Part shown: positions 1-39,499 of the stretch, one piece after another
How the letters are laid out: each line of letters begins with the position of its first letter
Numbering within the stretch: position 1 is the stretch's first letter
Source of the DNA: Syntrophobacteraceae bacterium
Lineage (GTDB): Bacteria; Desulfobacterota; Syntrophobacteria; Syntrophobacterales; Syntrophobacteraceae
Assembly: GCA_031292215.1 (NCBI GenBank)
Contig: JARLHO010000094.1
Location: 1-39,499 of the forward strand
Reading direction: 5' to 3'
DNA: 39,499 nt
Translations under genes and position numbers: made by a program
The notes under the pieces: model-generated
Seen by the model: only the letters and a program-made list of their open reading frames with translations
What the model was told of the DNA's origin: nothing
The model's database searches: none

Positions 1-648
1 GGAGTGCACCTCTTTCCACACCGTTGGGAGCATTCGGTACACCGCTGGAGGGATCAATCGAGGAGTTTCAACCTCTTGAACTCGAACCTGTCAGCTCTCC
101 AGACGATCAGGCGCTGTGGCGCGAATGGATGCAACGCTATCGCTATCCAGGTTATCGCATCCCCTTCGGTGCGCACCTGCGCTACTTTGTGCGTGTCATG
201 AGGCCACAGCCGATTCGTGTGGGGGCGCTGCAATTTTCCAGTCCGGCCTGGCGCATGGCGGCGCGTGAGCGCTATATAGCGCTGGACTGAGTCGGCCCGT
301 AGACGCAATCTGCAACAGGTTGTCGGTAACAGCCGGTTTCTGATTCTGCCTTGGGTACGCATTCAAAATTTGCCCGGCAGCGCCCTCGCGCTGGCGGCGC
401 GCCGCCTCCCCGACGACTGGCAGGAAAGTCACCGAATCCGCCCGGTGCTGTTGGAAACCCTGGTCGATCCAGCTCGTTTTGCAGGGACGTGCTACCGTGC
501 GGCCAACTGGATCGAGGTGGGTCGAACCACCGGCCGTGGTCGTCAGGACCGCGACCACCGGCGCCACGGCGCCTCGCCCAAGACGATTTTTCTCTATCCG
601 TTGTCCGCGGATGCCCGGTCATGTCTGTGCGCGGAGGTTGCTCCATGA
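1..648 (+). pseudogene. DUF4338 (DruA-like) protein, frameshifted and cut by window edge
   Basis: The reading frame is open from the left edge (frame of position 3) to a stop at 288-290, then resumes in another frame from about 298 to the stop at 646-648. Together the pieces give the DUF4338 pattern: YPGYRIPFGAHLRYFVRV, then LQFSSPAWRMAARER, then NSRFLILPWVRIQNL, then RPVLLETLVDPARFAGTCY and GASPKTIFLYPL. DUF4338 is the domain of DruA from Druantia antiphage systems and also occurs beside transposases. Here the neighbour is a transposase and there are no other Druantia genes, so a transposon passenger is the better reading. One frameshift near 285-298 inactivates it. Its stop overlaps the start of the transposase by four bases (ATGA at 645-648), which indicates that the two were translationally coupled when alive. 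Family assignment is fairly sure; the function of the domain in such elements is not known to me. Confidence 0.75.
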
Positions 649-1669
649 CACCGATTCCACCGGACAAGAAGGACCTCATCGAATCCTTCCGTACCGCCGC
701 GCACCGCCAGGTCGATCGGCAGGCAGAGATGTTGAGCGCTCGCAAGGTCCCAACCCTGCGGCAAAGGAACTGACCGGCATCGGCCCCACGGACCACTGCC
801 GCCACGACACGCTCAACCGGATCGCACCCTGGCCCCCATTGAAGAGGTTATCCCGAGCGTCGAGGAAATAATCCGCCGCATCGGATCGGTCAGTTCTCCG
901 GAAGAGGAACTCCCCGTGCTCGTTGTCGCCGGCGACGGCGCTCACACCCCGACCAGGGCAAAGGGAAAGCGCAACAGCCGACGTGGACCGGGCAGCAAGT
1001 GGCGGGAAGTCAAGGGCTTCCGCATCTATCTACTGGACGGCAAGGAACGCATCGTCCAGATAGCCGGTTGGCACCAGTTCCAGGACGCAGCCCAATTCAC
1101 TGTGGACTTGGGGGTGGTGGCCGCCCGTATCCCGCTCCAGCGGGTACGAATCGCTCTGTTGGGGGATGGCGCCGAGTGGTTATGGAACGCGATGACCCAG
1201 TGCTTCCCCAAGGCTCGGGAAGTGCTCGACTATATCCACTGCGCCGAACACGTCCACAAGGTTGCCAAGCTCCAATACGGCGACACCTTGGACGCACAGC
1301 AGTGGGCCGAAGCAACCATCACGAGATTTCATGGATCGCACAGGTCCTGCCATCGGCGGCCTCAAACGCATGCAACCCATGGAGGCCGAAAAAGAGATCG
1401 GAAAGCTGATCAACTACCTCACGACCCACCAACACCGACTCGCTTACCAGGACTGCAAGAATACCGGCTTGCCCATCGGCAGCGGCGGGATCGAATCAGC
1501 CAACAAACACATCTGTCACGTTCGGCTGAAGCGTTCCGGGGCGTGGTGGCTGGAAGAAAATGGCAATACCATGCTCAGATTGCGCTGTGCACTCTACAAC
1601 GATACCTTCGATACGGTGTTAAACAGCTATATTGCGAAAAAGCGCCTTAGCTCGCGCAAAGGCGGGTAA
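645..1669 (+). pseudogene. ISKra4-type transposase, multiply frameshifted
   Basis: The transposase is spread over three frames. The N-terminus begins MTPIPPDKKDLIESF at 645. The central part runs from about 838 (IEEVIPSVEEIIRRIG) through LVVAGDGAHTPTRAKGKR, WREVKGFRIYLLDGKERIV, RIALLGDGAEWLWNAMTQCF and VLDYIHCAEHVHKVAKLQYG to about 1330. After a further frameshift, the C-terminus reads GLKRMQPMEAEKEIGKLI, then GLPIGSGGIESANKHICHV and RLKRSGAWWLEENGNTMLRL, ending at a stop at 1667-1669. These blocks match transposases I know as the ISKra4 family, with GDGA and the late GSGGIESAN carrying likely catalytic acidic residues. At least two frame changes after the start (773-838 and about 1330) make it inactive; a programmed frameshift could explain one but not both. 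I could not define the terminal inverted repeats of the element. Confidence 0.75.
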
Positions 1670-1699
1670 TGCCCCCAGGCTTTAAGGAACATGGGGGCA
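1670..1699 (+). terminator. Hairpin directly after the dead transposase
   Basis: Perfect 8-bp arms TGCCCCCA (1670-1677) and TGGGGGCA (1692-1699) enclose a 14-base loop, starting immediately after the transposase stop codon. There is no clear T-run, so it may be a weak terminator or a structure belonging to the end of the element. Confidence 0.4.
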
Positions 1700-2048
1700 A
1701 CATCTTCCGGCCGTGCAAATGAGAGTTGGCTTCCCCGAATTTGAGCTGCCGCATGGATATCAAAATATGATGGCTCCCGGCGAGCGCCCGACTGGGGGGC
1801 AAGGGCGCAGAGTTGATACATGAGGAAATGTACGTCCATCACGCCCGCCGCATCCCGACAAACCCCGGAGGCGCCGCCCCGTGTATGCGCCGCTAGCCGC
1901 TCGATAGTCGGCGCCGTGGGAGGTTGGTCGAGCCGGCAGCGGGTCGCGAGGCGCCCGAGGGATATTCCATGGTCGAAGCCACCCGGGGATGTCGCAGGCA
2001 TGTGTTTCCACACTACAACCCCATGAGCAACTGCGTGATCCGGGACCA
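1700..2048. other. No gene seen; transposon flank
   Basis: Non-coding DNA between the dead transposase and the left inverted repeat. A long minus-strand open frame covers most of it but has no recognisable domain and no ribosome binding site. The only structure I can support is the 46-bp direct repeat listed separately at 1833-1878. Confidence 0.4.
1833..1878 (+). repeat. 46-bp direct repeat, left copy
   Basis: CGTCCATCACGCCCGCCGCA followed by 26 further similar bases recurs at 13705-13750 in the same orientation with about five differences by eye. The two copies lie outside the ~415-bp inverted repeats, so they bracket the sugar cassette a second time. Confidence 0.65.
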
Positions 2049-2464
2049 TGCAGGAGGGATCGGCCATGAAATCACCACCGACAACTCGGCTGATTGCGTC
2101 AGGGAAAGGGTATCATTGAGATTGACGCTCACACCCTCATGCACTCACCAGGGTTTGACCATTCCAGGGAATCAAGATTCCGGCTTCAAATTCTTCAACC
2201 ACCCGTGCGGGACGCGTTCGGGATATGAAACCCGCGCCGGCATAATGACGCTGCCGGCCAAGATTCTCCGTCAAATGATTGACTAAATCCTGGGATCTTC
2301 CCGGCCGCACCGAAGGCCGCGGACAGTAAGCCCGCAGGGTTAAAAGACATACGTCATGGCCGGGATGACGCATGTAAGGGTCCTGTCGTTTTCACTCACA
2401 TCCAATCACCCCTTAAATCCATGGCACGATGTTTGCCTGAAATCAGGCATCGGCTATTATTCCT
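2049..2464 (+). repeat. Long inverted repeat, left copy (~415 bp)
   Basis: This segment recurs in inverted orientation at 12407-12820, with high identity by eye (roughly 85-90%, a few small indels). Shared landmarks include CCGACAACTCGGCTGATTGC, the stretch TTGACCATTCCAGGGAATCA, and GGTTAAAAGACATACGTCAT near 2339. Similarity ends at CTATTATTCCTT (about 2464), 77 bases before the epimerase start. I see no transposase or convincing open reading frame inside it. It therefore looks like a duplicated upstream or leader region, not an insertion sequence. Confidence 0.85.
2433..2460 (+). promoter_or_regulatory. Candidate promoter with palindrome for the sugar cassette
   Basis: TTGCCT (2433-2438) and TATTAT (2455-2460) are 16 bases apart and resemble -35 and -10 boxes. 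The spacer holds a short palindrome, GCCTGA-AA-TCAGGC (2435-2448). The -10-like box is kept in the right repeat copy but the palindrome is not. Inferred from pattern only. Confidence 0.4.
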
Positions 2465-2540
2465 TGGCTGTGCTAAACAAAGGGTCGCACTTTATCTCCA
2501 AAATAATCTGCTGGAAAAAGAAGCGAAAGGACCAGCTTTG

Positions 2541-3596
2541 ATGAATAACAGCGACGAACATATGCTCGCCCGGGACTTGGAGCATATTCTTCTAAACACA
2601 CAAAACATCTGGGACGATCTTGCCGGAAAAGACATTTTCATCACCGGCGGGACCGGGTTTTACGGCTGCTGGCTCTTGGAGAGCCTAATCCATGCAAATC
2701 GGCGTCTCAACTTGAATACCCGGATTACGGTCCTGACCCGGAACCCCGATGCTTTTGCTAAAAAAGCCCCGCATCTGGCCCATAATCCATCGGTTCGCCT
2801 TATTGCCGGCGATGTGCGCTCCTTTGATTTTCCACCCGGATCTTTTTCCCACATCATTCATGCGGCAACCGACACCGACAGCGGGTTCTACTCCGATCCC
2901 ATCGAGATTATTAAAACCATTGTGGACGGGACGAGACACACACTTGAGTTCGCCTGTCACTGCGGGGCGAAGAAGTTTCTTTTCACAAGCTCAGGCGCGG
3001 TTTATGGGAAGCAGCCTTACGAACTGAGCCATCTTCCCGAGGAGTACATGGGGGGACCCAATCCGGTCGATACGTCGGCAGCATATGCTGAAGCCAAAAG
3101 AATGGCCGAGCAGTTATGCGTTCTCTACAGTACGCGGCATGATATCGCAGTAAAGATCGCCCGCGGGTTTGCTTTCGTAGGACCGTATATGGCTGAAAAC
3201 GCACATTTTGCAATAATGAACTTTATTCGTGACGGAGTTTCGGGGCGGAAGATACAGATAAGGGGGGATGGGACCCCCTGCCGCTCATACCTCTACAGCG
3301 CCGACCTCGCTATATGGCTATGGACGATTCTGGTACGAGGGGAAAGTCGCAGGCCCTACAATGTGGGCTCGGAAAAGGGTCTCAGCATAGCGGAACTGGC
3401 CAACCTGGTGGCTGAAGCCCTGCCGGATTCCCCAGGGGTCGAGATTTTAGGCCGCCCCAATCCGGGACAGCCCCGGGAAAGATATGTCCCTTCAACTTTT
3501 AGAGCACATTCGGCCCTTGGACTTGAAGAGCACATAAGCCTGTTGGATTCTATTCAGCGAACATCTAGATGGTTATCGAAAAAGCTCTCAGGCTGA
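2541..3596 (+). CDS. NAD-dependent epimerase/dehydratase (extended SDR)
   Basis: A 351-residue protein of the extended short-chain dehydrogenase family that modifies nucleotide-activated sugars in the cytoplasm. The Rossmann motif GGTGFYG is at residues 36-42, the FTSSGAVYG strand with the active-site serine at about 148-156, and the catalytic pair Y182-x3-K186 in AAYAEAKRMAEQ. The C-terminal half (RSYLYSADLAIWLW, YNVGSEKGLSIAELA) is typical of UDP/GDP/dTDP-sugar epimerases and dehydratases. The exact sugar cannot be read from sequence. I chose the ATG at 2541, with AAAGGA upstream; an in-frame ATG at 2421 would add 40 residues coded partly by the repeat. It is the first gene after the left inverted repeat. 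Fragments of a paralogous copy lie inverted at 12115-12406. FkbM follows 175 bases later, so the genes probably form one operon. Confidence 0.85.
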   Translation: MNNSDEHMLARDLEHILLNTQNIWDDLAGKDIFITGGTGFYGCWLLESLIHANRRLNLNTRITVLTRNPDAFAKKAPHLAHNPSVRLIAGDVRSFDFPPGSFSHIIHAATDTDSGFYSDPIEIIKTIVDGTRHTLEFACHCGAKKFLFTSSGAVYGKQPYELSHLPEEYMGGPNPVDTSAAYAEAKRMAEQLCVLYSTRHDIAVKIARGFAFVGPYMAENAHFAIMNFIRDGVSGRKIQIRGDGTPCRSYLYSADLAIWLWTILVRGESRRPYNVGSEKGLSIAELANLVAEALPDSPGVEILGRPNPGQPRERYVPSTFRAHSALGLEEHISLLDSIQRTSRWLSKKLSG

Positions 3597-3771
3597 AATC
3601 GGCTAAGATGATAACATTTCTCTGTGGTGAACGCTTGCGATCGATGTGGGCCGGTTAATGGAACGCTGGACTACCCACTGGATAAAGCCATGAGCGTCAT
3701 AATGGCCATTTTTGAAGAGGCCGCTCAAAAGCGCTGAGGAAATGACCTTGGTGTAGAAAAGGTTCTTGTTC

Positions 3772-5010
3772 ATGCCAATCATTGCCGGTTCGTTAAAAGA
3801 TGAGCTGATCCGCATGCTTGAAGAAGACGAAACAGAAGCAAAGAAAAGGGAGCGATCTGAGCTTGATAGGCTAGCGGCCCCGCTGGGTTCGTCGATTGTT
3901 CTGTTCGGCGCGGGAGGCCTCGGCCAGATCACGCTCCGCGGCCTGCGCAAATGCGGCATCGAACCCGTTGCATTCGTTGATAATAATCGGGCCCTTTGGG
4001 ACAAAGCGGTAGCCGGAGTGAAAGTCATGTCGCCGGAGAGTGCCGCGGCGGCCTACGGCCGCAAGGCAGCCTTCGTTGTCACCATATGGAGGGCGCAGGG
4101 AGGCTACCGGTTCAGCGACTTGGTAAAGCAGCTCAATGCCTTGGGATGCGAACGAATACTGTCGTTTGGATACCTTTTCTGGAAGTATGCCGAAGCCTTT
4201 CTACCCTATTACGCCATCGACCTGCCCCACAAGACACTTCAACAGTCTGAATCGATTTTGGATGCTTTCGAAATCTGGGGCGACGAGCAATCCCGTCTGG
4301 AATTCGTTTCGCAGGTAAAATGGCGGCTGACACTCGATTTTGACTGCCTCGGAGTGCCTGTTGACCAAGGCCAGTACTTTCCAGACGACCTTTTTGCGCT
4401 TTGCGACGATGAAATATTCATTGATTGCGGCGCTTTTGACGGCGATACCGTGGTGGATTTCATTGACCGCCGCCAAAGCCGCTTTCAAAAGATCGTTGCA
4501 TTTGAGCCGGACCCGCGAAACAAAGACGCGCTGAACGAGTGCATCGCGAACATGCCTCCGGGGATCGGACAAAAAATCGAGGTACATCCTTTGGGTCTTG
4601 GCGCCAGGAGGGAGATGGCAGGCTTTGATGCCGGCGGCTCAGCGGGATCGTCTCTAAATGAGAGCGGGGAAACTCAAATTGAAATAGCTTCGCTGGATGA
4701 GGTTATGGGAACGCTCAAGCCGACTTACATCAAAATGGACATCGAAGGCGCCGAACCCGATGCCCTTACGGGCTCAGCCACCATTATCAGGAAATATCGT
4801 CCCATTCTTGCATTCAGCGTCTATCACCAGTTTGATCACCTCTGGAAGTTACCTCTGCTGGTTCGCTCTTTTTACGACGGATACAGGTTTTTTTTGCGGG
4901 CACACGGACAGGAAGGCTGGGATCTCGTCTGCTATGCGGTTCCAGCCGGCCGACTGGCAGAAACAATCTTGCCCCGAGTCGGTAAGACTGAGGAGTTATT
5001 CGAATTATGA
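3772..5010 (+). CDS. FkbM-family methyltransferase with N-terminal nucleotide-binding-like domain
   Basis: About 412 residues in two parts. Residues ~40-150 start with SIVLFGAGGLGQ and continue with VAFVDNNRALW, a Rossmann-like module seen in sugar-modifying proteins. Residues ~210-400 are an FkbM SAM-dependent methyltransferase: IDCGAFDGDT (about 217-226, SAM motif I), AFEPDP (243-248), the SLDEVMG segment and IKMDIEGAEPDAL (about 320-332). FkbM enzymes usually O-methylate sugars or other hydroxyls, so methylation of a glycan or sugar nucleotide is the likely role; the substrate is inferred from context. The start is uncertain: ATG 3772 has AAAAGG upstream, and a TTG at 3766 is also in frame. 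Its TGA overlaps the ATG of the next gene by four bases (5007-5010), so the two are coupled. Confidence 0.85.
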   Translation: MPIIAGSLKDELIRMLEEDETEAKKRERSELDRLAAPLGSSIVLFGAGGLGQITLRGLRKCGIEPVAFVDNNRALWDKAVAGVKVMSPESAAAAYGRKAAFVVTIWRAQGGYRFSDLVKQLNALGCERILSFGYLFWKYAEAFLPYYAIDLPHKTLQQSESILDAFEIWGDEQSRLEFVSQVKWRLTLDFDCLGVPVDQGQYFPDDLFALCDDEIFIDCGAFDGDTVVDFIDRRQSRFQKIVAFEPDPRNKDALNECIANMPPGIGQKIEVHPLGLGARREMAGFDAGGSAGSSLNESGETQIEIASLDEVMGTLKPTYIKMDIEGAEPDALTGSATIIRKYRPILAFSVYHQFDHLWKLPLLVRSFYDGYRFFLRAHGQEGWDLVCYAVPAGRLAETILPRVGKTEELFEL

Positions 5011-8000
5011 GCAGCCCTGTACCCGGAACAGTGATCTTGTTCGGCCCTGTTTATCAGAGAAGCGGTTATGGCGTGGCGGCCCGGTCATTCGTCATGGGTT
5101 TTTACCAAGCGGGGCTCAGGATCAAAGTCGTACCCGTGGATTGCAACAGCGGGGCCGAACCAGGCCTCGATGACTACGATCACCACCTCATGAGGTCCCT
5201 CGAGCTTACTGAGGTCATTTCTCCGGTAACCGCCATATTCTGTTATGTCCCCACTTATGTGTTCCCAAAGCTGTCACTGCCCGAGCCTAATGTCAGGATC
5301 ATGCTCACCACCTTTGCAAGCAATGCGAACTCTCCATTGCCGCCTCCCAGACTCATTTTTATATGTAATCGGATGGATCAGGTTTGGCTTGCAAACGAGA
5401 TCGAAAATCGAAGTTGGATCCGCGCCGGCCTCAATCCCGAATTGGTTCAGCCGATCATCTGGCCCCATATGTGGGTGGAAAACCGGGTGCTTCCGCCTGT
5501 GTATCTCCAGCAAAGGACACCGGACAGAAAGTTTCGATTTCTGCACATTTCGCTGTTGCTGCCCCGGCGGCGGCTGGACGCACTGATCGAGGCGTTTTTC
5601 GAAGAATTCCGAGACGAACCCTCAGCCGAGCTTTATCTGAAAATCAGTTATCCAACTTGGCACCCCATTCCCGAAAAACCCCAAAAGGATTTGCGAGCGT
5701 TAATTGATGGGCTGGTCGGCCGAACCGGCTCGAAAGCTTCAATCATCCTTGACGATAGCACCGATGATACCAGAAGCGAAATCGCCATGCTTTATGATAG
5801 CTGTGATTTCTATGTTTCTACCGATACAACTAATACCGCTCCAGTAAGCGAAGCCATTCTCAGGCTCAGGCCAGCTATTATCACGGACGGCTGGGGGGTG
5901 GAGTTGCCCGATGAACTGCTCGTAATTCCAAATAGTGAGCGGCAGATAACGATTACCCCCGGGATGGCCGAGTATATGCCACAATACAGGGACACCTCTT
6001 TTCCCGCGTTAGAGTTACCGGTCATTCGCCGTGTGCTTCGGCAGGCCTTCGATATGAACTCTAAAGAACGGGAATGGAGAGCGCGTGCAGGGTTGGAATT
6101 CATCCGGGCGCGGTACTCGTTCCAGGTAGCAATTCCTGGTGCGGTAGCCGCAATAACTAAAGCTTGGGAAAAGAAATCGGCAGTAGACAAAAAAGAACAG
6201 GATATCAGTGCAACCAGGTCGTCGGTTCAGGGAAAAACTGAGAAAACCGACAAAGGCAAGTATTCGATCCTGTGGTCTGGACTTCAGCTCGCATACGGAT
6301 CTCTTCCCCGGACAAACCGAAATATATGCTTACGCCTCATGGAGCGCGGGCATACAGTGTCCATAATGCCGTCATATGGTCCGTTTTGGGTGGAAGAACT
6401 CAGCCTGTCAGATGACCCCGACTACTGCAAACTTGCCGATAAATTCTATGACCCCCTTCCCTCTGTTCCGAATGTATACGTTACCCATGCATGGGACCCA
6501 GTCCTTCAACCCAGCCCCAAAAGCCACTTTGTTTTTATGAGCTGCTGGAAATACGGCTCCATTCCGGTTGACTGGCTTGATCCTTTGCGTAAGATGGTCG
6601 ATGAAATCTGGGTCCCGAGCACATATGTGCGCAATGGCTTCATCCAAAGCGGAGTACCAGCCGAACAGGTACAGGTTATCCCATTGGGCGTTGACGTGAC
6701 CCGCTTCAATCCTTTAGCTCAACCTTATCCGCTCAAAACGAGAAAAAGATTCAAGTTCCTTTTTGTAGGCGAGACTTATAGACGCAAAGGCTTCGACCTC
6801 GTGCTCAAAGCCTTTCGCGAAAACTTTAAGAAAAGCGATGACGTATGCCTCGTTGTAAAGGACATCGACAGCTCGGAGTTTTACCGCCACAAGCCGGGGG
6901 CCCACGCAATAAAGAGTTGCCGGTTGCATGCCGATCATCCGGAAATTGAATACCTCGATTTCATGTTAAAAGATGAAGAAATGCCGGGGTTGTATACGGC
7001 CTGCGACTGCCTCGTAGCCCCCTCAAAGGCAAGCAGTTTTGGTCTGGCCATAGCCGAGGCGATGGCATGCGGTCTGCCCGTGATTGTGACGCAAGCCGGG
7101 CCGGCGCTGGATTTTTGCAATATCGAAAATGCCTATTTTCTCCCCGCCCGCCAGACAAACGAAGGCCAAAGACAGGTGGGCGCCTGGAAAACGGCCCACC
7201 CACCCACATTTTTTGAGCTGGACCCCATAAGAATGGGACAGGTAATGCGGTATGTGGTGAAAAATCCCGATCTGGCAAAACGCAAGGGCACGGCCGGCGC
7301 CAAACACATCAGGGAGAATTTCGACTGGAACCATTCTCTGGATGCGATTGAGCACCGCATTAGGCTGTTGTGTAAAAAACCAATTCGACACATGAACATA
7401 ACCGAGGCGAAAGTTCCCGCGACCCCTCAGAAGGTTCCGGAAAACGGTAATACAAATATATCCGCCGTGCCCGGGGGGGCGCTCGGTTCAGGCGGCACAC
7501 TCGTTTGGGTAGCTCCCTTTTATAATCGAAGCGGGTACGGGGTTGGGGCGCGCGCTTTTGTGACGGCTCTGCACGAGGCGGGAGTTCGAATCAGGACAAT
7601 ACCCGTGGATGGAAGTGAACCGGGGATCGACGACTGTAATCTCGAGCTGATCGGGTCCCTGGAAAAGACACCAATAGAGCCTCCCGTCACGGCCATTTTC
7701 TCCCATGTACCGCACCAACTCTGGGTTGATATGGTACTACCCCGGCCGCACAAAAAAATTCTTGCAACAACATTCGATTCCAGCGCCCAAGGCAATGTTC
7801 CTCCTCAGAGTTGGATTGAGATCTGTAAGGAGATGGACCAAGTCTGGCTCATGAGTGAAAAGGAGAAGAAGGCTTTTCTTAAAGCGGGTCTGCCAGAGGA
7901 AAAGTTGAGTGTAGTGACGTGGCCCCATCACTGGATGAGCAACCCATATATTCCTTTGCCGAGCCCACCTGCCCGGTTGGGGGGACGTCCCTTCAGGTTC

Positions 8001-9815
8001 TTAAGCATAGCGATGTTTCTTCCCAGAAGGCGCTGGAACATACTTTTGCGGGCGTACTTCGAAGAGTTCTCTCAAAACGAGAATGTGCAACTCTATTTGA
8101 AGGTTAATTATCCCTCCTGGCATCCGGACCCTGGCCAGCCTCGAGTCGATCTTCTGGAGCTTGTGGAAAGCCTCAGGCGGACGACCAATTCAAAAGCATC
8201 TGTCATTATAGACGACAATCTGGGGACTCGGTCGGAACTGGTAAACATTGTAGATGGCTGCGACGTTTACGTTTCAACTGACGTCACCCTGACCGCGCCC
8301 GTTGGCGAGGCGATGATGAGGCAGAGGTTGGCGATTATCGTGGACGGGTGGGGATCGTCTCTGCCCGACGAGCAACTGATAGTCATTGCGGCCGATCCCA
8401 ACGCAAAAGAGCCATTTACTCCAGATATGCTCAAATATCAGCCCCATCACAAAGGCAGTTCCATGCCGGTGCTAAACGTAGCGGACGTTCGCCGCGCACT
8501 CAGGCGCGCCTTCGATATGCCGATCGAGGAGCGGCAAAACAGAAGCAAGACGGCATTTTCTCAATTGGGCGTCGTTTATGATTCGAAACGAAGCGTGGCC
8601 GATGCGATGACACAAATGGCGGCCGTTTGGAGGGGCGGCACTCAACCAGGAATCACTTTGCCGGTTCGAAGGCCGAAAAGGATTATCTGGGAAGGCTCAC
8701 AATTTGTAAATAATTCGGCTGCACACATAAACAGGGAACTTTGCCATCAGCTTCTTGTGTCTGGAGAGCAGCTTTCCATAATTCCCTTTGAGCCCAGCGA
8801 GTTTGCGCCGGAAGTCGATCCGCGATTTAGTTTGCTCGCCAACAGGTTTTATGCCCCGCTGGCAGGAGCGCCTGACGTGCACGTTCGCCATCACTTGTCG
8901 CCCATTTTCACCCCTCCTCCACAAGGCCACTGGGTCATGGTCCATTCATGGGAATACGGTCGACTTCCTGAAGGCTGGATTGAGCCAATGACAAATTTGG
9001 TTGACGAAATATGGGTACCCGGCAGGCATGTTCAAAAAGCCTGTATCGCAAGCGGAATCCCGGCGGATCGAGTTATTGTGGTGCCCAACGGGGTAAATCC
9101 GGATATGTTCAAACCTATTGACCGAAAACGTCACAAGAAATTCAGGTTCCTTTTTACAGGGGGGGCTTTGTGGCGAAAAGGAATCGACATCCTTCTCCGC
9201 GCCTACTTGGAGGCATTTACAAAAAACGATAACGCTATCCTGATAGTAAAGGATTCTCCTTCGGAAACCCACCGACCGGACATTGCCGCAGCGAGATTGA
9301 TAACCGATATTCGCAAAAACGGGAACTCAGCGGAAATCATTCATTACACCCAGGTTCTGGACGTGAACCAAAGGCTGGCCCTCTATCATGCCTGTGACTG
9401 CGTAGTCCACCCTTACCGGGCCGAGGGTTTGGGCTTGTCTGTAATGGAGTCAATGGCTTGCGGCATCCCGGTAATCACAACGACTGGAGGGGCTTCCGAC
9501 GATTTTTGTAGTCCGGAAAACGCTTATCTGATTCCTTCCCGGCGTGTCGATTTCGCTCCTTATGATATACCGCTCGCAGGCGGTGCGGGCTGGGTACTTG
9601 AACCCGATGTGGAGGCATTGACGTTTTTGCTGCGAGAGGTCTATAAAAATAGAGATTCAGCCCAAGCCAAGGCCGCACGGGCTTCCGAATTTATAAGATC
9701 GCATTATTCGTGGGAAAGTATCGCACGGAAAGTCAGATCTCAGGTTGAGGTGTTAATTAGGCGTCCGGTTCTTAGAGAAAACAAAACTGAAAAACGACCC
9801 CTTGAACAGGAATGA
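5007..9815 (+). CDS. Giant four-module glycosyltransferase (internal duplication)
   Basis: A single 1602-residue protein built as A-B-A'-B'. Module A (residues ~1-390) begins near GPVYQRSGYGVAARSF and contains TAPVSEAILRLRPAIITDGWG-like sequence (shown here shortened: TAPVSEAIL, ITDGWG). Module B (~415-790) contains VDEIWVPSTYVRNGF, KFLFVGETYRRKGFDLVLKA and the GT4 signature SSFGLAIAEAMACGLPV near 675. A' begins near 829 (APFYNRSGYGVGARAF) and has TAPVGEAMM and IVDGWG. B' (~1220-1580) has VDEIWVPGRHVQKAC, RFLFTGGALWRKGIDILLRA and GLGLSVMESMACGIPV near 1473. The halves are clearly homologous, so the gene arose by tandem duplication of a two-module ancestor. B and B' keep the retaining GT4 E-x7-E region and should transfer sugars; A and A' are more divergent. 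Role inferred: assembly of a repeating glycan in the cytoplasm. No membrane segment or signal peptide is evident. Confidence 0.85.
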   Translation: MSSPVPGTVILFGPVYQRSGYGVAARSFVMGFYQAGLRIKVVPVDCNSGAEPGLDDYDHHLMRSLELTEVISPVTAIFCYVPTYVFPKLSLPEPNVRIMLTTFASNANSPLPPPRLIFICNRMDQVWLANEIENRSWIRAGLNPELVQPIIWPHMWVENRVLPPVYLQQRTPDRKFRFLHISLLLPRRRLDALIEAFFEEFRDEPSAELYLKISYPTWHPIPEKPQKDLRALIDGLVGRTGSKASIILDDSTDDTRSEIAMLYDSCDFYVSTDTTNTAPVSEAILRLRPAIITDGWGVELPDELLVIPNSERQITITPGMAEYMPQYRDTSFPALELPVIRRVLRQAFDMNSKEREWRARAGLEFIRARYSFQVAIPGAVAAITKAWEKKSAVDKKEQDISATRSSVQGKTEKTDKGKYSILWSGLQLAYGSLPRTNRNICLRLMERGHTVSIMPSYGPFWVEELSLSDDPDYCKLADKFYDPLPSVPNVYVTHAWDPVLQPSPKSHFVFMSCWKYGSIPVDWLDPLRKMVDEIWVPSTYVRNGFIQSGVPAEQVQVIPLGVDVTRFNPLAQPYPLKTRKRFKFLFVGETYRRKGFDLVLKAFRENFKKSDDVCLVVKDIDSSEFYRHKPGAHAIKSCRLHADHPEIEYLDFMLKDEEMPGLYTACDCLVAPSKASSFGLAIAEAMACGLPVIVTQAGPALDFCNIENAYFLPARQTNEGQRQVGAWKTAHPPTFFELDPIRMGQVMRYVVKNPDLAKRKGTAGAKHIRENFDWNHSLDAIEHRIRLLCKKPIRHMNITEAKVPATPQKVPENGNTNISAVPGGALGSGGTLVWVAPFYNRSGYGVGARAFVTALHEAGVRIRTIPVDGSEPGIDDCNLELIGSLEKTPIEPPVTAIFSHVPHQLWVDMVLPRPHKKILATTFDSSAQGNVPPQSWIEICKEMDQVWLMSEKEKKAFLKAGLPEEKLSVVTWPHHWMSNPYIPLPSPPARLGGRPFRFLSIAMFLPRRRWNILLRAYFEEFSQNENVQLYLKVNYPSWHPDPGQPRVDLLELVESLRRTTNSKASVIIDDNLGTRSELVNIVDGCDVYVSTDVTLTAPVGEAMMRQRLAIIVDGWGSSLPDEQLIVIAADPNAKEPFTPDMLKYQPHHKGSSMPVLNVADVRRALRRAFDMPIEERQNRSKTAFSQLGVVYDSKRSVADAMTQMAAVWRGGTQPGITLPVRRPKRIIWEGSQFVNNSAAHINRELCHQLLVSGEQLSIIPFEPSEFAPEVDPRFSLLANRFYAPLAGAPDVHVRHHLSPIFTPPPQGHWVMVHSWEYGRLPEGWIEPMTNLVDEIWVPGRHVQKACIASGIPADRVIVVPNGVNPDMFKPIDRKRHKKFRFLFTGGALWRKGIDILLRAYLEAFTKNDNAILIVKDSPSETHRPDIAAARLITDIRKNGNSAEIIHYTQVLDVNQRLALYHACDCVVHPYRAEGLGLSVMESMACGIPVITTTGGASDDFCSPENAYLIPSRRVDFAPYDIPLAGGAGWVLEPDVEALTFLLREVYKNRDSAQAKAARASEFIRSHYSWESIARKVRSQVEVLIRRPVLRENKTEKRPLEQE

Positions 9816-9819
9816 GTTG

Positions 9820-10968
9820 ATGAGATGCTCTCGAAACTGCCCGATTTGTTCGGCTGAAAGCAAAGAACTAGTATTTAAAAATAAGATGGCCGATCTTGGC
9901 AGCTTCGATCTGAGCTATGATGTCGTGATTTGCATGAAATGCGGCTTTGTATTCGCGGATAATATCATAGACGAGCAATCACTCCACGAGTATTACAGAA
10001 CTTATTCGAAATATGACATCGTAAGCTCGATAGAAGCGGTCCCGCTACATACCAGACAGTCGGCTGCCAATTGCGCAGCGATTGTCAGCAGCCATCTCCC
10101 CCCGGAAACCAGAGTCATCGACATTGGAAGCTCCATAGGAGTTTTTTTAAATGAGCTGAAGCAAACGGGTTTTTCGAATCTCTACGGCATCGACCCCGCG
10201 CCCGCCTGCTCAAAGATAGCCAGGACACTTTTCGATATCGAGGTGGATTGTGGATTTTTGACCAGCAAGGTCGATCTTCACGACTACGACCTGATTGTAT
10301 TATCAAACATTCTAGAGCATATAACCGATTTGGGATCTTTTCTAGCCATTATATCGTCGACCTTGAAAAAAGGTGCACACCTTTTTATCGAGGTACCCGC
10401 CGGAGATATGTTCTTCAAGGAAACCACCGAGTACATGGGGGAGTTCAGCATCGAACATATCAACTATTTCGGCGTGAAGTCGCTGGAAAGGCTCTTGGGG
10501 CAACATGGGTTCCACATGACCAATTCTTCATACGCAACCTACGGGAAGGGGATTATCACCATCGATTTCCTGTGCGTCTTTGACGGTATAAGCAGGGACG
10601 ACGGGCAGCGCGATTCCAACCTCAAAGAGAGCATGGTGCGCTATGTTGAAACCAACAGATCGATTATTCGCAGGATCGATCAAGTCCTGGGTTGTCTTAG
10701 CGACAAGATCGCAATCTATGGAGCAGGAAGCCATACAGCGAGATTGCTCAAACAAAGCGACTTACAATCAAAGACGATAGTTGCAGTCGTCGACAATAAT
10801 CCTAATCTCATCGGAAAAACAATAGATGCGGCGATCATCGAAGATGCAAGGGAATTTGGCTGCCTTCCAGATGTTCCTGTGCTGATATCGTCATACAACT
10901 ATCAGGAAGAAATCAGGAAGATTCTGATCGATAAGGGATTTGAGGAAACAATAGTAACAGTCTATTAA
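9820..10968 (+). CDS. Class I SAM methyltransferase, sugar C-methyltransferase-like
   Basis: About 382 residues. The N-terminus has a zinc-binding-like cysteine set (CSRNCPIC at residues 3-10, then CMKC at 38-41). The SAM-binding motif I is RVIDIGSSIGVFLNEL (about 98-113), followed by LYGIDPAP and LIVLSNILEHI. The C-terminal domain starts with KIAIYGAGSHTARLLKQ and VVAVVDNNPNLIGKTID. This three-part layout is that of NDP-sugar C-methyltransferases (NovU/TylCIII type), though a different acceptor is possible. I chose ATG 9820, preceded by CAGGAATGA; a TTG at 9802 would overlap the glycosyltransferase by 14 bases. It is the last plus-strand gene of the cassette. The C-terminal GAG-VDNN module parallels the N-terminal module of the FkbM protein. 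Confidence 0.8.
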   Translation: MRCSRNCPICSAESKELVFKNKMADLGSFDLSYDVVICMKCGFVFADNIIDEQSLHEYYRTYSKYDIVSSIEAVPLHTRQSAANCAAIVSSHLPPETRVIDIGSSIGVFLNELKQTGFSNLYGIDPAPACSKIARTLFDIEVDCGFLTSKVDLHDYDLIVLSNILEHITDLGSFLAIISSTLKKGAHLFIEVPAGDMFFKETTEYMGEFSIEHINYFGVKSLERLLGQHGFHMTNSSYATYGKGIITIDFLCVFDGISRDDGQRDSNLKESMVRYVETNRSIIRRIDQVLGCLSDKIAIYGAGSHTARLLKQSDLQSKTIVAVVDNNPNLIGKTIDAAIIEDAREFGCLPDVPVLISSYNYQEEIRKILIDKGFEETIVTVY

Positions 10969-10974
10969 TGGGTG

Positions 10975-11130
10975 ACTTTCCAGCAGGGCTGAGCAGATGA
11001 AATAGATTTTAACTCCGGGCCCTTTTTCCATGATCAGAGAGTTCGGAGCTGTTTTGGCGGATACGTTAAAGCTGTGCCCACCCTCATGCAACCAATGTTC
11101 GATCCAGGCGAGGACGGGAACGATGCCTAC
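10975..11130 (-). other. Minus-strand coding-like fragment between convergent genes
   Basis: The gap between the methyltransferase and the sulfotransferase holds a minus-strand frame reading LAWIEHWLHEGGHSFNVSA, then PNSLIMEKGPGVKIYFIC. It has protein-like composition and could be the C-terminal tail of a lost gene. I do not recognise the family, and there is no start codon with a ribosome binding site. Confidence 0.2.
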
Positions 11131-11172
11131 GAGGCTATATCGCAGACATAAATGTCAAAAGGCTGCGCAATC

Positions 11173-11967
11173 TCAATATCCCATCAATTTATTAATGTTT
11201 TCATCGCCAATAAGAATATTTTTGGAAAACCACTGTTCAGCAAATGGCGACCAGTAGTCCTCATATTTTGAACTTTTGCCCTCTGATTTCGTTACTGTCT
11301 TTTCCCCAAGCGCTTTGTTTAGAATAGACTCCGGGTCAGTCTTGCGCCCGATTTGCAGAAAATCACAAAGAGATTGAAGTGCCTGCCTGGAAATAGATTT
11401 ATCACTATGAATCAAGTCTTCATGCCTGATTTTTATAATCTCCATATTGGGATGAGGGTTCCGGATAACGTATTCCCAACATGCCACTTGCTTCATCTGG
11501 GTGAGAGGTCCACAGGGCTCGGCATAGTTTAGCAGATAATTTATGAATTTGGCCTTGGGGTCGGAAATCCTTATCCAGGGGTGTTCGGATTCTTTGATCC
11601 TGGTGGACTGGATCATGAATCTCATGTGTGAAACTAGACAATGCTTGAGATCCCGCACAAGAAAGATAATTTTGAATGAATCGCTCAGAGGGCCTTTGAC
11701 TTCCGGGGTTGGCGGCAAGTGACCAACTGCGAATTCCCCGGGGTTGATTCTGTCGAGGACGTCCTGAAATGTCATTTTGTAGAAAACGATTTCCGGCGAT
11801 GTTCGATGAATCTCCTTTGGTACGAACCTGAAGTGATAAAGTCCAATAAATTTATCGTCATAACGAACGTGAGTATACGATTCGGCCAATCCTAAACCTT
11901 TGAGAATCTCATAAACAAAGTAGGTGCCCGCTTTCGGGATTGTGACGAGCATAACTCGATTTTTCAT
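11173..11967 (-). CDS. Sulfotransferase-domain protein
   Basis: 264 residues with the hallmarks of PAPS-dependent sulfotransferases. IPKAGTYFVYEIL near residues 10-22 is the 5'-phosphosulfate loop (PKxGTxF). FLVRDLKHCLVSHMRF near 102-117 is the 3'-phosphate-binding strand, with R105-D106 and S113. A C-terminal KSEGKSSKYEDYW region corresponds to the loop that usually closes over PAPS. The enzyme should move sulfate from PAPS to a hydroxyl or amine; given its neighbours, a glycan is the likely acceptor (inference). ATG 11967 has GTGGAG upstream. The gene is on the minus strand, convergent with the rest of the cassette, and starts downstream of the right inverted repeat. If that repeat carries a promoter, it would drive this gene. 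Confidence 0.82.
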   Translation of the reverse strand: MKNRVMLVTIPKAGTYFVYEILKGLGLAESYTHVRYDDKFIGLYHFRFVPKEIHRTSPEIVFYKMTFQDVLDRINPGEFAVGHLPPTPEVKGPLSDSFKIIFLVRDLKHCLVSHMRFMIQSTRIKESEHPWIRISDPKAKFINYLLNYAEPCGPLTQMKQVACWEYVIRNPHPNMEIIKIRHEDLIHSDKSISRQALQSLCDFLQIGRKTDPESILNKALGEKTVTKSEGKSSKYEDYWSPFAEQWFSKNILIGDENINKLMGY

Positions 11968-12114
11968 TTTAAAGCTCCACTCACTTGCATTTTATTTGCT
12001 TGCAAGGGTCTATGAATGATTGATTTTCCCCGTATCCACCGATAACAAGCCCGATTGGAAATTCCGGGTTGAACGTGTTGCTTCGAGAATTCCGGGAGGT
12101 TTTTGTAATATCGC

Positions 12115-12406
12115 CAACGTATCGACCGGATTGGGTCCTCCCCCCCATGTACTCCTCCTTACAATTACCCACACATGCGCCCACTTACCCCTTAGCGGAG
12201 ACTCCCGGGAAAGGGGCTTGGCCCGATCGCCCCCCTCTTTTGCAAGGGGGGGTTGGGGGGATTTACTCTCCAGCCGCTTGCAATGACGCGCATGGACCGG
12301 CTGGGCTCGCTCGCCCCCCTTATTTGCAACTTTGCAAAAGGAGATAGGTGGGCGTATGTGTGGGATCGGAGTAGAACCCGCTGTCGGTGTCGGTTGCCGC
12401 ATGAAT
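12115..12406 (-). pseudogene. Relic of an epimerase gene paralogous to 2541-3596, split by a MITE
   Basis: Two short minus-strand blocks match the epimerase gene in collinear order. 12361-12406 is the inverse of 2856-2901 (ATTCATGCGGCAACCGACAC and onward), essentially identical. 12115-12156 is the inverse of about 3040-3078 (GAGTACATGG, CCCAATCCGGTCGATACG) with a 3-base insertion. The ~140 bases between them in the intact gene are replaced by MITE copy 1, and bases corresponding to 2465-2855 are deleted. The right MITE junction shares TGGG with the gene, as expected for a microhomology deletion. Sequence between 12010 and 12114 continues open but is not recognisable. Confidence 0.75.
12159..12364. 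mobile_element. MITE copy 1 (right end truncated)
   Basis: It starts with the terminal sequence TTACAATTACCCACACATGC and ends with GTGGGCGTATGTGTGGG, where the last outer bases of the right terminus are lost into the epimerase relic. The interior matches copies at 21904-22291 and 37908-38123, including ACTCTCCAGCCGCTTGCAAT and a GC-rich CCCCCC/GGGGGG hairpin. It encodes no protein, so it would need a transposase supplied in trans. Confidence 0.8.
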
Positions 12407-12820
12407 AAGGAATAATAGCCGATACGTAATTTTAGCAAACATCGTGCCATGGATTTAAGGGGTGATTGGATGTGAGTGAAAATTACAGGACCCTTACATG
12501 CGTTATCCCGGCCATGACGTATGTCTTTTAACCCTGCGGGCTTACTGTCCGTGGCCTTCGGTGCGGCCGGGAAAATCCCCGGATTCGCTCAATCGTTTGA
12601 CAGCGAATCTTGGTCGGCAGCGTCATTATGCCGACTCCGGTTTCATATCCCGAACGCGTCCGCACAGGTGGTTGAAGAATTTGAAGCCGGAATCTTGATT
12701 CCCTGGAATGGTCAAACCTTGGTGAGTACATGAGGGTGTGAGCGTCCATCTCAATGATACCCTTCCTTTACCTGACGCAATCAGCCGAGTTGTCGGTGTG
12801 GCTTTCATGCCTGATCCTGC
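12407..12820 (-). repeat. Long inverted repeat, right copy (~415 bp)
   Basis: Inverse of 2049-2464, read on the minus strand. It ends at the same AAGGAATAATAG boundary, where it joins the epimerase relic. Relative to the left copy, the promoter-spacer palindrome is missing (TTGCTAAAATTACGTATC in place of TTGCCTGAAATCAGGCATC). It points toward the sulfotransferase. Confidence 0.85.
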
Positions 12821-12855
12821 GAGCAGTTCGATTGAGGCGGGTTGAATTCCATCCG

Positions 12856-13005
12856 GAAGCGTACCGCATGGACTTTCTTGAATTGGAGGGAGGGATGCTG
12901 GGGGTCTTGCGTCCATAGCCTGTGTGTTTCCCTTGCTTTATCCTTCACATCGGATGGAAGAGGTTCGAAAGCTTTCCAAAAGCTACCGGACGCCTTGCTG
13001 ATCAC
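12856..13005 (-). pseudogene. RelE/ParE-like toxin fragment
   Basis: On the minus strand this reads VISKASGSFWKAFEPLPSD, then VKDKARETHRLWTQDPQHPS, then LQFKKVHAVRF. It matches the first half of RelE/HigB-type toxins (FWxxFxxLPxxVxxxARxxYxLWxxDPxHPSLxFKxV). The C-terminal half with the catalytic residues is absent, and no antitoxin is visible. It is a dead remnant lying next to the right inverted repeat. Confidence 0.55.
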
Positions 13006-13704
13006 AATATCTCTTCCATGGACTTGGTTTGTCCCGCCTTGTGCATGGTAGAGAGCGCCGTCCACCAGTTGGCATCTGAGAACACCGGTTCGGCACTTCC
13101 AGCGGAGATTTCACAAAGAACCGGCAAAAAATCCTGTCTGGAAAATTGCGATCTGGAATCGCCTCCGCTCCAAATTGAGTCTTGCCAACGCTGTAATACT
13201 CGCCAAATCCAGGCGCCCTGGACACGATTCGCGGCACCTTAAACCGCCCCCGGATCCTTTGGCTGATAGAAGCCTGGTTTAACCGGGATAACGTTACCCC
13301 CGATTTTCGGACCTCCCTTTTCCGTCCGCCGCCGGTAAAAATTCCGCCCCTTCCGGACTTTTCCCCGCCACAGAATCTCGCCCATGAATGCGAAACCCTG
13401 GGGTTTCCCCTCTCTGTCCATCCCCTGGAGCTTGCCGTTATACGCACACCAACCGTTGCGGCCTCCGCTATGGCTCATTACATCGGGAAAAAATACCATG
13501 CAGGGGTGGCCGGTTACCAGAAAGGTAAGTCTACACCCTGGAGGGGGAGGAAATGGAGTTTTTTGCCTTCGAAGACCTGTCCACAATCTTTGTGACGCTC
13601 TTTTTCCCTAGACCCTTCAAAAGATTTTGCCAGGACCTGGACATGAGCCACGCATATCTTCTCTTCGGCCTGGTGGAAAGCGAATTCGGCGCGGCCTCCC
13701 TAAC
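13006..13704. other. Decayed region, no intact gene
   Basis: Both strands have medium-length open frames but no recognisable domain or ribosome binding site. A minus-strand reading near 13290-13500 (CAYNGKLQGMDREGKPQGF, GGNVIPVKPGFYQPKDPG) looks protein-like and may be a gene remnant of unknown family. Confidence 0.3.
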
Positions 13705-13750
13705 CGTCCATCACGCCCGCCGCATCCAGACAAACCCCACCGGCGCCGCC
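13705..13750 (+). repeat. 46-bp direct repeat, right copy
   Basis: Second copy of 1833-1878 in the same orientation, about five mismatches by eye; similarity stops on both sides. Confidence 0.65.
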
Positions 13751-13894
13751 CAAACGCCGCCGGCCCTCCGGGTTGGCGCAGGTCGCAAAGATCGCTTGAC
13801 GCCCCAGAGCAACCGTGACTTGTCCTCCTGCGCGATTAGCGCGTTGCGCCTCCTGCCCCCTCTCCTCTCTTTGGCGCGTAGCGGGAGAAAGCAA

Positions 13895-13923
13895 CTGGCA
13901 TTCCGGCTCAGTGCTGGTATAAT
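13895..13923 (+). promoter_or_regulatory. Candidate sigma-70 promoter for the ankyrin gene
   Basis: CTGGCA (13895-13900) and a consensus TATAAT (13918-13923) are separated by 17 bases. The transcript would start about 55 bases before the ATG at 13987. Confidence 0.6.
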
Positions 13924-13986
13924 CTACCCGTTGGAATTTACTCAAAAGATCATATGTTGCCCCTTGACATTTCCGAGGAGGACCTA

Positions 13987-14763
13987 ATGCGTTCAGGGCA
14001 TGCCGGCTGTAAGGCGAAAATGTTGGTGACAGTGACTGTGATCTTCACTTTGTGGGCGGCTTTTGCCACTGCCGGTGTAAACGAGGATTTCATCGAAGCG
14101 GCAAATCGTGGTGATCTGCCCGAGGTTGAAAGCCTGCTTTGCAAGGGCGTCGATGTAAACGCCAAGGATAAGAACGGCGAAACCGCTTTGATGCAAGCAT
14201 CTATGAGTGGTCACACGGCTGTTGTCGAATTGCTGATTGCCAAGGGGGCTGACGTCAATGCAAAGGACAATTACGGCCAGACCGCTATGATGAACGTCGA
14301 CAATAAGGATGTCGTCGAATTGCTGCTTGCAAAGGGCGCCGACGTCAACGCAGAGGCGCAGAACGGTTTGACCGCTTTAATGAACGCCTCCGCAACGGAC
14401 AATAAGGATGTCGTTGAATTGCTGCTTGCAAAAGGCGCCGACGTCAATGCAAAGTTTAAGGAAGACGGCCAAACCGTTTTGATGCTGGCCTCGCGGCGGG
14501 GCAGCATGGAGGCCATGGAGTTGCTGCTTGCAAGGGGCGCCGAAATCAATGCCAGGGATAATGACGGCCAAACGGCTTTGATGCTGGCCTCTCAGCAACC
14601 CCAGCTATATATGAAGGATGCCGTGAAGTTGCTGCTCGCAAAGGGCGCCGACGTCAATGCCCGAGATAAGGACGGCGAAACCGCTTTGATGCTGGCCTCT
14701 CAGGAATCTCAGGAAAGCAGCAAGGCTGTCGTGGAGTTGCTGCGCAAGGCTGGAGCGAAATAA
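13987..14763 (+). CDS. Secreted ankyrin-repeat protein
   Basis: 258 residues. The start at 13987 is set by GAGGAGG just upstream; an earlier in-frame ATG at 13954 lacks one. Residues 1-29 form a Sec signal peptide (basic start, hydrophobic LVTVTVIFTLWAAFATA), so the protein is probably periplasmic. Seven ankyrin repeats follow, with the repeating core VVELLLAKGADVNAK and GQTALMLAS. The third repeat is shortened (TAMMNVDNKD), losing about eight residues of its first helix. The repeats are also near-identical at the DNA level, which favours gain and loss of units by recombination. Ankyrin arrays bind proteins; the partner is unknown. It stands alone behind its own promoter. Confidence 0.85.
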   Translation: MRSGHAGCKAKMLVTVTVIFTLWAAFATAGVNEDFIEAANRGDLPEVESLLCKGVDVNAKDKNGETALMQASMSGHTAVVELLIAKGADVNAKDNYGQTAMMNVDNKDVVELLLAKGADVNAEAQNGLTALMNASATDNKDVVELLLAKGADVNAKFKEDGQTVLMLASRRGSMEAMELLLARGAEINARDNDGQTALMLASQQPQLYMKDAVKLLLAKGADVNARDKDGETALMLASQESQESSKAVVELLRKAGAK

Positions 14764-14985
14764 TGAAGATGAAGCATAGAAGATGGATCGCATTTCATCG
14801 GCTATCGATTGTCGCATGGGGGTCTTGGCGCAGACCGTTTTCCAGGCTCGGGCCTTCCGATGCACCGCTTCCAAGTCCGTCTTCCCTGGTATTTATTGTT
14901 GCGCATATAGTGTGCATGGTTGCATAGCGGTCGAATCGCCCCGAGCCTCGCCCTAAAAATTTTGCAAGCCAAAAGGAGAACCGAG

Positions 14986-15264
14986 ATGGCTTTGGACCCC
15001 GGTATAGGCTACAAGATAACCGCAACCGTCCTGGAATCCAAAGGTCATTGCGATGCCGGTCACCAGGTGGGAGATTCATTCCAGATTAGCTGTCACAACC
15101 CCGATGGGCTGTGCGGCTTTTTCTATCACGACCTTTTTCCCACACTGCAGACCTTCCAGTTCGGAGGGAATCTCCCATGGTGGAACGGCGACACAATCCT
15201 GGTCGGATGCCCTGACGCGAAAAACCTGGTGACCCTGAAGTTGGAAAGAAACAAAAGAGGCTGA
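14986..15264 (+). CDS. TIGR04076 family protein
   Basis: 92 residues with AAAGGAGAACCGAG ahead of the ATG at 14986. It shows the family pattern: ITATVLESKGHCDAGHQVGD near the start, then NPDGLCGFFYHDLFPTLQTF, FGGNLPWW and VGCPDAKNLVTLKLER. The conserved cysteines and histidines (C22, H26 region; C43; C75 region) suggest metal or redox chemistry. The family is small, single-domain and uncharacterised as far as I know. No operon partner is evident: 222 bases without a gene separate it from the ankyrin gene. Confidence 0.75.
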   Translation: MALDPGIGYKITATVLESKGHCDAGHQVGDSFQISCHNPDGLCGFFYHDLFPTLQTFQFGGNLPWWNGDTILVGCPDAKNLVTLKLERNKRG

Positions 15265-15300
15265 TTGAAGGTACCCGTCCCCCCTTCCTGTCCTTCCATG

Positions 15301-15579
15301 TCATTGCCGGGCAGGAGACGAAAAAGCCCGGTTCCCACGGGGACCACTACTTATCCGAACCCGGCACCACCTCGATCCATGGAATCTCCCATGACCCGCT
15401 CCGACAAAGGCCGCCGCCCCCGCAAACCGATCGAGTTCTTCGAGGGCCTGCCTGACCACGAATTTCTCTTTCTTTTCAAAAACTGCATCCCCGAAAATCG
15501 CACCGATCTTGAAAATCTTGTCGCCGCCTGCCTCCAGGTCCAAAACGGCACATTGCGATATAAAGTCATCCAATTCCAT
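15301..15579 (-). pseudogene. Truncated DEDD-type exonuclease domain (helicase N-terminus?)
   Basis: The minus-strand ATG at 15579 has GGTGGAG upstream. The protein reads MELDDFISQCAVLDLEAGGD, then KIFKIGAIFGDAVFE, then ALEELDRFAGAAAFVGAGH. This resembles the start of a DnaQ-like exonuclease (DLExxGDxIxxIGA, later a GHN motif), as found at the N-terminus of some RecQ-like helicases. The invariant DxE is present as D-L-E, but the GHN is altered and the last ~30 residues look unrelated. The rest of the enzyme is missing, so it is a remnant or a very short relic gene. It lies downstream of the histidine kinase on the same strand. Confidence 0.45.
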
Positions 15580-15753
15580 ACGATCTCCACCACCTGGAGC
15601 GGCTGGAGACACAAGGGGAACAGAAGTGGTACGGCCGGTTAGCACTTGAGGCGCCGGCCGTGCGCCGGCTCTTTCCCGGAACGCAGCTCCGTATCGACAC
15701 TCGTTGCCCGGACTGGTCTCGAAGATCGGGTGCGCTCCTCTTACGACACCGCT

Positions 15754-18279
15754 TTAAGCCACCGCGCATTCAGGTTTTTCGAGCAGCCATCGCTTGAGCG
15801 CCGCTTTGATTTGCGCCAGGGTAAACGGCTTGGAAATATAGTCGTCCATTCCCGCGGCAAGGCATTTTTCCAGCGCCCCTTTTATCGCGTGGGCCGTAAG
15901 GGCGACAATTGGCGTTCGAAACGATCCCGTTGCAGCCTCTAAATCTCTAACCCTCCTTGTCGCTTCAAACCCATCCATTTCCGGCATCTGGCAGTCCATT
16001 AGGACAAGACCGTAGCGGCCGCGTTTGACGGCTTCCAGGGCCTGCCGACCGTTTGACACCACATCCACCCGCCGGCAGCCCAGTTTCTCGAGCATTTCTA
16101 CGCACACGCACCTGTTGGTAAGATTGTCCTCCGCAACCAGAACAGGCGAAAAGAAAAGTTCGCTCTCCGCCGGGCGGGCGAAAACGGAGGTTTTTGCCGT
16201 GCATCCGCCCCGCAGCGAATCCATGATCGCATTATAGAGCTGGGCGGCGCCCACCGGCTTTATCAGGTACGCCGCAACCCCTGGCGGGCACGGCGACTGG
16301 ATGTCCCCGCTGACCATGATCAGGGCGGCTGATGCAATGGCGGGGTCCTCTTTTATTTTTCTCGCAAGTTCGCCCCCATCCATTCCGGGCATCCACATGT
16401 CCAGCACGGCCGCCTGAAACGGGATTGGGCCATCGGCCGCCTCGCGCAAAATCTTTAGGGCCTGCTCTCCGCTTGCGGCGCCCTCGCTCGATATTTTTCG
16501 CGAATCGAGCATTGACTGGAAAAGCTCCCGGTTTGTCGAATCATCGTCTACGACCAGAACACGCAGCCCCTCGGGAATGGGAAGCACGCCCTCGCCGTGG
16601 GCCGGTTCCCTGGCCCGTTGTTTCTTAAATCTTACCGTGAAAAGAAATGTACTCCCCTTCCCCGGCATGCTTTTCACCTCGATACGGCCGCCCATCATTT
16701 CGCAAAGCGTTTTGGATATGGAAAGCCCCAGACCGGTGCCGCCAAACTTTCTATTCTTGGACTGGTCCGGCTGAGTGAAGGGCTCAAAGATTTTTGATTG
16801 GCCATCCAGTGAAATCCCGATCCCGGTATCCTTTACCTCGAAGGCGACAATCACCTCCTCCTCGGTCTCGTTTTGAAGAGAAACCCGAACAAATATTCGG
16901 CCCCGGTCGGTGAATTTGACTGCGTTTCCGACAAGGTTGCCAAACACCTGGCTAAACCTGCCGGGATCGCCGTTTACCCCCCCGGGGACATCGTGATCGA
17001 TTTGGCAGATGAATTCGAGCCCCTTTCCCTGCGCGTTTACGGCAAACAGTTCCGTCAGTTTCTCGACACGGTCCCTTAGGTCGAAATCGATCTGTTCGAC
17101 CTCGAGCTTGCCTGCCTCGATTTTCGAAAAATCCAGTATGTCGTTCAATATCCTTAGCAGCGACTCGCCGGAGCGGAAAACCGTTTCGGCAAGTTTTTTC
17201 TGCTTCCCGTCCAACTCAGTGCCCAGAAGCAGTTCGGCCATTCCCAGCACCCCATTCATCGGAGTACGGATCTCGTGGCTCATATTGGCCAGAAATTCGG
17301 ATTTTGCGCGATTGGACGCAACCGCCCTGGCCACCGTCACCTTTTCGGTAACGTCTAAATGGGCGCCTAGGATGCCGATGAATTTCCCGCCGGAGTCAAA
17401 AATCGGAATTCGCCTGATTTCGAAAAATAGGCCTTCGCCACCTCGCTTGACTGTCCGTAAAATGGGCGAAAGCGTCCTGATGGCCTCCGTATCGCACTCG
17501 AAAAACATTCGCGCCTCTTTATCGCTCCACCCCAACTGCTCGTCGGTTTTGCCGATTACCTCCGATACGGCTTCTCTGCCGGCCTCAACAGCGAAGTTCC
17601 GATTGCAGCCCACATAGCGCAGGTCCGGACTTTTCCAAAAAATCGAATGCGGTAGACTCTCGATCACTCTTTTTAGCATTTCCCTCGACCGCTGTAGCGC
17701 CTCCACGGCTTTTTCCCGGTCCCCGATTTCATCTTCGAGCCTTCGAGTAAGCCTTGTCAACTGCTCCCGCCGCCTCTGTTCGAGCGCAGCCAGGGTCTCG
17801 AGCATTTTGGGCACGGCTACTACCCCGACCAGCAGACCGTTTCGGGTGACTATGACGTGATCGAAGACCTTGGTCTTCTCGCGCTGCATTGCGAGGCCGG
17901 CGCCGACTTCTATGGACACCCCGGCGTCGAGGATAAGCGGCTTGTCATCCATTATCCGGAATACCGGCTTTTCGTAAAAAAGCGCCACTCCGTAGCGCCT
18001 GCTCAAAATCCTTTCCAGGTGCAGACTGCTGATCAGCCCGACAGGCCGGTCTTCCACCGCCACTACGACCGCGCTTATCGGCTCGTCGCCTCGAAACATT
18101 TCTATAGCGTCTCCTACTGTCGCCTCCGGCTCGATACAGGCCACCGATTCAACCAGCATAGCCATATCCACCGAACTCCCCTGCGAAGCCATCTTCCCGT
18201 CCCTTTCGGAAGCCCTGAAAACCAATGGCTCGCCCATCCTGGAGTTAGTTCCCGTGCAGTCGGCGAATGCGAGTTCCAT
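15754..18279 (-). CDS. Hybrid sensor histidine kinase: CBS-PAS-HisKA-HATPase-REC-REC
   Basis: 841 residues from the ATG at 18279, chosen for GGAGAG just upstream. Domains in order: a CBS-like pair (~45-170; [38 protein letters not shown]), a coiled coil (~175-215), PAS (~215-330), HisKA with [10 protein letters not shown] (His ~335), HATPase with a GNAVKFTD N box, DTGIGIS and [14 protein letters not shown]1 (LVVDDDSTN; phospho-Asp in [11 protein letters not shown] ~626) and REC2 ([19 protein letters not shown] ~758). No membrane segment is apparent, so it is probably a cytosolic sensor. CBS domains often bind adenine nucleotides, so an energy-state input is plausible. No Hpt domain or DNA-binding output is present; phosphate probably passes to a separate protein. 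Divergent from the 18530 gene pair with a 250-bp gap. Confidence 0.9.
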
Positions 18280-18529
18280 AAGTCTCTCCGTAGCATGTCC
18301 ATTCCATTGCGACCTCAAACAAATTCAGTCGCGACTATATTCGGAAATCAACCCGTACTTCTTCATTACAGAAAAGTTACATTCCTGTGACTTTCATCGA
18401 CCCTGCCACCCGATAACTTTCAGTAGTCCTTGTAGGCAAACAATGAAAAATGGCGAAACACCCATTGACACGCGCGTTGCAAACTTTTACTTGTATGAAC
18501 GTTGATTATTCCAAAACGAGGAGAAAAAT

Positions 18530-18814
18530 ATGCCTTTAATCGAGGATGGACTAAAATTCGGAACCCCGGTCCTAATCGGGATTGGAGCGCTCCTGCTTGC
18601 CCCGGTGGTTCTTCCCGCGGCAGGCTCTGTCATAAGGCCTTTGATCAAAGCAACGGTCAAAAGCGGACTGCTTCTTGCCCACAAGGGACGAGAATTCGTA
18701 TCGGAGGCCATGGAATCGCTCGAAGACATCACCGCTGAAGTAAAAGCCGAGCTGATAGCCGAGCGGGAAAGCCCCACCCCGGTTGCCCCCGCTGAGGCGC
18801 CACAAAATGGCTGA
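18530..18814 (+). CDS. Small DUF5132-like protein
   Basis: 94 residues with GAGGAG upstream of the ATG. The N-terminal half is hydrophobic (LIGIGALLLAPVVLPAAG), followed by a basic-amphipathic part (IRPLIKATVKSGLLLAHKGRE) and an acidic helix (SLEDITAEVKAELIAERE). This is the layout of DUF5132-type small membrane proteins, whose role I do not know. A TTGACA at 18465 may belong to its promoter, without a good -10 partner. Its end overlaps the next gene by eight bases, so the two are co-translated. Confidence 0.6.
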   Translation: MPLIEDGLKFGTPVLIGIGALLLAPVVLPAAGSVIRPLIKATVKSGLLLAHKGREFVSEAMESLEDITAEVKAELIAERESPTPVAPAEAPQNG

Positions 18815-19358
18815 TCGGAACCCGGCCTCCCGGCAGTCCATTCTGGCCGACCAGTTCTTTTATTTTTTCCTCCGCCTTCGAAAGGATCGCATCCGAAAGG
18901 TGGTGGATGCGGTCAACGCCAGGTATCCGGACGAAAGTACCGAGCAAAAAGCCCGCAGGCTTATATCGGCCCAGACTCCCCTGTCTTTTCTGGGCGGCAC
19001 TCTCATGCACCTGCCGGGTCTGATTCCGGGGCTCGGCTACGCATTCGAGTTTCTGGGCGTGGTGGGAGGAACCTCTGTCCTTACCCGCATGCACCTCTAT
19101 CTCATTCTCGAAATAGCTCATCTTTACGGCAAAAACATAGACGACGAAGCGCGTGTTCCCGAAATGCTTTCGGTTGTCGCCGCAACGGGCCTCGCCGCCG
19201 GTGTTTCGCTTCTTTCCGGCGCACTCGATATTCACGCGCTCCTGCCCCTGCCTGTCGGGGGAATAACTGCGGCCTCGGCAGCCGGCCTGATAGGCGAACA
19301 AGCTATCCGCCTCTACTGCGCCCCCGCCGAAAAAATCCCCGTTCCTTCCGAGCCATAG
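18807..19358 (+). CDS. Helical hydrophobic protein, partner of the DUF5132-like protein
   Basis: 183 residues from ATG 18807. It starts with a charged region (FYFFLRLRKDRIRKVVDAV), then PGLIPGLGYAFEFLGVVGG, a further helix (MHLYLILEIAHLYGKNI), and two glycine/alanine-rich hydrophobic stretches (VVAATGLAAGVSLLSGAL, GGITAASAAGLIGEQAIRLY). The pattern recalls DUF697/EcsC-type helical proteins, but I cannot assign a family. The overlap with the preceding gene suggests a two-component membrane unit. Confidence 0.6.
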   Translation: MADRNPASRQSILADQFFYFFLRLRKDRIRKVVDAVNARYPDESTEQKARRLISAQTPLSFLGGTLMHLPGLIPGLGYAFEFLGVVGGTSVLTRMHLYLILEIAHLYGKNIDDEARVPEMLSVVAATGLAAGVSLLSGALDIHALLPLPVGGITAASAAGLIGEQAIRLYCAPAEKIPVPSEP

Positions 19359-19548
19359 CCGGCTTGGAGCGTTAGTAACACGATTGTAACAAATCCGATT
19401 CAAGACCGTAACGGCCATCCTGTATCCTCTACTTGATGCTTGTCCGAAAACCCTCGGCAAAAGCCGGGAATCGACAGACAGCTCCGAAAACGCGGTCGCG
19501 TGCGAAAAAGGACCGGTTGCGCCAAGCTCTTTTGACCAGAAAGTCACC

Positions 19549-19884
19549 ATGGGTCTCGACATACAGATGGAAAAGCCGCCCCTTAAATGCCCGCGCTGCG
19601 ATTCGGAAGCGCTCTACAGGTATGGAAAGACACGGCACGGAAAGCAGCGCTTCCGGTGCCTTATGTGCGGCCGGCAATTTGGAGACGGCACAAGAAGCGA
19701 ACTCAAGACAAGGCCCGTTTGTCCGGCATGCGGAAAGAAGATGCATATATACAGGAAAGGTCCTGCCGAGATAAGATTTAGATGCTCGGCCTACCCGGCA
19801 TGCAAAACTTTTCAAAAGGTCAGCACAGACGATCAGCAATTGTTCCCTTCGGTCGACTCGATGCAAAGGGCGATCGAAAGTTGA
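19549..19884 (+). CDS. Double zinc-ribbon protein (IS1 InsA-like N-terminus)
   Basis: 111 residues; an ATG at 19567 is an alternative start. The first ribbon CPRCDSEALYRYGKTRHGKQ ending CLMCGRQF matches the InsA/transposase zinc-ribbon that recognises insertion-sequence ends. A second ribbon follows (CPACGKKMHIYRKG, then C-S-A-Y-P-A-C). No catalytic transposase domain follows. It may be a domesticated or orphaned DNA-binding fragment. No clear ribosome binding site was seen, so the start is uncertain. Confidence 0.55.
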   Translation: MGLDIQMEKPPLKCPRCDSEALYRYGKTRHGKQRFRCLMCGRQFGDGTRSELKTRPVCPACGKKMHIYRKGPAEIRFRCSAYPACKTFQKVSTDDQQLFPSVDSMQRAIES

Positions 19885-20092
19885 TATCTCTCCATTAGAG
19901 CGACAAAGCGGAAGCGGTATTGGCCCGGTTCCCCACATGGCCAACGCGATCGGCGCCTGCCCGATCACGTTGGTCTGGCCGGGAGCTTTTCCGGGTTTGC
20001 CGCAGGCCCTCGATCGTCACAGCCATTTTCGGGCTTCTGTAGTAATTTCGGGATTTCTCAACAGAGCGCGGGAATCCGGGTTAAAACGGGCT
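19885..20092. other. No gene seen
   Basis: A 208-base gap between convergent genes without recognisable structure. Confidence 0.4.
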
Positions 20093-20482
20093 TTACGCCA
20101 TGGCCACTCGGCGTTTGGCGCCGACGAACCTGCGTTTTACGCTTTCCAGGGTCTCCTGGCAGTGTATGCAAAGCATGGCGGTGGGCCGAGCCTTCAGCCG
20201 ACCGATTCCAATGGAAGTCGAGCAAAGACAGCAGACCCCGAATTCCCCGTCATCGATGCGTTGGATAGCGGAGCGGATTTCTTGCACAAGCTGTTGGGTG
20301 CGGTGCTGAATGGCGTTAACGAGCGATTGATCGCAATGATGAGACGCCATGTCCGCCTCATCCATCGGGTCGTTTGCTCCGTGATCGCAAAACCGTGAGT
20401 ACGGGGTATATCCGCTGTTTAGAAGTCCTCTCATGTGGCTTTCCAAAAGTTCCCTGAAATCTCTCAAAGTGTGTTCGTCCAT
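20093..20482 (-). CDS. DksA/TraR-family zinc-finger protein
   Basis: 129 residues, with AGGAAAAGG upstream of the ATG at 20482. The N-terminal coiled coil holds a DEADMAS motif (residues 41-47) similar to the DxxDxA tip that DksA inserts in the RNA polymerase secondary channel. The C-terminal zinc finger is C84-x2-C87 and C105-x2-C108 (VCCLCSTSIGIGRL, LCIHCQE). The final ~20 residues are basic. It should act with RNA polymerase in stress or ppGpp-linked control, though many such paralogues are untested. It is divergent from the 20723 gene. Confidence 0.8.
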   Translation of the reverse strand: MDEHTLRDFRELLESHMRGLLNSGYTPYSRFCDHGANDPMDEADMASHHCDQSLVNAIQHRTQQLVQEIRSAIQRIDDGEFGVCCLCSTSIGIGRLKARPTAMLCIHCQETLESVKRRFVGAKRRVAMA

Positions 20483-20722
20483 CCTTTTCCTTTCCTGCTT
20501 TGGAAGATTTTCACTCCGCCTTTTTTTAAAAACCAGAATGCCCTGGTTTTGTTACGCCAGTATGTCGGCAACATGGCTATCTCATTCTTTTATTCAGTCC
20601 GCAGCGCCCCTTTTCTCCTCAACCCGGGTGCTCCAGGCTTTGAGGTCTCTGGCACGATGGTTGCTCTCACAACGGTTGCCATACAGAGGCTTACAAGAAC
20701 TTTTTCCAACCCGGGGAAAAAA

Positions 20723-21829
20723 ATGAAACCTTGCCCAGTCTCCTCTGCGGACTTGGCGCAAACGGTTGACTCACAGCCTGGAGCGCCCTATCGACTCGGC
20801 TGTCAACGCTTTGACAAAGCGTTTCAAACCGCCCTCGAGGCAGGGACGCCGGCCAATTGCTTGCTGAAGCCGGCAAACTGTACACCGCTGAATGGGCCCG
20901 CGGTCGCCCCCCGGCCCTTTTTTTCTTCAAAATCTTCGGGAGACGTTGCAAAAACGACGACCCTGGCCCGGGCGGCCTACGGGAAGCGCCTTGGGTCAGC
21001 ACCGGCCGAGCAGCCGCCCACGAGCGACTGGCAAAAATATAAGGAGGACCAACTGCTTCGAAATCCGGGGGGACGGGACTACACCGATCAGGGGATCGCC
21101 CGTACCCCGGGAGGAAAAACCGTTTCGGGGCTCATCGCCGGGGACCTGTCAGGCGCGGTCGCAAACATCGGAAATTTTTTCGCAAATATATTCAAGGGGA
21201 GCAAGACCCTCTACAGGGATGAGAAAAATCAAATTCGGCAGCATCATCAGACCGGGCTTCTCGGGACGATGGCCAATTTTTTCCGCGACTTCGCATCCGC
21301 ATTAAGCTTGGGTGCTTATCATCCCGGTTCCCCAAAGCCGGTTCAAGGCGCACAGAACCGGCTACTTTTTTCCGCATCCAAGCTCAAGGACGCCTTTCTG
21401 GGCGACATAGCCACCGGGGTCCCCGCGAGCGTCAACCATATGGCGCAAAACGCGATCCTGGCCGGCTGGCGCCTGGTCGAGGTGCTGCCGGACGCAGCCA
21501 TCGGGGGCTTTGGGCCGGGCCGCAAACTCACCACAACGATATTTGACAACGGACAGGTCGCCGTCGAATACCTAACCGATATTATTCCCTCAGGCGATGC
21601 CTGGCTAAGGGTCCATGGGGCCGACTGGAAAAAACTCACCCCTCCCGTGCTCTATAATCTCAAGATGCCCGAACACTTCAACGGGGACGCCCGTTGGAAA
21701 TATATACGGAACACACCCTTTAGAAAAACCATTGAAACCATCGGTTCCCTGCTGGCCGACGGGCTGGCCATCGGTTTTCTCGGACAAACCGGGGGATCGA
21801 GTGACCACCGAAGCCAAATCGAGTACTGA
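20723..21829 (+). CDS. Unrecognised 368-residue protein
   Basis: I do not recognise this protein. The frame is open from 20435, but I favour ATG 20723, preceded by GGGG; ATGs at 20573 and 20657 are alternatives. The first ~170 residues are low in conserved features (CLLKPANCTPLNGP). From about residue 140 the sequence becomes structured: SGLIAGDLSGAVANIGNFF, FRDFASALSLGAYH, VEYLTDIIPSGDAWLRVHG, WKYIRNTPFRKTIETIGSLL. A few short hydrophobic helices are visible, but no signal peptide. It stands between a DksA-like gene and MITE copy 2 with no co-directional partner. Confidence 0.6.
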   Translation: MKPCPVSSADLAQTVDSQPGAPYRLGCQRFDKAFQTALEAGTPANCLLKPANCTPLNGPAVAPRPFFSSKSSGDVAKTTTLARAAYGKRLGSAPAEQPPTSDWQKYKEDQLLRNPGGRDYTDQGIARTPGGKTVSGLIAGDLSGAVANIGNFFANIFKGSKTLYRDEKNQIRQHHQTGLLGTMANFFRDFASALSLGAYHPGSPKPVQGAQNRLLFSASKLKDAFLGDIATGVPASVNHMAQNAILAGWRLVEVLPDAAIGGFGPGRKLTTTIFDNGQVAVEYLTDIIPSGDAWLRVHGADWKKLTPPVLYNLKMPEHFNGDARWKYIRNTPFRKTIETIGSLLADGLAIGFLGQTGGSSDHRSQIEY

Positions 21830-21903
21830 GATGGGCCGCACCACCTGCGGGAGCTCTTCCCGGCGTGCGGCGAAATCCGGAAAAAGACTTCCCCCTTTCA
21901 GAC

Positions 21904-22291
21904 CTGACAATTACCCACACATGCGCCCACTTACCCCTTAGCGGAGACTCCCGATAAGGGGCTTGGCCCGATCGCCCCCCTTTTTTGCAAAGGGGGGTTG
22001 GGGGGATTTACTCTCCAGCCGCTTGCAATGACGCGCATGGACCGGCTGGGCTCGCTCGCCCCCCCCCTCTTGTGAAACTTCAGCGGCGTGTCGCCCCAGA
22101 CGGGTTGGCAAGCCCCGACCTGCCCGACTGGCTGCGCCGACGGCAGCTCGGACGGCAGTCCGCACCGCCTGCCGGGTGATGTATTCACCGAAGTTTCATC
22201 TCGTTCAAACCGCATCCAAGGAGGCGGAGGCCCCCCTTATTTGCAACTTTGCAAAAGGAGATAGGTGGGCGTATGTGTGGGTAATTGTAAG
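21904..22291. mobile_element. MITE copy 2, with 9-bp target duplication and nested insert
   Basis: The element runs from CTGACAATTACCCACACATG to GTGTGGGTAATTGTAAG, giving ~24-bp terminal inverted repeats. It is flanked by the exact 9-bp direct repeat CTTTCAGAC (21895-21903 and 22292-22300), a clear target-site duplication. Its interior matches the other copies but is interrupted near 22061-22230. Confidence 0.88.
22061..22230. mobile_element. Nested insertion inside MITE copy 2
   Basis: About 170 bases absent from the other two MITE copies split the C-tract of this one. Near its ends are TGAAACTTC (22073-22081) and GAAGTTTCA (22190-22198), a perfect 9-bp inverted repeat. This suggests a second small non-coding element; its exact ends are unclear because of the flanking C-runs. 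Confidence 0.5.
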
Positions 22292-22490
22292 CTTTCAGAC
22301 CCTCTTGCTTTCTTTTGCTTTTCCCGGAGGACTCTTCCCTGTCCACTCTTGTCTTACCTCTTGATGGTTGGGCGGGGGCGATGTATAATTGCCAATATCC
22401 GCCCGGTAACGACACCTTGCGGACAGATGCGGCGCGCAGGGACAAAGCGGGATCGCCGGCGCGCTTTCAAGCGAATTTTTTTAATTTCCC

Positions 22491-22520
22491 TTGACCCTGT
22501 CGCCACGCATCCGGTACAAT
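22491..22520 (+). promoter_or_regulatory. Sigma-70 promoter of the tRNA gene
   Basis: TTGACC (22491-22496) and TACAAT (22515-22520) with an 18-base spacer, 19 bases before the tRNA. Confidence 0.7.
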
Positions 22521-22539
22521 ATCTTATTAAGGCTCACTT

Positions 22540-22612
22540 GCGGGTGTAGCTCAGTTGGTAGAGCACAAGCTTCCCAAGCTTGGGGTCGCGGGTTCGAATC
22601 CCGTTGCCCGCT
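22540..22612 (+). tRNA. tRNA-Gly (anticodon CCC)
   Basis: The cloverleaf is complete: acceptor GCGGGTG with TGCCCGC, D-arm with AGCTCAGTTGGTAGAGC, anticodon stem CAAGC/GCTTG around loop TTCCCAA (anticodon CCC), and T-arm GGTTCGAATCC. The discriminator is T, usual for glycine. The 3' CCA is not encoded (TTCA follows), so it must be added enzymatically. It sits upstream of rimP, comparable to metY ahead of rimP-nusA in E. coli. Confidence 0.95.
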
Positions 22613-22626
22613 TCAGGTCGATATTT

Positions 22627-22649
22627 CCCTTCTTAACGGAAGGGTTTCC
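22627..22649 (+). terminator. Terminator after tRNA-Gly
   Basis: CCCTTC (22627-22632) pairs with GAAGGG (22639-22644), followed by TTTCCCTTTTT. Confidence 0.6.
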
Positions 22650-22693
22650 CTTTTTGAGGGGGTTTGGAAGTTCAGGCCTGCTTCGATCAGTGG

Positions 22694-22810
22694 ATGACAA
22701 CTATTCTGGATTCTGAGTTAAAGTTGGTTCCTAACTGGAATTTGAACATTGTCGGTCTGCTGGAAGAAGTGGGTTTAAACGACCCACTTTTTTTTTGCGC
22801 ATACACTTGA
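22694..22810 (+). CDS. Possible 38-residue leader ORF ahead of rimP
   Basis: An ATG at 22694 opens a short frame (MTTILDSELKLVPNWN...) to a TGA at 22808-22810. The strong terminator at 22767-22796 lies inside it, so translation could interfere with hairpin formation. It has no clear ribosome binding site and may be chance. Confidence 0.2.
   Translation: MTTILDSELKLVPNWNLNIVGLLEEVGLNDPLFFCAYT
22767..22796 (+). terminator. Strong intrinsic terminator/attenuator in the rimP leader
   Basis: AAGTGGGT (22767-22774) and ACCCACTT (22782-22789) form a perfect 8-bp stem with a 7-base loop, followed by an unbroken T-run to 22796. It lies only 32 bases before rimP, so it must either be read through or end the upstream transcript while rimP uses another start. 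Confidence 0.75.
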
Positions 22811-22828
22811 CTTAGAAGAGGCTGCAAG

Positions 22829-23329
22829 TTGGCTCGGGAATTAAAGCAAGAGGCAGGCGAACTGATCGGCGGGATATGGAATCTTGTCGAACCGGTGATA
22901 CTTGCCGGGGGCATGGAGATTCTCGACATCGAATACCGCCGCGAATCGATCGGATGGGTGCTGCGCATCTTTCTCGACAGCGAACGGGGAATAAATGTGG
23001 ATGACTGTGCCCGGATCAGCCGGGTAGTGAGTGAAATGCTTGATACAGCCGATTTGGTCCCGGTTGCTTATAATCTCGAGATTTCCTCGCCGGGCATAGA
23101 TCGGCCGCTGCGAAAGCCCGACCACTTTCGTAAGCACATTGGCGATATGATTGAAGTCCGGACGATATCTCCGGTGCAAAACCGCCGCAATTTCAGAGGC
23201 GAGCTAAAGGATGCCTCCCCGGAGGGACTCATACTCCAGTGCGATTCGCAGGACTACTCCATAGGGCTTGAGCTCATCGAGCGGGCCAGACTGTTATACT
23301 TTGAATCCTTGGGACGTAAATCGCACTGA
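22829..23329 (+). CDS. rimP: Ribosome maturation factor RimP
   Basis: 166 residues. RimP binds the 30S subunit and helps assemble its head with S12. The family signatures are present: GGMEILDIEYRRE, WVLRIFLDSERGINVDDCAR, ISRVVSEMLD, and YNLEISSPGIDRPLRKPDHF. The start is a TTG at 22829 with AGAGGC upstream, acceptable for this position; no in-frame ATG fits. It opens the translation operon and lies directly after the attenuator-like hairpin, so its expression is probably controlled by read-through. Confidence 0.92.
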   Translation: MARELKQEAGELIGGIWNLVEPVILAGGMEILDIEYRRESIGWVLRIFLDSERGINVDDCARISRVVSEMLDTADLVPVAYNLEISSPGIDRPLRKPDHFRKHIGDMIEVRTISPVQNRRNFRGELKDASPEGLILQCDSQDYSIGLELIERARLLYFESLGRKSH

Positions 23330-23381
23330 CCTGCGGCGTGAGATAAGGATTATCTTGAACTGATGGAGGTATTTTCTATTT

Positions 23382-24770
23382 ATGGCCAGTGAACTCAAAC
23401 GTTTGATCGAACAGGTCAGCAGAGAAAAGGGCATTGACCGGCAGACCCTGATACAAACTCTTGAAGAGGCCATTAAGTCGGCCATAAGGAAAAGGTACGG
23501 CGCCAAGTTGGACCTGGATGTCACCTTTAACGAGGAATACGGCGAAATAGAGGCCTTTCAGTTCAAGGAAGTCGTCGAAGAGGTTACCGATCCGGATAAA
23601 CAGGTGATTCTGGCCGAGGCCCTGAAGCTCGACAGCGAAACCGAACTCGGAGACGAACTCGGTATCCGGATGGAAACGGAGATGCTGGGCCGGATTGCCG
23701 CGCAGTCCGCCAAACAGGTCATCATCCAGAAGATGAAAGATGCCGAGCGCGAAGTGGTCTACGACGAGTTCAAGGGCCGCAAGGGTGAGATCGTAAACGG
23801 GATTATCCAAAGGGTGGACAAGGGCGCTATTTTAGTTAATGTGGGTCAGGCCGAGGCCGTGCTGCCACAGAAGGAACAGATTCCCAGGGAAGTTTTTCGC
23901 CAGGGCGACCGCATCCGATCGTATGTCGTAGAAGTAAAAAAAATCAGCAAAGGCCCCCAGATCGTTCTTAGCCGCACCCATCCCCATTTCTTGATTCAGC
24001 TCTTCCATGCCGAGGTGCCCGAAATAAGCGAGGGCATCGTCAGCATTATCTCCGCGGCGCGCGAACCGGGGTCCAGGGCAAAGATCGCCGTAATATCCAA
24101 AGATTCCGACGTCGATCCTGTGGGCGCCTGCGTGGGGATGAAGGGCACCAGGGTCCAAAACGTGGTCCAGGAACTACGGGGCGAAAAGATAGATATCATC
24201 CCCTGGAACATGGATCCGGCCAAATTCGTGGTAAATGGACTTGCTCCGGCCATTATTTCCAAAGTGATAGTGGACCAGGCCAACCGGAGCATGGAAGTTA
24301 TTGTGCCCGACGATCAGCTCTCTCTTGCCATTGGCAAAAGAGGCCAGAATGTCAGGCTTGCCTCCAAGCTGACCAATTGGCGAATAGATGTTAAGAGCGA
24401 AAGCCGCTATGAGCGGCAAAAGCAGGCGGGCTACCAGGCGCTTTTGCGCATCCCGGGGCTTTCCTCCGAGTTGGCCGATAAGCTCTATGAATCGGGGATT
24501 GGTTCTCTTGAAGAGTTCCTCGAGGCTTCCCCGCTTGAGTTGGAGGATACCACCCGTATGTCCGCCTCCTCCCTGGAAATGATGAAAACCGAAGCCAGGG
24601 CGCTTCTGCGCAAAGCCGATGCGCAGCGGCCGGCGGTTGAAAAGGCGCACGAAGCCGAGGCCGAAGCTCCAATGGAAGCCGGTTCCAACGATGCCGACCC
24701 GGTCGCGCAGGAAGCCTCGGACCAGGAGGAAATTGATGCCGACCCCGCCGACCAGGTTCGGGAAGGATAG
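23382..24770 (+). CDS. nusA: Transcription termination/antitermination factor NusA
   Basis: 462 residues. NusA binds RNA polymerase and nascent RNA to control pausing, termination and antitermination. The N-terminal polymerase-binding domain is residues 1-~130. The S1 domain is ~134-200 (KGEIVNGIIQRVDKGAILV), KH1 has DPVGACVGMKGTRVQNV, and KH2 has LSLAIGKRGQNVRLASKL. A helix-hairpin segment follows (LLRIPGLSSELADKLYESG), then a short acidic tail (EAEAPMEAG). TGGAGG stands upstream of the ATG. Length and domain set are normal for the group, lacking the long acidic repeats of the E. coli protein. Confidence 0.96.
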   Translation: MASELKRLIEQVSREKGIDRQTLIQTLEEAIKSAIRKRYGAKLDLDVTFNEEYGEIEAFQFKEVVEEVTDPDKQVILAEALKLDSETELGDELGIRMETEMLGRIAAQSAKQVIIQKMKDAEREVVYDEFKGRKGEIVNGIIQRVDKGAILVNVGQAEAVLPQKEQIPREVFRQGDRIRSYVVEVKKISKGPQIVLSRTHPHFLIQLFHAEVPEISEGIVSIISAAREPGSRAKIAVISKDSDVDPVGACVGMKGTRVQNVVQELRGEKIDIIPWNMDPAKFVVNGLAPAIISKVIVDQANRSMEVIVPDDQLSLAIGKRGQNVRLASKLTNWRIDVKSESRYERQKQAGYQALLRIPGLSSELADKLYESGIGSLEEFLEASPLELEDTTRMSASSLEMMKTEARALLRKADAQRPAVEKAHEAEAEAPMEAGSNDADPVAQEASDQEEIDADPADQVREG

Positions 24771-24779
24771 GCTCGACAA

Positions 24780-25043
24780 TTGAAGCGCAACCATGTACCT
24801 GTTCGCACATGCCTTGTCTGCAGGCGCAAAAGCCCCAGGCGCAACCTGGTCCGGCTTGGCCTGGACGCCCAGAGCGGCCAGATAGTGGTGGACGTCCGTG
24901 CAACGATGAAGGGAAGGGGCGCTTATGTCTGCCCTGAGTGTCTTCCCGATTTGCGTGCGGACAGGCGAATGGAGCGTGCTTTCAAAAACAGGGCGAAAGA
25001 AATTCGCGTGCCGGATATTTCCGGATTTAAAAAAATAATTTAA
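24780..25043 (+). CDS. ylxR: YlxR/RnpM family RNA-binding protein
   Basis: 87 residues. The pattern VPVRTCLVCRRKSPRRNLVR and GRGAYVCPECLPDL with four cysteines identifies the YlxR family. In Bacillus it is reported to bind RNase P RNA and modulate it. The start is a TTG at 24780, with GGAAGGA at the end of nusA serving as ribosome binding site. The nine-base gap from nusA and its place before infB are the classic order. Confidence 0.88.
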   Translation: MKRNHVPVRTCLVCRRKSPRRNLVRLGLDAQSGQIVVDVRATMKGRGAYVCPECLPDLRADRRMERAFKNRAKEIRVPDISGFKKII

Positions 25044-25129
25044 ACCGGGGGTCGGATGACCGAGGTCGCAAGATGTTAGGTCTTTAGATCTCCGAATTCC
25101 GGGGCCGGTTGCATCGGCCCGGAGGGTAA

Positions 25130-28018
25130 ATGAATACCGAAGAAAGAAGCGCTTTAGAGGGAGAATCCTTGATGACGAGACTTAGGGTGCATGAACTCGC
25201 AAAAGAGTTAAATATTGACAACAAAGGCCTGATAGAGCGAATCGAAAAATTGGGCTTCCCGGTCAAAAATCATATGAGCCCGCTGACCGAAAGCGCGGTG
25301 CTAAAGATCCGGCAGCAGTTCTCCGAGGCGAGACTGGGGGCCGAAAAGGTGGAAGAAAAACGCATTGGCCGGGAAGTAATCCGAAGACGAAAAAAAGTTG
25401 ACGCCCAGCCTGAGTCTGACGCACCCCAGTTGCAGGCATCTGAAGAATTTTCAGTTGAAACGGCGGACGAAGCCATCGAAAAACCGCCGCTGGAAGTTTC
25501 GCCAACCGAAGAGGTCCAACCTGAGGCCTCTGAGGAACCCTTGCAAGTTTCAGCGCAAACAGAGACCGCTCTACCGGAAACGGTTGAATCGCTCGAGGCC
25601 GCCGAACCGGCCGAGGCTAAAGAAATCATCGGCAAATCGACTGCTCATCCGGAGCGCAAATTCGAGGCGGCAAGAATCGTTAAGCCTGCGCCGGTTAAAG
25701 AGGAGCCCGTTAGCCCGCCGCCTGTAGTTCGCGAAGAGCTAAGACCAGCGGCAAAAGTAAAACCGCCACAGCCGCCCGTCGCTGCCCCGCCGGTCCAACC
25801 GGTGGTCGTCCCGGAGATGGTTACGGTCAAAGCCGGGCCTGCCGAGGAAGAAGAGGAAGATGACGACAAGCGGAAAAAAGGCAAGAAAAGAAGGCGCAAG
25901 AAGGCCAAAAGGGAAGAACCTGCACGGATCATCAAGCTTCCCGAATTGATGGGGGAAGAAAGCGAAGAGGAGGCCGAGCCCGATCTCGCCGAACTGGCCG
26001 CCCGCTTCATTGCCAAAGGCGCCGAAACTGTCGAGCCTGCCGCCGTTAAAGAACAAAAGCGCAAAAGACCCGAAGAGGCGGACAAGACCAAAACGGGCCG
26101 CCGCAAGGAAGTCTTTCAGAAAGAAGACCTTTACACGAAAAAAGAGCTTGCCGCTCAGGATGACCGTGGAAGGTCCAGGACAGGCAGACAATCATTTCGG
26201 GAGCCGCCCAAACCGGAGCCGGCTGTCCAAAAGGTTGGCCGCAGACGCATAAAGATCGATGAGGCCATTTCCGTGGCCAATCTTGCCAAGCAGATGGGAA
26301 TGAAGGCGAGCGAGGTCATAAAGAAATTGCTGCTCTTAGGTATTCAGGCCAACATAAACCAGGCTCTGGACTTTGACACCGCAGCGCTCGTTGCCTCCGA
26401 TTTCGAGTATGAAGTCGAAAAGACCGCATTTGAAGAAGAGGATGTGCTCCAGATCAAGGAAGACCGGGCCGAAGAATTGCTCCAAAGACCTCCGGTCGTA
26501 ACCGTAATGGGCCATGTCGATCACGGCAAGACCTCGCTGCTCGATGCGATTCGGGACACCAAGGTGATCGAGGGCGAAGCGGGGGGCATTACCCAGCACA
26601 TAGGGGCCTATCACGTAAGGCTGGATAAAGGAGACATCGTATTTCTCGACACTCCCGGCCACGAAGCCTTTACGGCCATGCGGGCAAGGGGGGCCAAGGT
26701 AACCGATACGGTTATCCTGGTGGTCGCGGCCGACGACGGCGTTATGCAGCAAACCGTTGAAGCCATAAATCACGCCAAGGCCGCCGAGGTCCCGATCATT
26801 GTCGCCATAAACAAGATCGACAAACCCAACGCCAACGTCGACCGAGTCAAGCGCGAACTCTCCGAGCATGGACTGATGCCCGAACAGTGGGGGGGCCAGA
26901 CCACCATGGTCGAAATATCGGCAAAGAAAAGGACAGGGATAGAAGAACTGCTTGAAATGGTGCTCCTGCAGGCCGAACTGCTCGAACTCAAGGCCAATCC
27001 GAAAAAGATGGCCAGGGGAAGAGTCATCGAGGCCAAGCTCGACAAGGGCCGCGGACCGGTTGCCACTGTTTTGGTCCAGGAGGGAACCCTAAAGGCCGGC
27101 GACGTCTATGTTTGTGGAATTTATTCGGGACGTGTCCGAAATATGTTCGATGGGCGAGGCCACCGGATATCGGCCGCCTCCCCCTCCATTCCTGTCGAAG
27201 TTCTGGGTTTCTCGGGCGTTCCCAATGCCGGTGACGACTTTATCGTTTTGGCCGATGAAAAGCAGGCAAGAGCCGTTGCCGAACACAGGCTCTTAAAGCT
27301 GCGGGAACTGGAGCTGTCCCGTTCGAGCAAGATCACGCTTGAAAACCTGTTTAACCAAATCCAGGAAGGCGAGGTCAAGGAGCTCAAACTCATTGTCAAA
27401 ACCGACGTCCAGGGCTCGATGGAGGCCATCGTCGATTCGCTGCTAAAGCTTTCGACCTCGGAGGTAAAGATCAACATCATCCACAGCGGCACCGGGGCGA
27501 TCACCGAAACCGACGTTATGCTCGGTTCGGCCTCAAACGCCATCCTCATCGGCTTCAATACCCGATCGGATGGCAAGGTGCAGGAGTTGGCCGACCAGGA
27601 AAAGGTCGATATCCGCTTCTACGATGTTATCTACCAGCTCCTCGATGACATAAGAAGCGCCATAGTCGGTATGCTCAAGCCCATTTACAAGGAAAACGTC
27701 CTTGGCAGGGCCGAGGTCAGGCAAACTTTCCATGTTCCTAAAATGGGAATGATCGCCGGCTGCTCGGTGCTTGACGGTCACGTGGAAAGAAACGCGAGAG
27801 CCAGGGTATTGCGCGACAATGTGGTCGTCTACGACGGAAAGATCGGTTCTCTCAGGCGGTTTAAAGACGACGTCAAGGAAGTCAAGGCGGGATTTGAATG
27901 CGGAATCGGGATCGAAAACTTCAACGACCTCAAGGAAAGGGATATCCTCGAAGCCTACGAGATCCAGGAAATAAAACAGGTCTATGAACCCGAACACGAT
28001 CGCCGGGCAGGTTCGTGA
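25130..28018 (+). CDS. infB: Translation initiation factor IF-2
   Basis: 962 residues. IF2 is the GTPase that brings initiator tRNA to the 30S subunit and promotes 50S joining. An IF2_N domain is near residues 15-60 ([20 protein letters not shown]). A long charged linker (~80-370) contains a lysine/arginine cluster ([14 protein letters not shown]). A second IF2_N domain follows ([20 protein letters not shown]). The G domain starts near 460: [37 protein letters not shown]. The C-terminal domains are intact ([11 protein letters not shown]). GGAGGG ahead of ATG 25130 sets the start. An in-frame ATG at 25172 with its own GAGGGAG could give a shorter form. Confidence 0.97.
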
Positions 28019-28025
28019 GGCGAGT

Positions 28026-28313
28026 ATGACCGTTGGTGTGGCTCTGGTGGTCTTCAGACTTAATGACATACACTCCCTAAAGGACAAGCGGAGGATCGTC
28101 AAAAGCCTGGTGGAAAAGAGCCGCAGCCGGTTCAATGTAAGCGTTGCCGAAGTCTCGGACCAGGACGTCTATCGCCAGGCCTCCATCGGTATTGCCGTTG
28201 TCGGAAACGATGGGCGAGTACTCAATTCGCTGCTGGACCGCATAATCGATTTCATGGAGTCGCTGGCTCTGGCGGAACTGGCAAGCCGGCAGATAGAACT
28301 CCTAAACATTTGA
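28026..28313 (+). CDS. DUF503 (YlxP-like) protein
   Basis: 95 residues from ATG 28026, eight bases after infB, with GAGGCGAG upstream. The family pattern is clear: VALVVFRLNDIHSLKDKRRI, VKSLVEKSRSRFNVSVAEV, and ASIGIAVVGND. DUF503 proteins sit between infB and rbfA in many bacteria and are thought to act in ribosome maturation or RNA binding; the biochemical role is not established to my knowledge. Confidence 0.88.
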   Translation: MTVGVALVVFRLNDIHSLKDKRRIVKSLVEKSRSRFNVSVAEVSDQDVYRQASIGIAVVGNDGRVLNSLLDRIIDFMESLALAELASRQIELLNI

Positions 28314-28357
28314 AACACAACACGGCCTTATCGAAAAAAGGCCGGGGACTTATCGCC

Positions 28358-28714
28358 ATGGACTATAAACGCTCCGACAGGGTGGCGGACCTGCTACACA
28401 GGGAAATAGCCGAACTGGTATTCCGGCGTTTAAAAGACCCGCGTGTGGCAAACATTACGATTAGCGGAGTTAAAGTCACCGATGATCTTCGAAACGCCCG
28501 GGTCTTCTTTTGTCTCATGGGGCGCGATGCCGACCAGGCGGCAAGAAAGAACTCCTTGTCGGGTCTTGATAAGGCTAAGGGTTTCATGCGTCAGGAACTC
28601 GGCCGAAGGCTTAGCCTCAGATATGTCCCTCAGCTCGCGTTCGAATACGATACGTCTTTCGAATACGGAGATAAAATGGAAAGACTGCTAAAAGAGCTTC
28701 ACACCGATGAGTGA
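28358..28714 (+). CDS. rbfA: Ribosome-binding factor A
   Basis: 118 residues. RbfA is a KH-fold protein needed for late 30S maturation near the 5' end of 16S rRNA. Signatures: RSDRVADLLHREIAELVFRR, LKDPRVANITISGVKVTDDL, FMRQELGRRLSLRYVPQLAF. I chose ATG 28358 (GGGGAC upstream) because a TTG at 28310 would add 16 residues outside the family pattern. The end overlaps the next gene by eight bases. Confidence 0.93.
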   Translation: MDYKRSDRVADLLHREIAELVFRRLKDPRVANITISGVKVTDDLRNARVFFCLMGRDADQAARKNSLSGLDKAKGFMRQELGRRLSLRYVPQLAFEYDTSFEYGDKMERLLKELHTDE

Positions 28715-29690
28715 AATGAAAACCCTAAAAATCAGGGAAGTTATATCGCAGATCCGAAAGCATGAGAGCTTCATGGTCTTTACGCACGTCCACCCGGATG
28801 GAGACGCGTTGGGCGCCATTGTCGGAGTGCAACTCATACTCCGGCGGCTGGGCAAAAAGGCCGATGCATTCTCCCGGGACCCCTATTCTCCGGAATACGG
28901 ATTTTTGCCCAACGTGGGCGAGATCCGAAATGCGATTCCCCAATCAACGGAGTATGAAGCGGCCATTCTGGTTGACTGCGGCGATCTCCAAAGAGTTGGA
29001 GACACATTTCTTGAAACGGTCAAGGGGGCGGCATTCCTCATAAATATCGATCATCACCTGGTAAATAAGCCCTTTGGAAACGTTGACTGGGTCGAGACGG
29101 GGGCAAGCAGCACATGCGAGATGCTCTTCGACCTTTGCATGAGTCTTTCGCTTGCACCTGACAAGGCTTTGGCAACCGCGCTCTACACCGGCATTCTTAC
29201 CGACACCGGTTCCTTTAGATATACGAACACGAACGCCCGTGTTTTCGAAATTATCTCGGCGCTGGTCGGATTCGGGGCCGAGCCCGCTCGCATAGCGAGT
29301 AGCGTATACGATTCCGCTTCCCCCGAAAAACTCAGGCTCCTCGCCCTGGTGCTTGGAACCATGGAGTTCCATGCATCGTCTCGGATAGTGACTGCTCAGC
29401 TTAGCCGATCGATGGTTTCCGACTCCTCGTCCACCTACATGGAAAGCGAGGGGTTCATCAATCACCTGCGTTCTGTCAAATCGGCCGAAATGGCTATATT
29501 TTTCCGGGAAACCGGCGACGGGTTGATACATATCAGCATGAGGTCCAGGGGAGACATAAATGTCGCAAGCCTTGCTCAGCGCTTTGGAGGAGGCGGACAC
29601 AGGCAGGCGGCGGCATGCAGAATTGCGGGCGACCTCGGTTCGGTCCGCTCCATGTTTATCGGAGAGGCCGTCGGCTATATAAACGGATAG
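28707..29690 (+). CDS. nrnA: DHH/DHHA1 phosphoesterase (NrnA-like oligoribonuclease/pAp phosphatase)
   Basis: 327 residues. NrnA enzymes degrade nanoRNAs of a few nucleotides and dephosphorylate pAp. The catalytic motifs are present: FTHVHPDGDALGA (about 25-37), AILVDCGDLQRVG, and the DHH motif in NIDHHLVNKPFGN near 113-124. TGILTDTGSFRYTN and the C-terminal DHHA1 loop RFGGGGHRQAAACRI complete the set. The ATG at 28707 overlaps the end of rbfA. pAp phosphatase activity would recycle the by-product of sulfotransferases such as the one at 11173, though this gene's location shows a housekeeping role. Confidence 0.88.
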   Translation: MSEMKTLKIREVISQIRKHESFMVFTHVHPDGDALGAIVGVQLILRRLGKKADAFSRDPYSPEYGFLPNVGEIRNAIPQSTEYEAAILVDCGDLQRVGDTFLETVKGAAFLINIDHHLVNKPFGNVDWVETGASSTCEMLFDLCMSLSLAPDKALATALYTGILTDTGSFRYTNTNARVFEIISALVGFGAEPARIASSVYDSASPEKLRLLALVLGTMEFHASSRIVTAQLSRSMVSDSSSTYMESEGFINHLRSVKSAEMAIFFRETGDGLIHISMRSRGDINVASLAQRFGGGGHRQAAACRIAGDLGSVRSMFIGEAVGYING

Positions 29691-29715
29691 CCCCGGTCGG
29701 AAAACGGAAAAACCG

Positions 29716-30729
29716 ATGATGGAAAACAAAAAACAGATCGCGGGGGAAGAACTCCACAACGAACGCTCTTTGTCCTCGGCTTCTTTTTCCTCCGATGTCC
29801 CACATCCGACCTGCGAACCCCGGACTCCCACTTTGGCGGGCGGCGTTCTTATTTTGGATAAGCCCGAGGGAATAACCTCGGCGAAGGCGGCCGCCAAGGT
29901 TAAGGGTTTGCTAAAACCCCGCAAGATCGGCCATACCGGCACTCTCGATCCCTTTGCAACAGGCGTTCTCGTCCTGTGCCTGGGTGAGGCCACCCGCGCA
30001 GCCGATCAGATCGTCGGGCTGGACAAGGCCTACAGCGCCACCATCTGCTTCGGGGTGGAAACCGACACCCTGGATAAGACGGGGAAAGTGACCGCACGAA
30101 GCGATCGCACTTTTTCCGAAAGTGATCTGATCGAGGTGCTGGCGACTTTTTCGGGCGTTTGTGCTCAGAGAGTCCCCAGGTTTTCGGCTGTCAGGGTCGA
30201 TGGCCACAGGCTCTACGAACTCAGCCGCAGGGGAATCGAGGTCGAACGGCCCGAACGCGAGATTTGCATTTACTCGATAGCGCTGCAATCTTTCGATTGG
30301 CCTCATGCCGCAATCGAAGTCTGTTGCTCCAAGGGCGCCTACATAAGGCAGCTTGCCTCCGACATCGGATCGAGGTTGGGGAGCGTAGCGCACCTGTCGG
30401 CCTTAAGGCGCACAAGGGTGGGACCTTTTACTTTGGATGGGGCGCTAAGTCTTGAAAATGACTTTTGCCAAGACGCCGCCAGCCGACGCATTGTCCCCCT
30501 AAATGACGCCCTGTCGCATCTGCCGGCGGTCTTAATGGCCGATGGCCGGGCTCTTGGCCTGTTAAAAAACGGGCAACTCGATCCGGAGTGGGAAAGAAAA
30601 CAAAAGGAGCTTTATTCCGCCAGCCCCGATGCCGTTCGGATTGTCACCGGCGCAAACCGGCTGGCGGCTTTGTGGTGGCCGAATTCGTCGCCCGGCGGAA
30701 CTCGCCGCCTGCGTGTATTCCCCTTCTAA
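29716..30729 (+). CDS. truB: tRNA pseudouridine-55 synthase TruB
   Basis: 337 residues. TruB makes pseudouridine 55 in the T-loop of tRNAs. The core begins near residue 36 with GGVLILDKPEGITSAKA. The catalytic aspartate is D78 in HTGTLDPFATGVLVLCLGEA. Other family blocks: KAYSATICFGVETDTLDKTG, PRFSAVRVDGHRLYELSRRG, CSKGAYIRQLASDIG. The first ~35 residues are a non-conserved extension with acidic and serine-rich composition. No better internal start is visible, so I kept the ATG at 29716. Confidence 0.93.
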   Translation: MMENKKQIAGEELHNERSLSSASFSSDVPHPTCEPRTPTLAGGVLILDKPEGITSAKAAAKVKGLLKPRKIGHTGTLDPFATGVLVLCLGEATRAADQIVGLDKAYSATICFGVETDTLDKTGKVTARSDRTFSESDLIEVLATFSGVCAQRVPRFSAVRVDGHRLYELSRRGIEVERPEREICIYSIALQSFDWPHAAIEVCCSKGAYIRQLASDIGSRLGSVAHLSALRRTRVGPFTLDGALSLENDFCQDAASRRIVPLNDALSHLPAVLMADGRALGLLKNGQLDPEWERKQKELYSASPDAVRIVTGANRLAALWWPNSSPGGTRRLRVFPF

Positions 30730-30828
30730 ACTCCCTTTCCGTTAAGGAAGGGCAAAGGGAATCGCGGGGCGACAACGCGAATAGGAAACTTTGAAACACA
30801 GGTAAAAAAATCAAGGAGGATTACAGCC

Positions 30829-31098
30829 GTGGTAATGACCCCAGACAAGAAAAAGGAAATTATCGATGATTTTAGAGTGCACCCGACGGATACGGGTTCG
30901 CCTGAAGTTCAGATTGCTCTTCTCAGTGAGAGAATCACCTATTTGACCGAACACTTCAAAAGCCACCAGAAAGATCATCATTCTCGCAGGGGGCTTCTGA
31001 AGCTGGTCGGACAGCGCAGGCAACTGCTAAACTATCTGAAGCGAAAGAACGTCGAGCGCTATAATACCGTCATAGAACGGCTCGGACTCCGCCGGTAG
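30829..31098 (+). CDS. rpsO: Ribosomal protein S15
   Basis: 89 residues. S15 binds the central domain of 16S rRNA early in 30S assembly. Signatures: [64 protein letters not shown] at 30813 precedes a GTG at 30829; an ATG at 30835 is the alternative. The ~100-base gap from truB contains a short CCCTTT/AAAGGG hairpin (30734-30758) and may hold its own promoter or an autoregulatory site, as in E. coli. Confidence 0.95.
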
Positions 31099-31173
31099 CT
31101 TACCGCGCCCGAGTGCCCGCTTCCCGCGATGGATTCGGGCAAATATCTCTCGATCGATATAAAAGGAAAATAG

Positions 31174-33270
31174 ATGAAGCATACAGTAGAAGTTGAGGTT
31201 GGCGGACGACTCCTCAGGTTTGAGACCGGGGAGGTCGCCAGGCAAGCCGGCGGCTCCGTTTTGATGAAATACGGCGATACGGTTGTGCTAGTCACTGCGA
31301 CAAAAGAGGACCGGATAAGGGAAGGAATCGACTTTGTCCCGCTTTCGGTGGACTACCACGAAATGAGCTATGCCGCCGGCCGCATTCCTGGAGGCTTTTT
31401 CCGCCGGGAAATCGGCCGCCCCAGTGAAAAGGAGACCTTGACCTCCCGCTTTATCGACCGGCCCATCCGCCCTCTTTTTCCTAAAAAATGGTCGTATGAA
31501 ACCCAGGTCATCGCCACCGTCATGTCCGTGGACATGGAAAATGAACCCGACGTGATAGCTCTTACCGGCGCATCCGCAGCCCTGCACATCTCATCGATTC
31601 CCTTCGCAGGCCCCGTTGCCGCCGTTCGCGTGGGCAGGGTCAACGGAGAATTCGTCATTAATCCTTCGGCCTCCGTCCTTGAGAAAAGCGACATGAACAT
31701 CGTCGTGGCAGGGTCCAGGGAAGCCGTCGTTATGGTTGAGGGCGGCGCCAACTTTGTGCCCGAAGAACACATTGCCGATGCGATCATGTTCGCCCACCAG
31801 CAGGCCATTGTCCCTCTCATCGACGCCCAGGAAGAACTGCGCAAGCTGGTTGGAAACCCCAAAATCGCCCCGCCCGAGCCAGTGAGCGACCAGACCCTTA
31901 TTGACAGGATTTCCGGTACAGCGCGTGCCGAGATGGGCGAAGTCATGACAACGCCCGATAAACTCCTCAGGCGTGACCGCAAAAAAGCCCTGAAAACTCG
32001 CGTACGCCAAGAACTGGCCGCCGACTATGAGGGCCGCGAAAAAGAAATCGATGCCGCCCTCGACGAGCTGGAAAAGAAAGTCGTCCGCTCCATGATGGTC
32101 AAAGAGCGCCGAAGGATCGACGGACGCGCTTTCGATGAGGTAAGGCCCATTACGATCGAAGTGGGAAAGCTGCCCCGAACCCACGGTTCTGCCCTTTTTA
32201 CCCGGGGCGAAACGCAGGTTATCGCCGTTGTGACCCTGGGCTCCTCTTCCGATGAGCAAAAGATCGAGGCCCTCGCCGGCGAGACCTTCAAGGCCTTTAT
32301 GCTCCATTACAACTTTCCGCCCTTTTCGGTCGGCGAAGTCAAGCCCCTTAGGGGCCCCGGCCGCAGAGAAATCGGTCATGGGGCTCTGGCCGAACGGGCC
32401 ATAAAGCCTTCCTTGCCTACGAACGGCCAATTCCCTTACACCATCCGGGTCGTCTCGGAAGTGCTCGAATCCAACGGCTCAAGCTCCATGGCCACGGTAT
32501 GTGGTGCTTCTTTGGCCCTTATGGACGCGGGAGTGCCGGTTTCCGGGGCGGTAGCGGGCATCGCCATGGGTCTGGTAAAAGAAGAGGATGAGTTTATAGT
32601 TCTATCCGACATTTTGGGCGATGAGGATCACCTCGGAGACATGGATTTCAAGGTCACCGGAAACGAACTTGGCATCACCGCCTTCCAGATGGATGTCAAA
32701 ATATCCGGGGTAAACCGGGAGATTCTAAAAAAGGCCCTCGATCAGGCCAGAAGCGGCCGGCTTCATATCCTGGAAAAAATGAAAAATTCCATCGTCCAAC
32801 CCCGGGTCGAGCTTTCTCGCTACGCCCCAAGGGTTGTGACCATTCAGATCAATCCCGATAAAATACGCGACGTTATAGGTCCGGGCGGCAAAGTCATCCG
32901 CGCCCTCGTCGCTGAGACCGGGGCTAAAATCGACATTGACGACAGTGGTCGAGTCGTTGTAATGAGCCCTGACGCAGAGGCTTGCGACAAGGCGATCGGA
33001 AAGATCCGAAGTATCACCACGGAACCGGAAATCGGCCAACTCTACATGGCAAAGATTGTGCGGGTAACCGATTTCGGGGCGTTTGCCGAAATACTTCCCA
33101 ACACCGAGGGGCTGATTCATATCTCGCAGCTTGAACACCAGCGGGTGCGCAAGGTCACCGATGTCGTAAACGAAGGTGACGAGGTGCTGGTAAAAGTTAT
33201 CGATATAGACAAGGACGGCAGGATTCGACTCAGCCGCAAAGCCGCCCTCCCCCCGGAGCAAAAGGAATAG
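31174..33270 (+). CDS. pnp: Polyribonucleotide nucleotidyltransferase (PNPase)
   Basis: 698 residues. PNPase degrades RNA 3' to 5' by phosphorolysis. Two RNase PH domains (~10-225 and ~310-545) flank a helical domain; the second holds [35 protein letters not shown] and [17 protein letters not shown], with the metal-binding aspartates. The KH domain is ~552-612 ([20 protein letters not shown]) and the S1 domain ~618-692 ([20 protein letters not shown]). It follows rpsO after 75 bases that hold a GCCCGA/TCGGGC hairpin (31107-31140), comparable to the RNase III-processed rpsO-pnp spacer in E. coli. Confidence 0.97.
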
Positions 33271-33632
33271 GACTGATTTTTCTTCTCTTTCGGGGATTTA
33301 TGGAAAAGTGGCGTTCGCCCACCCAAGTCTGATTAGCCGGTCCATCGGGGGGAGCCCCCGAATGGCGCCGGGCATCTACCGGTTAAATGCGGCCATGGCG
33401 GGGAAGCCCGGTGTCCCTTGGGGGCAAATCGGGTGTTCCACCACATGCCGGCGTGGGTAGGCGATTCCTATCCCTTTTTTTCTTCCAGGCCCGGGGGGGG
33501 TGGTGTGCAAATGTCGCTGCCCCCTGTCCGGCGGGAAATCGTTCCTGTCTTATTGAGTAAACCGTAATTTCAAATTTGACCGAAAGCCTGCGGGAGCGTT
33601 GTAAATCCCGCGGCTTTGCACAAGGGGGGAAA
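33271..33632. other. Intergenic region after pnp
   Basis: No gene seen. A perfect hairpin TCGGGGG-GAG-CCCCCGA lies at 33345-33361 without a T-run. No good promoter was found for the downstream peptidase gene. Confidence 0.4.
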
Positions 33633-34895
33633 TTGTACCGGAAAACGGTTCTCGGCAATGGGATAAGGGTAGTAACGGAAAAAATTCCATTCGCCCATTC
33701 GGTTTCCACGGGAATATGGGTAAATACCGGCTCCCGCGATGAAAAACCCCATGAACGGGGAATCACTCATTTTATCGAACATATGCTTTTTAAGGGCACC
33801 AAGCGCCGAAGCGCGCTCGACATCGCCAAGGAATTCGATTCCGTGGGCGGTTTCGCCAATGCTTTCACTTCTAAAGAGCATATCTGTTTTCACGCCAAAG
33901 TGCTTGCCGCCCATCTTCCTTTGTTGACCGACCTTCTCACGGACCTTTTTCTCGAATCGGTCTTCGATCCTGCGGAAATCGAGCGCGAACAAAGCGTAAT
34001 CGTTCAGGAAATACGCATGGTCGAAGATACGCCCGATGAATTTATTCATGTGCTTTTCCAGGAAGAGTTCTGGAACCAAAACCCCCTTGGCCTTCCTATC
34101 TACGGAACGGTTCAAACCGTTGAAAAGGCCGACAGAAAGGAGATGCTGGACTTTATAGCCGACCACTTCAGCCCATCTGGAATCGTGATATCGGCCGCCG
34201 GCAACTTCGAACACCAGCAGTTTCTCGACCTGATAGGCCCATCGATGGAAAAGCTCGGCAACCGGAACACCCAGCCGGGCCGATTGCCGGCGGATTCCCA
34301 TTTTTTCTCCAGGACGATTAAAAAGGACCTCGAGCAGGTCCACTTGCTCCTCGGCATGCAGGGGACATCGCAAAGGGATGAATCACGGTTCGCATCGCAT
34401 TTGCTAAACGTCATACTCGGAAGCAGCATGAGCAGCCGTCTTTTTCAGGAAATCCGGGAAAAAAGAGGTCTTGCCTACTCCGTATACTCCTTTTCCCACA
34501 GCCATGAGGATTGCGGGATGACCGGCATCTACGCCGGCGTATCTTCCGAAAATGTCCGAGAAGTACTCTCGCTCGTTGCCGAACAGCTTTCCAAACTCAG
34601 CCGGGATCTCATTACGGATCCCGAACTGAAATCGGCCAGGGAATACGTAAAGGGCAATATGTACATAAACGCGGAGAGTAACGATTACCGCATGAACCGG
34701 CTGGCCAAAAATGAATTTTTGTTCGGCGACTTTATCCCTTTTGAAGAAGTCGAAAAGAAAATAAACGGGGTTACTTCCGAAGACATTCGCGACTGGTTCC
34801 GTGACCTATACAGCCCGGAGAAGATGGCCCTAATGCTCTACGGACCCGTGGAAGAGGACCTGGTAGACCTCAAAGGTGTTTTGCAGCGGGGCTAA
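33633..34895 (+). CDS. M16-family zinc metallopeptidase
   Basis: 420 residues. The inverted zinc motif H46-F-I-E49-H50 sits in ERGITHFIEHMLFKGT, and the third ligand is E126 in SVIVQEIRM, matching HxxEH-x(74-76)-E. KRGLAYSVYSF-like sequence (REKRGLAYSVYSF) in the C-terminal half is the usual substrate-binding segment. Such processing peptidases follow pnp in many Desulfobacterota. I prefer a TTG at 33633, with AGGGGGGA five bases upstream; an in-frame TTG at 33576 would add 19 residues. No signal peptide, so cytoplasmic. Confidence 0.9.
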   Translation: MYRKTVLGNGIRVVTEKIPFAHSVSTGIWVNTGSRDEKPHERGITHFIEHMLFKGTKRRSALDIAKEFDSVGGFANAFTSKEHICFHAKVLAAHLPLLTDLLTDLFLESVFDPAEIEREQSVIVQEIRMVEDTPDEFIHVLFQEEFWNQNPLGLPIYGTVQTVEKADRKEMLDFIADHFSPSGIVISAAGNFEHQQFLDLIGPSMEKLGNRNTQPGRLPADSHFFSRTIKKDLEQVHLLLGMQGTSQRDESRFASHLLNVILGSSMSSRLFQEIREKRGLAYSVYSFSHSHEDCGMTGIYAGVSSENVREVLSLVAEQLSKLSRDLITDPELKSAREYVKGNMYINAESNDYRMNRLAKNEFLFGDFIPFEEVEKKINGVTSEDIRDWFRDLYSPEKMALMLYGPVEEDLVDLKGVLQRG

Positions 34896-35001
34896 ACGGT
34901 TCCCTTGCCCTCTTTTCCACTTGTATTTATACATATTAAGCCCATCCGCGCTGTCTTGCGCAGCGGCTTTTCGGATGCGATCGACCAACCGGGATAGCGT
35001 G

Positions 35002-35787
35002 ATGTCTCTTTTTTTCCAGGTTCTTGCAAGCGGTTCGAAGGGAAACTCGATCCTTGTGTGCAGCGCGAAGACCCGGGTCCTGGTCGATGCGGGAACTACG
35101 TGCAAAGAACTTGTCGGACGTCTGCAAATGACCCCGGTTAAGGCCCAAAATCTCGATGCGCTGCTGATAACCCATGAACACACCGACCATGTCGGCGCTG
35201 TGGGGCCCATGACCAGAAAGTTCGATCTGCCCGTCTACATGACCAGGGGCACCCTGGAAAATCTTCCCGCTAAAATCGGCCGGCCGCTTCGAGGCGTTAC
35301 GGTCTTCGAAACCGGAAACCGTTTTGCAATAGGAGATCTTACGATTCACCCGTTTGCAATCTCGCACGACGCCCGGGAACCGGCCGGCTTCATTATAGAA
35401 AGCGGCGGCCTTAGCCTGGGGATATGCACGGACCTGGGAGTGGCCACCAACCTGGTAAAAGTACGGCTCAAGGGCTGCCAGGCCTTGGTGCTTGAGGCAA
35501 ATCACGATGTGGATATGCTCAATGGCGGCCCCTATCCCTGGAATTTGAAACAGCGTATCAAAAGCCCCCACGGTCACCTCTCAAACGAGGAGGCCTGCGA
35601 TCTTCTAGAAGCCGTGCATCACGAGCGACTGCGCTCCGTGGTCTTTGCCCACCTCAGCGAAACCAACAATCATCCCGACCGGGTGCTCGAAAGCTGTCGC
35701 CGCCTCCGCCGCTCCCCCCGATGGGAATGCGTTCGTTTCGAACTTGGCAAACAGCACGAGCCGGCGCCGGGAATCGAGGTTGAATAG
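35002..35787 (+). CDS. MBL-fold metallohydrolase (YycJ/WalJ-like)
   Basis: 261 residues from ATG 35002. The metal motif HEHTDHVGA is at residues 58-66. Further metal ligands appear in FAISHDAREPAGF, GICTDLG and the C-terminal FAHLSETNNHPD. The opening FQVLASGSKGNSILV and LVDAGTTCKELVGRL fit the YycJ/WalJ group, suspected DNA-processing nucleases; the exact substrate is unknown. It lies 106 bases after the M16 gene on the same strand and may end the operon. No terminator was seen. Confidence 0.85.
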   Translation: MSLFFQVLASGSKGNSILVCSAKTRVLVDAGTTCKELVGRLQMTPVKAQNLDALLITHEHTDHVGAVGPMTRKFDLPVYMTRGTLENLPAKIGRPLRGVTVFETGNRFAIGDLTIHPFAISHDAREPAGFIIESGGLSLGICTDLGVATNLVKVRLKGCQALVLEANHDVDMLNGGPYPWNLKQRIKSPHGHLSNEEACDLLEAVHHERLRSVVFAHLSETNNHPDRVLESCRRLRRSPRWECVRFELGKQHEPAPGIEVE

Positions 35788-36121
35788 CAAACCGCGCGCC
35801 CCCTCTGGTCCCCTCCTTCATCCCGTGTTGCCGGCGCCGCGCACCGGATGCGGATCAATATAAGGAGTATTTCTTTTCTGGAAGAAATCCCCCGTAAGGT
35901 TCGCCGGCACAATCGCGGTAGAGTCTCGGGTTGGATTTCGGGCCTCTTGCCGGTTACCGACCCTCCGTCACCCGGCAGTTGAACGAATGACCCGCGCCGG
36001 ATTTCCTCCTACCGATTTTTTGTCCAATCCCATCGGACAAGTGCAATTAGTCCCAACCTCACGCCACAGCCTCTTTTCCCGCCTTTTCCGTTGCTACGGA
36101 ACGAGTGATGCAAAACGATAG
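35788..36121. other. No gene seen; boundary of the conserved operon
   Basis: 334 bases between the conserved operon and the minus-strand toxin gene. Nothing recognisable; this is where ordinary chromosomal genes give way to mobile-element DNA. Confidence 0.4.
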
Positions 36122-36454
36122 TCACTCAAAAATCGGAGCGAGCTTCGCCAATACTTCATCCATGATCGTTGGTGGTACGCTTTCCAGCTTGCGAGCATTA
36201 CGCGAGGCTAGATCGAGGGCGCGAGGTTGGTCACACCGGATGGCGCCCGTTGTAGTTGTACCGGCTCCCGTCAAAGATACTGCAAAGCCTGCCGTTCGTG
36301 AAAAGCCGCCTCCACTGGTGATCGACAATACGACTGGCGTTTTAGTCAGCCGATTAAAGGCGGTCGGGGACACAACCAAAACAGGCCGTGTTCCCTGTTG
36401 CTCATAACCTGAAGTCGGGTCCAGTGAGACCAGGTAAATATCGCCACGTTCCAT
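36122..36454 (-). CDS. chpB: MazF-family (ChpB-like) mRNA endoribonuclease toxin
   Basis: 110 residues. The MazF/PemK fold is shown by ERGDIYLVSLDPTSGYEQQG followed by RPVLVVSPTAFN, PVVLSITSGGGFSRTAGFAV, and IRCDQPRALDLASRNARKL. The catalytic Arg and Ser/Thr positions (R23 in TRPVLVVS; SITSGG) are retained, and the GYEQQG start fits the ChpB branch best. It would cleave mRNA at specific short sites and be neutralised by the upstream antitoxin. Its ATG shares one base with the antitoxin stop (TAATG at 36452-36456), so the pair is translationally coupled. Confidence 0.9.
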   Translation of the reverse strand: MERGDIYLVSLDPTSGYEQQGTRPVLVVSPTAFNRLTKTPVVLSITSGGGFSRTAGFAVSLTGAGTTTTGAIRCDQPRALDLASRNARKLESVPPTIMDEVLAKLAPIFE

Positions 36455-36711
36455 TACAGCAGCTCGCTGCCGACAGGTTTGCTCTCCAGCCAGGCGCGGT
36501 CTTCCTCACTGATCTCAGCCGATGCGTCGCATTGAGCCAGCAGTTCATTCAGGCTGTAGTGCGGTCGCAGAGCGGGCTCCACCACCAGTCGCCCCCGATC
36601 GACAGTCAGGCCGACGCTTGCGCCGGCCTGCAAGTGCAACAGATCAAGGATGGCAGGCGGTACAGCCAACATAATAGAGCCGCCAACTTTCCGCAGACTA
36701 GTTGTAAACAT
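36454..36711 (-). CDS. chpS: MazE-family (ChpS-like) antitoxin
   Basis: 85 residues. The N-terminal AbrB/SpoVT fold reads SLRKVGGSIMLAVPPAILD and LHLQAGASVGLTVDRGRLVV. The C-terminal tail, YSLNELLAQCDASAEIS, matches the ChpS toxin-binding region. GGAGG stands six bases before the ATG. The protein should bind its toxin and, through the AbrB fold, the palindromic operator upstream. Confidence 0.9.
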   Translation of the reverse strand: MFTTSLRKVGGSIMLAVPPAILDLLHLQAGASVGLTVDRGRLVVEPALRPHYSLNELLAQCDASAEISEEDRAWLESKPVGSELL

Positions 36712-36730
36712 CGAGCGCCTCCATTCCGAT

Positions 36731-36772
36731 AAGTTATATATAAATATAACTTCAACCTACTCTAACTTGCAA
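36731..36772 (-). promoter_or_regulatory. Promoter and palindromic operator of the toxin-antitoxin operon
   Basis: On the minus strand TTGCAA (36772-36767) and TTATAT (36749-36744) are 17 bases apart. A perfect palindrome, AAGTTATAT-4 bases-ATATAACTT (36731-36752), covers the -10 box, as expected for autorepression by the antitoxin complex. Confidence 0.7.
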
Positions 36773-36869
36773 GACCTTTTCGATTTGATGCACTCTTGGA
36801 CGGCTTCCTTTTCTAGTCGGGGGAACCCCAACATCCGCACTACCAGCCGCCAACTGTAACAAAACAGGT

Positions 36870-37600
36870 TCAAGCTGCGAGGCTGATCGAAATCCGAGCG
36901 TCCATATCCGGGTCGAATCGGCCGTAGGTGTTAATGTGCAGGGTCAGCAAAGGACTTAAAGCCGCAAGATCGCGGATTGTCATCCGATCCAGCCATTCCG
37001 GATCGCTTTGAATCTCCAGAATCATGAGTGTATTTATATAAACCAGGCTCGACTGAAGCAGGTGAAGGCAAAGCAGGCTGATCTCCTGGTTTTCCCGGCG
37101 GTTTGTGGCGTGCTCGCCGGCTTTCCCGCCGAAGATGAAAGCCTTCGGTTCCGCTTCTCGGAGGCATTTGCGTGAAGCCCATGCGCAGATCCGTCTCCTT
37201 GAGCACGTCGAGAAGGCTCGTCCCCCACCAGCGCCGGGTCACTTCCTGCTTGAGAATCGCAAGGGTCTCCGGGTCTGGTTGGGGCTCCGAGGGAGTTATC
37301 GAAATCCGGTGCTCGCCTTTCTCGCGGACAATTTTCACCTTGGGGTTGGTGGGCATCTCCTTATCCAGCGCCTTCAGATGGCGGGTCAATTCCTCGCGGA
37401 GCGTGGCCGTGAAGGCCTTAGCGTCAAGAGGGATTCCAAGGTCCTCCGTAGTAGGCGGCCTTGCGCTCCGCCCTGAGCGCCTTCAAGACACAAAACTCGT
37501 AGGCGCGGTCCGGTTGATTTTGAGTCGCTTCCCCACGTTGTCCACCACCAGTCGCGTCCAGTCTGGCGGGACAACGCCTTTCGAAGGCGGCTCAACCCCC
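36870..37600 (-). pseudogene. tnpA: Tn3-family transposase, internally deleted and frameshifted
   Basis: Minus-strand pieces in different frames follow the TnpA order. First PPDWTRLVVDNVGKRLKINR and TAYEFCVLKALRAERKAAYY, then LDKEMPTNPKVKIVREKGEH, PSEPQPDPETLAILKQEVTR and SLLDVLKETDLRMGFT. The frame then changes and the text jumps to the extreme C-terminus: ISLLCLHLLQSSLVYINTLM, EWLDRMTIRDLAALSPLLTL, HINTYGRFDPDMDARISISL, stop at 36870. The catalytic core between these parts is missing. No terminal repeats or resolvase were seen. Confidence 0.75.
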
Positions 37601-37907
37601 ACTCCGGCATGCCCCCCGCATGCAGACTCTCCAGTACATTGTTTTGCACCAGGATCATCGTGCTGTAATTGCTAAGAGCGATATCGGCGTCCGTGCAGCC
37701 CGCGCGATGTGTTTGAATCCATCGTGGAAATAACTGTCGAGGATGGAACAATGCGTCGAATAATCGACCTCCACATCATGCACCGGCTGGTTCGAGTAGG
37801 CGTCGGCGCCGGCTACGGAAATCGCCACGGGATGCGTTCACGTTGCGCCAAATAGATGGGGGGAGCCAAGCGCAACGTAAGCGTTCACCACGGAACGGAC
37901 AAGCCCT
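37601..37907. other. Decayed region upstream of the Tn3 relic
   Basis: A minus-strand reading near 37650-37840 (ISVAGADAYSNQPVHDVEVD, YSTHCSILDSYFHDGFKHIA) looks protein-like but is broken and unassigned. Confidence 0.3.
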
Positions 37908-38123
37908 GGACAATTACCCACACATGCGCCCACTTACCCCTTAGCGGAGACTCCCGGGAAAGGGGCTTGGCCTGATCGCCCCCCTTTTTTGCAAAGAGGG
38001 GTTGGGGGGATTTACTCTCCAGCCGCTTGCAATGACGCGCATGGACCGGCGGGGCTCGCTCGCCCCCCTTATTTGCGACTTTGCAAAAGGAGATAGGTGG
38101 GCGCATGTGTGGGTAATTGTAAG
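37908..38123. mobile_element. MITE copy 3
   Basis: Uninterrupted ~215-bp copy. It opens with ACAATTACCCACACATGCGC and closes with GCGCATGTGTGGGTAATTGT, near-perfect terminal inverted repeats. The interior has ACTCTCCAGCCGCTTGCAAT and the C/G-tract hairpin. No target duplication is visible, suggesting later rearrangement of a flank. Confidence 0.85.
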
Positions 38124-38364
38124 GCAAATATTGAGGGGGACGGGCTGAGCAAGGAATACCAGGTTAAAAAAATGTTCAGGGATGCCAGGGCCGGTATGAT
38201 AGGCAAGGAAAATAATGCTCTGTCTCTTGTTGGAGCCTCGCTTCTGGCCCGCGAGACGCACTGTTGACGTGAAGTCGATGTTGATTCCGGACCGGTAGGC
38301 AACTGATCAGTCACGCTGGTCCAGGATTGCATCCACTTGTCAGGAGAGGGGACACCCTTTATAT
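38124..38364. other. No gene seen
   Basis: Spacer between MITE copy 3 and the IS91 relic's terminator; a minus-strand frame continues through it without recognisable content. Confidence 0.3.
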
Positions 38365-38388
38365 TTTTAAAAAAACGCCCTTCGGGCG
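38365..38388 (-). terminator. Intrinsic terminator of the IS91-type transposase
   Basis: Read on the minus strand, CGCCC-GAA-GGGCG (38388-38376) is followed by seven T. Confidence 0.7.
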
Positions 38389-39075
38389 AACTCTTGATCC
38401 CGGTGTATCCCATAGTTTCCCGGTTACACCCCCGGACACAACAACGGGCATAACCGGCGTAGCGGTACTCCTCCGGCGGGGGGCCAAACGGAATATCCTC
38501 CGTATCCTGTAGCTGCGCCTTCACTTTCGGCCGTTCTTTCGTATTTGCCCACTTTGATCTTTTCCCACTCATCGCAGATTGTCCGATACTTCGGATGCCA
38601 CACCCTCCACGGTTCCATCTCAGCGCCACAGTATCGGCATTCGAGCGGGTCCCGGCCACTGATCTCCTGGTAGCGTTCCCGGTAGCTCTTACAGGCAACC
38701 ACCTCGCAGACCCCTTTGACGCAACGACCAACTTTTTCGCAATCCGTCCCTTATCGCCTCAATCCACCTCTTGAACGTTCCGGTTGCTTGCAACCCGTAG
38801 TAGCGCACGCGCTGAAAGCATTTGGGCAGAATGTGTTGAACCATCCGACCAATGACTGTCATAACGTTAACTGTGGCTATTTCTTTCTTCTTTGTCCTAT
38901 GGTCGTTGTACAAATATGTGGCCTCAGCGCCTGTACAGGAAACAATCCGTCTGATCGCTATCGGAGGGGATGTAACGTATTTGGCCAGGTATTTCGCCAA
39001 TCCACGCCATTGATCGAGCTCCTTGCTGTAGAATTTCAGATTAAGAGGCCAGAAAACGGCCGTTTTGGAACAGAT
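38389..39075 (-). pseudogene. IS91-type transposase C-terminal part, frameshifted
   Basis: The frame from about 39075 reads LKFYSKELDQWRGLAKYLAK and YVTSPPIAIRRIVS, then YLYNDHRTKKKEIATVNVMT, IGRMVQHILPKCFQRVRYYG. After a frameshift near 38700 it continues YRERYQEISGRDPLECRYCG and AEMEPWRVWHPKY. These are the C-terminal blocks of IS91/IS801-type (Y2 rolling-circle) transposases, including the C-x2-C zinc pair. The N-terminal zinc finger and HUH motif are absent, so it is a dead remnant. Confidence 0.8.
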
Positions 39076-39429
39076 TAAATGGACTTTTCAGATTCCTTGA
39101 TCCTGCCGTGTACCCCGTCAAGTTCATCCGTGATGCCGCTTTTTACATGCTTAAGGGCACCGCCATAGGAAATCTCCTCAACACGAGTTGCTCAGCATCG
39201 GCCTGAACTATTCTCCGGTGCATCATATTCTCGCCTGATAATGGACCGTGCCCATAGCACTGTACCATTCGCCTTTCCCTGTGATGGCAAATGCTTATGA
39301 TCGAACGCTTCATTGAACTGGTTCCAATGAATCTGAAAGCTGCATGTTGAAAACGAACCATGGGCATGGCTTTCTCACCTTTCCCATCTACCCCCGGGGG
39401 CAATGTTGTTGAGTTAACCGACTAGAGCG
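39076..39429. other. No gene seen
   Basis: About 350 bases upstream of the IS91 relic. A minus-strand frame exists (39143-39403) but has no known domain. Confidence 0.3.
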
Positions 39430-39499
39430 ACGATCGTGATCCCGGAGGGATCAAAGCCATTAGCCGGGCGGTTGAGGCCGTAAGGCCGATACCCCCGGA
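39430..39499. repeat. REP-like palindromic unit at the window edge
   Basis: ATCGTGATCCCGGAGGGATC followed by a CATTAGCCGGGCGGTTGAGG-like stretch and GGCCGTAAGGCCGATACCCC. The internal short palindromes (GATCCCGGAGGGATC, GGCCGTAAGGCC) are typical of a widespread REP-like intergenic unit seen in many environmental bacteria. It probably continues beyond the edge. Confidence 0.55.

Follow-up and report, generated by a model that had tools for sequence, protein, structure and literature searches.

Genes and features of the locus

The window, meaning the whole analysed stretch of 39,499 nucleotides from a Syntrophobacteraceae bacterium, carries a five-gene cassette between two inverted repeat arms. 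On the plus strand, the cassette begins with an NAD-dependent epimerase/dehydratase of the SDR type (2541–3596; Pfam PF01370, E = 3e-34), for which 2541 is the likely start. It is followed by an FkbM-type methyltransferase (3766–5010; Pfam PF05050, TIGR01444), a protein of 1602 residues (5007–9815; Pfam) composed of two fused GT4 glycosyltransferase halves with 38.5% mutual identity across 800 columns, and a SAM-dependent methyltransferase (9802–10968; Pfam PF13489). Convergent with this operon is an inward-facing sulfotransferase on the minus strand (11173–11967; Pfam PF00685, 36.6 bits), which matched no NCBIfam family and, at E 1e-15 among 11 genus members, was found in its own genome only.

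None of the five cassette proteins is a transposase, in agreement with the initial annotation. An ISKra4-transposase-like fragment (916–1650, plus strand; NCBIfam NF033572) is present only outside the cassette, about 400 bp from the left arm; its score of 57.4 bits is under the family threshold of 205, and it covered profile positions 185–322 of 422, matched no Pfam family and occurs at one place in the assembly. A plasmid origin of the left flank was dismissed, the plasmid collection giving no match.

Extent, identity and copy number of the arms

Base-by-base comparison confirmed the inverted pair, with the left arm at 2057–2465 (plus strand) and the right arm at 12407–12817 (minus strand) being identical in 377 of 413 columns (91%), including 6 gap columns; self-comparison of the window gave E = 9e-160 for the pair. 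Exact runs of 52 (the longest), 48 and 47 bp are common to both arms, and a further run of 46 bp was found beyond them. A search of the bacterium's own assembly for further copies (E 0.001) revealed the arms at these two places only, unlike an ordinary insertion sequence. Each arm had been placed on the 5' side of an inward gene; this holds for the left arm, which is directly upstream of the epimerase on the plus strand and represents the leader of its operon, while the right arm is separated from the sulfotransferase by approximately 440 bp.

Searching 96 other genomes for the leader, with four candidates scored per genome, yielded a match to one 64-bp stretch and nothing else. Within the left arm, a phage-portal-like fragment (2184–2259, plus strand) is 78% identical in DNA over 64 bp to contig C290 of genome G002, and 16 of 25 residues are identical to a protein of that contig matching PHROG 113 (portal). 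The arm ORFs had no hit in PHROG and the fragment no match in the phage collection; a phage origin of the arms was dropped and the 25-residue piece is recorded as a side note. An Rfam scan of the window at the gathering score revealed no structured RNA in the leader, the sole family detected being a tRNA at 22540.

Epimerase relics beside the right arm

Homology between the two sides, initially thought to end at 2464 and 12407, was found to continue inside the epimerase coding sequence. Two minus-strand relics account for this. The one at 12361–12406 matches 2856–2901 in 46 of 46 positions (tblastn residues 105–120, 15 of 16 identical, E = 1e-6), and that at 12113–12157 matches 3039–3079 in 40 of 45 (residues 169–180, 9 of 12, E = 0.01); a third tblastn row (E = 0.46) did not follow the order of the others and was attributed to chance. 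Arm and relics form three collinear blocks in one order and one orientation. The right copy lacks 2466–2855, including the likely epimerase start codon, and is unable to make the protein.

The DNA between right arm and sulfotransferase consists of these relics, a miniature inverted-repeat element (MITE; 12157–12364, plus strand) and about 145 bp of other DNA. The MITE, which is truncated at its right end, occurs at no fewer than 40 places in the assembly with at least 180 bp at 91% identity or more (40 of 263 candidates scored), also elsewhere on the same contig; terminal repeats were present in 25 of 30 loci and apparent direct duplications were seen at the ends. In its terminal repeats, end duplications and high copy number it resembles known MITEs. 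Here, however, the MITE is an insertion in the relic, and the arms themselves are not MITEs.

Since homology extends into the epimerase gene with deletions and an inserted MITE, the right arm is regarded as a decayed inverted copy. The right side is taken to be the broken one because the left epimerase gene is complete, encoding a protein that can be aligned with five relatives (43–55% identity).

Sigma-54-type boxes in the arms

Each arm contains an exact inward-facing sigma-54-type box, TGGCACG-ATGT-TTGC, in which the -24 GG and -12 GC elements are properly spaced. In the left arm (2422–2436, plus strand) 119 bp separate it from the downstream ATG at 2541, and in the right arm (12435–12449, minus strand) it lies 482 bp upstream of the sulfotransferase start. 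A stricter pattern, requiring A or T after TTGC, matched the right box and missed the left one. Allowing up to one mismatch, the window holds four such boxes as compared with a mean of 0.88 in shuffles, four being reached in 1 of 100; one of the two arm boxes counted here is a copy of the other.

Sigma-70-like sites between 1700 and 13500 numbered 6 against 10.2 in shuffles; a weak one (2433–2460, 9/12) overlaps the left box, and another (12016–11989, 9/12) directly precedes the sulfotransferase. A palindrome at 2347–2375 upstream of the left box was dropped as an enhancer candidate, 28 of 200 shuffles being equally good; its core pattern occurs at four places in the genome and a control pattern at fewer. 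Inspection of the arms by eye revealed no clear PrsR site.

The genome encodes the corresponding machinery, with one match to RpoN (PF04552) and one PrsR family activator above the TIGR02915 cut-off (612.9 versus 502.6 bits; 99 matches in all), whereas none of 14 control genomes had a PrsR above the cut-off. For the pattern TGGCACNNNNNTTGC, 24 occurrences were counted genome-wide as compared with 5 for its reversed control; for the stricter pattern, the counts were 6 and 1. Six of the 24 boxes lie inside a longer ORF, and six have no start codon of a 100-codon ORF 20–320 bp downstream. Genes behind the remaining boxes are mixed and mostly not glycan genes, so a purely PEP-CTERM-type regulon is not claimed. 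One exact box was found 101 bp ahead of a gene whose product has a PEP-CTERM motif (above the Pfam and NCBIfam cut-offs) and another 115 bp ahead of a glucose-1-phosphate cytidylyltransferase; a one-mismatch box lies 130 bp ahead of a gene of no known family, itself upstream of the glycosyltransferase homologue on contig C101. Besides the PEP-CTERM gene, similar boxes are in this way associated with two additional sets of glycan genes.

The proposal that the arms act as upstream regulatory DNA thus gained support. Given the boxes, rpoN, a PrsR-type activator and similar boxes elsewhere, the left arm is plausibly the upstream regulatory region of the epimerase operon, and we consider it more likely than not that it is a working sigma-54 promoter; the arm boxes could also be chance matches. 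RNA polymerase carrying RpoN, aided by an enhancer-binding activator that may be the PrsR family protein, would open the left box and most likely transcribe the epimerase, FkbM, glycosyltransferase and methyltransferase genes from it. The sulfotransferase is faced by an identical box in the right arm, a candidate promoter for that gene from which transcription may or may not persist.

Related epimerase loci

Related loci numbered 84, comprising the best 79 of 338 named contigs and five others, and many of them end at contig ends. They were searched for a frame, defined as inverted repeats of at least 80 bp and at least 75% identity enclosing the epimerase. No such frame was found in any of these loci, many being cut in this way, and none gave a tblastn match to the sulfotransferase. 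The sole inverted pair among the 84 (1386–1552 and 3544–3689 of locus L126) leaves the epimerase, at 10001, outside. A frame that is designed or recurs in relatives is not supported, in view of this result and of the right arm being a broken copy of the left arm and gene start.

The relatives' epimerases sit inside larger clusters. They have no such leader (four candidates scored per genome) and, in the loci examined, no good box before them; six loci were scanned for boxes, of which four (L051–L054) had none. One relative (G006) has a box with one mismatch in front of the homologous cytidylyltransferase in its epimerase cluster, at a distance of 167 bp.

Origin of the arms

Partial inverted gene duplication followed by pseudogene decay is a known general process, and we are confident that the arms are the leader and start of one epimerase gene and its decayed inverted copy, left by an old local duplication. 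An inverted copy of about 1.0 kb (2057 to about 3080), spanning the leader and the beginning of the epimerase gene, would have been placed beyond the other end of the operon. The copy would then have lost 2466–2855 and about 2902–3038 and received the MITE, whose end was presumably trimmed at a shared four-base CCCA, so that the remnants now give the appearance of an inverted repeat frame. As in other partial inverted duplications, a collinear broken copy of leader and 5' end is seen, with deletions and an inserted mobile element; unlike the usual case, the leader copy retains a promoter box that looks intact and is now directed at a different gene. This implies that a striking framed cassette can arise from a single partial gene duplication and its decay.

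The same remains would also be left by two separately acquired operons joined tail to tail, with little of the epimerase surviving in the second one (leader, epimerase, sulfotransferase), and the sulfotransferase does follow the relic in the same direction. This origin is improbable, considering that the leader has no third place in the assembly, that the 96 other genomes match just one 64-bp stretch of it among four candidates scored per genome, that all 46 bases of one gene relic agree with the left gene, and that this sulfotransferase is near the epimerase in none of the 84 loci (best 79 of 338 contigs plus five others). Least probable of all is that the arms represent termini of a mobile element such as a composite transposon: despite their inversion and the ISKra4-like fragment near the left arm, they occur at two places only in the assembly, the homologous stretch contains epimerase gene sequence and no transposase was found among the cassette genes, and the insertion sequence and composite transposon assignments were rejected. 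Inverted repeats around glycan genes are also known from invertible promoters and cassettes serving phase variation, and the orientation of the arms together with exact runs of 46 to 52 bp makes homologous recombination between them conceivable. Phase variation by flipping of the 9.9-kb cassette is nevertheless very improbable, as the arms are merely 91% alike and a comparable frame is absent from the same 84 loci. With an identical inward box in each arm, both gene sets would still follow an equivalent promoter after a flip; judged by this anatomy, an inversion changing which gene is expressed is unlikely.

A regulatory pair kept by selection, in which the copied sigma-54 promoter reads the sulfotransferase through relic and MITE, is possible though unlikely. 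The exact inward box in both arms is in line with it, as is the block at 2320–2436, a chosen block with 4 differences in 117 columns versus 32 across the remaining 296 (Fisher p = 0.019). After correction for the choice of window, p rose to 0.17, and a selection footprint around the box is for this reason not claimed. Further points against a selected pair are the 482 bp with relic and MITE between box and sulfotransferase start, the weak sigma-70-like site directly before that gene, and the lack of epimerase and sulfotransferase together in any of the 84 loci (best 79 of 338 contigs plus five others).

Relation to known glycan regulation

Titles in the literature on invertible exopolysaccharide repeats, sigma-54 polysaccharide promoters and MITEs included none on such a locus, although a published description may exist. 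Overall, the locus is an ordinary one with one useful regulatory lead, namely that some glycan genes and a PEP-CTERM gene in this genome have sigma-54-type boxes in common. Sigma-54-dependent promoters belong to the PEP-CTERM/exopolysaccharide system, as described in the sections drawn on from Haft et al. (2006; PMC1569441) and PMC9850573. In common with that description are the -24(GG)/-12(GC) box, rpoN, the PrsR family activator and a PEP-CTERM gene preceded by such a box; compared with the same sections, the box here precedes a glycan operon, with no activator site identified in the arms. The common boxes would link sugar decoration to a control so far described, in those sections (PMC1569441, PMC9850573), for PEP-CTERM genes.

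It is rather doubtful that the inverted leader copy recruited the sulfotransferase into the regulon of the glycan operon, the decayed copy serving as a borrowed enhancer and promoter; if so, sulfation would be co-induced with glycan assembly. Were the right copy still working, duplication would clearly have led to promoter capture here.

Extent of the inverted pair

A self-comparison of the window revealed an inverted pair at 2057-2465 (plus strand) and 12407-12817 (minus strand) with 377 of 413 columns identical (E = 9e-160), which is real and far beyond chance. The pair lies where the initial annotation had placed its inward-facing repeats, and in the own assembly (4,885,943 bases in 177 contigs), whose contig C26 the window spans completely, it was matched at just these two places. 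The homology extended past the arms, which the initial annotation had missed; on the right side, minus strand, homology carried on with a block identical to 2856-2901 (46 of 46 bases) and, past a 208-bp element, with a second block matching 3039-3079 (40 of 45 bases). Both blocks are epimerase coding sequence, in which tblastn recovered residues 105-120 at E = 1e-6 and residues 169-180 at E = 0.01; a third tblastn row (E = 0.46) was out of order and was discarded as chance. The right copy lacks 2466-2855, including the likely start codon (2541). The left epimerase gene (2541-3596) is intact, its protein being 43-55% identical to those of five relatives in an alignment. Since the homology enters the epimerase coding sequence and the left gene is intact, the right side appears from its sequence to be a broken copy of the epimerase leader and gene start. 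A 47-bp direct repeat (91% identical) was seen outside both arms, at 1833-1879 and 13705-13751.

The 208-bp element inside the right-hand relic (12157-12364) is a high-copy MITE. It was matched at no fewer than 84 places across the own assembly, and at least 40 of these matches reach 180 bp with an identity of 91% or higher, these counts being lower bounds with 40 of 263 candidates scored. The MITE measures about 218 bp, with ends resembling CTTACAATTACCCAC, and copies are present in the window at 12157-12364, 21903-22291 and 37910-38124 and in the extracted loci L004-L032. Both terminal repeats were found in 25 of 30 MITE loci examined, where the element length was 214-221 bp, and were not seen in L003 (the window copy), L017, L021, L022 and L023. 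Inspection by eye showed apparent short direct duplications of about 8-9 bp at the ends in many of the 25 loci. The window copy at 12157-12364 has lost its last bases, and its junction has CCCA in common with the epimerase end. Several copies apparently sit within CCCCTTTGAAA-like sequences, again as judged by eye.

Sigma-54-type boxes

Each arm carries an inward-facing TGGCACG-ATGT-TTGC, an exact sigma-54-type box. The left box precedes the likely epimerase start by 119 bp; the right box lies 482 bp ahead of the sulfotransferase gene (11173-11967, minus strand). Allowing up to one mismatch, the pattern gave 4 matches in the window versus an average of 0.88 over 100 shuffles, of which a single one reached 4, the two arm boxes not being independent in this count. 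Conservation around the box in the arms was not significant after correction, and no clear PrsR-type site was found there by eye. A third exact box in the window, at 20650-20664, falls within an ORF of 464 aa (20435-21829) or directly ahead of it; this ORF gave no Pfam, PHROG or NCBIfam match.

The left arm is most likely the promoter region that belongs to the operon itself, with the right arm most likely a decayed inverted duplicate of it. The proposal that the arms act as upstream regulatory DNA is plausible for the left arm, and the right arm is reassigned as the probable decayed duplicate. Flipping of the cassette by homologous recombination is conceivable, the arms sharing exact stretches that are 52, 48 and 47 bp long; it would hardly constitute a switch, because each gene set would stay behind an equivalent inward box. 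With the right arm read as a decayed duplicate, its box may still serve the sulfotransferase as a candidate promoter; alternatively, that gene may be driven by a weak sigma-70-like site immediately ahead of it.

In the own genome, TGGCACNNNNNTTGC was found 24 times and its reversed control 5 times; for TGGCACGNNNNTTGCW, a pattern that the left box does not fit, the corresponding counts were 6 and 1. Counted without a control, 18 of the 24 boxes, among them the relic itself (L149), had the ATG of an ORF of at least 100 codons 20-320 bp downstream and 6 did not; 6 of the 24, likewise without a control, lay inside a longer ORF. Exact boxes were found 101 bp before a protein whose PEP-CTERM motif scores above the Pfam and NCBIfam cut-offs (locus L141, 1133-1669) and 115 bp before a glucose-1-phosphate cytidylyltransferase (TIGR02623, 368.7 versus a cut-off of 300.25 bits; locus L142, 642-1409, minus strand), hinting at a possible common surface-glycan regulon. 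One-mismatch boxes were located 130 bp before a gene on contig C101 of the own genome, upstream of a glycosyltransferase homologue and without a known family in the family search, and 167 bp before the cytidylyltransferase of the relative G006, in one cluster with its epimerase. Four of the six loci scanned for boxes (L051-L054) yielded none.

The own genome contains rpoN and, among 99 matches to the PrsR family, one member over the cut-off; none of 14 control genomes had a member above it. Haft et al. 2006 (PMC1569441) describe the -24 GG/-12 GC form of the sigma-54 box and report that PEP-CTERM genes are preceded by such boxes and by a predicted PrsR site, and PMC9850573 reports rpoN-dependent transcription of one PEP-CTERM gene.

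Related loci and genomes

Epimerase relatives were compared in 84 loci, many of them short (the best 79 of 338 named contigs plus five from further genomes). The view of the arms as a functional frame of the cassette found no counterpart in this set: no sulfotransferase match was obtained by tblastn at E 0.01 (0/84), and the single locus with inverted repeats at least 80 bp long did not have them around the epimerase. The other cassette genes are also rare in these loci: at E 1e-6 the fused glycosyltransferase was matched in 6 of the 84, FkbM in 21 and the methyltransferase in 26. At E 1e-15 the remaining 10 members of the genus gave no sulfotransferase match, and an epimerase match at E 1e-40 was present in 6 of 97 genomes, the own included. 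With four candidates scored per genome, the only counterpart of the leader among relatives was a single 64-bp stretch in the genome G002, where it falls inside a phage-portal-like gene. The left arm contains a portal-like phage fragment at 2184-2259 (25 residues, 16/25 identical to a G002 protein matching PHROG 113).

In G006 the cluster around the epimerase (locus L050, contig C129) is larger and includes genes for a glucose-1-phosphate cytidylyltransferase, a NeuB-family protein and a TPP enzyme, unlike that of the window epimerase, whose neighbours are methyltransferases and a glycosyltransferase only. That glycosyltransferase (5007-9812) is 1602 aa long and consists of two fused GT4 halves, 38.5% identical to each other. 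In L050 and in L052 its homologue aligns as a single unit; L051 contains one complete unit plus a split one, and the homologue on C101 comprises a unit and a further half.
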